Source: Comamonadaceae bacterium
Lineage (GTDB): Bacteria > Pseudomonadota > Gammaproteobacteria > Burkholderiales > Burkholderiaceae_C
NCBI GenBank assembly: GCA_027486255.1
Contig: JAIXPL010000050.1
Span: 1 to 64,000 of the forward strand
Direction of reading: 5' to 3'
Length of the DNA: 64,000 nucleotides
In this document: piece by piece, positions 1-64,000 of the stretch
Position numbering within the stretch: position 1 is the stretch's first letter
Layout of the letters: every line of letters begins with the position of its first letter
Notes under the pieces: model-generated
The model's database searches: none
The model's input: only the letters and a program-made list of their open reading frames with translations
What the model was told of the DNA's origin: nothing
Translations under genes and position numbers: made by a program

Positions 1-2
1 AA

Positions 3-1193
<1,191 letters not shown>

Positions 1194-1306
1194 TGCTTTT
1201 CTCCAAAAAGAACGTGCCGCGTGTCACAGGTTTAAGGTTTGCATGCTGTTGCTCAATCCCCCGCCACGGGCAACGGGGGGCACGGCATCGCAGACCGGGG
1301 AAAGGT

Positions 1307-3409
1307 TTACTTGGCGCGTGCTGCCATGATGGCTTCAGACACGTTGCGCGGGGCTTCCGAGTAGTGCTTGAATTCCATCGTGTAGGTGGCGCGGCCCTGC
1401 GACATGGAGCGCAGGGTGGTGGAGTAACCGAACATTTCGGACAGGGGCACCTCGGCCTTGATGGCCTTGCCGCCACCGACCATGTCTTCCATGCCCTGCA
1501 CCATGCCGCGGCGGGACGAGAGGTCGCCCATCACGTTACCGGCGTAGTCTTCGGGCGTCTCGACTTCCACGGCCATCATGGGCTCGAGGATGACGGGGCC
1601 AGCCTTCTTGCAGCCTTCCTTGAAGCCGAAGATGGCAGCCATCTTGAATGCCAGCTCGTTGGAGTCCACGTCGTGGTACGAACCGAAGTGCAGGGTGACC
1701 TTGACGTCGACGACGGGGTAGCCCGCCAGCACGCCGGAAGTGACGGCTTCGGTGATGCCCTTTTCAACCGCGGGAATGAACTCGCGAGGCACCACACCGC
1801 CCTTGATGGCGTCCACAAACTCGATGCCCTTGCCGGCTTCGTTGGGCTCGATCTTGAGCACCACGTGGCCGTACTGGCCCTTGCCGCCGGACTGGCGAAC
1901 AAACTTGCCTTCGGCGTCTTCGACGATCTTGCGAATGGTTTCGCGGTAAGCCACCTGGGGCTTGCCGACGTTGGCCTCCACACCGAACTCGCGCTTCATG
2001 CGGTCCACGATGATCTCGAGGTGGAGCTCACCCATGCCGGAGATGATGGTCTGGCCCGACTCTTCATCGGTCTTGACGCGGAAGGACGGATCTTCAGCGG
2101 CCAGGCGCTGCAGGGCAATGCCCATTTTTTCCTGGTCGGCCTTGGTCTTGGGTTCCACGGCCTGGGCAATCACGGGCTCGGGGAAGACCATGCGCTCGAG
2201 CGTCACGATGGCGTTCGGATCGCACAGGGTTTCACCGGTGGTGACCTCTTTGAGGCCCACGCATGCAGCGATGTCGCCGGCGCGGATCTCTTCGATCTCT
2301 TCACGGTTGTTGGCGTGCATCTGCACGATACGGCCAATGCGCTCTTTCTTGCCCTTGACCGAGTTGTAAACCGTGTCGCCCTTGGAGAGCACGCCGGAGT
2401 ACACGCGGATGAAGGTGAGTTGGCCAACGAAGGGGTCGGTCATCAGCTTGAATGCCAGCGCAGCGAACTTCTCGCTGTCGTCGGCCTTGCGGACGACTTC
2501 CTTGTCATCTTCGTCGAAGCCGGGCACGGGAGGCACGTCCAGAGGCGAGGGCATGAGTTCAATCACGGCGTCGAGCATGCGCTGCACGCCCTTGTTCTTG
2601 AAGGCGGTGCCGCACAGCATGGGCTGGATTTCGCCAGCGATGGTGCGGGTGCGCAGACCGTGGGTGATTTCCTCTTCGCTCAGGTCACCTTCTTCGAGGT
2701 ACTTGTTCATCAGCTCTTCGTTGGCCTCGGCAGCGGCCTCGAGCATGCCTTCGCGCCACTTCTTGGCTTCCGCCAGCAGATCGGCGGGGATCTCTTCAAA
2801 GGTGAACTTCATGCCCTGGGAAGCTTCGTCCCAGATGATGGCCTTCATCTTGCGCAGGTCGATCACGCCGGTGAAGTTCTCTTCAGCACCGATCGGGATC
2901 ACGATGGGCACGGGGTTGGCTTTGAGGCGCAGCTTCATCTGGTCAACGACCTTGAAGAAGTTCGCGCCGGTGCGGTCCATCTTGTTGACGAAGGCCAGGC
3001 GGGGCACGCGGTACTTGTTGGCCTGGCGCCAAACAGTTTCCGACTGGGGCTGCACGCCACCGACGGCGCAGTAGACCATACAAGCGCCGTCGAGCACGCG
3101 CATGGAGCGCTCCACCTCAATGGTGAAGTCCACGTGACCAGGGGTGTCGATGATGTTGATGCGGTGCTCGGGGAAGGAGCTGTCCATGCCCTTCCAGAAG
3201 CAGGTGGTGGCAGCAGAGGTGATGGTGATGCCACGCTCTTGTTCCTGCTCCATCCAGTCCATGGTGGCCGCGCCATCATGCACTTCGCCGATCTTGTGGT
3301 TCACGCCGGTGTAGTAAAGGATGCGCTCGGTCGTGGTGGTCTTGCCGGCGTCGATGTGCGCCGAAATACCAATATTGCGATAACGCTCGATGGGGGTCTT
3401 GCGAGCCAT
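1307..3409 (-). CDS. fusA: Elongation factor G
   Basis: The translocation GTPase of protein synthesis; it also acts in ribosome recycling. The product is 700 residues, the usual length, with the P-loop AHIDAGKTT at residues 17-25, the DTPGH switch II motif and the NKMD specificity motif. Domains II-V follow. It lies between rpsG and tuf in the classical str order. The gap to rpsG is 155 bases and holds no gene. I see no truncation. Some proteobacteria carry a second, stress-type EF-G, but the position in the str operon marks this one as the main copy. Confidence 0.98.
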
Positions 3410-3564
3410 GATGAACCTCAGGAATGGGGGGAGTCAAAAAAACAAAAATCGCTACGCCAGATCTCTGACGTAGCGAGCGGAGCTCAGGCTTGTGCAAGGC
3501 CGCGCCAACCGCACCCGCAGGTGCATGGAGCGGCCTCGGCAAACCGAGGCCCGCACCGCGGTCT

Positions 3565-4038
3565 TTAGAAGCGGAAGTGCGAGAAGGCCTTGTTGGCCTC
3601 GGCCATGCGGTGAACTTCGTCACGCTTTTTCATGGCGCCGCCACGGCCTTCGGTGGCTTCCATCAGCTCATTGGCCAGGCGAAGCGACATGGATTTCTCA
3701 CCCCGCTTCTTGGCGGCTTCTTTGAGCCAGCGCATGGACAGGGCCAGACGACGCACAGGACGCACCTCCACAGGCACCTGGTAGTTGGCGCCACCCACGC
3801 GGCGAGACTTCACCTCGACCATGGGCTTGATGTTGTTGATGGCGATGGTGAAGGCTTCCAGCGGGTCTTTGCCCGGGTTCTTCTTCTCGATGAAGTCCAG
3901 GGCACCGTAGACGATGCGCTCTGCGACTGCTTTCTTGCCGCCTTGCATGATCACGTTCATGAACTTGGCGAGCTCGACATTGCCGAACTTCGGATCCGGC
4001 AGGATTTCACGTTTAGGGACTTCGCGACGACGTGGCAT
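3565..4038 (-). CDS. rpsG: 30S ribosomal protein S7
   Basis: Primary 16S rRNA-binding protein that nucleates assembly of the 30S head. The 157-residue product begins [10 protein letters not shown] and matches the family in length and in its basic character throughout. It is second in the str operon. In E. coli S7 represses its own translation through the rpsL-rpsG intergenic RNA; here that gap is 224 bases, large enough for such a structure, but I did not identify a conserved operator in it. Confidence 0.98.
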
Positions 4039-4262
4039 GTTTCACCTCTTGCTTCAGTTGGCACCGCCTCTAGGGCAACGCCGCGAGAGCCATCTGACTC
4101 TCACTTACTCGACCGGCACCCACCATGGGCGCTTGGGTCACTTCGCTCGTTCAGCCAGCCAGGCTGTTGAGCACCATTTTTTGAAAGTCCACCGCAACCG
4201 TTTGCAGTGCTTTCCGGCAGGTCGCAAGCCCGAAGGGCAGCCGCCAGCCGTGGGCCAGCAAA

Positions 4263-4640
4263 TTACTTGGCCTTGGGCTTTTTCGCGCCGTACTTGGAGC
4301 GCGACTGCTTGCGGTCTTTCACGCCTTGCAGGTCGAGCGAGCCACGCACGATGTGGTAACGCACACCGGGCAAGTCCTTGACACGACCACCGCGCACCAG
4401 CACCACCGAGTGCTCCTGCAGGTTGTGGCCTTCGCCGCCGATGTAGGAAATGACTTCGAAGCCGTTGGTCAGGCGCACTTTGGCGACCTTACGCAGCGCG
4501 GAGTTCGGCTTCTTGGGCGTCGTGGTGTACACCCGGGTGCACACGCCGCGGCGCTGTGGAGAGTTCTGCATCGCGGGGCTCTTGGACTTGGTCTTTTCGA
4601 CCTCGCGGCCCTGACGCACGAGCTGATTGATGGTTGGCAT
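4263..4640 (-). CDS. rpsL: 30S ribosomal protein S12
   Basis: Decoding-centre ribosomal protein. The 125-residue product contains the conserved [11 protein letters not shown] and [13 protein letters not shown] stretches in which streptomycin-resistance substitutions are known; at both lysine positions the wild-type residue is present. It is the first gene of the str operon here: the upstream gene on the same strand is a D,D-carboxypeptidase, not rpoC, and a good promoter lies about 85 bases upstream. Confidence 0.98.
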
Positions 4641-4722
4641 TAAAAAAACGTCCCTAAACGTTGAATATGTTCACGAAAAATGAACAAGCGAAATTCTTCC
4701 GCCGAAAGTCGGAAAGCCCGCC

Positions 4723-4751
4723 AGTATAGCGGCTCGGGCCCGGGCGGGCAA
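4723..4751 (-). promoter_or_regulatory. Sigma-70 promoter of the str operon
   Basis: Read on the minus strand, TTGCCC and TATACT are separated by exactly 17 bases, about 85 bases before the rpsL start codon. The same bases form part of an inverted repeat (GCCCGCC ... GGCGGGC followed by TTT) that could also terminate transcription from the upstream carboxypeptidase gene. Promoter and terminator would then overlap. Confidence 0.6.
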
Positions 4752-4788
4752 ATTTCAAGCGCCAGCCCTGGCCAGCAGCCCGGCAGGC

Positions 4789-5976
4789 TTACTTGATCCA
4801 GAGCCGGACAGCGTCCCAGGCCCGGCCCAGCACGCCGGCCTCCTCGACCGTCTCGAGGGCCAGCAGGGGCACCTCGGCCACGGGCGCGGTGGCGCCCTCG
4901 CTGGTGACCCTGAGCGTGGCCACCGCCTGGCCGCGCTGGAAGGGCGCCACCAGGGGGTCGGGGCGCACCACCTCGGTCTTCAGGCGGCCGGCCAGACCGG
5001 CTGGCACCGCCACCACGATGGGCTGCGGGCGGCCAAGCTTGAGGACGGACGACTTGCCCTTCCACACGGCCGGACTGACCACGGCCTGGCCGCCATCGAA
5101 GAGCTTGACGGCCTCGTAGGCCGTAAAGCCCCAATTGAGCAGCTTCTGGGCCTCGCTGGCGCGGGCGTTCTCGCTGCTGGTGCCCAGTACGATGGCCAGC
5201 AAACGCCGGCCGCCCGGCTGCTTGCCATTACCCAGATTGGGAAACTCGCGCCGGGCGGTGGCAATCAGGCAATAACCAGCCGCTTCGGTGTGGCCGGTTT
5301 TCAGGCCGTCGACCGACGGGTCGCGGAACAGCAAGAGGTTGCGGTTGCGGTCATTGGCCGCGGGCGTGCCGGGGTAGCGGTAGTTCTTGATGGCGTAGTA
5401 GCCCACAAATTCGGGGAAGTCGCTCATCAAGCGGGTGGACAAGATGCTCAGGTCGCGGGCCGTGGTGGTGTGGCCGGGCTCGGTCAGCCCCTCCGGGTTC
5501 TTGTAGCTGGTGTTTTTCATGCCCAGCGCCTTGGCCTGCTCGTTCATGCGCTGCACGAAGCGCTCGACACTGCCGCTCACGCCCTCGGCCAAGGCCACGG
5601 TGGCGTCGTTGCCCGACTGCACGATCATGCCCTTGATCAGGTCTTCCACGGGCACCTGCATCTTGGGGTCGATGAACATGCGCGAGCCCGGCATCTTCCA
5701 GGCCCGCTCGCTCACGCCGAAGGTCTGCTTGAGGCTGATCTTCTTGGACTTGAGCGCATCGAACACCAGATAGGCCGACATCAGCTTGGTCAGCGAGGCC
5801 TGCTCCACCGGGGTGTCAATTTCGTGGGCTGCGAGGAACTGGTTGGCCGTCATATCCAGCACCAGGAAAGACCGTGCGGCTACTTCCAAGGGCTGGGGCG
5901 CCTGCGCCGCCGCGGGCAGGGCAGAGGTGGCCAGGCAAAGCGCCAGAGCAAGAAGATGGAGGGTGCGGCGGAGCAT
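4789..5976 (-). CDS. dacA: Class A D-alanyl-D-alanine carboxypeptidase (PBP5/6 family)
   Basis: Trims the terminal D-alanine from peptidoglycan stem peptides in the periplasm. The 395-residue product has a Sec signal peptide ending near AAAQ (residue 25). The three active-site motifs are in order: SLTK at 61-64, SGN at 121-123 and KTG at 226-228. The C-terminal PBP5-type beta domain follows, ending in an amphipathic stretch (AWDAVRLWIK) of the kind that anchors these enzymes to the membrane. The gap to the upstream hydrolase gene is 50 bases, so they may be cotranscribed. The dacA/dacC paralogues cannot be told apart from sequence alone. Confidence 0.93.
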   Translation of the reverse strand: MLRRTLHLLALALCLATSALPAAAQAPQPLEVAARSFLVLDMTANQFLAAHEIDTPVEQASLTKLMSAYLVFDALKSKKISLKQTFGVSERAWKMPGSRMFIDPKMQVPVEDLIKGMIVQSGNDATVALAEGVSGSVERFVQRMNEQAKALGMKNTSYKNPEGLTEPGHTTTARDLSILSTRLMSDFPEFVGYYAIKNYRYPGTPAANDRNRNLLLFRDPSVDGLKTGHTEAAGYCLIATARREFPNLGNGKQPGGRRLLAIVLGTSSENARASEAQKLLNWGFTAYEAVKLFDGGQAVVSPAVWKGKSSVLKLGRPQPIVVAVPAGLAGRLKTEVVRPDPLVAPFQRGQAVATLRVTSEGATAPVAEVPLLALETVEEAGVLGRAWDAVRLWIK

Positions 5977-6026
5977 GGGCTGGAGAGGAAGGGTGAAAAC
6001 GAGCGGCGGCCGCCGGGGTTCAGGAC

Positions 6027-6650
6027 TTAGCTGCGCAGATGGCGCACCACCAAGCTCTTGAGCAGCGGCAATTGTCCATGAAAGAAATGGCCGCCACCGG
6101 GCACCACCAGCACCGGCAACACCTGGGGACGGGCCCAGTCCATGACCGCGGACAGGGGCACGGTGTCGTCGGCCTCGCCGTGGATCACCAGGGTCAGGTC
6201 GTGGGCCTCGGCCGGGATGGCGGCCACCTGAAAGCGGCTGGCCGCCGTGCCCACCAGCACCAGTTTCTGGATCTCGCGCTGGCCGTGCAAATGGGCGAAG
6301 GCATGGGAGCTGACAAAGGCGCCAAAGGAAAAGCCAGCCAGCGCCAGCGGGACGTCTTTGGCCGCATGTGCGGCCACCGCCAGCAGGTCCTGCAGTTCCC
6401 CACGCCCCTCATCATGGCTGCCGGCGCTGCCGCCCACGCCGCGAAAGTTAAAGCGCAGCGTGTTCCAGCCGCACTGCGTAAAAGCCCGGGCCAGGGTCTG
6501 CACCACCTTGTTGTCCATGGTGCCGCCAAACAGAGGATGCGGGTGCGCAATGACAGCCGTGCCGCGCACCGGGCCACTGGCCGCATCCTCGGCGATTTCA
6601 ATCGGCCCGGCCGGGCCGTCGACAAAGGATTTGCGGGTCTGCGAATTCAC
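6027..6650 (-). CDS. Small alpha/beta hydrolase (dienelactone hydrolase-like)
   Basis: A cytosolic alpha/beta-hydrolase of 207 residues, substrate unknown. It shows the oxyanion region AHPHPLFGG, the nucleophile elbow GFSFG (catalytic serine in GxSxG), an aspartate in HGEADD and the catalytic histidine in GGGHFFHG, close to the C-terminus. The ORF track begins further upstream. I chose the GTG at 6650 because a GAGG ribosome-binding site precedes it, it lies seven bases after the ferredoxin stop, and homologues begin just before the AHPHP strand. Confidence 0.85.
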   Translation of the reverse strand: MNSQTRKSFVDGPAGPIEIAEDAASGPVRGTAVIAHPHPLFGGTMDNKVVQTLARAFTQCGWNTLRFNFRGVGGSAGSHDEGRGELQDLLAVAAHAAKDVPLALAGFSFGAFVSSHAFAHLHGQREIQKLVLVGTAASRFQVAAIPAEAHDLTLVIHGEADDTVPLSAVMDWARPQVLPVLVVPGGGHFFHGQLPLLKSLVVRHLRS

Positions 6651-6657
6651 ACTCGCC

Positions 6658-7038
6658 TCAGCGGCCCAGCTGCGGCGGCGTGAGCAGGCGCTCGACGACC
6701 TGGCCCTGCTTGAGGTGCGAAGACACGATCTCGTCGATATCCTGCACGTCCACAAAGCTGTACCAGACGGACTCCGGATAGACCACGGCCACCGGTCCGG
6801 CGGCGCAGCGGTCCAGGCAACCGGCCTTGTTCACGCGCACACCCCCGGGGCCGGCCAGGCCTGCGGCCTTGACCTGGGCCTTGCAGCGATCAAAAGCCTG
6901 CTGCGCACCGTGGTGGCCGCAGGCGTTCTCGCCGTTGGCCCGCTCGTTCAGGCAAAAGAAGATGTGGTGCTTGTAATAAGAGGCCGGGGCGTGCTCGGCC
7001 TCCGGTGCCGCCGGGGCGGTCGCGGGGGAGGAAGTCAT
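6658..7038 (-). CDS. (2Fe-2S) ferredoxin, thioredoxin-like fold
   Basis: A 126-residue protein of the thioredoxin-like 2Fe-2S ferredoxin family. Four cysteines typical of the cluster are visible: one in FFCLNE, one in NACGHHG and the pair in GCLDRC. A short Pro/Ala-rich head precedes the domain. Its function is probably electron transfer to an unidentified partner. The ATG at 7038 overlaps the VanZ-like stop as ATGA, which fixes the start and implies translational coupling; the ORF track extends much further upstream in a shadow frame. Confidence 0.85.
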   Translation of the reverse strand: MTSSPATAPAAPEAEHAPASYYKHHIFFCLNERANGENACGHHGAQQAFDRCKAQVKAAGLAGPGGVRVNKAGCLDRCAAGPVAVVYPESVWYSFVDVQDIDEIVSSHLKQGQVVERLLTPPQLGR

Positions 7039-8198
7039 GCCCGAAATTCTACGTGCGGGCCCTCGGCCAGCGCCTGGCTGCGCGAGAGCCTGAGCACCAG
7101 GTAGGCCAGGGCGGCAAAGGGCCAGAGCCAACCCAGCCACTGGGTCAGGCCATTGAAGCGCACAAAACGACCCTGCTCCCAGACCTGGCGGGTCTGCTCG
7201 AAGTACGGATCGCTGGGCGCCTGGTTCAGCAGCGCCAGTTGCAGCCCCACGGCCAGCAGCGCCAGGGCAGCGGCGGCGCGGGGCGGCAGCACCAGGGCGG
7301 CCAGGCCCAACAGCAGCGCCCCCGCCAGGCCAAAGCGCACCGGCTGGTCCAGCCAGGCCCAGGCGTGCTCGGGGCCGAAGCTCAGCGCCGAGGACAAGGC
7401 CGTGGCGGCCACCGCCACCAGCAGGAGCAGCCCCAGGAAGATGAGGCGCCGCGCGGTCCGGCGGATCACCCCGAAACCCAGCAGCGCCGGCACCAGCGCC
7501 CCCAGCGCCACGCAAATCACCACGCTGCCCGGTGCCAGGGGCTGCAACTCCACATCGCGCACCGGCAGCCATTGCAAAAAGGGTGTGCCTTCCAGCAGAT
7601 CCACCAGAGCCTCCTCCAGCCGCTCCGCCACCTGCCCCAGGCCCAGAGGCACCGAGGCCGGGAACAGCAGCGCCGCCGGCCACAGGGCCAGCAGCACCAG
7701 GGCGCCGCGCGCCTCGGGCAGGAACCAACGGTCACGGAACTGGCTCCAACGCTGAAGCACGCCCCAGCGCTCCAGGCCAAAGGCCAGGCCAGCGCCCAGC
7801 CAGGCGCCAGCCGCATTGAGCATGAAGTCCAGGCTGGACGGCACCCGGGCAGGCAAGTAGGTTTGCGCGGCCTCCAGGGCCAGCGACAGGCTTGCCGCTG
7901 CGGCGGTGGCCAGGGTCACGGGCCAGGTCAGCCGTGTGCCCCGCATGACCGTGAGCGCCAGAAAAAACCCCAGCGGGGCATAGCCCAGCAGGTTGACCCA
8001 GACATCAAAGGCGGTCCAGTAGCGCGGCATCGCAGCGCCCAGGAAGGCCCAGGGCGCCAGGCCCTGGTTGCGCCAGTCTGAAAAGGGGTAGAGGCTGGCG
8101 TACACCACCACGCAAGCCGTGGCCAGGGCCAGGGGCCAGGCCGAGGTGCTGCGCCGTTTGCCCGCAGGGGCAGGGGGAGCGGAAGGTGAGGCGGGCAT
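7035..8198 (-). CDS. VanZ-like integral membrane protein
   Basis: A 387-residue polytopic membrane protein. The first half matches the VanZ-like pattern: a first helix ending in SLYPFSDWR, then a DVWVNLLGYAPLGFF helix followed by further hydrophobic segments. The second half adds several more helices. VanZ family members are linked to glycopeptide tolerance in some Gram-positives, but most proteobacterial members have no known function. The gene overlaps the ferredoxin gene downstream by four bases and follows hemJ after 27 bases. Confidence 0.75.
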   Translation of the reverse strand: MPASPSAPPAPAGKRRSTSAWPLALATACVVVYASLYPFSDWRNQGLAPWAFLGAAMPRYWTAFDVWVNLLGYAPLGFFLALTVMRGTRLTWPVTLATAAAASLSLALEAAQTYLPARVPSSLDFMLNAAGAWLGAGLAFGLERWGVLQRWSQFRDRWFLPEARGALVLLALWPAALLFPASVPLGLGQVAERLEEALVDLLEGTPFLQWLPVRDVELQPLAPGSVVICVALGALVPALLGFGVIRRTARRLIFLGLLLLVAVAATALSSALSFGPEHAWAWLDQPVRFGLAGALLLGLAALVLPPRAAAALALLAVGLQLALLNQAPSDPYFEQTRQVWEQGRFVRFNGLTQWLGWLWPFAALAYLVLRLSRSQALAEGPHVEFRA

Positions 8199-8225
8199 GA
8201 CCCAGGCGCGCCGCGAACTGCGGCC

Positions 8226-8660
8226 TCAGCCCTGCCAGGGCTTGACGACCACCAAGACCACGGCAACCACCATCAGCAGCACGGGCATCTCGTTGAACCA
8301 GCGGAACCACACATGGCTGCGGTGGTTCTGGCCACGCTCGAACTGGCGCAGCAGGCGCCCGCAGTAGTGGTGGTAGCCCAGGGTGAGCAGCACCACCGCC
8401 AGCTTGGCATGCATCCAGCCGCTGCCCGGGGCGAGGCCGATGCCGTAGCCCAGCCACAGCCACAGGCCCAGGACGACTGCGGGCACGGCCAGCAGATTGG
8501 TAAAACGCATGAGCTTGCGTGCCATCAGCAGCAAGCGGGCACGCTCGTCCTCGCTGCCCGCCGGCACCATGGCCAGGTTCACAAAGATGCGCGGCAGGTA
8601 AAAGAGGCCCGCAAACCAGCTGGCCACAAACACGATATGGAAAGACTTGACCCAGAGCAT
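8226..8660 (-). CDS. hemJ: Protoporphyrinogen IX oxidase, HemJ type
   Basis: Inner-membrane enzyme oxidising protoporphyrinogen IX to protoporphyrin IX in haem synthesis. The 144-residue product opens with the family signature helix (KSFHIVFVASWFAG, then FYLPRIFV), which carries the conserved histidine. Further histidines fall in helix ends (GWMHAKL, YHHYCGR), and there are four predicted membrane helices. Length is normal. It heads the minus-strand run towards the str operon and is divergent from fba. Confidence 0.9.
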   Translation of the reverse strand: MLWVKSFHIVFVASWFAGLFYLPRIFVNLAMVPAGSEDERARLLLMARKLMRFTNLLAVPAVVLGLWLWLGYGIGLAPGSGWMHAKLAVVLLTLGYHHYCGRLLRQFERGQNHRSHVWFRWFNEMPVLLMVVAVVLVVVKPWQG

Positions 8661-8844
8661 GGGCCGAGTTTAGGGCCCTGGCGCTCTACCCTTGTGCTGT
8701 AGGCGAGCAGCCCACCCCAAAGGCCGCCGGGCGGCGACAGGTCAGATTCAGGTCGGCCGCTAAAATCTGTGAGTTACCGCCCGGTTACAAGCCGGGCGCC
8801 ATGGCAAACCCGCCCCACCCGCAACCACCCCACAGGACAGATTC

Positions 8845-9909
8845 ATGGCCCTCGTTTCCATGCGCGAGCTGCTCGACCACGCGGCAGAGAACAACTACGG
8901 CATCCCCGCCTTCAACGTGAACAACCTCGAGCAGGTGCAGGCTGTCATGGCAGCGGCCGATGAGGTGGGCGCCCCCGTGATCCTGCAGGCCAGCGCAGGC
9001 GCGCGCAAGTACGCCGGCGAGTCCTTCATCAAGCACCTGATCCAGGCGGCCTGCGAAGCCTACCCACACATTCCCCTGGTGATGCACCAGGACCATGGCA
9101 CCAGCCCCAAGGTCTGCCAGGGCGCCATCGACCTGGGCTTTGGCTCGGTCATGATGGACGGCTCCCTGATGGAAGACGGCAAGACCCCGGCCTCCTTTGA
9201 CTACAACGTGAACGTCACCAAAGCCGTGGTCGAGATGGCGCACAAGGTCGGCGTCACGGTGGAAGGCGAGCTGGGCTGCCTGGGCAACCTGGAAACGGGT
9301 GAGGCCGGCGAGGAAGACGGCATCGGCGCCGAGGGCAAGCTCGACCACAGCCAGATGCTCACCGACCCTGAAGAAGCCGCCGTGTTCGTCAAAGCCACGC
9401 AGCTCGACGCCCTGGCCATTGCCATTGGCACCAGCCACGGCGCCTACAAGTTCAGCCGCAAGCCCACCGGCGACATCCTGGCGATTTCGCGCGTCAAGGA
9501 AATCCACGCCCGCATCCCCAACACCCACCTGGTGATGCACGGCTCATCGTCGGTGCCGCAGGAGCTGCTGGTCATCATCAACCAGTTCGGCGGCCAGATG
9601 AAGCAAACCTTCGGCGTGCCGGTGGAAGAAATTCAGGAAGCCATCAAGCATGGCGTGCGCAAGATCAACATCGACACCGACATCCGCCTGGCCATGACCG
9701 GCGCGGTGCGCCAGTTCCAGGCCCAGAACCCCGACAAGTTCGACATGCGCGAATGGATGAAGCCCGCCCGCGCCGCCGCCCAGGCGGTATGCAAGGCGCG
9801 CTACCTGGAGTTCGGCTGCGAAGGCCAGGGCGGCAAACTCAAGCCCCAGGGCGTGCAGGTCATGGCGGCCAAATACGCCCAGGGTGCACTGGCCCAGCTG
9901 GTGAACTGA
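8845..9909 (+). CDS. fba: Fructose-bisphosphate aldolase, class II
   Basis: Zinc-dependent aldolase interconverting fructose 1,6-bisphosphate with the two triose phosphates, in glycolysis, gluconeogenesis or the Calvin cycle. The 354-residue product carries the metal-site histidines in HQDHG, the VEGELG glutamate, GTSHGAYK and VMHGSSS, and the phosphate-binding NIDTD segment. The length and the GEAGEEDG insertion fit the CbbA/Fba-type subgroup common in betaproteobacteria. purC follows after eight bases, so the two are probably one transcript. I see no Calvin-cycle neighbours in the window. Confidence 0.96.
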
Positions 9910-9917
9910 AGCGGCGC

Positions 9918-10826
9918 ATGAGCACGGCCCTCCACACCTCCGCCCTCAGCTCACTGCCCTTGCTCGCGCGCGGCAAGGTACGCGACAACTACGCCGTCGG
10001 CACCGACCGGCTGCTCATGGTGGCCAGCGACCGGCTCAGCGCTTTTGATGTGATCCTGGGCGAGCCCATCCCCGGCAAGGGCAAGCTGCTCACGCAAATG
10101 GCCCTCTTCTGGTTTGACAAGCTCGGACACCTCTGCCCCAACCACCTCACGGGCCAGGCGCCTGAAAGCGTGGTCACGCCGGCCGAGCTGCCGCAGATCG
10201 AGGGCCGCTCCATGCTGGTCAAGCGCCTCAAACCCATCCCGGTCGAGGCCGTGGTGCGCGGCTACCTGGCCGGCAGCGGCTGGCAGGAGTACCAGGCCAG
10301 CCGCTCGGTATGCGGCGTGCCGCTGCCTGAAGGGCTGAAGAATGCGAGCAAACTGCCCGAGCCCATCTTCACGCCGGCGGCCAAGGCCGAGGTGGGCGAG
10401 CATGACGAGAACATCTCGTACGAACAAGTGGAAAAAATCGTCGGCCCGGCGCTCGCCGCCGAGATCCGCCGCGTGAGCATCGCCATTTACCAGGCGGCGG
10501 CCGAATTCGCGCTCACCAAGGGCATCATCATTGCCGACACCAAGTTCGAGTTCGGCCTCGATGAACACGGCACGCTCACCCTGATGGACGAGGTGCTCAC
10601 ACCCGACTCCTCGCGCTACTGGCCCATCGAGGGCTATGAGGCCGCCTTCGCCCAGGGCGCCAACCCGCCGAGCTACGACAAGCAGTTCGTGCGCGACTGG
10701 CTCGAGGCCGTGCGCATCAACGGCAAACCCTGGGACAAGACCCCGCCCGCCCCCGCCCTGCCGCCCGAGGTGGCCGACAAAACCGCTGCCAAGTACCAGG
10801 AAGCGCTGGCGCGGCTAACCAACTGA
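9918..10826 (+). CDS. purC: Phosphoribosylaminoimidazole-succinocarboxamide synthase (SAICAR synthetase)
   Basis: Joins aspartate to CAIR in purine synthesis, using ATP. The product is 302 residues, of the longer eukaryote- and proteobacterium-type SAICAR synthetase. Diagnostic stretches are [11 protein letters not shown] at the N-terminus, the [13 protein letters not shown] loop, and DTKFEFG with [13 protein letters not shown] chose the ATG at 9918, giving the standard N-terminus; the ORF track runs further upstream through the end of fba. The CAIR it uses is made by the nearby purE and purK products. Confidence 0.96.
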
Positions 10827-10902
10827 CGGACAGACCCTGCTGATGTGACAACGGCGCTGATCCAGCCCGAGGGCTGAATGCAGCGCCGCATGCCACGAAG
10901 AT

Positions 10903-10924
10903 CTGCCGAGCCCAGGCTCGGCAG
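10903..10924. terminator. Perfect hairpin between convergent purC and torF-like genes
   Basis: CTGCCGAGCC and GGCTCGGCAG are perfect inverted repeats with only two bases between them. They lie in the 113-base gap between two convergent genes. No run of T follows on either strand, so a bidirectional transcription stop is plausible but unproven. A second nested stem (CGGCGCTG ... CAGCGCCG) lies just after purC. Confidence 0.45.
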
Positions 10925-10939
10925 GGTCTTGGGACTGAC

Positions 10940-11704
10940 TTAGAACGTGTACTTGATGCCGACGACCAGGGCGTCTTTGCCGTTGTACTTGTTCACCAGC
11001 GTGTACTGTGAACGACCAGCGTCCGTGCCGACAGCCATCAAGGAGGCGCTCAAACCCTTGCCCAAATCTTTGGTGAGCGTGATGGAGTAATCGCTGTACG
11101 AAAAGCCGGGGCTGTTCTCGATAACTTGACGACCAGCGTGGGGCGTCAGGGTCAAGCCGTTGCCCAGGTCAAAGTTGGCGCTCAGGTCAATATAGGTGCT
11201 GTTCTTGCTGTTGACGTTGCCAAACAGGTTGGTCAGCGAGTGCGAGTACTTGGCGGTGAACACGCCATAGGTCAGGGCACCATAGACCTCGGTGGTGTTG
11301 GCATCGGCAAAGCCGCTGACCCTGCCCAGCTTGTTGCCCACGTACTCGTAACGCAGCACGCCCACGTCGTAGCTCAGGCCCTTGGTGATTTCGCCTTTGT
11401 AGCCAGCGTACAGATCCAGCTCAACAGAACCTGTCACACCTGCGGTGGTATTGCTGGTACCCGTGTCCTTGATCCAGCTGATGGTCGAAGCCCAGGCGCC
11501 GACGTAGAAGCCGCTGGCCATGGTGTAGTCCACGCCCGCCTGCACGGCCGGCTCAAGACGCGACTGCGAAATGCCGCGGTAACGGTAGTCGGTGACCACA
11601 CCGGCGTTGAAGGCCAGCGTGTCTGCGGCCATGGCCGCGCCGGTCGACAGGGTAGAAGCGGCCACAGCGGCCACAGCCAGGGATTTGACGAGGTTCTTTT
11701 TCAT
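10940..11704 (-). CDS. TorF-family putative outer-membrane porin
   Basis: A 254-residue outer-membrane beta-barrel of the TorF (conserved hypothetical channel) family. Visible are a Sec signal peptide (MKKNLVKSLAVAAVAAST, then cleavage near AMAAD), the family opening FNAGVVTDYRYRGISQS, alternating amphipathic strands with many aromatic residues, and a terminal strand ending in KYTF, as expected for barrel assembly. I chose the ATG at 11704 because it has a CAGGAG site and the signal peptide; the ORF track extends upstream. The substrate is unknown. A sigma-54-type promoter lies 43 bases upstream. Confidence 0.85.
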   Translation of the reverse strand: MKKNLVKSLAVAAVAASTLSTGAAMAADTLAFNAGVVTDYRYRGISQSRLEPAVQAGVDYTMASGFYVGAWASTISWIKDTGTSNTTAGVTGSVELDLYAGYKGEITKGLSYDVGVLRYEYVGNKLGRVSGFADANTTEVYGALTYGVFTAKYSHSLTNLFGNVNSKNSTYIDLSANFDLGNGLTLTPHAGRQVIENSPGFSYSDYSITLTKDLGKGLSASLMAVGTDAGRSQYTLVNKYNGKDALVVGIKYTF

Positions 11705-11746
11705 ATGCACTCCTGAAGTAGCAAGTTGTTTGGACCCGAGGTCTAA

Positions 11747-11763
11747 AGCATGATGCGTGCCAA
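11747..11763 (-). promoter_or_regulatory. Sigma-54 (-24/-12) promoter candidate for the TorF-like gene
   Basis: On the minus strand the sequence TTGGCACG-CATC-ATGCT has the invariant GG and GC dinucleotides separated by exactly ten bases. It differs from the consensus TTGGCACG-N4-TTGCW at one position. The predicted transcription start would leave a leader of about 30 bases before a good ribosome-binding site. The two leading T residues are shared with the T-run of the terminator just upstream. Confidence 0.5.
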
Positions 11764-11785
11764 AAAAAAGCCCTCCACAAGGGCT
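11762..11785 (-). terminator. Rho-independent terminator after the cnoX-like gene
   Basis: On the minus strand AGCCCT-TGTGG-AGGGCT is followed by an unbroken run of eight T residues. It lies about 120 bases after the thioredoxin-like gene stop and 57 bases before the porin start, so it should separate the two transcripts. Confidence 0.75.
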
Positions 11786-11903
11786 GAGCTTGCCCGCCGA
11801 GGCCGCCTCCATGCACCAACTTGGCGCACTGGGCTTGGCTTTGGCAGAAACGCCCCAATAGCGTGCACTTAAGGCGCCTCTTCCCGGGCGCCAAGCAGCC
11901 CGC

Positions 11904-12860
11904 TCAGTTGAGCGTCATGCTGAGCTTGCGCCGGTAGGCCGACACCATGGCGGCCTGCGGGTCTTCCTGCACGGCCTGGGCGCCCACGATCTCGATGCCG
12001 GTGGCCGTCTTGCCGGGCGTGGCGTTGGCGGCCTTGGGCTTGGGCGGGGTGAGCAGCTCCAGGATGGCCACAAAGGTCTTGCGCGGCAGTTCGTCAGCCC
12101 ACTTCTTGTCGCGCAGGATGATCTCCAGCAGCTCGTCCATGGCCGCGGTCCACTCGCCCTCGGCCATGAGCACGCGGGCCTTGGCCAGGCGCGCATCGAA
12201 ATCGCGCTTGTTCTGCGCAATGAGCGCATCAAACTGCGCCAGGTCCCACTGGCCCCGCGGGTCGGTGGCCACGAACTTGAGCGCCTGCAGCCATTGGTTC
12301 AAGGCATCAAAGCGCAGCTGCACCGAAATCTGCCCCAAGGCGGGCGCGAGCGCCGCCTCAGCCTCGGCCAGCTGGCTGGTGCCAATGAGCAGCTTCACAT
12401 AGTCAAAGCGCGCCTCGTCGTTGGCCGGGTCGGCCGCCAGGGCCTGGGCGAGCTTGTCGAGCGCGCTTACCAGGTCACCGCTGTCCATGAGCTCCTGGGT
12501 TTCCTCGGCCGCGGCCTGCGCCATCAGCGCGTCCTCGCTGGGCAGGTGCTTGTCGAGGAATTCCTTGACGCGGCCCTCGGGCATCGCACCGGAGAAACCG
12601 TCCACCGGGCGGCCACCGACCAGCAACACGCAGGTCGGGATGCTGCGGATGCCAAAGGCCCCCGCCAGCTGCTGCTCGTCGTCGGAGTTGATCTTCACCA
12701 GCTTGAAGCGCCCGCCGTATTCGGTCTCCACCTTCTCGAGGATGGGCCCGAGCGACTTGCACGGGCCGCACCAGGGCGCCCAGAAGTCCACCAGCACGGG
12801 GGTGGTCATGGAAGCGGCGATCACTTCCTGCTCAAAGTTCGCCATGGTCACGTCGATCAT
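11904..12860 (-). CDS. cnoX: Thioredoxin-domain protein with C-terminal TPR region (CnoX/YbbN type)
   Basis: A 318-residue fusion of an N-terminal thioredoxin domain (FWAPWCGPC, cysteines at about 31 and 34) with an alpha-helical TPR-like region from about residue 115. E. coli CnoX (YbbN) is a chaperedoxin that protects oxidation-prone proteins and hands clients to chaperonin. It has lost the redox CxxC, whereas this protein keeps the canonical WCGPC and may be redox active. I chose the ATG at 12860, which starts the thioredoxin fold; the ORF track runs on into purE antisense. It is divergent from purE. Confidence 0.85.
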
Positions 12861-12974
12861 GGGCACGGATGGTACATGGAGGGGCGGCTTAAAATCCCCT
12901 TCTTTCGTGGGGCGTCCTGCCCCGCTTCCCCTGAGCCGCCGCACCTTACGGCCGGCCGCCATCCGGGCCACTGC

Positions 12975-13484
12975 ATGACTTCCAGCGCATCTTCTTCCCG
13001 CCTGCAGATCGGTGTCGTCATGGGTTCCAGCAGCGACTGGGACACCATGCAGCACGCGGTGCAGATCCTCGAGCATTTCGGCGTGGCCCATGAGGCGCGC
13101 GTGGTCTCGGCGCACCGCATGCCCGACGAGCTGTTTGCCTACGCCGACAGTGCCGAAAGCCGGGGCCTGCAGGCCATCATCGCGGGCGCCGGCGGCGCCG
13201 CCCACCTGCCGGGCATGCTGGCCGCCAAGACCACCGTGCCCGTGCTGGGCGTGCCAGTGGCCAGCCGGCACCTGCAGGGCGTGGATTCACTGCACAGCAT
13301 CGTGCAGATGCCCAAGGGCATCCCGGTGGCCACCTTCGCCATCGGGAATGCCGGCGCGGCCAATGCGGCGCTCTTTGCCGTGGCCATGCTGGCCCTGCAC
13401 GACGCCGCCCTGGCGCGCCGGCTCCAAGACTTCCGCGCCGAGCAAACCCGCGCGGCCCAGGCCATGACGCTGCCGCCGCAATGA
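12975..13484 (+). CDS. purE: N5-carboxyaminoimidazole ribonucleotide mutase
   Basis: Converts N5-CAIR to CAIR in purine synthesis. The 169-residue product shows the phosphate-binding GSSSDW motif near the N-terminus, then SAHRMPDE and the [11 protein letters not shown] active-site loop, all typical of class I PurE. The ATG at 12975 gives a normal N-terminus; the ORF track begins far upstream in a shadow. The stop overlaps the purK start as ATGA, so the two partners are translationally coupled. Confidence 0.96.
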
Positions 13485-14680
13485 GCGCACCCGCCATGCC
13501 CACCATCCTTCCCGGCGCCACGCTGGGCGTGATGGGCGGCGGCCAGCTCGGCCGCATGTTCGTACACGCCGCCCAGCGCCTGGGCTACTTCACGGCCGTG
13601 CTCGACCCCGATGCCGCCAGCCCCGCAGGCCTGGTGAGCCACCACCATGTACAGACCGCCTACACCGACCCGGCCGGCCTCGAGCAGCTGGCCCGCCTGA
13701 GTGCGGCGATCACCACCGAATTTGAAAACGTGCCGGCCCAGGCGCTCGAGGCGCTGGCCGCCACGCGCCCGGTGGCCCCGGGCGGTCCCTGCGTGGCGAT
13801 CGCGCAAGACCGCATCCAGGAAAAAGCGCACTTCAGTGCCTGCGCGGCCAGCTCGGGCGTGGGCTGTGCGCCGCACGCCGTGATCCGCACCGAGGCCGAG
13901 CTGCAGGCCGTAGCAGACGCACTGCTGCCCGGCATCCTCAAGACCGCGCGCATGGGTTACGACGGCAAGGGCCAGGTGCGCGTGAAAACGCGCGAAGAAC
14001 TCACGGTGGCTTGGAACGAACTCCAGCGCGTGCCCTGCGTGCTGGAAAAAATGCTGCCGCTGCTGGCCGAATGCTCGGTGCTGGTGGCCCGCGGCTTTGA
14101 CGGGCAGATGGTCGGCTACGCGCCGCAGCGCAACGTGCATGTCAACGGCATCCTGGCCGTCACACACGCCTACCCGGGCTGCCTGCCGGCCGAGCTGGCT
14201 GCGCGCGCCGAAGCCGCCACGCGCGCCATTGCGCAGCAGATCGGCTACGTGGGCCTCCTGTGCGTGGAGTTCTTCGTCGTCGAGGGACCGCAAGGCCTGG
14301 ACCTGGTGGTCAATGAAATGGCGCCGCGCCCGCACAACAGCGGGCACCACACCATCGACGCCTGCGACCACTCGCAGTTCGACCTGCAGGTCCATGCCAT
14401 GGCCGGCCTGCCGCTGCCGCAGCCGCGCCAGCACTCACCGGCCCTCATGCTCAACCTGCTGGGCGACATCTGGTTCGACGCGAAGGGCCGCGAGCGCACG
14501 CCCGACTGGGCGCAGGTGCTGGCCCTGCCGGGCACCCACCTGCACCTCTACGGCAAGACCGAGGCACGCCGGGCCCGCAAGATGGGCCACCTCACGGTGA
14601 CCGGCGCAGACCTGGCCAGCGTGCAGGCCACGGCGCGCCAATGCGCCACGCTGCTGGGCCTGCCCGGGCTCGATACATGA
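13481..14680 (+). CDS. purK: 5-(carboxyamino)imidazole ribonucleotide synthase
   Basis: ATP-grasp enzyme that carboxylates AIR to N5-CAIR, feeding PurE. The 399-residue product opens with [11 protein letters not shown], has the ATP-grasp lysine segment [11 protein letters not shown] and the metal-binding EFFVVEG and [14 protein letters not shown] segments. It overlaps purE upstream and tsaC downstream, each by four bases (ATGA), forming a tight purE-purK-tsaC operon. Confidence 0.96.
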
Positions 14681-15651
14681 TCCTGCCCGGCAGCGACCCG
14701 GCCGCCATCGCCCAGGCGGCGCAGCAGCTGCGTGCCGGGGAGCTGGTGGCGCTGCCCACCGAAACCGTGTACGGCCTGGGCGCCGACGCGTCCAACGACG
14801 CGGCCGTGGCCAAGGTCTTTGCAGCCAAAGGCCGGCCGGCCGAGCACCCGCTCATCGTGCATGTGGCTTCAAAGGCGCAGGTGAACGATTACGCGGCCAG
14901 CGTGCCGGCCTTTGCGCACAAGCTCATCGACGCCTTCTGGCCCGGCCCGCTCACCCTGATCTTGCCGCGCCGCGACGGCGTGGCCCGCGCGGCCGCCGGC
15001 GGCCAAGACTCCATTGGCCTGCGCTGCCCCTCGCACCCGGTGGCCCAGGCCCTGCTGCAGGCGGCTGCCACCGGCGTGGCCGCACCGAGTGCCAACCAGT
15101 TTGGCCGCGTGAGCCCGACCACGGCCGCACATGTGCAGGCCGAGTTTGGCGAGGCGCTGCTCATCCTCGATGGCGGCCCCTGTCCGGTGGGGATTGAATC
15201 GACCATCGTGGACTGCACGCGCGGTGCCCCGATGCTGCTGCGGCCCGGGCACATCACGCGCGAACAGGTGGAGGCCGCCTGCGGTCAAGCCCTGCTGGCC
15301 CCCGAAGCCGCCACCGAGGCCGCACCGCGCGCCTCGGGCACGCTGGAATCGCACTACGCGCCGCGGGCCAAGGTGCGGCTCATGTCGGCCGACGAACTGA
15401 ACCAGCGCTTGGCGTCCCTGGGCGTGCATGCCCACAACCTGGGCCTGTGGTCACGCCAGCGGCCACTGGATGCCGGTGCCGGCGTGCTCTGGCGCGCGCA
15501 AGCGGCGCAAGCCGAGGAAGCGGCGCAACAGCTCTTTGCCGTGCTGCGCGAACTCGATGCGCAAGGCGTGCAGCAAATCTGGGTGGAGCTGCCACCCGAC
15601 ACACCCGCATGGGAAGGCGTGCGCGACCGGCTTCGGCGCGCCGCGGCCTGA
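14677..15651 (+). CDS. tsaC: L-threonylcarbamoyladenylate synthase (Sua5/YrdC/TsaC)
   Basis: Makes threonylcarbamoyl-AMP from threonine, bicarbonate and ATP for the t6A37 modification of ANN-decoding tRNAs. The product is 324 residues. The N-terminal YrdC domain includes LPTETVYGLGADA, the KGRPAEHPLIVH segment and SANQFGRVSPT. An extra C-terminal Sua5 domain follows (SHYAPRAKV onward), so it is the long Sua5 type rather than the short TsaC type. I chose the ATG at 14677, which overlaps purK. TsaB, which acts later in the same pathway, is encoded at 18.7 kb. Confidence 0.93.
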   Translation: MILPGSDPAAIAQAAQQLRAGELVALPTETVYGLGADASNDAAVAKVFAAKGRPAEHPLIVHVASKAQVNDYAASVPAFAHKLIDAFWPGPLTLILPRRDGVARAAAGGQDSIGLRCPSHPVAQALLQAAATGVAAPSANQFGRVSPTTAAHVQAEFGEALLILDGGPCPVGIESTIVDCTRGAPMLLRPGHITREQVEAACGQALLAPEAATEAAPRASGTLESHYAPRAKVRLMSADELNQRLASLGVHAHNLGLWSRQRPLDAGAGVLWRAQAAQAEEAAQQLFAVLRELDAQGVQQIWVELPPDTPAWEGVRDRLRRAAA

Positions 15652-15661
15652 GCTTTTACCC

Positions 15662-15693
15662 GGCACCGATCGCCCAGAGGACTGGGCTCCTAC
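15662..15693 (-). repeat. REP-like GTAGGAG stem-loop, copy 1
   Basis: Read on the minus strand this is GTAGGAG followed by the stem GCCCAG-TCCT-CTGGGC and GATCGGTGCC. The 32 bases are identical to copy 3. It lies ten bases after the tsaC stop, in the opposite orientation to that gene. Confidence 0.8.
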
Positions 15694-15711
15694 GAAGGCA
15701 AAGGCATCAAG

Positions 15712-15735
15712 GTAGGAGCCGAGTCTCTCGGCGAT
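15712..15735 (+). repeat. REP-like GTAGGAG stem-loop, copy 2 (inverted)
   Basis: On the plus strand GTAGGAG is followed by the stem GCCGAG-TCT-CTCGGC and GATGC. It faces the opposite way to copies 1 and 3, which flank it. Two stem positions differ from copy 1 and both changes are compensated. Confidence 0.75.
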
Positions 15736-15764
15736 GCATCGTGTGCACGGCTGGCTTCTTGCCT

Positions 15765-15796
15765 GGCACCGATCGCCCAGAGGACTGGGCTCCTAC
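15765..15796 (-). repeat. REP-like GTAGGAG stem-loop, copy 3
   Basis: Identical over 32 bases to copy 1. On the minus strand its GTAG head begins three bases after the stop codon of the luciferase-like gene, so the hairpin would form at the 3' end of that message. Confidence 0.8.
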
Positions 15797-15799
15797 ACA

Positions 15800-16786
15800 T
15801 CAGGCAGCCTGAGCGGCTTCTGCGGCAATCTCGTAGGAACGCAGCCGCGCCTGGTGGTCAAAGATCTGCCCGGCCACCATGAGCTCGTTGGCCCCCGTCT
15901 TTTGAATGAAGGCCTGCATCTGCTCGCGCACCTGCGCGGGGGTGCCAATGGCGGCGCAGGCGAGGAGCTGCCGCAGCACCGCCTGCTCCTGGGGGCCGAT
16001 CTGCTGCATGTAGCCTTCACGCGGCGGCGGCAGGCGCCCGGGCCGGCCACTGCGCAGGTTCACAAAAGCCTGCTGCGCCGAGCTGGCCACCAGGTGCGCC
16101 TGGCTTTCCGTGTCGGCGGCAAACACATTGAAGCCCAGCATCACATAGGGGCTGGCCAGGCGGGGCGAAGGCTGGAAGCGCTCGCGGTAAATGGCGATCG
16201 CATCCAACAAATGGCCAGGCGCAAAGTGCGAGGCAAAGGCAAAGGGCAGCCCCAGGTGCGCCGCCAATTGCGCGCCAAAGAGGCTAGAGCCCAGGATCCA
16301 CACCGGAATGTGCAAACCCTGGCCCGGCACAGCACGCACGGGCTGGCGCGGCTGATCGGAAAAATAGTCCAGCAGCTCCAGCACGTCCTGCGGGAACTCG
16401 TCGGCGTCCGACTGCAGGTGGCGCCGCAGCGCCCGCGCGGTCTGCATGTCCGAGCCGGGGGCGCGGCCCAAGCCCAGGTCGATGCGACCGGGGTAGAGCG
16501 ACTCCAGCGTGCCGAACTGCTCGGCAATCACGAGCGGCGAATGGTTGGGCAGCATGATGCCGCCGGCCCCCAGGCGAATGCTTTGTGTGCCTGCGCCCAC
16601 ATGCGAGAGCAGCACCGCCGTGGCTGCACTGGCGATGCCCGGCATGCCGTGGTGCTCGGCCAGCCAGTAGCGCCCAAAGCCCCAGCGCTCGGCATGTTGG
16701 GCCAGGCTCAGCGTGTTTTTGAAGGACTGCGCGGCATCACTGCCTTCGGCAATCGGCGAGAGGTCCAGCACGGACAGGCGGGTCAT
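15800..16786 (-). CDS. LLM-class flavin-dependent oxidoreductase (luciferase-like)
   Basis: A 328-residue TIM-barrel protein of the bacterial luciferase-like monooxygenase superfamily, in the group of single-component family proteins resembling E. coli YhbW. It shows the [11 protein letters not shown] active-site segment, [15 protein letters not shown] and the [12 protein letters not shown] loop. The substrate is unknown. The ATG at 16786 overlaps the SemiSWEET stop (ATGA); the ORF track extends upstream. It is the last gene of a three-gene coupled operon and is followed at once by a REP-like element. Confidence 0.88.
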
Positions 16787-17067
16787 GGGCGGGGGTCCTT
16801 GGAAGGTGCGCTGCGGCCGTAGTACAGCCGCATCATCAGAATGGACAAGGCCAGCAGCAGCGTGATGGCATTGGCCACCACCACCGGCCAGGCACGCGTG
16901 GCCAGGCCATAGGCCAGCCACAAGGCCACGCCCAGGGTGAAGGCGCTGTACATGCCCAGCGAGATGCCGCGCACATCGCGCGTGCGAAAAGTCAGCCAGG
17001 CCTGCGGCACAAAGCTCAGCGTGGTGAGCGCGGCGGCGATGTAGCCGATGAGCTCGTGTCCGTTCAT
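16783..17067 (-). CDS. SemiSWEET-type small transporter (PQ-loop)
   Basis: A 94-residue membrane protein with three predicted helices, the size of bacterial SemiSWEET sugar transporters, which work as dimers. The PQ motif is present in the first helix ([20 protein letters not shown]), followed by the [19 protein letters not shown] helix typical of the family. It overlaps dacB upstream and the luciferase-like gene downstream, each by four bases. Its substrate and its connection with a penicillin-binding protein are unknown. Confidence 0.85.
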
Positions 17068-18602
17068 GGTTCCTTCACCACCAGCGTGCGCTGGCCATGG
17101 GTGCTGTCGGTTTCAACCGCCCATTGCACCAGGGCATCGAGCGCGGCGCGGGCGGGCCCGGCGTTGGGGTGGTTGATGAGACCCACCACCGCGTAGCGCT
17201 GGCCGCCCGTACCCTGGGCGTAGCCGGCAATCGCGCTCACATCGCGCAGCGAGCCGGTCTTGAGCCAGGCGCGGCCCGCCACGGTGCTGGCACGCTGGCG
17301 CATGGTGGCGTCCACGCCGGCCACCGGCAGCGAGGCCAACAGTTCGGGGGCACGCGGGCTGAGCGCCATGCGCTGTAAGAGCTCGCCCAGGGCCTGGGCC
17401 GTGAGGCGCTCCTCGCGGTTCAGGCCCGAGCCATTGCCCAGCACCGGCAAAGGGCTGGTGGGCAGGGCCTGGCGCCACCAGTCCAGCACCACGGCGCGGC
17501 CGGCCTCCAGCGTGCCCGCAGGCGCCTCGGCCGAGCGGCTGCGAAGGCCCAGGGTGTAGAACACCTGCTGGGCCATCACGTTGTTGGAAAACTTGTTGAT
17601 GTCGTTCACCACCTCGGCCAAGGGCACCGAAGGGGCATCGAGCTTCAGGCGCGGCTTGCCGCCCCCCAGCGAGCCCTGGCTCTTGAGCGAGGCCGACTCT
17701 TCGGGCGTGGCCCAGCGCACCCGGCCCGAGAGCCCCCCGCCCTGGCCGCGCCAGGCCGCTTCCACGGCGCGCTCGGCAAAGCGGCCCGGCTCGGGATAGG
17801 CATAGGGCCAGACCCGCTCGCCACAGCCCAAGGGATAGGCACCTGCAAACTGCAGGCGCAGCGGCTGCTCCAGCGTGGCCTTCAGGCCCCCGCGCCAGTC
17901 CTGGCAAGAGGCATCCGCGGCCAGGGGCACGCTGGCATCCATGTGCACACCGGCCAGCGCCGGTTCCACCTTCACCCGGGCGCGCTGTTGGCCGGGCTCG
18001 GGCGTGAAGGTCATCACCACGCTTTGAAAATTGATGAGCAGCGCATCGGCCTGCACGTTGTAGGGCTTGAGCGGCTCGCCATCGAAGTCCCCGGGGTGCA
18101 CCGCCGCGGGGCGGAACAGGCTGCGGTCCAGCACGATGTCGCCGCGCACGGCTTTGACGCCGCTGGCCTGCACCTGCGCCATCAGGGCCTGCAGGCGCTC
18201 GACCACCAGCTTGGGGTCGCCCCCGCCGCGCAGCACCAGGGCGCCGTGCAGCAACTCGCCCTCGAGTGCTCCTTCGGCCAGCACGGTGGTGGTCCAGGTG
18301 TGCTGCGGGCCCAGCAGTTCGAGCGCGGCCGAGGTGGTGATCAGCTTGGTGACGGAGGCCGGGTTCATGGGCTCCTGCGCACGGTGGCTCAGCCGCACCC
18401 GCCCGCTGCCCAGCTCCACCACCCGCATCGAGACGGCACTGGCCGGCACCTGGGCGCGGGCCAGTGCCTGGGCCACCGGGCGGGGCAGCGCCGGGGCCTG
18501 CCCCCAGGCCGCTGCGGCCATCAGCGGCAGGGCACACACCCAGGCCCTGGCCACCGCAGCCCTGAATGAACACCCACGCGCTGTGCGCCCTGACTCATGC
18601 AT
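17064..18602 (-). CDS. dacB: D-alanyl-D-alanine carboxypeptidase/endopeptidase (PBP4 family)
   Basis: Class C penicillin-binding protein that cleaves D-Ala-D-Ala and peptide cross-links in the periplasm. The product is about 512 residues. It has a signal peptide (hydrophobic stretch about residues 19-34), the SVTK motif at 83-86, the family's long inserted domain, an SNN motif (NKFSNNV) and KTG ([10 protein letters not shown]). The start at 18602 is the only ATG that gives a sensible signal peptide; it lacks a clear Shine-Dalgarno, so the exact start is uncertain. It is divergent from tsaB and coupled to the SemiSWEET gene. Confidence 0.92.
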
Positions 18603-18706
18603 GCGCGGATTATCCCAAGGCCAAGGCGAGCTGGCCGGGCTTGCCCGGATAATCCAGGCCTCTGCCGGGCTCACGCCACGCCAGCTCCTTTTTTCTCATC
18701 CCCGCC

Positions 18707-19444
18707 TTGACCTCCCCCGGCCGCTTCCTCGCCTTTGACACCAGCACCGACCGCCTGTCGGTGGGCGTGGCCGTGGGTGGTCGCCAATGGCTTCACGAAG
18801 GGCCGGGCGCGGCGCAGGCTTCGGCCACGCTGATCCCGGTGGCCCTGGACCTGCTGGCCCAAGCGGGCCTGGCGCTGCACGAACTCGACGCCATCGTCTT
18901 CGGGCGCGGCCCCGGCTCGTTCACCGGCCTGCGCACGGCCTGTGCTGTGGCCCAGGGCCTGGCCGCAGGCGCTGGGCGGCTGGTGCTGCCCGTGGACACG
19001 CTGCTGGCTGTCGCCGAGGAAGCCGCGCACCAACAGGCCGCAAGCGGCCAGGCCGTGCCTGAGCACCTGAGCGCCCTGCTCGATGCCCGCATGGACGAGG
19101 TGTACGCCCAGGACTTCAAGCGCAGCGCGGCCGGCTGGCAGGCCCTGGGCCCGTGCCGGCTGCTGGCGCCTGAGCAGCTGCACTTTCCCGAGGGTGGCCA
19201 CCGGCTGCTCGCCGGCAATGTCTTTGAGGTCTACGCCGCTCGCCTGCCCACCTTGCCTGCAGGCGAGGTGGTGGTGCCAGCCCTGCCCACGGCGGCGGCC
19301 CTGCTGCGCCTGGCACCTGCGCTCATGGCCCAGGGCCTGGCCGTGCCCGCCGAGCAGGCCCTGCCCCTGTATGTGCGTGACAAGGTGGCGCAGACCACGC
19401 AAGAGCGGCTGGCAGCCAAGGCCGCTGCCACCAAGGCAGATTAA
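18707..19444 (+). CDS. tsaB: tRNA threonylcarbamoyladenosine biosynthesis protein TsaB
   Basis: ASKHA-fold partner of TsaD and TsaE in t6A tRNA modification. The 245-residue product begins with FLAFDTSTDRLSV and has the GRGPGSFTGLR segment diagnostic of TsaB. The start is TTG: the conserved strand sits only six residues in and no ATG or GTG is available before it. rimI follows after three bases, the usual tsaB-rimI pairing. tsaC lies about 3 kb away in a different operon. Confidence 0.93.
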   Translation: MTSPGRFLAFDTSTDRLSVGVAVGGRQWLHEGPGAAQASATLIPVALDLLAQAGLALHELDAIVFGRGPGSFTGLRTACAVAQGLAAGAGRLVLPVDTLLAVAEEAAHQQAASGQAVPEHLSALLDARMDEVYAQDFKRSAAGWQALGPCRLLAPEQLHFPEGGHRLLAGNVFEVYAARLPTLPAGEVVVPALPTAAALLRLAPALMAQGLAVPAEQALPLYVRDKVAQTTQERLAAKAAATKAD

Positions 19445-19447
19445 GGC

Positions 19448-19963
19448 ATGAGCGCCGTGCCCCGCCCCAGCCCTGAGCAGGTGCCTGGCCACGCGTCTGC
19501 CCAGCTGGCGCCCATGACCGAGGCCTGGCTGGACGAAGTGGCCGCGCTTGAAAAAACAGCCTACACCCACCCCTGGTCGCGCGGTAATTTCTCGGACTCC
19601 CTGCGCGCCGGCTACCGCGCGAGCGTGTTGCTGCAGGGGGAGGAGCTCCTGGGCTACTTCGTGCTCATGAAGGGCCTGGACGAGACCCACCTGCTCAACA
19701 TCACGGTGGCCCCTGCCCACCAGGGCCAGGGCCATGCCCAGCACATGCTCGATGCGCTGGCGGCCTGGTCGGTGCGGCAGGGCGCACAATGGCTGTGGCT
19801 GGAAGTGCGCATCAGCAATGTCCGCGCCCGCCGCATCTACGAACGCTACGGATTCAAGGAAGTCGGCGTGCGCCGCAACTACTACCCTCTGGCCCCCTTC
19901 AAGCGCGAAGACGCTGTCGTCATGAGCCTGTCCCTGGCCACGGCCGAGGAGCCGCTGTCATGA
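19448..19963 (+). CDS. rimI: Ribosomal-protein-S18-alanine N-acetyltransferase
   Basis: GNAT acetyltransferase that acetylates the N-terminal alanine of ribosomal protein S18. The 171-residue product has EKTAYTHPWSRGNF near the start, the acetyl-CoA loop HQGQGHAQHML, and WLEVRISNVRARRIYERYGF, all typical of RimI. About 20 extra residues precede the domain. It sits directly after tsaB, and its stop overlaps the next gene by four bases (ATGA). Confidence 0.92.
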   Translation: MSAVPRPSPEQVPGHASAQLAPMTEAWLDEVAALEKTAYTHPWSRGNFSDSLRAGYRASVLLQGEELLGYFVLMKGLDETHLLNITVAPAHQGQGHAQHMLDALAAWSVRQGAQWLWLEVRISNVRARRIYERYGFKEVGVRRNYYPLAPFKREDAVVMSLSLATAEEPLS

Positions 19964-20703
19964 GCCTGGAGCTCGACAAACGCCAGCGCGCCATGCTGCG
20001 GGAGATGGGCGTGCAAGTCTGGTCACCCCTGTCCCCGGCCCCGGCAGACCCTATCTCCGCAGCCACCCCGGCATCGGCCTCCAAATCGCCCCCCACGCCC
20101 CCGACATCGACCCCCGCAGCGACAACGCAGCCAGCAGCGGCGTCACGCGCCCCTGTGGCCAGGCCATCGCCAGCACCGGCACCGGCAAGCTCACCGGCAG
20201 AGCCCCCCGCCGGTGCGAGCTGGCGCGTGGATGCCGCCCAGCTGTTCGCCGGCGAAGGCGATGCCGCGGCCGAGCGCGGGCCGCGCTGGCTGCTCTTGGC
20301 CGAGGGTCGCCCAGAGGAGCTGGCCGAAGGCGCCGGCGAACTGCTCAAAAACATGCTGCGCGCAGCGAGGCTGGCCGAAGGTGCACAGGTGTGGCTGGCC
20401 CCCCTGCAGCGCAGCGCCGGCCCAGCGGACGTACAGGGCTTGGACGAGGTGCTGGGGCACACCCAGCCCGACTTGGTCTTTCTCATGAGCCGGCTGGGCG
20501 CACAGGCCCTGCTGGAAACCGATGAGCCCCTGGGCCGGCTGCGTGGCCAGGTGCACGATCTCTGGGGCCTGCCCGCCGTGGTGAGCTACGACCTGGGCAC
20601 CCTGCTGCGCACCCCCACCGAAAAGGCCAAGGCCTGGGACGACCTGTGCCTGGCCCTGCAGGTGGCCCGCACCCAGCACGCCGAACGGCTGGCGGCCGAA
20701 TAA
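19960..20703 (+). CDS. Degenerate family-4 UDG-like protein; candidate DNA polymerase III psi-like subunit
   Basis: A 247-residue protein with three parts. The N-terminal helix (KRQRAMLREMGVQVW) is followed by a long Pro/Ala/Ser-rich linker (about residues 25-85), then a domain of about 160 residues. That domain resembles family-4 uracil-DNA glycosylases in outline: AEGAGELLKNMLRAA matches the usual QAGKLLDNML region and LLRTPTEKAKAWDDL matches the C-terminal HPSxLLR region. The Fe-S cysteines, the GEAPG motif and the catalytic histidine are gone; one cysteine remains. The N-terminus and the NPTAR..W-like end also recall E. coli HolD, whose gene adjoins rimI. Function is unproven. Confidence 0.55.
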   Translation: MSLELDKRQRAMLREMGVQVWSPLSPAPADPISAATPASASKSPPTPPTSTPAATTQPAAASRAPVARPSPAPAPASSPAEPPAGASWRVDAAQLFAGEGDAAAERGPRWLLLAEGRPEELAEGAGELLKNMLRAARLAEGAQVWLAPLQRSAGPADVQGLDEVLGHTQPDLVFLMSRLGAQALLETDEPLGRLRGQVHDLWGLPAVVSYDLGTLLRTPTEKAKAWDDLCLALQVARTQHAERLAAE

Positions 20704-20739
20704 ACAGGGCGCCGCTGAGCGGCTCCCTACAATCTCCGG

Positions 20740-21564
20740 ATGACTTTTCTCGCCATGCTGGCCGCCGCCGAGCGCCAGAATCGATCCATGCTCTGCGTGG
20801 GCCTGGACCCGGAGCCCAAACGCTTTCCGGGTCGCCTGCAGGGCGACGCCAACAAGATTTACGACTTCTGCGCCGCCATCGTGGACGCCACGGCCGACCT
20901 GGTGTCGAGCTTCAAGCCGCAGATTGCCTATTTCGCGGCACACCGCGCCGAAGGTCAGCTCGAGCGCCTGATGGAACACATGCGGCGCGTGGCTCCGCAG
21001 GTGCCCATCATCCTGGACGCCAAGCGCGGCGACATTGGCTCCACCGCCGAGCAGTATGCGCGCGAGGCCTTCGAGCGCTACGGCGCCGATGCGGTGACGC
21101 TTTCGCCCTTCATGGGCTGGGACTCGGTGGAGCCCTACCTGAAGTACGAGGGCAAGGGCGCCTTCCTGCTGTGCCGCACCTCCAACCCCGGCGGCGACGA
21201 CCTGCAGAACCAGCGCCTGGCCAGCGTCGAAGGCCAGCCCCTTCTGTATGAACACGTGGCCCGCCTGGCGCAAGGCCCCTGGAATCTCAACGGCCAGCTC
21301 GGTCTGGTGGTGGGGGCGACCTATCCGAACGAAATAGAGCGCGTGCGGCAGGTGGCGCCGCAGGTACCGCTGCTGATCCCGGGCGTGGGCGCCCAGGGTG
21401 GCGATGCCGTGGCCACGGTCAAGGCCGGCTGGCGCGCAGACGGAACCATCATCGTGAACTCCTCGCGGGCCATCCTCTATGCGTCCAGCGGCGAAGACTT
21501 TGCCCAGGCCGCGCGCCAGGTGGCGCAGCAAACACGCGACACCCTGGAAGCGGCCAAGGCCTGA
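20740..21564 (+). CDS. pyrF: Orotidine 5'-phosphate decarboxylase (type 2)
   Basis: Last step of UMP synthesis. The 274-residue product is the longer PyrF subtype: [12 protein letters not shown] near the N-terminus, the catalytic [17 protein letters not shown] segment (the DAKRxD motif) and the phosphate-binding loops GVGAQGGD and NSSRAILYA. It starts 36 bases after the preceding gene; the short gap holds a TACAAT that could be a -10 element. Confidence 0.95.
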
Positions 21565-21639
21565 GCGGACCGGGCGCCGGCCGCCGGGTCCGCGTCACAA
21601 CGCCGTCATGGATGAGCTCTAAGGTAGGAGTTTTCTTGC

Positions 21640-21654
21640 ATGGCCTTCGCATGA
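21640..21654 (+). other. Four-codon mini-ORF overlapping the next start
   Basis: ATG GCC TTC GCA TGA. It sits nine bases after a strong AGGAG site, and its TGA overlaps the ATG at 21651 as ATGA. The Shine-Dalgarno fits this mini-ORF much better than either start of the downstream gene. Confidence 0.4.
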
Positions 21655-22358
21655 GCTTCATCCGCCGACTCCTCTTGCTCCTTCCCGCCCTGGCCAGCGC
21701 ATCAGCCTGGGCGGCCCGGCCCATGATCACGGACGATGCACGCGTCGTCGACCACAAGGCCTGTCAGGTGGAAAGCTGGTTCCGCAAGAACCATGAGGGC
21801 CCCAGTACATTCTGGGCTGTCCCGGGTTGTAGCCCGGTGGAAAATTTGGAAATTTCGGTGGGCGGCGCCCTGGAGCGCCATGACGGGCAGAGGCGTCAGT
21901 CGGACAGCCTGGCACAAGCGAAATTTCTGGTGCGCACTTTGCAGCCCAACGACTGGGGGGCCGCTATCACTTTGGGACGCAGCGTCGAACGCGGACTGAC
22001 GGCCCATGCGCGCGATCTGCCCAGCCATTTTGTGAACATCCCCCTGAGCTATTCATGGCGCAACGACGCTGCCGTGCTGCACCTGAATCTGGGGCGTCGG
22101 GATGACCGAGAGCTGCGCAAGCAGTTCAATACCTGGGGGCTGGGCAGCGAAGTGGTGCTGCGGCCCAACTTACAACTGATCGTTGAAACCTATGGGGAAA
22201 GTGGCAGCCGAGCTTTTCTGCACGGTGGACTGCGTTACTGGGTGATCCCCAACAGGGTTCAAATAGACACCACCTATGGCACCGAGCGCCGTTCGCACAC
22301 CCAGCAGCATTGGTTTTCCATCGGTCTGCGCCTTCTGTCACCGCCTTTTCTGCCCTGA
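21651..22358 (+). CDS. Hypothetical secreted protein, probably outer-membrane barrel
   Basis: I do not recognise a named family. The 235-residue product has a signal peptide (FIRRLLLLLPALASASAWA, cleaved before RPMITDDA). Alternating short polar/hydrophobic strands follow, rich in aromatics and arginine, as in small outer-membrane barrels. The RPMITDDARVVD opening resembles proteins annotated as putative transporters of the phenol-degradation MetA-like type. Base use is less GC-biased than in the neighbours (runs such as GAAAATTTGGAAATTT). An in-frame ATG at 21612 is possible but lacks a ribosome-binding site. A REP-like element lies 25 bases after the stop. Confidence 0.6.
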   Translation: MSFIRRLLLLLPALASASAWAARPMITDDARVVDHKACQVESWFRKNHEGPSTFWAVPGCSPVENLEISVGGALERHDGQRRQSDSLAQAKFLVRTLQPNDWGAAITLGRSVERGLTAHARDLPSHFVNIPLSYSWRNDAAVLHLNLGRRDDRELRKQFNTWGLGSEVVLRPNLQLIVETYGESGSRAFLHGGLRYWVIPNRVQIDTTYGTERRSHTQQHWFSIGLRLLSPPFLP

Positions 22359-22382
22359 GGCCATTGAAAAGAGCTGGTGGGA

Positions 22383-22406
22383 ATCGCCCAGGGACTGGGC
22401 TCCTAC
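22383..22406 (-). repeat. REP-like GTAGGAG stem-loop, copy 4
   Basis: On the minus strand GTAGGAG precedes the stem GCCCAG-TCC-CTGGGC and GATTC; the loop is one base shorter than in copy 1. Its head begins 18 bases after the uvrA stop, between two convergent genes. Confidence 0.78.
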
Positions 22407-22424
22407 GGGGGGAGGCCGTCTGGG

Positions 22425-25406
22425 TCAGGCTGCCAGGTGCTTGCGCAGGTAGCGGCCGGTGTGGCTGGCCTCCAGAGCGGCCAGGTCCTCGGGCGTGCCC
22501 ACGCCCACCACGGTGCCGCCGCCAGAGCCGCCTTCGGGGCCCATGTCGATCAGCCAGTCGGCGGTCTTGATGACATCGAGGTTGTGCTCAATCACCACGA
22601 TGGTGTTGCCGGCATCGCGCAGCTGGTGCAGCACTTTGAGCAGCAGCGCAATATCGCCAAAGTGCAGGCCGGTGGTGGGCTCATCGAGGATGTACAGCGT
22701 GCGGCCCGTGTCGCGCTTGGACAGTTCCAGCGCGAGCTTGACGCGCTGCGCCTCGCCGCCTGAGAGCGTGGTGGCGCTCTGGCCGAGCTTCACATAGGAC
22801 AGGCCCACGTCCAGCAAAGTCTGCAGCTTGCGCGAAATCGCCGGGACAGCGCTGAAGAACTCGGCTGCATCCTCCACCGTCATGGCCAGGATCTGCGCGA
22901 TGTTCTTGCCCTTGTAGAGCACCTCCAGGGTTTCGCGGTTGTAGCGCTGGCCCTGGCAGATGTCGCAGGGCACGTACACGTCGGGCAAAAAGTGCATTTC
23001 CACCTTCACCACGCCGTCGCCCTGACAGGCCTCGCAGCGGCCGCCGGCCACATTGAAAGAAAAGCGCCCGGCCCCGTAGCCCCGCTCTTTGGCGGTATTC
23101 ATCTCGGCCATGAGTTCGCGGATGGGCGTGAACAGCCCTGTGTAGGTGGCCGGGTTGCTGCGCGGCGTGCGGCCAATGGGCGACTGGTCGACATTGATGA
23201 CCTTGTCGAAATGCTCCAGCCCCTCGATGGCCTCGTGCGGCGCAGGCTCCTCGTTGGCGCGGTACAGGTGCCGGGCCACGGCGGCGTACAGGGTGTCGTT
23301 GACCAGCGTGGACTTGCCCGAGCCCGATACGCCGGTCACGCAGGTGAAAAGGCCCACCGGCAAGTCCACCGAGACCTTCTTGAGGTTGTGGCCCGTGGCG
23401 CCCACGATGCGCAGGGCCTGCAGCGCCGACGCCGGCTTGCCGCGCGGCGCGGGCTCGCTGCCCTGCACGGGCAGCCAGGGGGTGCGGCGCGCCGGCACCG
23501 GGATGGTCAGCACCCGCGAGAGGTACTGGCCCGTGAGCGAATCAGGGTGCGCGGCCACCTCGTCGCAGGTGCCTTGCGCCATCACGCGGCCACCATGGAT
23601 GCCGGCGCCCGGGCCCATGTCGATCACGTGGTCGGCGGCGCGGATCATGTCTTCATCGTGCTCGACCACCAGCACGCTGTTGCCGATGTCGCGCAGGTGC
23701 TGCAGGGTGGCAATGAGGCGGTCGTTGTCGCGCTGGTGCAGGCCGATGCTGGGCTCGTCGAGCACGTACATCACGCCCGTCAGGCCCGAGCCGATCTGCG
23801 AGGCCAGGCGAATGCGCTGTGACTCGCCGCCCGAGAGCGTCTCGGCGCTGCGGTCCAGGCTGAGGTAGCTCAGGCCCACGTCGTTGAGAAACTTCAGGCG
23901 CAGGCCGATTTCGCGCACCACCTTGCCAGCAATGTCGGCCTTGGCGCCCTGCATCACCAGGCCTGAGAAGTAATCCAGGCACTCGCGCAGCGTGGCGCCG
24001 CTGATGTTGTAGATGGCCTTGCGGCTGCCGTCCTCGGCATTGACCAGGAACACGTGGCGGGCCTCGCGCCGCAGGCGGGTGCCGCGGCAGTCGGGGCATG
24101 ACTGCACGCTGCGGTAGCGGGCCAGCTCCTCGCGCACGGCGCTGGAGTCGGTGTCACGCCAGCGGCGCTCGAAGTTCGGGATCACGCCCTCGAAGGGGTG
24201 CTTCTTGCTCACCTTGCGCCCGGCCGAGCTGCCCGACTCCATGAGGTAGCTGAACTTGATGTCTTCCGCGCCCGAGCCTTGCAGGATGACCTGCTGCACC
24301 GCCGGCGGCAGGTCTTCAAAGGCGTCCTCGATGTTGAACTGGTAGTGCTTGGCCAGGCTCTCCAACAGGGCAAAGTACGAGGCATTGCGCCGGTCCCAGC
24401 CCTTGATGGCGCCACTGGCCAGGCTGAGCGTGGGAAAAGCCACCACGCGCTGCGGGTCGAAGTACTCGCGGTGCCCCAGGCCGTCGCAGCAGGTGCAGGC
24501 GCCCATGGGCGAGTTGAAGGAAAACAGGCGCGGCTCCATCTCGGCCAGCGAGTAGTCGCACACCGGGCAGGCGAACTTGGCGCTGAAAAGCCGCTCGCCT
24601 GCGCCAGGGGCCGCGTCCATGTCCAGCGCCACCGCCTTGCCGCCCGCCAGGCCCAGCGCGGCTTCAAAGCTTTCAGCCAGGCGCTGCTTGAGCTGGTCGA
24701 ACTCCTGCCGGTCGCCCTCGGCGGGGGCCTGGCGCACCTTGATGCGGTCGATCACCACGTCAATGTCGTGCTTCTCGGCCTTCTTGAGTTTGGGGAGCTG
24801 CTCAGCTTCGTAAATCTGGCCATCGACGCGAAAGCGCACGTAACCGCGCGCCTGCATCTGCTCGAACACATCCACAAACTCGCCCTTGCGATCGCGCGCC
24901 ACGGGCGCCAGGATCATGAGCTTGGTGCCCTCGGGCAGGGCCAGCACGGCGTCCACCATCTCGCCCACGCTCTGGGCCTGCAGCGGCTGGTCGTGATCAG
25001 GGCAAAAGGGCGTGCCCGCGCGGGCGTACAAGAGGCGCAGGTAGTCGTGGATCTCGGTGACCGTGCCCACGGTGGAGCGCGGGTTGTGCGAGGCGGCTTT
25101 TTGCTCGATGGAGATCGCCGGGGACAGGCCCTCGATCACATCCACATCGGGCTTGTCCATGAGCTGCAAGAACTGGCGCGCGTACGTGGACAGACTTTCC
25201 ACGTAGCGCCGCTGGCCCTCGGCATAGAGCGTGTCAAAGGCCAACGAGGACTTGCCCGAACCCGAGAGGCCCGTGATCACCACCAGCTGGTTGCGCGGGA
25301 TGTCCAGGTCGATGTTCTTGAGGTTGTGCGTGCGCGCGCCGCGGATGCTGATGCGCTGGGCGCTCAGGGCCTGGGCGAGGTACTTGCTGTCGGTGAGGTG
25401 GTTCAA
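22425..25406 (-). CDS. uvrA: UvrABC excision nuclease subunit A
   Basis: Damage-recognition ATPase of nucleotide excision repair. The 993-residue product has two ABC modules: Walker [10 protein letters not shown] in the first and GVSGSGKST in the second, with LSGGESQR and LSGGEAQR signatures. It also has zinc-binding cysteine pairs (CPVC...CTCC in the insertion and CEAC...CDIC in the second module) and the Walker B VLDEPS and ILDEPT segments. Length is a little above E. coli UvrA. It is divergent from the MFS gene. I found no CTGT-N8-ACAG LexA-type box in the 184-base upstream gap. Confidence 0.97.
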
Positions 25407-25590
25407 GGGGAAAACTCAAGCGCCGGCCATCGCGGCGAACCGGACATGATAGACGGCCCACAGCTTTCGGGCAGCGTCCTGCCTCAATGAAAGACAATAG
25501 CCCTTTTTATTGGCCCGGGCGGGTCAGACGCCCGCCCGATCGGCCTCCCGCCTTGCCTGCCCTGTGTCCTCCTCCACCGACGCCCTGCCC

Positions 25591-26817
25591 ATGACACCGA
25601 CCGAGCTGCGCTCGAGTCTGTCGCTGTCAGCCATTTTTGCCATGCGCATGCTGGGCTTGTTCATGGTGCTGCCCGTGTTTGCCCTGGAAGCGGCCCGCTA
25701 CCCCGGCGGGGACGACCCGGCCCGCGTGGGCCTGGCCATGGGCATCTACGGCCTCACCCAGGGCCTGCTGCAAATTCCCTTCGGCATGGCGTCCGACCGC
25801 TTCGGGCGCAAGCGGGTCATCGTGATCGGCCTGATCATCTTTGCGCTGGGCAGCTTCATCGCCATGGCTGCCACCAGCCTGATGGGGCTGACCATCGGCC
25901 GGGCCGTGCAGGGGGCCGGCGCCATCTCGGCGGCGGTGACCGCCCTGCTGGCCGACCAGACCCGCGACGAGGTACGCACCCAGGCCATGACCCTGGTGGG
26001 CGTGAGCATCGCGCTCATGTTCGCGCTGTCGCTGGTGGTGGCACCCCTGTTGGCCGAACAGATTGGCCTGCCGGGCCTATTTGCCCTGACCGGCGTGTTG
26101 GCCCTGGCATGCATCGCCGTGGTGCTCAAAGTCACGCCACCCGAGCCTGACCAGCCCCAAGAGCGGCCGCGCGGCAGCCTGATGCTGGTGCTCAGGCAGC
26201 CTGCCTTGCTGCGGCTGGACCTGGGCGTGTTTGTGCTGCACGCGGTGCAATTGGCGATGTGGGTGGCCATTCCGGTCCTGTTGGTGGAGGCGGGCCTGGC
26301 CCGCGCCGAGCACTGGAAGGTGTACACGCCCACGGTGCTGGCCTCTTTTGTGGTGATGCGCGGCACGCTCTACCCGCTGGAGCGGCGCGGCCACCTGCGC
26401 CTGGTGTTCCTGGCCTCGGTGGGCCTGATCGCGGCGGTACAGCTGGGTCTGTTGTGGGCCCTGCCCGCCGCCGGCCAAGTGGCCAGCCTCACGGCCCTGA
26501 CCTGGCTGCTCTTTTTCTTTTTCTGCGGCTTCAATGTGCTCGAGGCCTGCCAGCCCAGCCTGACCTCGCGCGTGGCGCCCCAGCATGCGCGGGGGGCGGC
26601 ACTGGGCGTCTTCAACACCCTGCAGTCGCTGGGCTTCTTCACCGGCGGCGCGGCCGGCGGTTGGCTGGCCAGCCAGTACGGTGCCAGCGGCGTCTTTATG
26701 GCCTGCGCGGCGCTCATGCTGCTGTGGCTGGCCATTGCCTGGCCCATGAGCGCACCCGGCCGCTACGGCCCCTGGCCGGCGGCGGCCCAGTCCACCAGCG
26801 GCCGGGCCGCCAGCTAG
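25591..26817 (+). CDS. MFS transporter (YajR-like drug/solute exporter family)
   Basis: A twelve-helix major facilitator of about 408 residues. The first half shows the family motif A loop (GMASDRFGRKRVIVIG) between helices 2 and 3 and the motif C-like helix with GRAVQGAGAISAA. The opening MRMLGLFMVLPVFAL resembles YajR-type proton-driven exporters, but the C-terminal YAM domain of YajR is absent, so the protein stops at the membrane domain. The substrate is unknown. I chose ATG 25591; a GTG at 25564 in the same frame is possible. ssb follows 56 bases downstream. Confidence 0.85.
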   Translation: MTPTELRSSLSLSAIFAMRMLGLFMVLPVFALEAARYPGGDDPARVGLAMGIYGLTQGLLQIPFGMASDRFGRKRVIVIGLIIFALGSFIAMAATSLMGLTIGRAVQGAGAISAAVTALLADQTRDEVRTQAMTLVGVSIALMFALSLVVAPLLAEQIGLPGLFALTGVLALACIAVVLKVTPPEPDQPQERPRGSLMLVLRQPALLRLDLGVFVLHAVQLAMWVAIPVLLVEAGLARAEHWKVYTPTVLASFVVMRGTLYPLERRGHLRLVFLASVGLIAAVQLGLLWALPAAGQVASLTALTWLLFFFFCGFNVLEACQPSLTSRVAPQHARGAALGVFNTLQSLGFFTGGAAGGWLASQYGASGVFMACAALMLLWLAIAWPMSAPGRYGPWPAAAQSTSGRAAS

Positions 26818-26873
26818 GCCCGGTGGGCGAAGTCGCCAGTTAAACTCGTTCGACGCAACAGGAGAGAACGCAC

Positions 26874-27368
26874 ATGGCTTCGATCAACAAGGTCATCCTC
26901 ATCGGCAACCTCGGGCGCGACCCCGAGGTGCGCTACACCCCCAATGGCGCGGCCATCTGCAATGTGAGCCTGGCCACCACGCGCAACTGGAAAGACAAGA
27001 ACTCGGGCGAAAAGGTCGAAGAAACCGAATGGCACCGTGTGGTCTTCTACGACCGCCTGGCCGAGATCGCTGGTGAGTACCTCAAGAAAGGCCGCCCCGT
27101 GTACGTGGAAGGCCGCCTGAAGACCCGCAAGTGGGCCGACAAAGACGGCATCGAGAAGTTCACCACCGAGATCATCGCCAGCGAAATGCAGCTGCTCGGC
27201 GGCCGCGAAGGCATGGGCGGCCCCGGCGGTGAAGAAGGCGGTGGCGGCGGCTACAGCCGCCAGGCCCCGGCCGCACGCCCGGCCGCGCCCGCAGCAGCGC
27301 GCCCGGCCCCGGCGCCGAGCAAGGCCTCCAGCGGCTTTGACGACATGGACGACGACATTCCGTTTTAA
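26874..27368 (+). CDS. ssb: Single-stranded DNA-binding protein
   Basis: Binds and protects single-stranded DNA in replication, recombination and repair. The 164-residue product has the OB fold (residues 1-110: [41 protein letters not shown]), a Gly/Pro/Ala-rich linker and the acidic tip DMDDDIPF that recruits partner proteins. An AGGAGA site precedes the ATG. The uvrA-MFS-ssb order recurs in Burkholderiales. A good terminator follows the stop. Confidence 0.97.
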
Positions 27369-27385
27369 GCCAACGCGCGGATGCC

Positions 27386-27411
27386 AAGGCCCGCCGCGTG
27401 CGGGCTTTTTT
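27386..27411 (+). terminator. Rho-independent terminator after ssb
   Basis: The stem GCCCGC-CGCGT-GCGGGC is followed by six T residues, extended by A-T pairs at its base. It starts 18 bases after the ssb stop codon. Confidence 0.85.
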
Positions 27412-27424
27412 GCGCCCGCTCGAA

Positions 27425-27454
27425 TTGACCCTTTGCGCCAAGCCCTTCAATAAT
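27425..27454 (+). promoter_or_regulatory. Sigma-70 promoter candidate for the 541-residue secreted protein
   Basis: TTGACC and AATAAT are separated by 18 bases, just after the ssb terminator and about 25 bases before the start codon at 27479. The stretch is unusually AT-rich for this window. Confidence 0.5.
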
Positions 27455-27478
27455 GACAACTATTTACAAATTTGACGG

Positions 27479-29104
27479 ATGCGCCCTGTGCCTGGCTTTT
27501 CTCGCCTCCTGATTCTGCTGATGAGCCTGTCGGTCCTTCCCGCGCTGGGACAGGACAGCCTGCTGGACCGACTCAAGCGGTCCTTGCAGGACAAGCCTGC
27601 GCCCGAGGCGGTGCGCCGACCGCAGGCACGCAAGCTAGAGGTTCCCGGTCCCCTGCCCGACCTCAACGACCAGTCCTGCAGCAAGAATACGATGCTGCGC
27701 AACGCCCGCACCACGCTGAGCGAAGAAGTGCGCAGCACGCAGGACACCCACACCTTCCTGGACATTGAGCCGGTGCAGAAGATCTCGGGCATCAGCAGCC
27801 TGAGGCTGCAGGGCACGCGCCTGTCGGTGCAGCTGGCTGCCCAGGGGCGCTTCGAAGAATTCAGCGGCCCCGTGGTGCTGCACGTCGAGCGCAAGCATTA
27901 CGAGGGCAGCCCTGGCGTGGCCTTGCTGGCGCACACCCTGACCCTGGGCATTGGCTTGATGGTGGCGCCTGTCAACAGCACCCAGCACGCGCTGGGCTGC
28001 TGGGACTCCCGGGCCCTGCGGCGAGAGGTGCTGCTGGCCGAAAGCGCGCCCACGGGCCAGAGCCAATGGCGAAGCATCGACGCCACCCACGTGCTGCGCA
28101 TCGAAGGCCTGGGTGCGCCACGGGAATTGAACTTCCGCACGACGGCCGTGGGTGGCCAAGGCACTTTCGAGCTGGAGTTGCTGCCCATGGTGATGCAGGC
28201 CGCAGCCGATCAGCCGCTGTCACTCACCATCAGCTGCCTCAGTTGCAATGCGCAAGACAGCACGGCGGCCGGGGTGGTGGCGCCCGGTCAGAACCAGGTG
28301 GTGCTGCAGGCCGACTTCGCGCAGGCCCGGGCCCAGGAGCTGGCCCGGCTGGAGCGCTTGGCGCAAGAGGAACGGGCCCGGGTCGAGCGGCTGGCGCAGG
28401 AAGAGCGGGCGCGGCTGGAGCGGCTGGCACAAGAGGAGCGGGCTGCTGCGCAAAGACGGCTCGAAGCGCAGCAGGCCCTGCTCGCCTTCAAGCGTTCGAT
28501 GGTGGGACGCTGGAGCACCCAGGACACCTGCCTGAACAGCAAGAGCATCGGCGTGGGCCAGTCCTACGAACTCGACGGCGAAGGCCGTTTGAGCCTGCGC
28601 TTACGCATGATGGAAGGCGAGCAACTGGTCGAGCGCTTCATGGCGCAAGACATCGACGTGAGATCGATGGGCGATCCCAACTGGGAGCTCAGGCTCAACC
28701 TGCGCCTGCCAGGGCCAGGTGCGCGAACGGTCAGCCGGACCCTGCAGCTGAGGGTGCATGACGGGCAGATGCAGGTGATCGAGCAACGCGACGGCAACCA
28801 AACCGTGATCCGTGGCGGCGTGGTGCAGGCCACTGGCCGCGACATGCCCGCGCTCCTTAACTGCGAACACCCTCGGCTGGTGGCTCAGCGGGCACAACTC
28901 GAGCGCGAGGAGCGCGAACGCCTAAGGCGCGCCCAGTTGGCCGCTGAAGAGCAGCGTCTGCGGCTCGAACGCGAAGAGCGCGAGGAGCGTGAACGTGTGC
29001 GCCGCGCCCAGGCCGCTGCCGAGGAGCAACGCCTTCGCCTCGAGCGCGAGGAGGCCGAACGCCAGCGGCGCCAGGACGAGCGCAACCGGCTCTACAGACT
29101 TTGA
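27479..29104 (+). CDS. Hypothetical exported protein with two charged coiled-coil segments
   Basis: I do not recognise a family. The 541-residue product has a signal peptide cleaved near ALGQ. A domain of about 250 residues contains an internal hydrophobic segment (GVALLAHTLTLGIGLMVAP) and a CLSC pair. A first coiled coil follows, built of three near-exact 11-residue units (LERLAQEERAR). A second globular domain (GRWSTQDTCLNSKSIG...) comes next, then a C-terminal coiled coil with two copies of an RRAQ-AAEEQRLRLER unit. The 11-residue period suggests a right-handed or straight coil. It is probably periplasmic and followed by a membrane partner gene 32 bases downstream. Confidence 0.75.
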   Translation: MRPVPGFSRLLILLMSLSVLPALGQDSLLDRLKRSLQDKPAPEAVRRPQARKLEVPGPLPDLNDQSCSKNTMLRNARTTLSEEVRSTQDTHTFLDIEPVQKISGISSLRLQGTRLSVQLAAQGRFEEFSGPVVLHVERKHYEGSPGVALLAHTLTLGIGLMVAPVNSTQHALGCWDSRALRREVLLAESAPTGQSQWRSIDATHVLRIEGLGAPRELNFRTTAVGGQGTFELELLPMVMQAAADQPLSLTISCLSCNAQDSTAAGVVAPGQNQVVLQADFAQARAQELARLERLAQEERARVERLAQEERARLERLAQEERAAAQRRLEAQQALLAFKRSMVGRWSTQDTCLNSKSIGVGQSYELDGEGRLSLRLRMMEGEQLVERFMAQDIDVRSMGDPNWELRLNLRLPGPGARTVSRTLQLRVHDGQMQVIEQRDGNQTVIRGGVVQATGRDMPALLNCEHPRLVAQRAQLEREERERLRRAQLAAEEQRLRLEREEREERERVRRAQAAAEEQRLRLEREEAERQRRQDERNRLYRL

Positions 29105-29136
29105 CCCCTTCACCTTCTTCTTCCAAGGACAAGCGC

Positions 29137-29964
29137 ATGAGCCTATCGACGCAAACAGAACAGTTCTTCCTCAAGGTCTTCAAGTTCGGCATTCTGGTGC
29201 TGATGGGCCTGTCCCTGCTGGGTTCGGTGATCGCGCTGGTCGTCGGCCTGTGGTTCATGAGCGCGACCCCCAAGGCGCCCGACCCGGTGCAAGAGGCGCC
29301 CAAGAAGGAAGTGAACATCGACGAATTCCTTAAGCAGCTGGAAAAGCCCGGGGAGGAGCCCCAGGAGGAAGAAAAAAAGTCCGAGCCCCCACCGGCGAGG
29401 CCGGCCGCCCCCAAGTACAAGGACGAGGCGCGCAAGATCATCGCCTGCCTCAATGAGTCCAACACCAAGTCCCAGCTGCAGCTGCCGTCCTTCTCGGAAG
29501 AAGTCATCGAGGAATTCCGGCGCGACCTGCAGCGGGTGGCCGATATGGCCGGCCGTGATCGGGGCCAGCCCTATGTGGACGATGCGGTGCGCGTGGTTTG
29601 CGCCATCCTGCAGCACGAGAAGGTGATTGCGCTGCGCAAAAAGAACAAGGAGCTGCGCGTCTTCATTCCTGCGGTGAACTTCCACATTCAGCAATGGGAC
29701 GAACTGAAGGCCGAAGCCCGCCGCTTTGAAGCCGCAGAGCAAAAACGCTTTGAGGAGCAGCAGAACGCCGAAGAGCAGCGGGTAGAACTGTCCCGCGACA
29801 AGGGCAAGGCCGCCCTCATGGGGGCGGGCGCCGCCTTGGGTCTGTTCATGCTCATTGCGATCTATCTGCTGATTGCGGCCATGGAAAGCCATCTGAGGCA
29901 AATGAGCCGAAGCCTGGAGCTCATGCGCACGGAACCGGCGCCACGTTCGGCCGCCCAGGACTGA
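29137..29964 (+). CDS. Hypothetical two-helix membrane protein with central coiled coil
   Basis: I recognise no family. The 275-residue product has a membrane helix near residues 16-40 (FGILVLMGLSLLGSVIALVVG), an acidic and proline-rich segment (EEPQEEEKKSEPPPARPAA), a soluble domain of about 100 residues, and a long charged helix (ELKAEARRFEAAEQKRFEEQQNA, in part). A second membrane helix and a short tail follow. The ATG at 29137 has an AAGGA site; the ORF track start at 29101 is a TTG overlapping the previous stop. The close spacing suggests the two proteins act together in the envelope. Confidence 0.75.
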   Translation: MSLSTQTEQFFLKVFKFGILVLMGLSLLGSVIALVVGLWFMSATPKAPDPVQEAPKKEVNIDEFLKQLEKPGEEPQEEEKKSEPPPARPAAPKYKDEARKIIACLNESNTKSQLQLPSFSEEVIEEFRRDLQRVADMAGRDRGQPYVDDAVRVVCAILQHEKVIALRKKNKELRVFIPAVNFHIQQWDELKAEARRFEAAEQKRFEEQQNAEEQRVELSRDKGKAALMGAGAALGLFMLIAIYLLIAAMESHLRQMSRSLELMRTEPAPRSAAQD

Positions 29965-30000
29965 TCCGCTTCAGGGCGGCTCAGTCTCCGGTGATGCGGA

Positions 30001-30159
30001 TCAGGGGCTCGGCTCCTGATCAGCCTTGGCCCGCGGTGCCAGCGCCGCCGGGGGCGGCTCGGCCGGCTCCTGCATGGGCCGGCCGCAGCCCGTGCACAGG
30101 CCGCTGTCTTCATCGACCATGCAGATGCCCACGCAGGGGTAGAGCTCGTCCAGGTCCAT
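30001..30159 (-). CDS. Small DUF1289 protein
   Basis: A 52-residue protein with the DUF1289 cysteine pattern: PCVGIC near the N-terminus and LCTGCGR about 12 residues later, likely binding a metal or an Fe-S cluster. The usual family ending (acidic, with a conserved tryptophan) is replaced by a Pro/Ala-rich tail. It starts two bases after the mnmA stop (TGAGCATG), so it should be translated with it. The ORF track lists it only inside a longer shadow reading frame. Its function is unknown. Confidence 0.75.
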   Translation of the reverse strand: MDLDELYPCVGICMVDEDSGLCTGCGRPMQEPAEPPPAALAPRAKADQEPSP

Positions 30160-30161
30160 GC

Positions 30162-31346
30162 TCAGGCGGGTAGGGCAGCGGCAAAAGCCTCGGGCGTGAG
30201 GGCGTCGCAGGTGTGGATCACGCCGCCGCCCAAGCAGACCTCGCCCTCGTAGAGCACGGCCGACTGGCCGGGTGTGACGGCCCACTGGGCCTGGCTGAAA
30301 TGCAGCGCGCAGCTGGCCGCATCGCTGGCCAGCACCTCGCAAGGCGCATCCGCCTGGCGGTAGCGGCTCTTGGCGGCCATGGCGCCCAGGCGCGGGGCAT
30401 GGCCTGCCACCCAGCTGCAGTCCTGCGCCTGCAGGCGGTGCGAGAGCAGCCAGGGATGGTCGTGGCCTTGCACCACCCAGAGCGTGTTGTGATCAATGTC
30501 CTTGCGGGCCACGAACCAGGGCTCATGCTCGCCGGCGCCGCGCATGCCTTGCGCTTGCAGCGCTTTGAGCTGCGCACCACGGGCCTTGACGCCGCCTATG
30601 CCCAGCCCCTGGCGCTGGCCCAGGGTGTAGAAGGACAGGCCCACATGCTCGCCGATGACGCGGCCCGAGTCGCTCTTGATGGGGCCCGGAGCCTTGGCGA
30701 TGTAGCGGTTGAGGAAGTCGCGGAAAGGCCGCTCGCCAATGAAGCAGATGCCGGTCGAATCTTTTTTCTTGGCGTTGGGCAGGCCGATCTCGTCCGCGAT
30801 GCGGCGCACCTCGGTCTTGTGCAGCTCACCCACGGGAAACAGCGTCTTGGACAGCTGCGCCTGGTTCAGGCGGTGCAAAAAGTAGCTCTGGTCCTTGGCC
30901 GGGTCCAGGCCCTTGAGCAGTTCAAAGAGGCCGCTGGCCGGGTTCTGCCGCACACGGGCGTAATGACCTGTCGCGATTTTCTCGGCGCCCAGGCGCATGG
31001 CGTGGTCGAGAAAGGCCTTGAACTTGATCTCGGCGTTGCACAGGATGTCGGGGTTGGGCGTGCGGCCCGCCTGGTACTCGCGCAGGAATTCGGCGAACAC
31101 GCGGTCCTTGTAGTCGGCCGCAAAGTTGACGTGCTCGATCTCGATGCCGATCACATCGGCCACGGCGGCGGCGTCCACGAAGTCGATGTTGGACGAGCAG
31201 AACTCGCTGTCGTCGTCATCTTCCCAGTTCTTCATGAAGATGCCGACCACCTCGTGGCCCTGTTGTTTCAGCAGATGGGCCGTGACGGCCGAGTCCACCC
31301 CGCCGCTCAGGCCCACGACCACACGCATTTTTTGAACGGCAGACAT
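30162..31346 (-). CDS. mnmA: tRNA-specific 2-thiouridylase
   Basis: Thiolates U34 of Lys, Glu and Gln tRNAs using sulfur relayed from IscS. The 394-residue product has the PP-loop GLSGGVDSA near the N-terminus, the first catalytic cysteine in [10 protein letters not shown], the second in STGICFIGE, and the C-terminal beta-barrel. It is slightly longer than E. coli MnmA. The DUF1289 gene follows at two bases; the Nudix gene lies upstream on the same strand, an order also seen in E. coli (nudJ-mnmA). Confidence 0.96.
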
Positions 31347-31374
31347 GGGAATAGATTATCCCTGCCCCCTTGCA

Positions 31375-31406
31375 GGCGCCGATCGCCCGGAGGACCGGGC
31401 TCCTAC
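31375..31406 (-). repeat. REP-like GTAGGAG stem-loop, copy 5
   Basis: On the minus strand GTAGGAG precedes GCCCGG-TCCT-CCGGGC and GATCGGCGCC. Relative to copy 1, an A-T pair in the stem has become G-C on both sides. The TAG inside its GTAG head is the stop codon of the Nudix gene. Confidence 0.8.
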
Positions 31407-31924
31407 AGGGAGACGAGCTGGCCGAGCTCGTACACGCTCGTGTCGGTGGTGATGAGGCTCAAGGGAAAGCGCTTGCCCGCCAGGTAGTCTTCCATGCAGC
31501 GCAGCAGCAAGGGGCTGCGGTGGTGCTCGGTGGAGGCGCGGATCTCGTCGGGGCTCATCCAGAGGGCGCGCACGATGCCGTCATCGAGAGCGCGGCCGGG
31601 CTGCAGTGTGCCCAGCTCGCCGCAGAAAGCAAAACGCAGGTAGGTGATGTCTTCGCTCTGGCTGCGGTCGGGCGAATGCTTTTCAAAGCGGGACAGGTAC
31701 ACGCCCACCAGGGCCGTGGGCTTGAAGAGGTGGGCGGTTTCCTCCAGCACCTCGCGGGCGCAGGCCTCGATGGGGCTTTCGCCCGGGTCCAGGTGGCCGG
31801 CGGGGTTGTTGAACTTCAGCCCGTCGCGGGTGAGCTCCTCCACCAGCATGAACTGGCTCTGGCCATGGACCTGGCGTTCGATGACGGCCGCCACCGTGAC
31901 ACTGGGTTTCCAACGTTCTTGCAT
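31403..31924 (-). CDS. Nudix hydrolase (NudJ-like)
   Basis: A Nudix pyrophosphatase of 173 residues. The Nudix box is visible as GHLDPGES...EACAREVLEETAHLF, and the strand before it (KFNNPAGHLDPGES) is the NudJ pattern. The neighbouring mnmA gene supports a NudJ-type assignment; NudJ hydrolyses nucleoside di- and triphosphates and HMP-PP. The C-terminus ends LGQLVSL, and its TAG stop lies inside a REP-like element, so the extreme C-terminus may have been set by that insertion. Confidence 0.85.
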   Translation of the reverse strand: MQERWKPSVTVAAVIERQVHGQSQFMLVEELTRDGLKFNNPAGHLDPGESPIEACAREVLEETAHLFKPTALVGVYLSRFEKHSPDRSQSEDITYLRFAFCGELGTLQPGRALDDGIVRALWMSPDEIRASTEHHRSPLLLRCMEDYLAGKRFPLSLITTDTSVYELGQLVSL

Positions 31925-31949
31925 GGCGAGATTATCGGTGGCTCATGTG

Positions 31950-32939
31950 TCAGGACGCTGACTGATCCGGGGCCGCGCTGAGGTCCTGCAGTCCGGCCTG
32001 AAAACTCTCCCGCAGAAACGCCACCAGCGCCTGCACCGCTGCCGGCACCTGCGGCGACCAGGGCCGCAGGGCGTAGATGCGGTCGCCAAAAAAGCCCTGC
32101 ACCTGCCAGTCGGGCAGCACGGGCACCAGGGGGGCCCTGCCCGCCAGGGCCTCGGGTGCAGGGACGCTGAAGTCAGGCAAGAGGCCAATCCCCAGGCCGG
32201 CCAGCAGGGCCTCGCGCAGCACCTCGCTGTTGTTGGCCCGCAGCTTGGCCTGGATGTTCACGCCCACCCGTTCATCCTGAAGGCGCCGGCGGCCCTGGGG
32301 CAGGCGGGCGAAGGTCCATTGGGCCTGGCCGCGCTGGCCGCCCAGGTAGAGCAGACCATCGTGCTGCGCCAGCTCGGACGGGTGGCGGGGCACGCCGCGC
32401 CGCGCCAAGTAATCGGCACTGGCCAGCAGCACCGAGCGGGTGTCGCACAAGGCCCAGGCCACGTGGGTCTCGGGCGGCTTGCTGGTGTGGCGCACGGCCA
32501 GGTCAAAGCCCTCCTGCGCGAGATTGACGAAGCGGTCGGTGAGCTCCAGGTCGATCCGAATCTCGGGGTAGCGTGCCAAAAACGCCGCCACACGCGGGGC
32601 CAGGTGCTGGCGACCCAGGGCCACGGGGGCGGTCAGGCGGATCAGCCCACGGGGGCTACCGACCAGGTCGCGCACGGCGGTGTAGCTCTCGCTGATGCGC
32701 TCGAAGGCCGGTTGCAACTCGTCGACCAGCTGCTGCCCGGCCTCGGTCAGGCCCACCGAGCGGGTGGTGCGGCGCACCAGGGACACGCCGGCCTGGCGCT
32801 CGAGCTCGCTGATGCGCATGCTGGCCGAGGCCTTGGACAGGCCCAGGCGCCGCGCCGTCTCGGTGAAGCTGCGCGTGGCCGACAGCACGGTGAGCAGGTG
32901 CAGGTCGGACAGCAGGGGGGAGAGCTGGTCGGAAGCCAT
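31950..32939 (-). CDS. LysR-family transcriptional regulator
   Basis: A 329-residue LysR-type regulator. The N-terminal winged helix-turn-helix spans about residues 10-70 (LHLLTVLSATRSFTETARRLGLSKASASMRISELE, quoted in part), followed by a periplasmic-binding-like effector domain. It is divergent from mmsA across a 112-base gap that holds a 22-base palindrome with a T-N11-A core. It probably controls mmsA and itself; the effector is unknown, though a valine or propionate-pathway metabolite would suit the target. Confidence 0.88.
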   Translation of the reverse strand: MASDQLSPLLSDLHLLTVLSATRSFTETARRLGLSKASASMRISELERQAGVSLVRRTTRSVGLTEAGQQLVDELQPAFERISESYTAVRDLVGSPRGLIRLTAPVALGRQHLAPRVAAFLARYPEIRIDLELTDRFVNLAQEGFDLAVRHTSKPPETHVAWALCDTRSVLLASADYLARRGVPRHPSELAQHDGLLYLGGQRGQAQWTFARLPQGRRRLQDERVGVNIQAKLRANNSEVLREALLAGLGIGLLPDFSVPAPEALAGRAPLVPVLPDWQVQGFFGDRIYALRPWSPQVPAAVQALVAFLRESFQAGLQDLSAAPDQSAS

Positions 32940-32952
32940 GCCTGAATTATGT

Positions 32953-32974
32953 ATTGTTCATTTAATTGAACAAT
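32953..32974. promoter_or_regulatory. LysR-type operator between the regulator and mmsA
   Basis: ATTGTTCA-TTTAAT-TGAACAAT: perfect 8-base arms around a 6-base centre, containing a T-N11-A core. It begins 14 bases before the regulator start and ends 78 bases before mmsA, a standard autoregulating LysR position. Confidence 0.7.
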
Positions 32975-33051
32975 GAAGTCAGCCATAAGGCGTTCCCAAA
33001 ACCCGTCCGGCCACCTAGAGTCAAGCCCATTCAAAAAACAGGAGTGCCTCC

Positions 33052-34578
<1,527 letters not shown>

Positions 34579-34769
34579 ATCGACAGGTACCCGGCCGGCA
34601 GGCAGCACGTCGGTCGGTGACGGCGCTGCGTGCCGGACACGAAAGCGCCCGGGTTCCATAGGGTTCAAACGTCATACGTGGCGCGCCGGAACTGAAGAAA
34701 AAGTCATGTAAGCTCACCGGCAGCAAAAAACAGGGCGAGCCTCAAGGCTTGCCACCAAAGGAGTTGGCC

Positions 34770-35885
34770 ATGCTGATTGGAGTGCCTGCCGAATTGATGG
34801 CAGGGGAAACGCGTGTGGCGGTGACGCCCGAAACCGCCAAAAAGCTCAAGGCGCAGGGCCACACCGTACGGATTCAGGCCGGCGCGGGCCTGGCCGCGAG
34901 CGCGCCCGACGAGGCCTATGTGGCGGTCGGCGCCGAGATCACGGATGCGGCAGGCGCCTACGCCTGCGAGCTGGTGCTCAAGGTGCGTTGCCCGCAGGAA
35001 TCTGAGGTGCCACTGCTCAAGAGTGGTGGCGTTGTCATCGGCATGCTCAACCCCTTTGACCGCGCCGGGCTCGAGCGCCTGGCCCAGGCCGGGGTCACCG
35101 CCTTTGCCCTGGAAGCGGCGCCCCGCACCAGCCGGGCGCAGAGCATGGACGTGTTGTCCTCGCAGGCCAACATCGCCGGCTACAAGGCCGTCATGATGGC
35201 GGCCGAGCGCTACCAGCGCTTTTTCCCCATGCTGATGACCGCTGCCGGCACCGTCAAGGCCGCGCGGGTGGTGATTTTGGGCGTGGGCGTGGCGGGCCTG
35301 CAGGCCATTGCCACCGCCAAACGCCTGGGCGCCGTGATTGAAGCCTCCGATGTTCGCCCGAGCGTGAAAGAGCAGGTCGAGTCCTTGGGCGGCAAATTCA
35401 TTGACGTGCCTTACGAGACCCAGGAAGAAAAAGACGCGGCCGAGGGCGTGGGCGGCTATGCCAAGCCCATGCCGCCGTCCTGGCTGGAGCGCCAGAAGGC
35501 CGAGGTGGCCAAGCGCGTGGCGCAGGCCGATGTGGTCATCACCACGGCGCTCATTCCCGGCCGGCCCGCGCCGGTGCTGGTGAGTGAAGAGATGGTCAAG
35601 TCCATGAAGCCGGGCAGCGTCATCGTGGACCTGGCCGCGCCCCAAGGCGGCAACTGCCCGCTCACCGAGCCGGGCCGCACCGTCACCAAGCACGGCGTGG
35701 TGCTGGTGGGCGAGACCAATGTGCCCGCCTTGGTGGCGGCCGATGCCAGCGCGCTGTACGCACGCAACCTGCTGGACTTCATGAAGCTCATCGTGAGCAA
35801 GGAAGGCAGCCTGCACATCGACATGCAGGACGACATCGTCGCCGCCTGCCTGATGGCCCAGGGCGGCCAGGTGCTGCGGGCCTGA
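34770..35885 (+). CDS. pntAA: NAD(P) transhydrogenase subunit alpha, part 1 (NAD-binding domain I)
   Basis: Soluble NAD(H)-binding component of the proton-translocating transhydrogenase. The 371-residue product shows the alanine-dehydrogenase-like fold: RVAVTPETAKKL at the N-terminus, the Rossmann motif VVILGVGVAGLQAIATAKRLGA and the DLAAPQGGN segment. The start at 34770 follows an AAAGGAG site; the ORF track begins at an upstream TTG. The alpha subunit is split into two genes, as in Rhodospirillum, and the three-gene operon supplies NADPH from the proton gradient. Confidence 0.95.
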   Translation: MLIGVPAELMAGETRVAVTPETAKKLKAQGHTVRIQAGAGLAASAPDEAYVAVGAEITDAAGAYACELVLKVRCPQESEVPLLKSGGVVIGMLNPFDRAGLERLAQAGVTAFALEAAPRTSRAQSMDVLSSQANIAGYKAVMMAAERYQRFFPMLMTAAGTVKAARVVILGVGVAGLQAIATAKRLGAVIEASDVRPSVKEQVESLGGKFIDVPYETQEEKDAAEGVGGYAKPMPPSWLERQKAEVAKRVAQADVVITTALIPGRPAPVLVSEEMVKSMKPGSVIVDLAAPQGGNCPLTEPGRTVTKHGVVLVGETNVPALVAADASALYARNLLDFMKLIVSKEGSLHIDMQDDIVAACLMAQGGQVLRA

Positions 35886-35931
35886 GTCCGCCGCGAACTC
35901 CAACACCACAACAACAAGAGGACCTTACGCC

Positions 35932-36249
35932 ATGGAAGCGGTCTCCCCCACCATCATCAACCTCATCATCTTCGTGCTGGCCATCTACGTGGGCTACCAC
36001 GTGGTCTGGACCGTCACGCCCGCGCTGCACACGCCGCTGATGGCAGTGACCAACGCGGTCTCGGCCATCGTCATCGTGGGCGCCATGCTGGCTGCCGCCA
36101 TGACGGTCACGCCCCTGGGCAAGACCATGGGCGTGCTGGCCGTGGCGCTGGCGGCGGTCAATGTCTTCGGCGGCTTCCTGGTCACCCGGCGCATGTTGGA
36201 GATGTTCAAGAAGAAAGAGAAAAAGACCAGCGCGGGAGAGCAGAAATGA
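35932..36249 (+). CDS. pntAB: NAD(P) transhydrogenase subunit alpha, part 2 (membrane domain)
   Basis: A 105-residue membrane protein with three predicted helices (LIIFVLAIYVGYHVVW; LMAVTNAVSAIVIVGAM; MGVLAVALAAVNVFGGFLV). It ends in a lysine-rich tail. It supplies the alpha-side part of the proton channel. The family opening HTPLMAVTNAVS is present. The stop overlaps pntB by four bases (ATGA). Confidence 0.95.
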   Translation: MEAVSPTIINLIIFVLAIYVGYHVVWTVTPALHTPLMAVTNAVSAIVIVGAMLAAAMTVTPLGKTMGVLAVALAAVNVFGGFLVTRRMLEMFKKKEKKTSAGEQK

Positions 36250-37676
36250 GCATGAACCTCGTCACCCTGCTGTACCTGCTTGCCAGCGTCTGCTTCATCC
36301 AGGCCTTGAAGGGCCTGTCGCATCCGACCACCTCCATCCGCGGCAACGTCTTCGGCATGGCGGGTATGGCCATTGCCGTGGTGACCACGGCGGCGCTCAT
36401 CGTGCAGCTGTCGGGCTCGGCCTCGGGCCTGGGCTATGTGCTGGTGGGCCTGGTGGTGGGCGGCGCAGCGGGCGCCTTCATGGCCCAGCGCGTGGAAATG
36501 ACCAAGATGCCCGAGCTCGTGGCCTTCATGCACAGCATGATCGGTCTGGCGGCGGTGTTCATCGCCGTGGCGGCGGTGGTGGAGCCGGCGGCCTTCGGCA
36601 TCGTGGCCCAAGGCCTGGGCACGGCCGAGATTCCCTACGGCAACCGCCTGGAGCTGTTCTTGGGCGCGGCCATCGGCGCCATCACCTTCAGCGGCTCGGT
36701 CATTGCCTTTGGCAAGCTCTCGGGCAAGTACAAGTTCCGTCTGTTCCAGGGCGCGCCAGTGGTGTTCCAGGGTCAGCACATGCTGAACCTGGCCCTGGGC
36801 CTGGCCACCGTGGCCCTGGGCGTGTACTTCATGTTCACCGGCAACTGGAACGCCTTTTTGCTGATGCTGGCGCTGTCCTTCGTGCTGGGCGTGCTCATCA
36901 TCATCCCGATTGGCGGGGCCGACATGCCGGTGGTGGTGTCCATGCTCAACAGCTACTCGGGCTGGGCGGCGGCGGGCATTGGCTTTAGCCTGAACAACAG
37001 CATGCTGATCGTGGCCGGCTCCCTGGTGGGCTCCTCGGGCGCCATCCTGAGCTACATCATGTGCAAGGCCATGAACCGCTCGTTCTTCAACGTGATCCTC
37101 GGCGGCTTCGGCGGCGAGGCAGGGGCCGCCGCGCAAGGCAGTGCGGTTCAGCGTTCGGCCAAGAGCGGCAGCGCCGATGACGCCGCCTTCATCCTGGGCA
37201 ACGCCGAGTCCGTGATCATCGTGCCGGGCTACGGCCTGGCCGTGGCGCGTGCCCAGCACGCTGTCAAGGAACTGGCCCAGAAGCTCACGGAAAAGGGCGT
37301 GAACGTGAAATACGCCATCCACCCGGTGGCAGGCCGCATGCCCGGCCACATGAACGTGCTGCTGGCCGAGGCCGAGGTGCCCTACGACCAGGTCTTCGAG
37401 ATGGAAGACATCAACGCCGAATTTGGTCAGGCCGACGTGGCCATCATCCTGGGCGCCAACGACGTGGTGAACCCGGCCGCACACGTCAAGGGCAGCCCGA
37501 TCTACGGCATGCCCATTCTTGAAGCCTACAAGGCCAAGACCGTGATCGTGAACAAACGTTCCATGGCTGCGGGTTATGCCGGACTGGACAACGAGCTGTT
37601 CTACATGGATAAAACCATGATGGTTTTCGGTGACGCCAAGAAGGTCATTGAGGACATGGGTAAGGCCATCGAGTAA
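36246..37676 (+). CDS. pntB: NAD(P) transhydrogenase subunit beta
   Basis: A 476-residue protein with a membrane domain of about nine helices followed by the NADP(H)-binding domain III. Visible are the ADMPVVVSMLNSYSGWAAAG loop, the VPGYGLAVARAQHAV nucleotide motif, HPVAGRMPGHMNVLLAEA, and GANDVVNPAA near the C-terminus, all conserved in PntB. Together with the two alpha parts it forms the complete enzyme in the inner membrane. Confidence 0.96.
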   Translation: MSMNLVTLLYLLASVCFIQALKGLSHPTTSIRGNVFGMAGMAIAVVTTAALIVQLSGSASGLGYVLVGLVVGGAAGAFMAQRVEMTKMPELVAFMHSMIGLAAVFIAVAAVVEPAAFGIVAQGLGTAEIPYGNRLELFLGAAIGAITFSGSVIAFGKLSGKYKFRLFQGAPVVFQGQHMLNLALGLATVALGVYFMFTGNWNAFLLMLALSFVLGVLIIIPIGGADMPVVVSMLNSYSGWAAAGIGFSLNNSMLIVAGSLVGSSGAILSYIMCKAMNRSFFNVILGGFGGEAGAAAQGSAVQRSAKSGSADDAAFILGNAESVIIVPGYGLAVARAQHAVKELAQKLTEKGVNVKYAIHPVAGRMPGHMNVLLAEAEVPYDQVFEMEDINAEFGQADVAIILGANDVVNPAAHVKGSPIYGMPILEAYKAKTVIVNKRSMAAGYAGLDNELFYMDKTMMVFGDAKKVIEDMGKAIE

Positions 37677-37705
37677 GCGCCCGCACAATACGCGCGGCGC
37701 GGTAA

Positions 37706-37724
37706 CCGCCGCCCGGCCGGCGGC
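37706..37724 (+). terminator. GC hairpin after pntB
   Basis: GCCGCC-CGGCC-GGCGGC lies about 30 bases after the pntB stop and 53 bases before the next start. No T-run follows, so it may be a weak or Rho-assisted stop, or an mRNA-stabilising structure. Confidence 0.35.
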
Positions 37725-37776
37725 CCTCCCGCGAGGTGGGTGCCGGCCTTGGACAACAACAATGGAGACCGAGCGC

Positions 37777-39471
37777 ATGAATGCCCCCACTGTGGACCGC
37801 CCGTGGCTGACCGCCTATCCCGAGGGGGTTCCGTCCGACATTGACCCGTCCCAGTACCGCTCGCTGGTGGCCCTGTTGGAAGAAAGCTTCGCCCGCCACG
37901 GCGACAAGGTGGCCTACAGCTTTCTGGGCAAAGAGTTCCGCTTCTCGGACATCGACCGCCTCTCGCAGTCTTTTGCGGCCTACCTGCAAAGCCTGGGCCT
38001 GGCACGCGGCGACCGCATCGCCATCATGATGCCCAACGTGCCGCAGTACCCGGTGGCGGTGGCCGCCATCCTGCGGGCGGGCTACGTGGTGGTGAACGTG
38101 AACCCGCTGTACACCGCCCGCGAGCTGGAGCACCAGCTCAAGGACTCGGGCGCCAAGGCCATCATCATCCTGGAGAATTTTGGCCACACCCTGGAGGCCT
38201 GCATCGCCAGCACCCCCATCAAGCACGTGGTGCTGGCCGCCATGGGCGACCGGCTGGGCGGGCTCAAGGGCGCGCTCGTCAACTACGTGGTGCGACACGT
38301 CAAGAAGATGGTGCCGGCCTTCAACCTGCCCCAGATCGTGCGTTTCAATGACGCCCTGGCACGCGGGGCTCGCGCCACGCTGCAGCGCCCCGAACTCAAC
38401 CCAGACGACGTGGCGGTGCTGCAGTACACCGGCGGCACCACCGGCGTCTCCAAGGGCGCTGTGCTCCTGCACCGCAACATCATTGCCAACCTGCTTCAGT
38501 CCGAAGCCTGGAACGCCCCTGCCATGGCCGCCATTCCGGCGGACGAGCAGCCCACCTATGTGTGCGCGCTGCCGCTGTATCACATCTTCGCCTTCACGGT
38601 GAACATGATGCTGGGCATGCGCTCGGGCGCCAAGAACATCCTCATCCCCAACCCGCGCGACCTGCCCGCGGTGCTCAAGGAACTGGCCAAGCACCGCATC
38701 CACATGTTCCCGGCGGTGAGCACCCTCTTCAACGGCTTGGCCAACCACCCGAACTTCCACACCGTGGACTGGTCGCACCTGAAGGTGTCGCTGGGCGGTG
38801 GCATGGCGGTGCAAAACGCCGTGGCCAAACTGTGGCTGGAGAAGACCGGTTGCCCCATCTGCGAGGGCTATGGCCTGTCGGAAACCTCGCCGTCGGCCAG
38901 CTGCAACCCGGTCACCAGCAAAAACTTCACGGGCACCATCGGCGTGCCGATTCCCAGCACCTGGTTCAAGCTGATCGATGACGATGGCCACGACATGCCG
39001 CAGGGCACGCCGGGCGAGATCGCGATCAAGGGCCCGCAGGTGATGGCCGGCTACTGGCAGCGACCCGACGAAACTGCCCGCGTGATGACCCCCGACGGCT
39101 ACTTCCGCTCGGGCGACATCGGCGTGGTCACCGAAGAGGGCTTCTTCAAGATCGTCGACCGCAAGAAAGACATGATCCTGGTCAGCGGCTTCAACGTCTA
39201 CCCCAACGAGGTGGAAGACGTGGTGGGCAGCCTGGACGGCGTGTTGGAGGTGGCCTGCGTGGGCGTGCCCGACGACAAGCAGGGCGAAGCCGTCAAGCTG
39301 GTGATCGTGCGCAAGAACCCGGCGCTCACCGAAGAACAGGTGCGCGAGTACTGCCGCGCCAACCTCACGGGCTACAAGCAGCCCAAGGTGATTGATTTCC
39401 GCGAAGACCTGCCCAAGACCCCCGTGGGCAAGATCCTGCGCCGCGAACTGCGCGACAACAAACCTGCCTGA
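37777..39471 (+). CDS. fadD: Long-chain fatty-acid-CoA ligase
   Basis: AMP-forming ligase that activates long-chain fatty acids. The 564-residue product has the AMP-binding motif YTGGTTGVSKGA, the EGYGLSETSP segment, SGDIGVVTEEGFFKIVDRKKDMI, and the C-terminal lysine in KTPVGKILRRELR. The ATG at 37777 has a GGAG site nine bases upstream; an in-frame ATG at 37762 is possible. The segment TRELEHQLKDSGAKAI-like in the middle is typical of FadD rather than of short-chain ligases. The nucleosidase gene follows after four bases. Confidence 0.92.
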   Translation: MNAPTVDRPWLTAYPEGVPSDIDPSQYRSLVALLEESFARHGDKVAYSFLGKEFRFSDIDRLSQSFAAYLQSLGLARGDRIAIMMPNVPQYPVAVAAILRAGYVVVNVNPLYTARELEHQLKDSGAKAIIILENFGHTLEACIASTPIKHVVLAAMGDRLGGLKGALVNYVVRHVKKMVPAFNLPQIVRFNDALARGARATLQRPELNPDDVAVLQYTGGTTGVSKGAVLLHRNIIANLLQSEAWNAPAMAAIPADEQPTYVCALPLYHIFAFTVNMMLGMRSGAKNILIPNPRDLPAVLKELAKHRIHMFPAVSTLFNGLANHPNFHTVDWSHLKVSLGGGMAVQNAVAKLWLEKTGCPICEGYGLSETSPSASCNPVTSKNFTGTIGVPIPSTWFKLIDDDGHDMPQGTPGEIAIKGPQVMAGYWQRPDETARVMTPDGYFRSGDIGVVTEEGFFKIVDRKKDMILVSGFNVYPNEVEDVVGSLDGVLEVACVGVPDDKQGEAVKLVIVRKNPALTEEQVREYCRANLTGYKQPKVIDFREDLPKTPVGKILRRELRDNKPA

Positions 39472-39475
39472 GGGC

Positions 39476-40243
39476 ATGCCCCCTTCCTCGCCCTGGGCTC
39501 TGCCGCCCGGCCGCTTGGCCATCCTCAGTGCCTTGGTGGATGAACAGCGCGGCCTGATCGACCACTTGCAGCAAGCCCAGAAGGTGGCGCATGCCGGCCG
39601 CAACTTCTGGCTCGGCACGCTGGAGAGCGTGCCGGTGGTGCTCACGGTCTCGCGCATCGGCAAGGTGGCTGCGGCCAGCACCGCCACCCTGCTGATCGAG
39701 CGTTTTGGCGCCAGCGCCATCGTGTTCACCGGGGTGGCCGGGGGCCTGGCTCCGGGCGTGAAAGTGGGCGACGTGGTGGTGGCCCAGGATTTCCTGCAGC
39801 ACGACCTCGACGCCTCGCCCCTCTTTCCCCGCTACGAGGTGCCCGCCTATGGGCGCAGCCGCTTTGAATGCCATGCCGCGCTGAGCCAGCAGCTGTCCGA
39901 GTCGGTGCAGGCCGCCCTGGCCGAAGGCTGGCCCGCCGCGCAACTGCACAGCGGGCTGGTGGCCAGCGGCGACCGCTTCGTGTGCGGCGCCGAGGAATCC
40001 CAGCAGCTGCAAGAGCGGCTGCGGGCGGCAGGCCATGAGGCGCTGGCCGTCGAGATGGAGGGCGCCGCCGTCGCCCAGGTCTGCGCCGACCACGGCCTGC
40101 CCTTTGCCGCCATGCGCACCATCTCCGACCGCGCCGATGACACAGCGCACCAGGACTTCACGCAGTTCGTGCAGACCGTGGCCAGCCGCTATGCCGAGCG
40201 CATCATGCGGCTGCTGCTGCAGCGCCTGGGCGCTCAGCCCTGA
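39476..40243 (+). CDS. 5'-methylthioadenosine/S-adenosylhomocysteine nucleosidase-like
   Basis: A 255-residue member of the PNP/UDP phosphorylase superfamily, closest in pattern to MTA/SAH nucleosidase (Pfs/MtnN): ILSALVDEQRGL at the N-terminus, FTGVAGGLAPGVKVGDVVVA, the substrate glutamate in VEMEGAAVAQVC, and the catalytic aspartate in RTISDRADD. It would recycle methylthioadenosine and S-adenosylhomocysteine. The ORF track starts in fadD; the ATG at 39476 fits the fold. Closely related futalosine nucleosidases cannot be excluded by motif reading. Confidence 0.85.
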   Translation: MPPSSPWALPPGRLAILSALVDEQRGLIDHLQQAQKVAHAGRNFWLGTLESVPVVLTVSRIGKVAAASTATLLIERFGASAIVFTGVAGGLAPGVKVGDVVVAQDFLQHDLDASPLFPRYEVPAYGRSRFECHAALSQQLSESVQAALAEGWPAAQLHSGLVASGDRFVCGAEESQQLQERLRAAGHEALAVEMEGAAVAQVCADHGLPFAAMRTISDRADDTAHQDFTQFVQTVASRYAERIMRLLLQRLGAQP

Positions 40244-40280
40244 GCATCACTTGCCGGCTCAGCGGGCGAAGGTGCTGCAG

Positions 40281-41855
40281 CTAGCGATTGAGCTTGTCCT
40301 CGATCGCCTGTTCCCGGATGGAGGCCTGCAGCTGGCGCAGTCGGCTATCGATGATGGACGCCTCGATGTGCAGATTGGCCCCCGAGACCTCCCCCCGGCC
40401 GCTGCGCAGCAGGTCCTGCGCGGCCTTGAGGCGATCGACCGCCCCCTGAATATCGAGCTGCGCAGCGCGGCCCTCGGCATCGGCGCGCACCGCGCGGGCC
40501 GCCTGACCCTGCTGCTGCAAGCCCTGGGCGAGCAACTGCCAGGCCAGGGCATCGCGCGGGTACCGGCTGATCCAGGTCTGCAGCGGGTCCACCACCTCCG
40601 CCCCCCGGCCCGCGTTCACCAGCGCCTGCGACTGCACCAGCAGCTCGGCGCGGCCCCGGGCCGCCGACAGATTGATGGCGGCGGCCTCGGCGCGGCGGCC
40701 CAGCATGTCGTCGATCTCGGTGCCCAGCAGCTGGGCCGCACGCGCGGCCTGGGCATCGCCTGCCGCCTGCACCTGCAGGCGCTCGAGCCAGGCCAGCGCC
40801 GAGCCGCCGTCACGCAGGCGGGCAGCGGCCCAGGCGGCGGCATAGAAGGCCGACAGCCTTTGCGGCGGGGTGGCGCTGGCGGGCAACTGCCGCGCCTCGC
40901 GCAGCCTGAACTGCAAAGTCTCTGCGTCGGGCTGGCCCAGCACGCGGGCGCGGCCGGCCATGAGCGCGTGGTAGGCCAGGCTGGGCAGGCCGGCGGCGCG
41001 GCGCTCGGAGGCATGGGCATGGCTGCTGTGCTGCACCCGGGCGCGCGCCTCGGCAATGCGCTCGGTGGTCAGCGGGTGCGAGCGCAGGTAAGGGAAGGAA
41101 CCGTTGTCGTTGAAGCGGTTGGCCAGCTGCAGCTTCTCGAACATGGCCGAAACGCCCTCGGGCTGGAAGCCGGCATCGGTCAGCACGCCAAAGCCCACGC
41201 GGTCGGCCTCGCGTTCCATATCACGTGAGAAGTTCAGCTGACCCTGAATGGCCAGGGCCTGGCCGCCCATGATGGCGGCGTTGCCCATGTTGCCCGCGCT
41301 GCCGCTGCGCGAGGCAGCCATCACGCCCAGGATCATGGCAGCCATCACCCAGGGGGCTTGCCGCTGCTGCTGGGTGAACAGGCGCGCAATGTGGCGCTGG
41401 CTCACGTGGCTGAGCTCATGGCCCATCACGGCGGCCAGCTCGTCCGGGGTGGCCACGGCGGCCAAGAGGCCGGTGTGCACGCCCAGGTAACCCCCGGGCA
41501 GCGCGAAGGCATTGACCGAGCGGTCGCGGAGCAGAAAAAGGTGCCAGGCAAAGCGCTCCTGCAGCTCGGGGCTGATCTCGCCACGTTTGAGCGCCGCGGT
41601 CATCAGGGGCTGCCAGATGGCCTGCAGATACTCGGCCAGCACCGGGTCGTCGAGGTAAGCCTCGTCGCGGTAAATGCTGGCAGCGATCCGGTCGCCCAGC
41701 CGGCGCTCGACCGCCAGGGGTAGGTCTACGCCCTCGCCCAGGGCGGGCAAGGGCGCCGGCGACAAAGGCTGTGCCTGCAAGGCAGCGCCGGGCGACACGG
41801 CCGTGGCCACCGCCATCAAGGCAGCCAACAGAGACAGGCGGGGAAACAAGGTCAT
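40281..41855 (-). CDS. bepA: M48 metalloprotease with TPR domain (BepA/YfgC type)
   Basis: Periplasmic zinc protease and chaperone that controls outer-membrane protein assembly, including LptD. The 524-residue product has a signal peptide (LSLLAALMAVATAVSPGAA), the HExxH zinc motif in VMGHELSHVSQRH, the family helix EREADRVGFGVL with the third ligand, and a C-terminal TPR region. Length and order match BepA. A hydrophobic loop (VMAAMILGVMAASRSG) follows the zinc motif. It is divergent from moaC. Confidence 0.92.
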   Translation of the reverse strand: MTLFPRLSLLAALMAVATAVSPGAALQAQPLSPAPLPALGEGVDLPLAVERRLGDRIAASIYRDEAYLDDPVLAEYLQAIWQPLMTAALKRGEISPELQERFAWHLFLLRDRSVNAFALPGGYLGVHTGLLAAVATPDELAAVMGHELSHVSQRHIARLFTQQQRQAPWVMAAMILGVMAASRSGSAGNMGNAAIMGGQALAIQGQLNFSRDMEREADRVGFGVLTDAGFQPEGVSAMFEKLQLANRFNDNGSFPYLRSHPLTTERIAEARARVQHSSHAHASERRAAGLPSLAYHALMAGRARVLGQPDAETLQFRLREARQLPASATPPQRLSAFYAAAWAAARLRDGGSALAWLERLQVQAAGDAQAARAAQLLGTEIDDMLGRRAEAAAINLSAARGRAELLVQSQALVNAGRGAEVVDPLQTWISRYPRDALAWQLLAQGLQQQGQAARAVRADAEGRAAQLDIQGAVDRLKAAQDLLRSGRGEVSGANLHIEASIIDSRLRQLQASIREQAIEDKLNR

Positions 41856-41968
41856 GCGGGCATCAGCCAGTCAAGGCAGCAGGCAGGGCGGATCGGCGGG
41901 CTCAGGGCGCACCGGACAGGCACGCCATGCTCTTATGATGGCGCCTCCTTGTAAAGCTCCGGTAACTC

Positions 41969-42457
41969 ATGACCGCCAATTCGGGACTCACGCATTTTGA
42001 CGCACAAGGCCAGGCCCACATGGTGGACGTGGCCGCCAAGGCCGCCACGCACCGGGTGGCTGTGGCCGAAGGCCGCATTGCCATGCGGCCCGAAACCCTG
42101 CAGGTGATCCAGCAAGGCAGCGCCCGCAAGGGCGACGTGCTGGGCGTGGCCCGCATCGCCGGCATCATGGCCGCCAAGAAAACCAGCGAGCTCATCCCCC
42201 TGTGCCATCCGCTGGCCCTCACGCGCGTGGCGGTCGAGTTCCGCATCGACGAGGCGGCTGCCGCCGTCAGCTGCCAGGCCACGGTGGAGACCGTGGGCCC
42301 CACCGGCGTGGAGATGGAAGCGCTGACCGCCGTGCAAATCGCCCTGCTCACTATTTACGACATGAGCAAAGCCATCGACCGCGGCATGCTAATTACCGAT
42401 GTGAAGGTACTGGAAAAGCACGGCGGCAAGAGTGGCAGTTGGGTGGCGGCCGGTTGA
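41969..42457 (+). CDS. moaC: Cyclic pyranopterin monophosphate synthase
   Basis: Second step of molybdenum cofactor synthesis, acting on the MoaA product. The 162-residue product has [30 protein letters not shown], the [14 protein letters not shown] segment and [10 protein letters not shown] near the C-terminus, all diagnostic of MoaC. It starts 113 bases from the divergent bepA gene. No other moa gene is adjacent. Confidence 0.97.
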
Positions 42458-42553
42458 GGGTGCCTGCCCCGGCAAGGGCAATCCCTAGGCGCGCTGGCCG
42501 AGGTTCCGGCACATGCTCATGTTTTGACCCTCTGACCGACCCCTGCCGCTCCC

Positions 42554-42991
42554 ATGACCCCTGCCGCCGACGTCCCCGTAGACATTCAGATGGCCTGCCA
42601 GGCCAGCCTCATGGCCTTCACGGCACACTTTGACGCCGACGAGTTCGAGGCCATGCTGGACTTTTTTGCGCCCGACGGCACCTGGGTGCGGGCCGACGGC
42701 ACGATTCACGGCTTGAGTGAGTTGGCGGCCTGGGTGGCGCGCCGGCAGCCGGGCCAGATTTTTGTGCGCCATCAGCTCTCCAACCTGCGCTTTGAGGCCC
42801 TGCCCCAGGGCCGGGTGCGGGTGCATTCGTATGTCGCCGTCTTTCGCCACGACGGCCCGCCCGACGGCCCGAGGCCGGCTCCTATGAATGGCCCGGCGCT
42901 GCTGGGCCGCTACACCGACGACATGGTGCTGCATGAAGGCCGCTGGAAGATCCACCACAAGTCGGTGCAGATCGACTTCAAAAAAGCCTGA
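42554..42991 (+). CDS. SnoaL-like / NTF2-fold family protein
   Basis: A 145-residue protein with the NTF2-like cone fold pattern of SnoaL-like enzymes and of the small subunits of aromatic-ring dioxygenases: an acidic first helix ending FDADEFEAMLDFFAPDGTWV, a middle strand VRVHSYVAVFRH, and the closing RYTDDMVLHEGRWKIHHKSV. The reaction is unknown. A proline-rich insertion (DGPPDGPRPAPMNGP) interrupts the strands. It is 18 bases before the VOC gene, so the pair probably share a transcript. Confidence 0.75.
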   Translation: MTPAADVPVDIQMACQASLMAFTAHFDADEFEAMLDFFAPDGTWVRADGTIHGLSELAAWVARRQPGQIFVRHQLSNLRFEALPQGRVRVHSYVAVFRHDGPPDGPRPAPMNGPALLGRYTDDMVLHEGRWKIHHKSVQIDFKKA

Positions 42992-43009
42992 GAAACACGC
43001 ACCCTGACC

Positions 43010-43588
43010 ATGAGCACCCCCGCCACACCACCGGCCTTGCCACCTGCCCTGCACTTGCGCCACATGGGCATGTACGTGTGGGACATCGACATGATGTCCC
43101 GCTTTTATCAGGAGGTGCTGGGCTTTGTCGTGACCGACACGGGCTTTGTGCGCGACCACCACGTGGTGTTTCTCAGCCGCGATGCCCGCTCGCACCACCA
43201 GCTGGTGATGGAGACCGGCCGCCCGCCGGGGCGGGGGCCAGGCTACGGCTTGCAACAAATTTCTTTCCAGGTTGATGCCCTGCAGGGCCTGCGCGATATG
43301 CGCCAGTTGCTGAACGCGCGCAACGATGTCCTGCGGCAGCAAGCCGTGGACCACGGCAACTCATGGTCGCTGTATTTCTGGGACCCGGAGGACAACCGCA
43401 TTGAGGTGTACCTGGACACGCCCTGGCATGTGGACCAGCCTTACCTAGAGCCGCTGGATCTGGACCTGTCGGACGAGGCCATCCACGCGCGCACGCTGGG
43501 GCATGTGCAAGGCAAACCTGGCCTCAAGCCCATGGACCAATGGCAGGCGCAGATGGCGCTGCAGATCAAAGAAACGCACACCCGCTAG
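43010..43588 (+). CDS. VOC-family protein, extradiol-dioxygenase-like
   Basis: A 192-residue vicinal-oxygen-chelate protein with two beta-alpha-beta-beta-beta modules. Candidate metal ligands are the histidine in LRHMGMYVWD, a histidine in GLQQISFQV or in the HHQLVM strand, and the glutamate in DNRIEVYLD. The opening resembles the single-domain end of catechol 2,3-dioxygenases, and the tail (TPWHVDQPYLEPLDLD) is a common ending in this subgroup. Substrate unknown; the SnoaL-like neighbour and the nearby FAH-type hydrolase suggest aromatic breakdown. Confidence 0.8.
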   Translation: MSTPATPPALPPALHLRHMGMYVWDIDMMSRFYQEVLGFVVTDTGFVRDHHVVFLSRDARSHHQLVMETGRPPGRGPGYGLQQISFQVDALQGLRDMRQLLNARNDVLRQQAVDHGNSWSLYFWDPEDNRIEVYLDTPWHVDQPYLEPLDLDLSDEAIHARTLGHVQGKPGLKPMDQWQAQMALQIKETHTR

Positions 43589-43633
43589 CGCTGCGGGTCG
43601 GCCCTGCGCCGCTGGAGGGCGCGGCCCTGCGCC

Positions 43634-44617
43634 TTATTCGGCTGAGACCTTGTGGCGGTTGACCGCGCCGACCCAGCGCTCGATCTCATCGCGCAAAAAC
43701 CCCTGCTGCTGAGCAGGCGGGATGTTCAGCAGGCGGCCGCCGTCGCGCTCGACGCGGGCCACGAATTCCTGCTCCCGGTTGATGGAGGCCAAGGCCTCGC
43801 GCAGCCGTGCCACCACCGGCGCAGGCGTGGCGGCGGGCGCAAACACACCAAACCAGCTTTCGCCCTCAAAGGCCGTGAGCCCCGACTCGTTGACGGTGGG
43901 CATGTTGGGAAACTGCGGGCTGCGCTGCGCCGACGAGACCACCAGCCCCTTGAGCCGGCCGGCCTGAATATGCGGCTTGGCGGCAGAGATGTTGTCGAAC
44001 ATGATGTCGACGCGGCCGGCCATCATTTCCTGGTGGGCCGGGGCCGCGCCCCTGAAGGGCACGTGCACCATGTCGAGCCCCAGGCTGCTGGTGAGGATAG
44101 CCCCCCACACATGCTGCAGCGTGCCCAGGCCGCCCGAGCCGTAAGTCATCTTGCCGGGCCGCGCCTTGGCATAGGCCGCCAGCTCGGCCAGGTTGTTGAC
44201 CGGCAGATCTGCGCGCGTGAGCAGCACAAAGGGGTAGGCAGAGACATAGCCCAGGCTGACGAAATCGTTTTCAGGTGAATAGGACAGGTTCTTGATCAGG
44301 GCCTTGTTCATCACCATATTGAAGATGCCGCCCATCAGCAGGGTGTAGCCGTCGGCAGGCGCGCGAGCCACCAGCTCCGTGCCAATGAGGGAGCCGGCGC
44401 CGGTGCGGTTTTCCACCGTGACGCCTTGCTTGAGCAGCTCGGTCAAACGCGCGGCCAGGTTGCGCGCAAGAATGTCCGTGCCGCCGCCCGGGGCCTGCGG
44501 CACCACGATGCGGATGGGCTTGTTGGGAAACTCCTGGGCCCAGGCCGGCAGGGCACTGGCCCCGGCGCAGGACGCTGCAGTCAACACAAATTGCCGGCGT
44601 GAGAACGAAGAGGGCAT
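43634..44617 (-). CDS. Tripartite tricarboxylate transporter receptor (Bug family)
   Basis: Periplasmic solute-binding protein of 327 residues. It has a signal sequence with twin arginines (SFSRRQFVLTAASCAGASALPAWA), so Tat export is possible. The mature start is the Bug signature FPNKPIRIVVPQAPGGGTDILAR, followed by GTELVARAPADGYTLLMG and the MTYGSGGLGT segment. Bug receptors are very numerous in Burkholderiales and mostly orphan: no TctA/TctB membrane genes are nearby. ATG 44617 is preferred over the GTG at 44623. It is divergent from the FAH-type gene. Confidence 0.9.
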   Translation of the reverse strand: MPSSFSRRQFVLTAASCAGASALPAWAQEFPNKPIRIVVPQAPGGGTDILARNLAARLTELLKQGVTVENRTGAGSLIGTELVARAPADGYTLLMGGIFNMVMNKALIKNLSYSPENDFVSLGYVSAYPFVLLTRADLPVNNLAELAAYAKARPGKMTYGSGGLGTLQHVWGAILTSSLGLDMVHVPFRGAAPAHQEMMAGRVDIMFDNISAAKPHIQAGRLKGLVVSSAQRSPQFPNMPTVNESGLTAFEGESWFGVFAPAATPAPVVARLREALASINREQEFVARVERDGGRLLNIPPAQQQGFLRDEIERWVGAVNRHKVSAE

Positions 44618-44786
44618 GGTCACTTTCCAATGAGCTTCACTGCAGTCTAGGAAGGGCAGGAGCCTGACGACAATTAACGTTTACCCCCGAAGAGGGCCGG
44701 CCACAGGCGCGGGCCCGCCCGCGGTCACCCGCTGCCCGGCCCTGCTAGTCTTGAGGTTTTACACCTCGACCCCTGAAAGACGACCT

Positions 44787-45632
44787 ATGAAACTGGCCAG
44801 CATCCGGCTCCGTGGCAAACATACTTTTGGGGTCGTGCGCGATGACGGCTTTGTGGACCTGGGTGCCCGACTGCAAGGTCGTTGCACAGACCTGGTGGAC
44901 TTGCTGGCCAAAGACCTGCTGGCCGAGGCCCGGCAGATGGCGGCCACGGGGCCGGCCGATGCCCCCCTGGACCAGCTGGAATGGCTGCCCGTGAACCCGC
45001 GCAGCGACATGCGCATGTTCGCCCTGGGCTGGGCCTACAAGGCGCACCAGCTCGAGGCGGGCAAGGAAGACCTGCTGCACCCCAATATGTTCAGCAAGCA
45101 TCCGCAGTCCCTGGTGGGCCACGGCCAGCCGATTGTTCGGCCCTCGGTCTCGGACCGCTTTGACTTTGAAGGCGAGGTCGCCCTCATCATCGGCAAGGGC
45201 GGGCGCCACATTCCGGCCGACCAGGCCATGGCGCACATTGCCGGCTACAGCATCGTGATGGACGGCTCGGTGCGCGACTACCAAAAGCACAGCGTGACCG
45301 CCGGCAAGAACTTTGACGCCAGCAGCGCCTTCGGCCCCTGGATGGTGACGGCCGACGAGATCCCCGACCCCAAGAGCATGGTGCTCACCACGCGCCTGAA
45401 TGGCCAGGTCATGCAGCACAGCGGCTTTGACCTGATGGCCTGGGACCTGGGCGAGCTGGTGCATTACATCTCCAGCATCTGCACCCTGCTGCCGGGTGAC
45501 GTGATTGCCACCGGCACACCGGGCGGCGTGGGGCATCGGCGCGACCCTCAGGTCTTCATGGTCCCGGGCGACGTGCTGGAAGTTGAGGTCAGCCGCATCG
45601 GCATCTTGCGCAACACCGTGGTTCAGGAGTGA
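44787..45632 (+). CDS. Fumarylacetoacetate hydrolase family protein
   Basis: A 281-residue FAH-fold hydrolase or isomerase. The metal-binding and core segments are visible: FDFEGEVALIIGKGGRHI (metal carboxylates), AGYSIVMDGSVRDYQ, and STGTPGGV-like IATGTPGGVGHRRDP near the C-terminus. Family members cleave acylpyruvates or act as hydratase-decarboxylases in meta-cleavage pathways. The start at 44787 is the ATG before the conserved N-terminal strand; the ORF track starts upstream. It faces the Bug receptor gene divergently, so the imported acid may be its substrate or a precursor. Confidence 0.85.
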   Translation: MKLASIRLRGKHTFGVVRDDGFVDLGARLQGRCTDLVDLLAKDLLAEARQMAATGPADAPLDQLEWLPVNPRSDMRMFALGWAYKAHQLEAGKEDLLHPNMFSKHPQSLVGHGQPIVRPSVSDRFDFEGEVALIIGKGGRHIPADQAMAHIAGYSIVMDGSVRDYQKHSVTAGKNFDASSAFGPWMVTADEIPDPKSMVLTTRLNGQVMQHSGFDLMAWDLGELVHYISSICTLLPGDVIATGTPGGVGHRRDPQVFMVPGDVLEVEVSRIGILRNTVVQE

Positions 45633-45641
45633 GCCTGCGGG

Positions 45642-45722
45642 CCTGAATGGCCTAAAGGACCTAAATGGCCTAAATGGTTTGGGCGAGCTTTACGCCCTGC
45701 ACGGCCTGCACGGCCTGCCGGT
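45642..45722. repeat. 9-bp tandem array of nine units
   Basis: Nine consecutive 9-base units in one register: CCTGAATGG, CCTAAAGGA, two CCTAAATGG, two diverged units, two CCTGCACGG and CCTGCCGGT. The array starts ten bases after the FAH stop and runs into the last 17 codons of the glycosyltransferase gene on the other strand. Confidence 0.7.
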
Positions 45723-47913
45723 AAATAGCCTCGATCTCGCGCGTATGCGCCTCAATGCGGCACAGGGCGCTGACCTGCATGGCGCGGCGATGGGCCTGCC
45801 GACTCCACGGCGCCTGGCGCACCTGGGCGGCCAGGCGCAAGGCGATGGCCAGGTAATCGTCCGGATCGCGCGCCACCCATTCCGGGCGGCCCAGGTGGGT
45901 GAGAAAGCTCGCCCCCATGCGCGAGACAAAGTTACCGCCCGCCAGCGTTACCAGCGGGCAGCCCATCCACAGCGCCTGCAGGCTGGTGGTGCCGCCGTTG
46001 TAGGGGAAGGGGTCGAGGGCCACGTCCACCTCCAGGTAGGCCTGCATCATGTGCGAGAGCTCGGTGGGGCCGCGCAGCAGCAGCCGCTCGGGGCCTATGC
46101 CCTGAGCCGCAAAACGCGCCAGGGTCTGGGCCTGCACCAGCGGATCGGCCAGCACCGCCGACTTGAGCAGCAAGCAGGCGCCCGGGCAGGCCTGCAAGAC
46201 GCGGCTCCAGAGAACAAGGGTGTCGTCGTCCATCTTCAGCAGGTTGTTGAAGGAGCCAAAAACCACCGGGCCAGAGCGGGGATTCGCGGCATCAGGGGGC
46301 AACGGGTAGTCGTCGACCGGCGCCCAACAAAACACCGAACCCGACACGCGCGCGATCTGCTCGGTGAACAAGGGCGCGTGCTCGGGCGGGGACACCACGG
46401 CGTCGCCAATCATCCAGTCCATGGTGGGTAGGCCAGTGGAATGCGGGTAGCCCAGGTAGCTCATCTGCACGGGCGCGGCTCGAAGGGCGAACACTGCCAG
46501 GCGGTGCGTGGCGGTGTGGCCCGCCAGATCCACCAGCACGTCGATACGGTCGTCCACGATCTGCTGGCGCAGCGCCAGGTCGGAGAGCTGGGCCACCTCA
46601 CGCCAGTGGTCGGCGCAGGCCCGGGCCTGGCGGGTGTAGCTGTCGATGAAAGTGCCTGTCTGGTACACAAAGACTTCAAACGCCGCATGGTCATGCTGCT
46701 GGAGCACCGGCAGCATGAACACATTGACCGGGTGCTGGCGGTGCAGGTCGCCCGTGACGTAACCCACCCGCAGGCGCCGGCGCCCGTCCCAGGGCAGAGG
46801 CGCCGGAGGGGGCAGGCCAGGAAAGGCCTGCAGGGCCTGCGCCTGCATGGCCTGGCCCACGCGGCGGTGCAGGTCAGCCACGGTCTCGGGCGCCAGGTGC
46901 GCCTGGTAGAGGCTTTGCATCAGCAGGCGCTGCGCGCCCCGCGCGTTGTCTTGCAGGCCCTGGGCCTCGAACTGAGCCCACTCGCGCTCGAACTGCGCGC
47001 GGCTGTGGCCGCCGGCCTGCAGGTCTTCGGCCCAGCGCAGGGCAGCGGCATGGCCGGGCTCGATGTGCAGCACCTGCGCCACGCTGGCCTGCGCCTGCGC
47101 AAGCTGACCCAGCTTGGACTGGATCTCGGCCAGCTGCATCCAAAAGGCCACGCGCCGGGGCTGCAGCTTCACCAGCGCCTCGCACACGGCCTGGGCCTCG
47201 TGCGCAAAATTGAACTGGTAGAGGGTGGTGGCCAGCAGGGCCAGGAAGTCGGGGCTGCGCGACTGCCCGGCCCGCTCGAAGGCTTCGCGCGCCTGGGCCT
47301 CAAGCCCGAGCTGCATTTGGGCCTGCGCCTGCAGCAGCCACGAACCATGGCGATGCGGCGCCTGCAGCAGCACGGCCCGCAAGGCCGCCAGCGCCAGCTC
47401 GGGCTGGCCGGCGCGCAGGCGCCACTGGGCCAGCAGGTGGCCGGTTTCGCCGGGCAGGGGCTCGACATCGATGGCCTGGCGCACGGCCGTGCGCAGCATG
47501 GGATCGGGGGCCGCAGCGCCAGACCCCTCGGCCAGGGGCAGCTCCAGGCAACGCGCGAGGTAGAGCCAACTGAGCCAGTCGCCCGGGTCGTCGCGCGTGG
47601 CCAGCTGAAGGCGCTCGCAGGCCTGCGCCCAGCCCGCCCAGGGCGGGCCGCTGCGGGCCAGCAGCGCATCGCTCTCGCCCCAGAAGGCGGGAGTCGAGCC
47701 GTCTGGCAGCGCGAACGCGGCCGCCTCGCCGCCCTGTGCCTGGAGCGCACGCCTGGCCTGGGTCCTGGCGTAGGTGAGGTGCCAAGGCAGACCCAAGGCC
47801 GCATAGGCCTGAGCCAGCGCCTGCCACAAGGGGGGTGACAAGGGCTCGCGGCGCAGCGCCGTCCAGAGGGGGCCGGCGAGGGGGCTGAACTGCTCAAGGT
47901 GATGGCGTGGCAT
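45670..47913 (-). CDS. TPR protein with GT41 (SPINDLY/O-GlcNAc transferase-type) glycosyltransferase domain
   Basis: A 747-residue protein: an N-terminal alpha-helical TPR region of about 370 residues and a C-terminal GT41 domain. GT41 hallmarks are RRLRVGYVTGDLHRQHPV (the SPY/OGT catalytic histidine region), DVLVDLAGHTATHRL, GYPHSTGLPTMDW, VFGSFNNLLKM and LDPFPYNGGTTSLQALWMGCPLVTL. Such enzymes add a sugar from a UDP or GDP donor to Ser/Thr or Asn of proteins. The ATG at 47913 overlaps the HlyD stop (TGATG), so it is part of the type I secretion operon. The C-terminus (QAVQAVQGVKLAQTI) is coded by a 9-bp tandem array. Confidence 0.85.
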   Translation of the reverse strand: MPRHHLEQFSPLAGPLWTALRREPLSPPLWQALAQAYAALGLPWHLTYARTQARRALQAQGGEAAAFALPDGSTPAFWGESDALLARSGPPWAGWAQACERLQLATRDDPGDWLSWLYLARCLELPLAEGSGAAAPDPMLRTAVRQAIDVEPLPGETGHLLAQWRLRAGQPELALAALRAVLLQAPHRHGSWLLQAQAQMQLGLEAQAREAFERAGQSRSPDFLALLATTLYQFNFAHEAQAVCEALVKLQPRRVAFWMQLAEIQSKLGQLAQAQASVAQVLHIEPGHAAALRWAEDLQAGGHSRAQFEREWAQFEAQGLQDNARGAQRLLMQSLYQAHLAPETVADLHRRVGQAMQAQALQAFPGLPPPAPLPWDGRRRLRVGYVTGDLHRQHPVNVFMLPVLQQHDHAAFEVFVYQTGTFIDSYTRQARACADHWREVAQLSDLALRQQIVDDRIDVLVDLAGHTATHRLAVFALRAAPVQMSYLGYPHSTGLPTMDWMIGDAVVSPPEHAPLFTEQIARVSGSVFCWAPVDDYPLPPDAANPRSGPVVFGSFNNLLKMDDDTLVLWSRVLQACPGACLLLKSAVLADPLVQAQTLARFAAQGIGPERLLLRGPTELSHMMQAYLEVDVALDPFPYNGGTTSLQALWMGCPLVTLAGGNFVSRMGASFLTHLGRPEWVARDPDDYLAIALRLAAQVRQAPWSRQAHRRAMQVSALCRIEAHTREIEAIYRQAVQAVQGVKLAQTI

Positions 47914-49064
47914 CAACGCTCGTTCAATGCCCCGGAAAAGCTTTTGATGACCGGCTTGACGAGGTAGCGCAGCACGCTGCGCGTCTGGGTCTTGATGTCG
48001 ATGATGGCGGTCATGCCGGGCTTGAGCTGCACCTGGGCCAGTTTGGGGTTGGCCTGGCGAGGGTCGAGCTGCACCCGCACGCGGTAGAAGCTGATGGACT
48101 GGTTGTTGGCGCCCTGCTCGACCAAGGTGTCCGAGCTGATGTATTGAAGGGTGCCCATGAGCATGCCGTAGACGGCGAAGTCGAATGCGTCGAGCTTGAT
48201 CTGCACCGGCAGACCCAACACCAACTGGCCGATGTCGGCCGGGTTGACCCGGGCCTCCACCAGCACCTGACTGTCGGTGGGCGAAATTTGCATGAGCTCA
48301 TCGCCGGCGCGCAGCACGCCGCCCACCGTGTTCACGCGCAGGGACTTGATAACGCCGGCCACGGGCGCGACCAGTTCGGTGTGCTCCAGGATGCTGCGGC
48401 GCTCTTCCAGGCGGTGACGCTGCGAGGCCAGCTCGTCTTCCAGGCGGGCCACTTCCGCGCGGGCCTCCTGCAGGTATTTGTTGTTGGCCTCGCTCGCACG
48501 GGCCTCGAGTTCACCGACCTGCCGCTGCGCGCGCATCACTTCCACACGGCTGACATCGCCCGTGGCCAACAGGCTCTGGTTGATCTGCAGCTCCTGGCGC
48601 GCCAGCTTGAGGGCCCCCTCCAGGGCAGCGGTGGCATCGCGCAGGCTGTCGCGTTTTTGCGCGTAGAGCCTTTCTTGGGCCTGCACAAAGTCGGGGTAGG
48701 CACGCAGCGAGGGCGGGAAACTCGGCGCTGTGCCCTGCGACTCGGCACGGGCGCGGATGAGTCCGGCCTGCAGGGCGGCCATCTTGGAGCGGCTTTCCTC
48801 GAAGGCGGCTTGGGAACGGTTCTTCTCAAGCACCGCCAGGCGTTGGCCGGGTTTGACCTCCTGCCCTTCATGCACCAGGATTCCAGAGAGCACGCCGCCG
48901 TCGGCGGCCTGGATGATTTGCGTGCGCGCGCTGGTGACGATGACGCCCTGGGCCCGCACGGTCTGGTCAATCTCGAACCAGGACGCCCAAGCCACAAAGG
49001 CCACGAACAGGCCGAGCAGAATCATCAGCATAGAGGGGCGAAAGCGCGGCGCTCGTTCGCTCAT
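47913..49064 (-). CDS. Type I secretion periplasmic adaptor (HlyD family)
   Basis: Membrane-fusion protein of 383 residues linking the ABC exporter with TolC. One N-terminal membrane helix (SMLMILLGLFVAFVAWASW) is followed by the barrel-sandwich half QTVRAQGVIVTSARTQIIQ, and a long alpha-hairpin (about residues 95-240). The lipoyl half-motif HTELVAPVAGVIKSL and the C-terminal KPGMTAIIDI segment typical of HlyD/LapC complete it. Its start overlaps the ABC gene stop by four bases (ATGA) and its stop touches the glycosyltransferase start. Confidence 0.92.
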   Translation of the reverse strand: MSERAPRFRPSMLMILLGLFVAFVAWASWFEIDQTVRAQGVIVTSARTQIIQAADGGVLSGILVHEGQEVKPGQRLAVLEKNRSQAAFEESRSKMAALQAGLIRARAESQGTAPSFPPSLRAYPDFVQAQERLYAQKRDSLRDATAALEGALKLARQELQINQSLLATGDVSRVEVMRAQRQVGELEARASEANNKYLQEARAEVARLEDELASQRHRLEERRSILEHTELVAPVAGVIKSLRVNTVGGVLRAGDELMQISPTDSQVLVEARVNPADIGQLVLGLPVQIKLDAFDFAVYGMLMGTLQYISSDTLVEQGANNQSISFYRVRVQLDPRQANPKLAQVQLKPGMTAIIDIKTQTRSVLRYLVKPVIKSFSGALNER

Positions 49065-51199
49065 GCGGCGACTCCTTGGGGTGCGGAAGAGGATGAAGAG
49101 GAGGGCAGCCCCTGCTGGCGCGGAGCCGCCAGGCGCTGCAGCACGGCGTCCCGGGGCCCGTCCATCACCACCTGGTGGCCGGCCATGACGATGAGCCGAT
49201 CGACCAGGCGCAAGAGCTCGGGCTTGTGCGTGACCAGCACCAGCACGTCTTCGGGCTGTAGCGTGTGCGCCAAGGCCTTGATGATCTGCTGCTCCAGCGC
49301 CCCGTCCATGGAGGCGGTGGGTTCGTCCAGCAGCCAGATGCGCGGGCGCCGCAAAAACACCCGGGTGAGGTTGGCCAGTTGTCGCTGGCCAGACGACAGG
49401 CCCAGCCCGCCTTCATGAATGGGCTGCTGCAAGCCCTTGGGATGGGTGGCCACCACAGATTGCATGAGGCCAGTCAGGCGCGCGGCCTCCAGGATGGCCT
49501 CATCGCCGGGATCGATCAGGCCCAACACCAGGTTCTCGCGCAAGGTGCCGGAAAACAGTCGCCCTTCCTGCTGCAGGTAGCCGACGCACTCGGCCAGCAC
49601 GGGCTTGGAAATGTGCGCGAGGTCCAGGCCATCGAGCTTGACCATGCCGGCCTGCGGCTTGCACATGCCGCTGAGCAGGCGCAGCAGCGTGGTCTTGCCG
49701 GCGCCCACAGGGCCGAGCACGCCGATCTTCTCGCCGGGCTGGATCTGCAGCTGCTCGATCGCCAGGGCCTGGCCCTGGCCGTAACTAACGGCCACCTCTT
49801 CGAGGCTGAAGTGCCCATGGATGGCCTGGGGCACGATGGCCTGCTCATGGCCGTGGTGGTCGTCCTGCAGCGCCCAGAGGCGATCGAGCCCCTGCAGCGC
49901 CGAGCGCGTGTGGGCCCACTGGATGAGCCGCTCCGGCAGGGTCACCACCGGCGCGAGCACGCGCCCGGAGAGGATGGAGCAGGCGATCAGGCCGCCCATG
50001 GTGAGTTCGCCACGCGAAATTTGCAGGGCGCCCACGGCCACCATCAGCACATAAGACAACTGCTGGAAGGCCGCACCAGCGTACTGGGCGTGCTCACTCA
50101 GGCGCCGCAAGTGCTGATCAACATCACGCGCTTCGTTCGTGATACCGATCCAGCGCGAGAGCATGCGCCAGCCGCTCTGGCCCGACTTGATGGTTTCCGC
50201 GCCTTCCACCGTCTCCACCAGCAGGCCGGTCTTGAAGTTGCCGGCGGCGTGGGCCTGATTGCTCAGGGCCTCGACACGCCGGCGCAGCAACAGGCCCATG
50301 GACAAGGCCAAGACGAAGAGCACCAGAGGAATGGCCGCGAGCCAGCCACCCACCCAGGCAATGACGGCCAGAAAAACCAGGGCAAAGGGCAGATCGATCA
50401 TCACCTGCGAGGTGAGCGAAGTCAGAAAGCTGCGCACCGACTCGTAGCCCTTGAGCTGGCCGGCCAGACTGCCCACGCTGCGCGGCAGCTGGTCGAGGCG
50501 AATGGCCAAAAAGCGGGTGTAGACCTCGCGGGCCAGTTGCCGGTCGACGCGCTCGACCAGCTGCTCGAAGAGCTGCGCGCGGGCCAGCTTGGCCAGGATT
50601 TCAAACACCATGGCCAGCAACACGCCGATGGTGAGCACCCACAGCGTCTGGCTGGCGCCCGTGGGCACGACGCGGTCGTAGACCTGCATGCTGTAGAAGG
50701 AAACAGCCAGGGCAATAAGGTTGATCATCAGGCCCGCCACCACAGCCTCTACCCAGACGCGCTTGCGGGCAAACAGCTCACGCCAGATCAAACGGTAAAC
50801 CGCGCTGGAGGCCACCTCATAAGGCCGGGCCAGGCGAAGCTTGGCCACCAGGGCGCCCCGCAGGTCGTCAAGGGCGGTTTCCGTCCAGCGCTGGGTGCTG
50901 GCGTCAAAGTGCTCGACCAGCCAGGCGTTTTGGGCCGTGCGCCCACGCAAGAGACCCCATCCGCCCTCTTTCTGGTGGATCAGGCAGGGGCCCACAGAGG
51001 GATCCATCGAGGCGGCATCGATCCAGCGCGGCTTGGGCAGCTGCAGTGCCGACATCCAGCGCGCCAGCTGCTCGCGCGGCAAAGCGGCTGGCGCTGGCGC
51101 GCCCTCGTGGGGCTCGAGCACGGCCTGCAGGGCCAGGCGGTCCACTGGTTCGGCCTGGAGCTGGGCCAGGCGCAAAAGCAAAGGCAGGCAAGGATTCAT
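49061..51199 (-). CDS. Type I secretion ABC permease/ATPase (LapB/RTX-exporter type)
   Basis: A 712-residue exporter half-transporter. The N-terminal 130 residues form a C39-like domain without the catalytic cysteine, as in RTX exporters. Six membrane helices follow, with the LapB-like FYSMQVYDRVVPTGA loop, then the nucleotide-binding domain. Walker A is GPVGAGKTT (about 496-504), the signature is LSSGQRQ (about 598-604), Walker B WLLDEPT and the H-loop VTHK. A serine-rich tail ends the protein. A GGAGG site precedes the ATG, 13 bases after the tolC-like stop. Confidence 0.93.
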   Translation of the reverse strand: MNPCLPLLLRLAQLQAEPVDRLALQAVLEPHEGAPAPAALPREQLARWMSALQLPKPRWIDAASMDPSVGPCLIHQKEGGWGLLRGRTAQNAWLVEHFDASTQRWTETALDDLRGALVAKLRLARPYEVASSAVYRLIWRELFARKRVWVEAVVAGLMINLIALAVSFYSMQVYDRVVPTGASQTLWVLTIGVLLAMVFEILAKLARAQLFEQLVERVDRQLAREVYTRFLAIRLDQLPRSVGSLAGQLKGYESVRSFLTSLTSQVMIDLPFALVFLAVIAWVGGWLAAIPLVLFVLALSMGLLLRRRVEALSNQAHAAGNFKTGLLVETVEGAETIKSGQSGWRMLSRWIGITNEARDVDQHLRRLSEHAQYAGAAFQQLSYVLMVAVGALQISRGELTMGGLIACSILSGRVLAPVVTLPERLIQWAHTRSALQGLDRLWALQDDHHGHEQAIVPQAIHGHFSLEEVAVSYGQGQALAIEQLQIQPGEKIGVLGPVGAGKTTLLRLLSGMCKPQAGMVKLDGLDLAHISKPVLAECVGYLQQEGRLFSGTLRENLVLGLIDPGDEAILEAARLTGLMQSVVATHPKGLQQPIHEGGLGLSSGQRQLANLTRVFLRRPRIWLLDEPTASMDGALEQQIIKALAHTLQPEDVLVLVTHKPELLRLVDRLIVMAGHQVVMDGPRDAVLQRLAAPRQQGLPSSSSSSAPQGVAA

Positions 51200-51212
51200 T
51201 GCAGAGCCTCCT

Positions 51213-52511
51213 TCATGGGCGTGCCGGCTGGGCCGAGGCTGGCACGGCGGCCAGCAGGGCCGGCAGGCCCTCGGCGAGCACGGCTAGGCGCCACTGGGCG
51301 ACCCGCTGCCCCACCTCGGCATCGGCCAGCGCGGTCTGTGCCTGCGCCAGTTCCCGGGCGGCATTCATCACCTCCACCCAGGTCTTGCGGCCATTGCGGA
51401 ACTGCCGGGCCCAGGAATCAACCATGGCTTGCGTCCAGCCCAAGCCCGCTCGCAAGCTGCGCTCGCGCGCCTGCAGGGACAGCAGCTGGATCTGCTCCAC
51501 GCTCACCTGCTCATTCAGGTTGCGGCGGCTGACCTCCATCTCGGCCTGCATGGCCTGCTGGCGGGCCAGCACGGCATCGATGCCGGCCGTGGCAGACAGG
51601 CCAGCCCCTGGGCTGAAGGACAGGCCCAGGAACAAGCGGTTGCCCGAACTCGCGCCGGTGGCGCTGTAGCTGCCCTGCTGATGCTCAGCGCGGACATACA
51701 CCTCGGGCATGCGCTGTGCCTTGCGCAGCTGCAGCTCCATGTCCTGTTGCTTCATCTGAGCCTGCAGCTTCAGGGCCGTGGGGCTGTGGCGCCAGGCAAG
51801 CTCGAGCAGGGCGGGCAGCTCGTCACGCAGCGGCCGGGGGGGCACCACAAAAGAGGCCAGGCGGGCAGGCTCCAGGCGCTGGCCAGCCAGCTGCTCAAAG
51901 CGTGCCAGCGCGGCCGCCAGCTGAGCCTGAGCGCCGGCCAGGTCAGCGCGGACCTGCTCGAGCCGGCTTTGGGCCAGCACCTCATCGGCCTCGGCAGACA
52001 GGCCCGCTTCCACGCGGCGGCGAATGAGATCGCGCAATTGCTCGTGCGCCTGCAGGACCTCGCGCTGGATCTGCACCTTCTGCTCGCCCAGCTTCCATTC
52101 GCCCCAGGTCTGCAGGGCGCGCAAGGCCAGGGTCTGGCGCGATTCCTCTACCTGGGCCTGGGCGGCGGCCACGGCCGCCTCAGCACGCGAGACGCCGGCG
52201 CTCAGGCGACCGCCCGTCCACACGGGCTGCTGGAGCCTGAAGGTGGTGACACGGCCGTCCTTGCTGTAGAGGGCATCGTTCTTGGCCGCATTCACCTGCT
52301 CTGTGGACACCGAAGGGGTGGGATAGAACTGCCAGTTGGCACCGCGCAGCTCGGCCTGGGCGCCGTCAACCAGGCGGCTTTGGCTCTGCAGGCTGGGGTG
52401 GCCTTCCATCACCAGGGTGAGCAATTCGGCCACACCGGCCGCCTGCGCTGGCCGGCACAGCAGCATGAGCAAACCCGCCAGCCAAAGCCATCTCGTGAAG
52501 TTCAATGCCAT
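51213..52511 (-). CDS. TolC-family outer-membrane channel
   Basis: Outer-membrane factor of 432 residues, the exit duct of the secretion system. It has a signal peptide (FTRWLWLAGLLMLLCRPAQAA), then two repeats of long coiled helices with TolC-type periodicity and the paired strand segments (FYPTPSVSTEQVN and SGNRLFLGLSFSPGAG). It heads the tolC-ABC-HlyD-GT41 operon. I chose ATG 52511; an ATG at 52520 and a TTG at 52529 are in the same frame. The upstream 110 bases are strikingly AT-rich for this window. Confidence 0.9.
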   Translation of the reverse strand: MALNFTRWLWLAGLLMLLCRPAQAAGVAELLTLVMEGHPSLQSQSRLVDGAQAELRGANWQFYPTPSVSTEQVNAAKNDALYSKDGRVTTFRLQQPVWTGGRLSAGVSRAEAAVAAAQAQVEESRQTLALRALQTWGEWKLGEQKVQIQREVLQAHEQLRDLIRRRVEAGLSAEADEVLAQSRLEQVRADLAGAQAQLAAALARFEQLAGQRLEPARLASFVVPPRPLRDELPALLELAWRHSPTALKLQAQMKQQDMELQLRKAQRMPEVYVRAEHQQGSYSATGASSGNRLFLGLSFSPGAGLSATAGIDAVLARQQAMQAEMEVSRRNLNEQVSVEQIQLLSLQARERSLRAGLGWTQAMVDSWARQFRNGRKTWVEVMNAARELAQAQTALADAEVGQRVAQWRLAVLAEGLPALLAAVPASAQPARP

Positions 52512-52585
52512 CTCGCACATCCCACTCAAAACAAAAACAGCGGGGCCAGGCCAGTCCCGCTTCGACGAAAAACCACATCTCTTTC

Positions 52586-52602
52586 AAACAACCGGGTTGT
52601 TT
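52586..52602. promoter_or_regulatory. Perfect palindrome upstream of the secretion operon
   Basis: AAACAACC-G-GGTTGTTT, perfect 8-base arms around one base, 75 bases before the tolC-like start, inside an AT-rich region. On the minus strand no T-run follows it, so an operator is more likely than a terminator. A spaced TTGTTC ... GAACAA pair lies about 30 bases further upstream. No regulator is identified. Confidence 0.45.
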
Positions 52603-52718
52603 TTAAAGATTAGTGACATTCATCATATTGTTCTAAACACGAGGCAATTTTGAACAACTATTAATTCATATAAAGAAACGCTCAGGGACAGGGGCCCGGC
52701 TGGGCTGGGGGCCGGCTT

Positions 52719-53840
52719 TCAGGGCGCGCGGCAGGTGGACGGATCGCTGAAGTAAGCCGCCGGGCCCTTAGATGCGAGCCGCTCGAGATAGCAGGGGTAG
52801 CGGCCCCCCCAGGCAAAGGCCCGCTCATCGGCCAGGAGGGCAGGCAGGATGTTCAGGTCAAGCTCGGCCAGCTGCAGGGCAGATCCGCCGGTGGCCCGCA
52901 GCAGGCCTTCGGTCAACAACAGGTCGGACAGCAGGTAGGCGGCAAAGGTGGGGGCTGCGCCCACACGGGCGGCCACTTCCTGCAAAGGCAGGGGCGCCAA
53001 CTGGCCGATGGCCCAGCGCAGATCGCCCAGCGACAGGCTCGGCACCGCCTGGGAGGGCGCCGCGCCCCGAAGCCGGGCCAGGGCGGGGGCCACGCCGCGG
53101 GTCACGGGGCGGCTCAAGGCGGTCAAGCGCACGCCGGTGCCCAGCTGAGCGGGCAGGTCGGCCAGCAGCTCATCGAGCAGGTTGCGCGCACGCTGGAGCT
53201 CGGCAGCATCCAGGGCCTCCAGCGCACAGGAAGGGGTAGAGCGCAGGGCCAGGCACAGGCGCCGATGCCAGGCCTTCTGGCCCAGCTCGGCACTGAAGGA
53301 AGAAGCGGCCCCAGCCAACTGCAAGCTGCCGCCGCCGATGTCCAGCACATGACTGGTGCTCAGGCGTGGGCCCAGCACGCGCTGGGCTGTTTCATAGGCA
53401 TAGCGGCCCTCGATCTGGGCCGGCATGACCAACACGGGCACCTGCGCCTGGGCGTGCAGGAGGCGCAACTGGTCAAGCAGGCGGGGCCCGTCCAGTTGCC
53501 AGGCCAGGCGCCAGGCTGAAAAGCCGGCGCCCAGGCGGGCACAGTCAGCGGGCCAGCGGGCCTGCCGGGGCAGTTCCTGCAGGTGGGTGATCACCTGCGG
53601 CAGCGGCTCCTCCAGGGACTGCCCTTGCCAGAGGGGCAGCAGCAGATCGATGTCGCGTCGGGGCATGGCCGCCGTGGTGCCGGGCCCGGTGGCGGCGGCG
53701 CGCACCCCGGACGAGCCCATGTCGAAGGCCACGCGGCAGGCCGGGGCCTGCGCCTGGGCCACCGCCCAACTCCAGCCGGCGGCCAGCACCAGGCCGCAAA
53801 GGATCGTCCTGGCGCGTGGCCAGGATCCACAGGCGCTCAC
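52719..53840 (-). CDS. Exported Ppx/GppA phosphatase-like protein
   Basis: A 373-residue protein with the ASKHA fold of exopolyphosphatase/guanosine pentaphosphatase: the first phosphate loop VAFDMGSSGVRAA, the acidic-helix region PAQIEGRYAYETAQ (candidate catalytic glutamate) and the second loop HVLDIGGGSLQLAG. In the usual GGGSTE the last two residues are here LQ. An apparent signal peptide (ARTILCGLVLAAGWSWAVAQAQA) precedes the fold, unusual for this cytosolic family. The GTG at 53840 overlaps the DUF4337 stop (GTGA), which sets the start well inside the ORF-track frame. Confidence 0.75.
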   Translation of the reverse strand: MSACGSWPRARTILCGLVLAAGWSWAVAQAQAPACRVAFDMGSSGVRAAATGPGTTAAMPRRDIDLLLPLWQGQSLEEPLPQVITHLQELPRQARWPADCARLGAGFSAWRLAWQLDGPRLLDQLRLLHAQAQVPVLVMPAQIEGRYAYETAQRVLGPRLSTSHVLDIGGGSLQLAGAASSFSAELGQKAWHRRLCLALRSTPSCALEALDAAELQRARNLLDELLADLPAQLGTGVRLTALSRPVTRGVAPALARLRGAAPSQAVPSLSLGDLRWAIGQLAPLPLQEVAARVGAAPTFAAYLLSDLLLTEGLLRATGGSALQLAELDLNILPALLADERAFAWGGRYPCYLERLASKGPAAYFSDPSTCRAP

Positions 53841-54412
53841 AGATGCAGGTAGCCCATCACCCCGGCCGCCAGGCCCAGGCCCGTGGCCCCATAAACGCCC
53901 AGCAGCATCCAGCGCTTGCGGGTGAGCAGGGTGATGGCCGACAGGGCGATGGCGATCTGCAGCAGCGTGGTGGCCATGGCCCAGCGCTCGTGCACATGCA
54001 TTTCCAGCTCGCTCATCTCGTTGGCGCGTTTGGCGGCGGCTTCGAGCTTTTCCGCCTCGGCCTTGATCTCGGCCTTTTCGGCCTTGTAGCGGTCGATTTC
54101 CTGGCGGAACTTCTGCTGGGCCTCGCCCTGGGTCAGCACCACCGACAACTCGGCCAGGTTTTGCTTGCTGCTCTTGGCCTGGTAGTAGTTCCACTGGTTG
54201 GACGCGGCAGTCTTCTGAATGGACGACTCGTTTTTATAAAGCAGCGCAGCGTTCTGGGAATGGCCGCCCATGTAGCCGAAGATGGCGCCCACGGTGGAGA
54301 GGATGGCCGTCAGCACCGCCAAGCGGGAGGTGAAGCTGTCGCCGCCGTGCTGGGCGACATGCTCGACCTCGTGGTCGTGGGGACCATGCACATGGAAACC
54401 GTGTCCGGACAT
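53837..54412 (-). CDS. DUF4337 membrane protein
   Basis: A 191-residue protein of the DUF4337 family, function unknown. A His-rich N-terminus (SGHGFHVHGPHDHEVEH) precedes a membrane helix (LAVLTAILSTVGAIFGYMGG). A long charged coiled coil follows (from KSSKQNLAEL to the EIKAEAEKLEAAAKR region), then two closely spaced C-terminal helices (TLLQIAIALSAITLL and LLGVYGATGLGLAAGVMG). The ATG at 54412 has a GGAG site; the ORF track extends upstream. It is translationally coupled to the exported Ppx/GppA-like gene. Confidence 0.85.
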   Translation of the reverse strand: MSGHGFHVHGPHDHEVEHVAQHGGDSFTSRLAVLTAILSTVGAIFGYMGGHSQNAALLYKNESSIQKTAASNQWNYYQAKSSKQNLAELSVVLTQGEAQQKFRQEIDRYKAEKAEIKAEAEKLEAAAKRANEMSELEMHVHERWAMATTLLQIAIALSAITLLTRKRWMLLGVYGATGLGLAAGVMGYLHL

Positions 54413-54484
54413 GAGGTTCTCCGTCTTGTTATTTAAATTTTGGGGGGCGCCTGCGGCGGCAACTGCCGAGCTTATACATGATGG

Positions 54485-54499
54485 ATAGCAACTTGCTAT
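54485..54499. promoter_or_regulatory. 15-bp perfect palindrome between DUF4337 and VOC genes
   Basis: ATAGCAA-C-TTGCTAT, 7-base arms around one base, in the 202-base divergent gap and 22 bases upstream of a TTGACA -35 element facing the VOC gene. It could be an operator; no regulator gene is adjacent. Confidence 0.4.
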
Positions 54500-54520
54500 G
54501 GCAGAGCGCGCAGACAGTAT

Positions 54521-54549
54521 TTGACAGCGCAGCCGGCCCTGCGTACGGT
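54521..54549 (+). promoter_or_regulatory. Sigma-70 promoter candidate for the VOC gene
   Basis: A perfect TTGACA is followed after 17 bases by TACGGT, a weak -10. It ends 65 bases before the VOC start codon. Confidence 0.45.
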
Positions 54550-54614
54550 TGAAGCTGACCTGAGCCCTGCCCGGCCTGCGCTTAGGACGACATACCCACC
54601 ATAAGGAGACCTCC

Positions 54615-55154
54615 ATGGGACTGCGCTTTCTTGAACACCTGCTGATCCTCACGCACGACCCTGAAGGCACGCGCGACTGGTTCGTGGAGAACCTGGGCTT
54701 TCGCAACGGCTACCACCCGGAGTTCGGCTTTCCGGTGTACTGGCTCTACATTGGCGAGCAGGACGTGATCCACATCGGCAAGGCCCGCTACTCCAACCAC
54801 CAGGACACCTACCTCAAGACCCCCACCGACGGCGACAAGGACTTCTCGGCCGCCGGTGCCATGGGCTCGGGCCGCATCGACCATCTTTGCCTGAACTGCG
54901 AGGGCATCGAGGAATTCATTGAGCGCCTGAACAAAAACGGCGTGGAGTTCAGTGAGCGCAAGGCCCACAACTCCAACCTCTACCAGCTCTTCATGCGCGA
55001 GCCGATCAACGGCATCAAGGTGGAGCTCAACTTCGCCTGGCACGAGGCTGCGCGCATCGGCCGGGTGCCCGAATGGACCGACGCCGGCGAGAACGACAAG
55101 TCGGCGTCCGAGGTGATGAGCAAGAAAGCGCCCATTCCCGCCTCGTCCTTCTGA
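54615..55154 (+). CDS. VOC-family protein (glyoxalase/dioxygenase-like)
   Basis: A 179-residue vicinal-oxygen-chelate protein with two modules. Candidate metal ligands are the histidine in RFLEHLLIL, the histidine in RIDHLCLNC and the glutamate in IKVELNF. The first module ends in GEQDVIHIG. A charged tail (NDKSASEVMSKKAPIP) follows. The substrate is unknown. A TTGACA-type promoter and a palindrome lie upstream. The two solute receptors that follow on the same strand may belong to the same transcript: 66 bases separate it from the Bug gene. Confidence 0.82.
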   Translation: MGLRFLEHLLILTHDPEGTRDWFVENLGFRNGYHPEFGFPVYWLYIGEQDVIHIGKARYSNHQDTYLKTPTDGDKDFSAAGAMGSGRIDHLCLNCEGIEEFIERLNKNGVEFSERKAHNSNLYQLFMREPINGIKVELNFAWHEAARIGRVPEWTDAGENDKSASEVMSKKAPIPASSF

Positions 55155-55220
55155 CGCGGCTGCGGGCCTGCGGGTCCGCCAGCCTTCCCCTTAGGCCCCC
55201 TCTTGAAGCAAGGATTCACG

Positions 55221-56198
55221 ATGCAACGACGAGAACTTCTGCGCTGCGGTGGCGCGGCTGCCCTGGGCTTGATCGGCGCCCGCAGCGTCCAGGCCCAGGC
55301 CTACCCACCGGGGGCCATCACCCTGGTGCTGCCACTGCAGGCCGGCAGCGCCTCCGACGTGGCGGTGCGCCACATGGTCGAGCGCCTGCGCGTGCGCATG
55401 CCGGGCAACAGCTTCGCGGTGGAGAACATCGCCGCGGCGGCCGGCCTGGTGGGGCTGGAGCGCCTGAGCCGCGCCAAACCCGATGGCCGTACCGTGGCGG
55501 CGCTGAACAACAGCATCGTCACCATCCTGCCGCACCTGCAGGGTCGGCAAATGAAGAGCGATCCGCGCCGCGACATGGTGCCCGTGGCAGGCATTGCCAA
55601 CATTCCCACCTTCTTTGCGGTGCCGGGGAACTCGCCCATCAAGTCGATCGCCGACCTGATCAAGGCCGCCAAGGCCGGGCGCGTGACCTACGCCTCCGGC
55701 GGCATCGGCAGCCCACAGCACCTGGCCACCGAAATGTTCAACGCTTACACCGGCGTCAAGCTCGAGCACGTGCCCTACCGGGGCGCCAGCCAGGCCGCGC
55801 TGGCCGTGGCCTCGGGCGAGGTGCAGCTGATGTCCATGGCCCTGTCGCTGGCCCAGCCCTTCCTGGCCGATGAACGTGTGCGGCTCATCGGCTACTGCGG
55901 CAGCGAACGACACGCCCAGTTCCGCGACATGCCCACGCTGCAGGAGGCGGGCGTGAAGGGCTACGACTACTCCTCCTGGATCGCGCTCTTCCTGCACCGC
56001 GAGGCCCCTGAAGACGCACTGGCCGAGCTGCGCCGACAAGCCCAGGCCGTGGCGCAGGACCGTGAGTTCCAGGTGCAGCTCATCCGCTCGGGCCTGGAGC
56101 CCTGGGTCCGCGACGACAAGCAGCTGACCCAGGTGGTCGAGCAGGACTACGCACGCTGGCAGAAGATCATTCGCGATGCCAACATCACCACGACCTGA
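55221..56198 (+). CDS. Tripartite tricarboxylate transporter receptor (Bug family)
   Basis: Periplasmic solute receptor of 325 residues. It has a signal sequence with twin arginine (MQRRELLRCGGAAALGLIGARSVQA), then the Bug pattern YPPGAITLVLPLQAGSASDVAVRHM, RAKPDGRTVAALNNS and VTYASGGIGSPQHL. The usual GGxxD of the first loop is changed to AGSASD. No TctAB membrane genes are adjacent. ATG 55221 follows an AAGGA site. The downstream gene begins 16 bases later. Confidence 0.88.
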   Translation: MQRRELLRCGGAAALGLIGARSVQAQAYPPGAITLVLPLQAGSASDVAVRHMVERLRVRMPGNSFAVENIAAAAGLVGLERLSRAKPDGRTVAALNNSIVTILPHLQGRQMKSDPRRDMVPVAGIANIPTFFAVPGNSPIKSIADLIKAAKAGRVTYASGGIGSPQHLATEMFNAYTGVKLEHVPYRGASQAALAVASGEVQLMSMALSLAQPFLADERVRLIGYCGSERHAQFRDMPTLQEAGVKGYDYSSWIALFLHREAPEDALAELRRQAQAVAQDREFQVQLIRSGLEPWVRDDKQLTQVVEQDYARWQKIIRDANITTT

Positions 56199-56213
56199 AC
56201 CCGAGGCCAGGCC

Positions 56214-57143
56214 GTGAGCAGCCCCCTCGTGCAGGTGGCCGGTTACCAGGGCGCAGCCTCCATCCTCACGCAAGCGCTGGCGCAGCTGGTGGCGCAGCTG
56301 GACGGCGGCCCGCTGGGTCCGGCGCAGCTGCAGGCCGATGTCACGGCCGCTGGCGAAACCGCGGGCGCTCTCTTTAACGCCGTGGAAACCGGCCAGCGAC
56401 AGATCGGCTACATGGCCTCGGGCTACTTGTCGGCGAGGGTGCCGGAATTGGCCGTGCTGGACCTGCCCTTTGCCATTGAGGACCGGCGGGCGGCCCTTGC
56501 GGCACTGGATGGTGCAGCCGGCGCCATGCTGCGCGAGGCCGTGGCCCGGCAAAGCGGTTTTCACGTGCTGGCCTTCTGGGACAACGGCTTTCGGCACATC
56601 TCCAACGCGGTGCGCCCGCTGCGCTCGCCGGCCGATTGCGCAGGCCTGGTGATCCGCACGCTCGACAGCCAGCTCTACCGCGACGCACTGGATGCCCTGG
56701 GTTTTCAGGCCCTCACCACCGATGTGAAAGAGCTGGTGCGGGTGGTGCAAGACGGCACCGTGCAAGCACAGGAAAACCCGCTGACCAATCTGCTGACCTT
56801 CGAGCTCTGGAAGCACCACCCGCACGTGAGCCTGAGTGGGCATTTCTTTGGCGTGCTGCTGCTGGTGTGCCCACGCGCCTGGTTCGACGGCCTGGACCGC
56901 GCGCAGCGCCAGGCACTAGAGGCCGCAGTGGCCCAGGCCACGGCTGGGCAACGCCAGAGCGCCGCGGCGCAGGACGCGTCCGCCCTGTCGCGACTGGCCA
57001 GCCTGGGTGTGCAGGTGCTGGGCCAGGACGCGCTGGACCTGCCAGCCCTGCAAGGCGCCACCGCCGAGGTGCGCCAGCGCTGCCTGGCCGGTTTGCCCGC
57101 CGAGCTGGTGCGCGCCTACCTGCCGCCCACGCTCGTGGGCTGA
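56214..57143 (+). CDS. TRAP-type substrate-binding protein (DctP-like) lacking a signal peptide
   Basis: A 309-residue protein with the DctP pattern: ETGQRQIGYMASGYLS, LDLPFAIEDRRAALAAL, the conserved FWDNGFRHISNAVRPLRSPADCAGLVIRT (the family arginine region), and VQAQENPLTNL. It starts GTG, 16 bases after the Bug gene. No hydrophobic signal segment is present at this start and the frame is not open upstream into one. TRAP permease genes (DctQ, DctM) are absent. It may be non-exported, or a remnant fused to regulation of the neighbouring VOC/Bug genes. Confidence 0.8.
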   Translation: MSSPLVQVAGYQGAASILTQALAQLVAQLDGGPLGPAQLQADVTAAGETAGALFNAVETGQRQIGYMASGYLSARVPELAVLDLPFAIEDRRAALAALDGAAGAMLREAVARQSGFHVLAFWDNGFRHISNAVRPLRSPADCAGLVIRTLDSQLYRDALDALGFQALTTDVKELVRVVQDGTVQAQENPLTNLLTFELWKHHPHVSLSGHFFGVLLLVCPRAWFDGLDRAQRQALEAAVAQATAGQRQSAAAQDASALSRLASLGVQVLGQDALDLPALQGATAEVRQRCLAGLPAELVRAYLPPTLVG

Positions 57144-57161
57144 AGAGTGGGCTAAAGCAAC

Positions 57162-57842
57162 TCAGCCGGGCCGATGGCCCTGGGCCGCCGCCATGGCCTC
57201 GCGCCAACGCGCCTGCGGAATATGGCCCTGCAGGCGCTCGAGCACCAAGGCGCACACCTCGGGCGGGATCTCGTGCCGCACAAAAGGCAGCACATCGGCC
57301 GTCACGTCCGCACCGATGGCCACCAAGTGCTTGGCGGCCATCACCGTCAGGCCATAGGGCATCACCTCATCATGCTTGCCGTGGATGAGGTGCACGGTGC
57401 AGTGCGCATGCAGCTGAGCTGGCAGCACGGCATAGCGGCCAGCCACCGCCACCACCCGGGCGGCCAGCAGCTCGGCCTGCTTGCTGGCCTCCAGGGCCAT
57501 GATGGCCCCCTGGGAGAAGCCCACCAGGGCCGTGGCCGCCGGCCCCACGCCCGTGCGCATCTGCCAGCGCCGCACCTCGTCCAGAAAAAGGGGCAGCGCC
57601 TCGGCCACGCGCGCAGGGCGATTGGCCTCGTCGATGCCCTGCACTGAAAACCACTGCCGGCCCTGCCCCATGTCGCCCGCGAAGGCCCCAGGCACGCCCA
57701 CGATGGCCGCCTGGGGAAAAGCCTGCGCGAGCTGCTCGCCCAGGCCCCGCAAATCCTGCGGCAAGCCGCCCACGCCATGGAACAGCAGGAACAGCTGCTG
57801 GGGAGCCCCCGCAGGCTGATGGATAAGCAAGGCATCGGTCAC
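57162..57842 (-). CDS. Phospholipase/carboxylesterase family hydrolase
   Basis: An alpha/beta hydrolase of 226 residues, of the carboxylesterase/YpfH-like type. It shows FLLFHGVGGLPQDLRGLGE (oxyanion strand), the nucleophile GFSQGAIMALEA, then a aspartate/histidine pair in HGKHDEVMPYGL and the C-terminal GADVTADVLPFVRHEIPPE. The histidine of the triad is in VRHEI. The start is GTG at 57842, with GGAGGAAAG nine bases upstream. It is divergent from the bicarbonate transporter gene. Confidence 0.85.
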   Translation of the reverse strand: MTDALLIHQPAGAPQQLFLLFHGVGGLPQDLRGLGEQLAQAFPQAAIVGVPGAFAGDMGQGRQWFSVQGIDEANRPARVAEALPLFLDEVRRWQMRTGVGPAATALVGFSQGAIMALEASKQAELLAARVVAVAGRYAVLPAQLHAHCTVHLIHGKHDEVMPYGLTVMAAKHLVAIGADVTADVLPFVRHEIPPEVCALVLERLQGHIPQARWREAMAAAQGHRPG

Positions 57843-58020
57843 GTCGGCTTTCCTCCATGCGAAAACGGTGATTCAACCACGAAGCCGGTGCCGACCGGGC
57901 CACACGCGCCTTGAGCCATGGCCTGGCCCAATGGCCCTGCGCCATGCCTGTTGGAATGGACGGGCGCAGCCCTTCATCGCCGAGCTTGTTAGCATCCTTG
58001 TCCAGATTCCTGAACACACC

Positions 58021-58998
58021 ATGCAGAGCATCCTCGACCCCGCCATCCTCTTTTTCCTCTTCGGCCTGGTGGCCGGGCGCCTGCGCTCGAACCTGGAGGT
58101 GCCGCCGCAGATCTCGCGCTTTCTCTCGCTCTACCTGCTGATGGCGCTGGGCCTGAAGGGGGGCTTTGCGCTGGAAAAATCAGGCCTGACCATGGATGTG
58201 GCGCTGAGCCTGGGCTGCGCCATCGCCCTGGCCCTGATCGTGCCGGCCATTGGCTACCAGGTGCTCAAGCGTTTTCTCAATGGCTTTGATGCGGCGGCCA
58301 TCGCCGCCACCTATGGCTCGGTCAGCGCGGTGACCTTCATCACCACCATCCAGTACCTGGAAAACCACGGCATCGCCTACGGTGGTCACATGGCCGCGGC
58401 CATGGCGCTGATGGAGTCGCCGGCCATCATCATGGCCGTGGTGCTGGCCAATTCGCTGCGGCAAAAGCTGCCCGGCCACACGGCGGGGGGGCCCGCGCCA
58501 GGCCATATTCCGCTGGGCAAGATCCTGCACGAGTCCTTCACCGATGGCGCGCAGCTGCTGCTCCTGGGCGCCATGGTGATTGGCATGGTCACGGGCGAAG
58601 AGGGCAAGACCGTGATGGCGCCCTTCTCGGTGGACCTGTTCAAGGGCATGCTCGCCTTCTTCCTGCTGGACATGGGCCTGATGGCCGCTCGCAACATGGG
58701 CGAGCTGAAAAACCAGTCGCCCTGGCTGCTGGCCTACGCCCTGCTCGGACCACTGGCGCATGCCGCACTGGCGCTGGGCTTGGCCTGGTTGGCCGGTCTC
58801 GAGCCCGGGGACGGGGCGCTGCTGATGGTGTTGGCCGCCAGCGCCTCCTACATCGCCGTGCCGGCGGTGCTGCGCTATGCCCTGCCGGAGGCCAAACCCT
58901 CGATCTATTTCGGCATGTCGCTGGGGCTGACCTTCCCCTTCAACATCCTGTTGGGCATTCCGCTCTATGTGGGGGTGGCCAGGCAGGTGCTGGCCTGA
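58021..58998 (+). CDS. sbtA: Sodium-dependent bicarbonate transporter (SbtA-like)
   Basis: A 325-residue membrane protein with about ten helices matching the SbtA family: the opening ILDPAILFFLFGLVAGRLRSNLEVP, the YLLMALGLKGG helix, ATYGSVSAVTF and the inverted-repeat second half with AASASYIAVPAVLRYALPEAKPSIYFGMSLG. SbtA imports bicarbonate with sodium in cyanobacteria; proteobacterial homologues are widespread and less well studied. No sbtB-type PII gene is adjacent. It ends 12 bases before the convergent pilin gene stop. Confidence 0.85.
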   Translation: MQSILDPAILFFLFGLVAGRLRSNLEVPPQISRFLSLYLLMALGLKGGFALEKSGLTMDVALSLGCAIALALIVPAIGYQVLKRFLNGFDAAAIAATYGSVSAVTFITTIQYLENHGIAYGGHMAAAMALMESPAIIMAVVLANSLRQKLPGHTAGGPAPGHIPLGKILHESFTDGAQLLLLGAMVIGMVTGEEGKTVMAPFSVDLFKGMLAFFLLDMGLMAARNMGELKNQSPWLLAYALLGPLAHAALALGLAWLAGLEPGDGALLMVLAASASYIAVPAVLRYALPEAKPSIYFGMSLGLTFPFNILLGIPLYVGVARQVLA

Positions 58999-59010
58999 CA
59001 GCGGCCGGGC

Positions 59011-59442
59011 TTACTTGCAGCTGGCCGGCAGGTACTTGGCCTCGATGCCATTGGCGCCCGGGCCGCAAGACCAGGCCAGCTGGCCGTCTGTGCCCAGAGT
59101 GGCCTTGAGCTGCAGGGTCTTGCCGCCAATGCGAGGCTGCTCGGCAGCGGTCACGGTGATGACGCCGACATTGGCGTCTGCGGCATCCCGGGCATAGCCC
59201 ACGCTGGCCACGTACTTGGATTTCTGGGCATCAAGGCCCAGGGTCTCGGGCAACTTGCTGCCCACCTGCACGGATTCCGTGAGCGCGGTCTTGGCCGGGG
59301 TGGCGGCCAGGATGAGCTCGGTGACCTTGGCGCGCACGGTGTAGTCCTGGTACATCGGCAGGCCCAGGGCGGCCAGCAAACCGATGATGGCAATCACGAT
59401 CATCAGCTCGATGAGGGTGAAACCTTTGTGAACGACCGCCAT
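59011..59442 (-). CDS. pilA: Type IV major pilin-like protein
   Basis: A 143-residue type IVa pilin. It has a short leader MAVVHKG and the prepilin cleavage site G|FTLIELMIVIAIIGLLAALGLPMYQDYTVRAK (quoted in parts), with the glutamate at mature position 5. A globular head ends in two cysteines (WSCGPG and PASCK) forming the D-loop disulfide. No pilus assembly genes are adjacent, so it relies on machinery elsewhere. The upstream gene on the same strand is terC; a stem-loop lies directly before the ribosome-binding site. Confidence 0.9.
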   Translation of the reverse strand: MAVVHKGFTLIELMIVIAIIGLLAALGLPMYQDYTVRAKVTELILAATPAKTALTESVQVGSKLPETLGLDAQKSKYVASVGYARDAADANVGVITVTAAEQPRIGGKTLQLKATLGTDGQLAWSCGPGANGIEAKYLPASCK

Positions 59443-59454
59443 GCACGAACTCCC

Positions 59455-59485
59455 AAAAAACAGCCAGCGGCCACCATGCCGCTGG
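59455..59485 (-). terminator. Hairpin and T-run directly before the pilin ribosome-binding site
   Basis: On the minus strand CCAGCGGC-ATGGTG-GCCGCTGG is followed by CTG and six T residues, then GGGAG and the pilin ATG 13 bases on. It may terminate terC transcripts about 110 bases after that stop, or shield the 5' end of the pilin message. Confidence 0.6.
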
Positions 59486-59597
59486 AACAGGCGCCGATGT
59501 TAGCCGCTGCAAGGGGGCTGACTGCGGGCCGCCAAGGGCCCACGCACATTTTTTGACCGAAGCGCGCGCTGCGGCGGCGCGAGCGGCCGGGACGGGC

Positions 59598-60296
59598 TCA
59601 GGTCTCGGAGACGACGCGCTGGCGTTGGTTCAGGTGGCGCCCGACGAACACCACGAAGGCCGCGCCGATGAGGCCGGCGATGGTGACCACCTGGTGGCTC
59701 ATTTCACCCAGGTAGGTGTTGACCGCCGGGTCGGTGAGCAGCATCTCACCGGCCAGAAAGCCCAGCAGGCCCGCACCGATGGTGATGATGAAGGGAAAGC
59801 GCTCCATCACCTTGGTCAAGAGGGTGGCACCGAAGATGATCAGCGGAATGCTCACCAGCAGGCCGATCACCAGCATGGGCAGGTTGCCCTTGGCCGCGGC
59901 CGCCACAGCGAGCACGTTGTCCAGGCTCATCACCAGGTCAGCCACCAGGATGGTGCGGATCGCCGAACCCATGCCATTGATCTCCTTGGCGTCGCCATCA
60001 CCATCGTCCTCGCCGGTGAGCAGATCGATGCCGATGTAGGCCAGCAGGCCCGCGCCGACGATCTTGAGGAAAGGCAGGGTCAGCAGGCGGATGGCCACGA
60101 TGGTCAGCAGGATCCGCATGACGATGGCAGCAGCGCTGCCCCAGAAGATGGCTTTGTTGCGCTGCTCGGGCTGCAGGCTGCGGGCCGCCATGGCGATCAC
60201 CACGGCGTTGTCACCGGAGAGGACCACGTTGGCCAGGAGGATGGAGCCGAAGGCACTCCAGAACAAGGGGGACGTGAGATCGAGGTCGAAGAACAT
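59598..60296 (-). CDS. TerC-family membrane protein
   Basis: A 232-residue polytopic membrane protein of the TerC/Alx family, linked to tellurite resistance and, in E. coli Alx and relatives, to manganese export. The family motif for metal binding is present: NVVLSGDNAVVIAMAAR in the first helix pair, and DLVMSLDNVLAVAAAAKG in the second. An acidic cytosolic loop (TGEDDGDGDAKE) separates the halves. Its leader contains a terminator hairpin and a paired Shine-Dalgarno, so expression is probably controlled after transcription begins. Confidence 0.88.
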   Translation of the reverse strand: MFFDLDLTSPLFWSAFGSILLANVVLSGDNAVVIAMAARSLQPEQRNKAIFWGSAAAIVMRILLTIVAIRLLTLPFLKIVGAGLLAYIGIDLLTGEDDGDGDAKEINGMGSAIRTILVADLVMSLDNVLAVAAAAKGNLPMLVIGLLVSIPLIIFGATLLTKVMERFPFIITIGAGLLGFLAGEMLLTDPAVNTYLGEMSHQVVTIAGLIGAAFVVFVGRHLNQRQRVVSET

Positions 60297-60304
60297 GGCT
60301 GAGC

Positions 60305-60354
60305 ACTCCCATCAGGAACGGAAAAAGCGCCGGAAGGCGCTTTTTCACGGGAGT
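60305..60354 (-). promoter_or_regulatory. Structured terC leader: terminator hairpin inside an SD-sequestering stem
   Basis: On the minus strand an 11-bp perfect stem GAAAAAGCGCC-TTCC-GGCGCTTTTTC (60321-60346) lies 25 bases before the terC ATG. Flanking it, ACTCCC (60349-60354) pairs with GGGAGT (60305-60310), which contains the terC Shine-Dalgarno. The hairpin can also be the sucCD terminator, 82 bases after the sucD stop. Confidence 0.6.
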
Positions 60355-60428
60355 TCAGTGTAGGGACGTGGGGCAGCCGCCCCGTGCGTACTACTGCTTA
60401 CATCAGCCCTCCGGATTGACCCTTGAGC

Positions 60429-61322
<894 letters not shown>

Positions 61323-61351
61323 GGTGATTCCTGATCAGTTCGGGCCTTGAC

Positions 61352-62512
<1,161 letters not shown>

Positions 62513-62787
62513 GGGTGGACTTTCACAGATTCAGGGGTCACAGCAAGCGCACGAGCCTGTCATGTGCATGCATACGAAGCGGGTCGATAAGCCTGTGCCG
62601 AGGCTGGTCCGAGGCTGGACACGACAGCGCCGAACTGTATCATGCTGCAGCGCGGCAAAGATTTCGCGCAGCTTACGTTGGAGCGCCTGCGAGCCCTGCG
62701 GCCGAACCTCTTTTGGACCCCGCTTTCGATGCCCGCGCACGCCACGTCCAAGCCCAAACGTCCCCATCGACATCAGGAATTTGACCC

Positions 62788-63702
62788 ATGGCCAAAGTCT
62801 TTATTGACGGCGAGGCCGGCACCACCGGTTTGCAAATCCGCGAGCGCCTGCAAGGCATGGCGGGCATCGAGCTGCTGAGCATTGCGCCCGAGCGCCGCAA
62901 GGACCCCGACGCCAAACGCGAGCTGATGGGCCAGGTGGACCTGGTCATCCTGTGTCTGCATGACGATGCAGCCCGCGAGTCTGTGGCCATGGTCGACAGC
63001 CTGCCGGCCGAGCGCCAGCCCCGCATCATCGACGCCTCCACCGCGCACCGCACGGCACCGGGCTGGGTGTTCGGCTTTCCGGAGCTGTGTGCCGGCCAGA
63101 AGGAGGCCGTGCAGTCGGCCCGCCGCGTGGCCAACCCCGGCTGTTACGCCACGGGCGCCATCGCGCTGCTGCGGCCGCTGGTGGATGCCGGCCTGCTGCC
63201 AGCCGACTTCCCGCTGGCCCTGCCCTCGGTGAGCGGCTACTCCGGCGGCGGCCGGCCCATGATCGAGGCCTACGAGGCCGGCACGGCGCCGCTCTTTGAG
63301 CTCTATGCCCTGGGCCTGGCACACAAGCACCTGGCCGAGATCATGAAGTACACCGGGCTCACGCGCCGGCCCATCTTCACACCCTCGGTGGGCAACTTCC
63401 GCCAAGGCATGCTGGTGCAGCTGCCGCTGCACCTGGACCTGCTGCCCACGCGGCCCACCGGTGCGCAGCTGGAAGCGGCCCTGCGCCACCACTATGCGGG
63501 AAGCACCTGGGTGACGGTGGAGGCCGCCCCGGAATCGGGCCGGCTCGACGCCCTGGCGCTGAACGACACCAACCAGATGGAGCTGCGTGTGTTCGCCAAC
63601 GAACAGTACCGGCATGCCGTGCTGGTGGCGCGCCTCGATAACCTGGGCAAGGGCGCCAGTGGCGCCGCCGTGCAGAACCTGTCATTGATGCTGGGCTGTT
63701 GA
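62788..63702 (+). CDS. argC: N-acetyl-gamma-glutamyl-phosphate reductase (short, type 2)
   Basis: Third step of arginine synthesis. The 304-residue product is the shorter AGPR form: [17 protein letters not shown] at the N-terminus, [19 protein letters not shown], the catalytic cysteine in [11 protein letters not shown] and [12 protein letters not shown]. The long form found in E. coli has about 330 residues and a different N-terminal loop. An AGGAA site precedes the ATG. No other arg gene is adjacent. Confidence 0.95.
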
Positions 63703-63943
63703 GGATGGGCCGCTGAGGCTCATCGGGACGAAATGGGGGCTTGCCCCATCGCCAACGGGCAAGGCGAGCACAGGGTAAATCCTGATCGGCGTCGGGCGGA
63801 CTGCGTCAAACATTCGCTGACACCCGCCTGCTTGCCGCCTGCTCGCCTCTTTGAGGATGAGGCCACCGGACCCACCCGGTGAGCGACGTTTTTGTCATGC
63901 AGCGGTGCATCACCTGCTTTTATTTACCCGCAAAGGATCTCCC

Positions 63944-64000
63944 ATGAGCAGCCAAGGACTGGAAAACGTCTACGACGACAGCAACCTGATCACCCAAGAG
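63944..64000 (+). CDS. Start of an unidentified gene, cut by the window end
   Basis: An ATG with an AAAGGATC site seven bases upstream opens 19 codons that run off the window (MSSQGLENVYDD...). I do not recognise the product from this length. The 241-base gap before it contains one small hairpin (ATGGGG ... CCCCAT) and no gene I can support. Confidence 0.55.
   Translation, partial: MSSQGLENVYDDSNLITQE

Follow-up and report, generated by a model that had tools for sequence, protein, structure and literature searches.

A 64,000-nucleotide stretch of the genome of a Comamonadaceae bacterium (contig JAIXPL010000050.1; we call this stretch the window) contains a gene just downstream of rimI whose product recalls two different proteins: the psi subunit of DNA polymerase III (HolD), and a family-4 uracil-DNA glycosylase (UDG4) that has lost its catalytic residues. 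Which of these is it? The initial annotation, which was made from the letters alone, offered a divergent HolD or a dead glycosylase. We found support for both, and they appear to be the same thing, as the homology to HolD spans residues 6–232, including the glycosylase-like domain. It is very probable that this gene is the bacterium's holD, and that it encodes a psi subunit, derived from a dead UDG4, that links chi and SSB to the clamp loader. The features of the locus are:

18707..19444, + strand: tsaB-like gene, 5' of rimI (TsaD-family Pfam match)
19448..19963, + strand: rimI, ribosomal protein S18-alanine acetyltransferase, a conserved neighbor of holD or UDG4-psi genes (TIGR01575, 112.8 bits)
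19960..20703, + strand: candidate holD, psi on a catalytically dead UDG4 fold, 247 amino acids (HolD profile, hhalign, Foldseek)
19966..20025, + strand: putative psi-type N-terminal clamp-loader-binding peptide (by homology), residues 3–22, LELDKRQRAMLREMGVQVWS (PF03603, HMM of HolD N-peptides)
20026..20217, + strand: Pro/Ala-rich linker, residues 23–86 (sequence; low model confidence)
20218..20700, + strand: UDG4-fold / HolD core domain, residues 87–247 (hhalign, Foldseek)
20299..20313, + strand: remnant of UDG motif A, AEGRP for GEAPG, residues 114–118 (family alignment)
20587..20610, + strand: remnant of UDG motif B, YDLGTLLR for YHPAYLLR, residues 210–217 (catalytic His to Asp)
20620..20646, + strand: C-terminal helix EKAKAWDDL, common to UDG4 and HolD (E. 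coli ARAALWQQI) (hhalign)

The reading frame runs from an ATG at 19960 to a stop codon at 20701–20703. Its start lies within the stop codon of rimI, which gives a 4-base overlap. The next ORF downstream begins at 20740 and reads as a putative pyrF. The initial annotation also pointed out that holD adjoins rimI in E. coli; it does, but in E. coli holD is upstream of rimI instead of downstream. From its N-terminus, the protein consists of a helix (LELDKRQRAMLREMGVQVW), a Pro/Ala linker that ends near residue 86, and a domain of some 160 residues. In the AlphaFold model (48-row alignment, mean pLDDT of 77.8), a helix is predicted at residues 7–15, and 10-residue blocks of the linker have mean pLDDT values of 54–74.

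The similarity to HolD begins at the N-terminus. PF03603 (DNA_III_psi) matches residues 7–26 at E = 0.053; its score of 14.2 bits is under Pfam's cut-off of 22.2 bits, which is a detection threshold and not a biological feature. An HMM of HolD N-peptides matches the protein at E = 1.3e-4, while none of 146 control ORFs had E < 0.5. The initial annotation likened the helix LREMGVQVW to E. coli HolD, and these two matches bear this out; the E. coli motifs that it gave (QLGITQW and an N-P-T-A..W end, which reads NPTARAALW) are correct as well. For the full length, we used a profile (A2) of 16 gammaproteobacterial HolDs, namely E. coli's and 15 PF03603-positive genes. Among the 1080 ORFs of the window, A2 matched only this one (residues 6–232, E = 3.4e-11). 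The match persists if the bridging sequence L085 is left out of the profile (E = 2.6e-9) or if the profile is made from nine short HolDs (E = 1.9e-5), and hhalign aligns the core domain to the HolD core with E = 3.9e-10.

Across the whole genome, the sole matches of A2 are two segments of this same ORF (E = 2.4e-5 and 4.1e-4). PF03603 found no holD in the genome, which suggests that the curated model is too narrow. Thus, neither search found a second holD, although the genome is 89.9% complete, so the lack of another psi is not certain. A few other matches of the protein were set aside: PF02602 (HEM4, E = 0.033) was sub-threshold, the library matches to GltJ and DnaX-tau were sub-threshold and reflect linker composition, and the phmmer match to the designed protein 7ue2 was treated as chance. 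Phage records queried with the psi peptide gave no match.

The similarity to UDG4 is in the core domain. TIGR00758 (UDG family 4) matches residues 161–230 with E = 1e-4 and 22 bits, as compared to a cut-off of 125.3 bits, and hhalign aligns the core to intact UDG4 relatives with E = 8.6e-38. When we searched with the AlphaFold model using Foldseek, the best matches were structures of UdgX and UDG4 (E = 5e-8 to 3e-5, with UdgX at 5e-8 and 1ui0 at 2e-7). All of the significant matches were UDGs, and no psi structure was among the 50 best. Structure prediction had been suggested as a check against both HolD and UDG4, and only the UDG4 side of it came out positive. In an alignment with 171 other family members, the protein has none of the four Fe-S cysteines, motif A is lost (AEGRP instead of the expected GE[AG]PG), and motif B has DLG instead of HP[AS], so that HP has become DL and the catalytic histidine is gone. 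The description of a UDG4 outline without Fe-S cysteines, GEAPG, or catalytic histidine was therefore accurate. The glutamate of motif A and the LLR..K..AW..DL tail are kept, including the LLR and W positions that are nearly invariant across the family. The protein has presumably lost its glycosylase activity. The same genome encodes another member of the UDG superfamily (PF03167) elsewhere.

Homologs of this gene are present in 175 of 200 genomes of the order, and most of these homologs are complete family-4 UDGs, with C..C.L, GE[AG]PG, KCRPP, and HPAYLLR. With start codons picked by rule, the intact homologs begin with a psi-like peptide, such as MNTRRKIILRELGLTPLWRLR in L048 (the N-terminus of E. 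coli HolD is MTSRRDWQLQQLGITQWSLRRP), followed by a linker. Within the order, they lie directly 3' of rimI, mostly with a 4-base overlap like that of the window gene. Named relatives with a homolog include Hydrogenophaga, Ramlibacter, Variovorax, Rhodoferax, and Polaromonas, and also in Cupriavidus, Paraburkholderia, Ralstonia, and Nitrosomonas. In γ-Proteobacteria other than the betas (for example, Woeseiaceae, Thioalkalivibrio, and Methylococcaceae), the intact gene is 5' of rimI, as in the holD-rimI arrangement of E. coli. Altogether, rimI is on the same strand in 106 of 110 loci (78 with rimI first and 28 with the psi-type gene first). Intact beta and gamma orthologs (L048, L123, L144, and L164) exceed the cut-off of TIGR00758, and the intact relatives would be active glycosylases. 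Judging by these motifs, the gene family is a general one, with an intact UDG in most β- and γ-Proteobacteria, which the initial annotation did not foresee.

Some members of the family carry insertions. In a betaproteobacterium (G132; L070:239-2053, − strand), the UDG4-psi gene contains a LAGLIDADG intein within the UDG domain, just 5' of the conserved cysteine of CRPP (PF14890 at 39.9 bits, PF03161, and TIGR01443). In G129 (L007:757-2187, + strand), the frame reads through an IS200-like Y1 transposase domain (PF01797, E = 4e-7) located in the Pro/Ala linker, with the psi peptide on one side and the UDG domain on the other. In seven other genomes (G083, G061, G098, G077, G038, G138, and G334), the family match has one internal stop codon in frame; these could reflect either pseudogenes or frame errors made by the search.

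Are HolD and UDG4 themselves homologous? Aligning the HolD core (16 sequences with the N-peptide removed) to intact beta UDG4s with hhalign gave a probability of 97.7 and E = 2.4e-12 over 100 columns. The best E value from 100 column-shuffled controls was 0.1, and the reversed profile gave 0.61. Without L085, the comparison gave E = 2.8e-11, and six short HolDs by themselves gave 2.1e-6. The alignment covers an LLxxxLxA helix that follows motif A, the strand that precedes LG, and a further strand together with the motif-B segment and its KxxxW helix. The N-peptides of HolD and UDG4-psi alone align with E = 5.9e-9 (the best of 200 shuffles was 7e-4), and the full alignment A2 matches A1, the alignment of UDG4-psi, with E = 5.1e-17. 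Also, the HolD profile without L085 matches 177 of the 179 collected family members with E < 1e-3.

Two natural sequences are intermediates between UDG4-psi and HolD. L088 is above both curated Pfam cut-offs, with 117 bits for the UDG family PF03167 and 23.4 bits for PF03603 (cut-off 22.2 bits). L085 is a psi according to Pfam, yet it keeps the UDG scaffold (PRLIVIMGEYPAQVLL...RMHSL...PVIVTHALSSIE..DKRRAWQDI). From these comparisons, E. coli-type HolD would be the same protein as UDG4-psi in a more reduced form.

To examine the distribution of the family, we used 369 gammaproteobacterial genomes (in the GTDB sense, so the betas are included). PF03603 was found in just 16 of these genomes, while A1 was found in 294. 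Most of the A1 matches across the class start at the first few positions of the profile, so UDG4 with a psi peptide is the common form in the class. A2 matches 307 of the genomes, mostly in the UDG4 genes. Plain HolD and A1 exclude each other: A1 is found in none of the 14 genomes with plain HolD, which span eight families, and in 294 of the 355 others (P = 7e-11, Fisher exact test, ignoring phylogeny). The remaining two PF03603 genomes are those of the intermediates, where one gene is counted by both profiles. Chi (PF04364) is present in 311 of the 369 genomes, and 287 have both chi and a psi-type protein (odds ratio 4.6, P = 7e-5, again ignoring phylogeny). There are exceptions in both directions: chi was not detected in 42 genomes with a psi-type match, and 24 genomes with chi had no psi-type match.

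Outside of the class, the A1 matches of alpha-type UDG4s mostly begin around position 20–60, and their N-termini do not score for the psi peptide, so we limit our claim to the Gammaproteobacteria (including the betas). UDG4s from other proteobacterial classes (L201–L212 and L216–L218; alpha-type and zeta-like, as judged from sequence) do start with a short helix, followed by a long linker, and are not linked to rimI. The helix reads LLxxYxxxGVDxA, or YLREIGVQTPVSL in family f242, which is probably zeta-like and whose N-terminus resembles the psi peptide. The N-terminal helix of the non-gamma UDG4s is possibly an older tethering peptide. Because these proteins share the helix and the linker, the original partner of the peptide could be something else.

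The window gene is not alone in having lost its catalytic residues. A clade that includes Ramlibacter paludis, Variovorax, and Xenophilus shows the same loss, and separate losses, partial or whole, are seen in families f43, f42, and f19. In the phylogenetic tree, four changes between intact and degenerate labels are needed, and at least three of these are forced by well-supported branches. Three or more losses of the catalytic residues have thus occurred in the β-Proteobacteria, with the psi peptide kept: the peptide is recognizable in all of the degenerate lineages, and is least clear in f42 and f43. The clade that contains the window gene is fast-evolving, with long branches. Between pairs of degenerate genes of the Variovorax/Xenophilus type, dN/dS is about 0.3–0.55. 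The two f43 genes (L022:1495-2247 and L047:1698-2510) keep all four Fe-S cysteines and have an aspartate instead of the motif-B histidine (TLDMGALLR and THDLGGILR), which is the same substitution as in the window protein. By its residues, f43 seems to be an intermediate stage of the loss.

If the window protein is a psi subunit, its partners should be present. In the genome, the gene for chi is next to a pepA-like gene, the arrangement seen in E. coli. Both F64 and R128 of E. coli chi are conserved in this chi; F64 is required for psi and YoaA (PMC9826845), and R128 for SSB. In E. coli, the N-terminus of psi binds domain III of DnaX, the core of psi binds chi, and chi binds SSB (PMC3290774, PMC12871192, PMC13213242). 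The psi N-peptide is a separate chain in solved structures (3gli_O), and this chain sits bound to the clamp loader (PMC13213242). Since the window protein is homologous to E. coli psi, it should bind the same partners, with a longer tether. The N-terminal 20-odd residues would dock on the collar of DnaX (domain III), as in E. coli psi, and the flexible Pro/Ala linker would hold the UDG-fold domain (residues 87–247), which is expected to bind chi (HolC). Chi would in turn bind the tail of SSB, so that the clamp loader is tied to the SSB-coated template of the lagging strand. The domain itself would derive from a family-4 UDG whose ability to excise uracil disappeared along with the Fe-S cluster. 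In most β-Proteobacteria and other γ-Proteobacteria, the UDG4 domain that follows this peptide in the ortholog is still intact, and the same geometry would place a uracil glycosylase at the clamp loader.

An alternative is that the window protein is a dead UDG with another role, such as a sensor that binds uracil or single-stranded DNA and is docked elsewhere by its N-terminal helix. In favor of this idea, the fold and all of the best structural matches are those of UDG4 and UdgX, and UDG4s of the alpha and zeta types likewise have a helix at the N-terminus and a linker, away from rimI. However, the peptide matches HolD specifically, HolD and UDG4-psi are syntenic and mutually exclusive, the HolD profile matches this gene alone in the genome, and chi retains F64 and R128. 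We consider another role to be unlikely.

We also considered that the protein is still a glycosylase, with altered chemistry and no Fe-S cluster, or that the gene is a decaying pseudogene that persists because it overlaps rimI. An active enzyme is very unlikely: the protein keeps the motif-A glutamate, LLR, and a core that can fold, but the four cysteines, GEAPG, and the motif-B histidine are all lost, the clade is evolving rapidly, and the genome has another PF03167 UDG. Decay would account for the missing catalytic residues and the long branches. Against this, the frame is open, the N-peptide and the C-terminal helix are conserved among independently degenerate relatives, the dN/dS among related degenerate genes (~0.3–0.55) is as given above, and the genome has no other match to psi, which makes a pseudogene scarcely credible. 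Based on the family alignment and dN/dS, we rejected both of these ideas, and we return to psi.

Compared to known proteins, the window protein shares with E. coli HolD (PF03603, TIGR00664; PDB 1EM8, 3SXU, and 3GLI) the N-peptide, a core with a C-terminal (K/R)..(A)W..(L/I) helix, the rimI neighbor, and chi in the genome. E. coli HolD has only 137 amino acids, while the window protein has 247 and adds the long Pro/Ala linker and a nearly full UDG fold. By its description, HolD from Pseudomonas aeruginosa (PA4679) is similar: it is also a divergent psi, about twice as long as E. coli's, with an extended and flexible N-terminal part, and it too is missed by ordinary homology search. It was discovered only through purification, and its extra sequence binds single-stranded DNA (PMC3197488, PMC8879598). 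Family-4 UDGs (TIGR00758; 1ui0 from Thermus and 4zbx from Sulfolobus) share the fold and the C-terminal motif with the window protein, but they have the Fe-S cysteines, motif A, and motif-B histidine that it lacks. The solved UDG4s do not have the psi peptide (the profile match begins at position 57 or later). UdgX from M. smegmatis, the best Foldseek match, has a fold related to UDG4; it is a uracil-DNA cross-linking enzyme whose active site is present, unlike that of the window protein.

Psi has been viewed as limited to some γ-Proteobacteria, with chi widespread, and one suggestion was that psi might have become too divergent to be detected (Robinson et al. 2012, PMC3290774). Some genomes have a conserved psi-binding site on chi but no psi that can be found (PMC3197488). 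In the open-access papers that our search covered, we found no report that joins psi, HolD, HolC, DnaX, or the clamp loader to a uracil-DNA glycosylase; this does not prove priority.

We think it likely that psi is a family-4 UDG by origin: most Gammaproteobacteria would tether an apparently intact glycosylase beside SSB, where it could scan the replication fork for uracil, and E. coli psi and the window protein would be independent reductions that kept the scaffold for chi and DnaX. This would give psi an evolutionary origin, and would name the missing psi gene in most genomes of the class, where it is scored as a uracil-DNA glycosylase. A further prediction is that base-excision repair of uracil is physically and directly linked to the clamp loader. 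The more surprising consequence is that, in the intact relatives, a glycosylase would be held at the clamp loader.

Follow-up and report, generated by a model that had tools for sequence, protein, structure and literature searches.

The hairpin shortly upstream of terC in the window, i.e. the whole stretch of 64,000 nucleotides analyzed here, is likely the intrinsic terminator of the preceding sucCD operon, situated downstream of terC's own promoter and overlapping the terC 5'UTR. The genes sucC (61352-62512, immediately upstream of sucD), sucD (60429-61322) and terC (59598-60296) are consecutive and all lie on the minus strand, and a gap of 132 bp separates the end of sucD at 60429 from the start of terC at 60296. 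The sucD gene, encoding the succinate-CoA ligase alpha subunit and marking the end of the sucCD operon, was identified by NF004230 and TIGR01019, both above cut-off. The terC product is a membrane protein of 232 aa belonging to the YjbE-type TerC family (PF03741, E=7.6e-46; TIGR03717, 219.8 bits against a cut-off of 134.8). Going from sucD to terC, the gap holds TAAGCAGTAGTACGCA (60400-60385), TACACT (60362-60357), ACTCCC (60354-60349), the hairpin (60346-60321), GGGAGT (60310-60305) and the ATG. From the hexamer onwards the minus strand reads TACACT-GAACTCCCGT-(GAAAAAGCGCC TTCC GGCGCTTTTTC)-CGTTCCTGATGGGAGTGCTCAGCC-ATG, where the part in parentheses is the hairpin. For comparison, terC loci were collected from 151 genomes of the family and from 87 congeners, giving more than 100 sucD-terC gaps. 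Most of the terC genes close to that of the window are found directly behind sucD. Within the same genus, a second type of TerC (MEEFMTA), about 50% identical, occupies the same place behind sucD (L189-L213). It has a conserved upstream sequence of its own (attgcggttagccacaat) as well as its own hairpin (ACCGGTTGTC...GACAATCGGT), and looks like a replacement of terC in situ.

The hairpin consists of 11 bp closed by a 4-nt UUCC loop, with a G+C-rich stem whose upper part is made of G-C pairs, and is followed by the U-tract TTTTTCCG (5 T in 8 nt). The gene-proximal end lies 24 nt from the ATG, as the first-pass annotation had counted. A stable G+C-rich stem-loop with an adjoining U-tract, at the 3' end of a transcription unit, is what characterizes an intrinsic terminator, although a simple terminator scan of the window did not list this hairpin despite its 5 T in 8 nt. 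When the leader RNA was folded, exactly the hairpin nested within an outer stem was obtained, at -57 kcal/mol (z=-2.7; 2 out of 200 shuffles were as stable), and most of this stability is contributed by the hairpin. The hairpin occurs at the same position in all 17 aligned congeneric leaders, and 20 out of 22 genus-level leaders have a U-tract with at least 5 T in 8. Outside the genus the hairpin persists while the U-tract is often degenerate, with fewer than 5 T in 8 in 8 of 24 leaders. Generally, a hairpin is found shortly before the Shine-Dalgarno (SD) sequence in the sucD-terC gaps of relatives, its sequence varying freely, and the conservation of both synteny and hairpin in most of these gaps speaks for a sucCD terminator. 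RNAalifold, applied to MAFFT alignments of the genus set, recovered the hairpin and not the outer stem. The literature searched contained no report of a terminator between sucCD and terC. Another terminator hairpin (CCAGCGGCATGGTGGCCGCTGG, with a T-run) is located at 59442-59485 of the window on the minus strand, and 21 nt separate its end from the ATG of the next gene downstream of terC, which encodes a type IV pilin. Since the pilin gene shares the terminator-before-ATG layout, the sucD-terC geometry is not special.

Upstream of the hairpin, the comparison revealed a promoter-like module that is absent from the first-pass annotation, namely TAAGCAnnAnTACGNA followed after approximately 22-24 nt by TANACT. 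In the window it is represented by the operator-like element TAAGCAGTAGTACGCA (60385-60400, minus strand, centered at about -42) and by TACACT (60357-60362, minus strand), the putative -10 hexamer. TAC[GC]NA was found 22-24 nt upstream of TANACT in 35 of the 46 dereplicated leaders, against 0.5+-0.7 in shuffles, a comparison that is a plausibility check and no blind test, since the motif was defined after inspection of the alignment. A search for the element in 15 genomes gave seven exact matches, all of them at terC, and the combination of element and hexamer occurs once in the window's own genome. The one-mismatch hits that were examined were mostly situated inside reading frames, and none had a -10 at the right spacing. 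In some relatives the element has a dyad character, most clearly in L031, where it forms the near-perfect palindrome TTCGTAGTACTACGAA. There is no evident -35, and the element keeps a fixed distance to the hexamer as in activator-dependent promoters. The simplest reading is that the module is an activator-type promoter with its site centered near -42. TANACT would then be the -10, the element would be bound by the activator, and the predicted start of the terC RNA would be at about 60350, inside ACTCCC.

The earlier claim that terC RNA must contain the hairpin gains support from this module, as no other conserved promoter-like element was seen and this one precedes the hairpin. That terC is read through the hairpin still stands, while the terC-linked element between sucD and the hairpin argues against sucD read-through as the sole origin of the terC transcript. 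An additional promoter in the stretch separating hairpin and ATG, with CATAAC/TATAAC as the -10, was considered and rejected; its start would fall within or beside the SD, and the window lacks the hexamer. Likewise, a comparison by eye with the ACTU motif of CrbR (PMC5715377) gave no match to the element, and membership in the CrbR/ErdR acetate regulon was discarded. Doubled TACGCAGTACTACGCA-like sites occur near other genes in L241 and L244, and are possibly further targets of the same regulator. Another palindrome, resembling TTGACC-NN-GGTCAA, is found upstream of the TAAGCA element in the sucD-terC gaps of the congeners L009, L172, L181, L183 and L185.

Natural rearrangements show that hairpin and promoter are separable. 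In L211, terC has been lost from behind sucD and the hairpin is kept together with its U-tract, the same as in the sister clade, while behind sucD, most of the remaining terC-less genomes under study carry what looks like an ordinary terminator. The promoter element was seen in none of the terC-less genomes examined. The opposite situation is found where terC sits elsewhere: in L245, where it follows another gene than sucD, the element and the -10 are kept and there is no leader hairpin, and in L246, where it follows a transporter-like gene with a terminator of its own, the element is kept and only a decayed hairpin is left. Furthermore, eight congeners have a strong T-run terminator directly after sucD and upstream of the terC promoter, so that terC in these genomes needs its own promoter. 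Both the promoter and the SD are kept, and the leader hairpins of these eight are weaker, with a median of -9.5 against -13.7 kcal/mol (Mann-Whitney p=0.002; p=0.0003 for the z-scores), a comparison that probably represents a single evolutionary event. A hairpin that outlasts terC, that is missing or degraded at terC genes located elsewhere, and that is weaker where sucD has acquired another terminator would serve sucCD and not terC. Comparison of the sequences thereby shows conservation patterns and a separability of the two modules, and these together indicate that termination of sucCD would be what keeps the hairpin, and expression of terC what keeps the promoter element.

Under the explanation we favor, the hairpin would cause termination, and most transcripts from sucCD would stop there. 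Expression of terC would depend on a promoter of its own, consisting of TAAGCAnnAnTACGNA, a spacer of about 22 nt and TANACT; the element, centered at about -42, is placed as for a class II activator. Polymerase would start just before the hairpin and pass it, and the resulting mRNA would carry the hairpin at its 5' end, ahead of the SD. What counts against this explanation is the unusual arrangement of a promoter that sends polymerase directly into a terminator.

The outer stem that surrounds the hairpin in the window was correctly noticed in the first-pass annotation, which described ACTCCC as complementary to the GGGAGT that holds the ribosome-binding site (60354-60349 against 60310-60305). 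The pairing extends to 8 pairs between ACTCCCGT (60347-60354, minus strand) and ATGGGAGT (60305-60312, minus strand), the latter including the SD GGGAG at 60310-60306. Shuffling of the flanks gave chance probabilities between 0.007 (10-nt left flank) and 0.03 (26-nt left flank), before correction for selection by eye. The stem is strong in the window species and its 99% relatives L001 and L151; of about 35 congeneric leaders, almost none has it. In the predicted structures, ACTCCC/GGGAGT is a real, species-level pairing without conservation in the genus. An outermost pairing in the fold, GGCUGA/UCAGCC (60403-60408 with 60297-60302), was dismissed, being broken in the 99%-identical L001 (GGCGGA). 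For the outer stem to form, the RNA has to begin no further downstream than about 60352, and folding of the leader predicts a fully paired SD in read-through RNA and a partly freed one when the RNA starts at 60350. In terms of the sucCD terminator and separate terC promoter, the pairing would damp translation of sucCD read-through RNA. Transcripts made from the terC promoter would probably be hardly affected, as their predicted start is inside ACTCCC.

Such a dependence on the RNA start could also be regulatory. CUCC at the 5' end of the terC RNA would then pair across the hairpin with the SD, making RNAs with CUCC poorly translated while those starting a few nucleotides later are translated. 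In favor of this start-site- or read-through-dependent anti-SD control, in addition to the folding of the window, stems pairing with the SD are present in 14 of the 46 dereplicated leaders, compared to 5.3+-1.9 in shuffles (0 out of 500 shuffles reached 14) and four in an upstream control window. Striking pairs also occur in other genera, i.e. CTCCACT/AGTGGAG in L095, ACTCCA/TGGAGT in L061, GGTTCCA/TGGAGCC in L070 and CTCCAA/TTGGAG in L068. However, when partners were swapped between species, 447 out of 1000 swaps reached 14 pairing leaders, i.e. there is no excess in their number, and on the mean the figure is 29 out of 1000, so that covariation beyond a shared CTCC is weak. The family-wide SD pairing would accordingly be due mostly to CTCC recurring close to the start site. 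The stem is moreover absent in most congeners. For read-through RNAs, the SD is predicted to be only marginally less accessible than in shuffled controls (p=0.04), and the difference from RNA starting at +1 lacks significance (p=0.11). A general sequestration of the SD in read-through RNAs was rejected, this effect being only marginal, and we consider anti-SD control unlikely. In its family-wide form, where a 5'-terminal anti-SD (CUCC at the start site) would close around the terminator hairpin, and the choice of start site or read-through from sucCD would decide TerC translation, the idea appears distinctly improbable. If true, it would tie a metal-handling membrane protein to transcription of a TCA-cycle operon.

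The hairpin might instead be selected for terC itself, either as an attenuator limiting terC or as a 5' stabilizer of the mRNA, as known from the ompA leader, with termination of sucCD as a secondary effect. Many species retain it although their U-tract is poor, and in many other genera (L061-L097) ATTCATAACA, which lies between hairpin and SD and directly precedes the latter, hardly varies, while the adjoining hairpin turns over. Both this sequence and the persistence of the hairpin with a degenerate U-tract outside the genus hint at some role in the terC mRNA. Nevertheless, selection for terC is quite unlikely to be the primary cause in view of the rearrangements, as the hairpin survives the loss of terC (L211), is missing or a decayed remnant at terC copies that are not behind sucD (L245, L246), and weakens when sucD has another terminator though terC and its promoter stay.

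Least of all, the hairpin and outer stem could constitute a new riboregulator through which terC responds to metals or pH, as had been proposed in the first-pass annotation. TerC-family genes are riboswitch-controlled in some bacteria, e.g. meeY/ykoY of Bacillus subtilis by a manganese riboswitch, and alx of Escherichia coli (PMC10550928), and the leader is structured. The annotation had noted the lack of a yybP-ykoY consensus, and the covariance search agrees, as no Rfam family matches the window at gathering scores. At E<=10, the 4227 models gave no RF00080 in 60200-60600, and only chance hits to sRNA terminators and one unrelated family. As a positive control, RF00080 was found above cut-off in 71 of the 151 relatives, elsewhere in their genomes. 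Conservation of the outer stem, set beforehand as a test, fails at the genus level, and no conserved outer stem with compensatory changes emerged from the congeners or the partner-swap test. Nor did the leader structure follow terC to its positions away from sucD in L245 and L246, apart from the decayed hairpin of L246. With an outer stem lacking conservation, a hairpin that tracks sucCD termination rather than terC and whose sequence turns over freely, no conserved aptamer-like sequence or structure, and a predicted leader from +1 that is no longer than about 55 nt and consists largely of one perfect hairpin, a riboregulator of this kind is very improbable. A single overlap between RF00080 and a terC neighborhood was observed, in G143 (G143:C5:43720-43940, L100), where a sub-threshold match of 24.6 bits immediately precedes a terC gene that, in the stretch retrieved, does not follow sucD. 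It is possible that this is a diverged manganese riboswitch.

A tempting riboswitch candidate is thus removed, leaving a simpler and testable arrangement in its place, in which the terC-specific promoter element is the more interesting lead. That all exact matches to the element in the genomes searched lie at terC suggests that this TerC-family gene of Burkholderiales has a regulator of its own, and the element offers a concrete starting point in looking for the signal by which terC is switched on.

Among known systems, the yybP-ykoY riboswitch (RF00080) precedes TerC-family genes in other bacteria and is common in this bacterial family, whereas the terC leader is too short, lacks the consensus and has no match at E<=10. 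The pyrC and pyrD leaders of E. coli are controlled by start-site switching. They resemble the terC leader in having a 5'-terminal pyrimidine stretch able to pair with the SD, in a manner that depends on the exact start (as predicted here). The terC leader differs in having a terminator hairpin between the arms, in showing no link to nucleotides and in its pairing not being conserved in the genus. The promoter is closest to class II activator-dependent sigma-70 promoters, which have a LuxR/FixJ- or CRP-type site near -42; it shares with these an element at about -42, a dyad in some relatives and the absence of an evident -35, and its element differs from the CrbR ACTU motif (PMC5715377). Finally, the hairpin has in common with intrinsic (Rho-independent) terminators at operon ends a G+C-rich stem, a 4-nt loop, a U-tract, the position after sucD and its retention without terC. 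It differs in being located downstream rather than upstream of the promoter of the next gene, and in a 5' A-run that makes it symmetrical.
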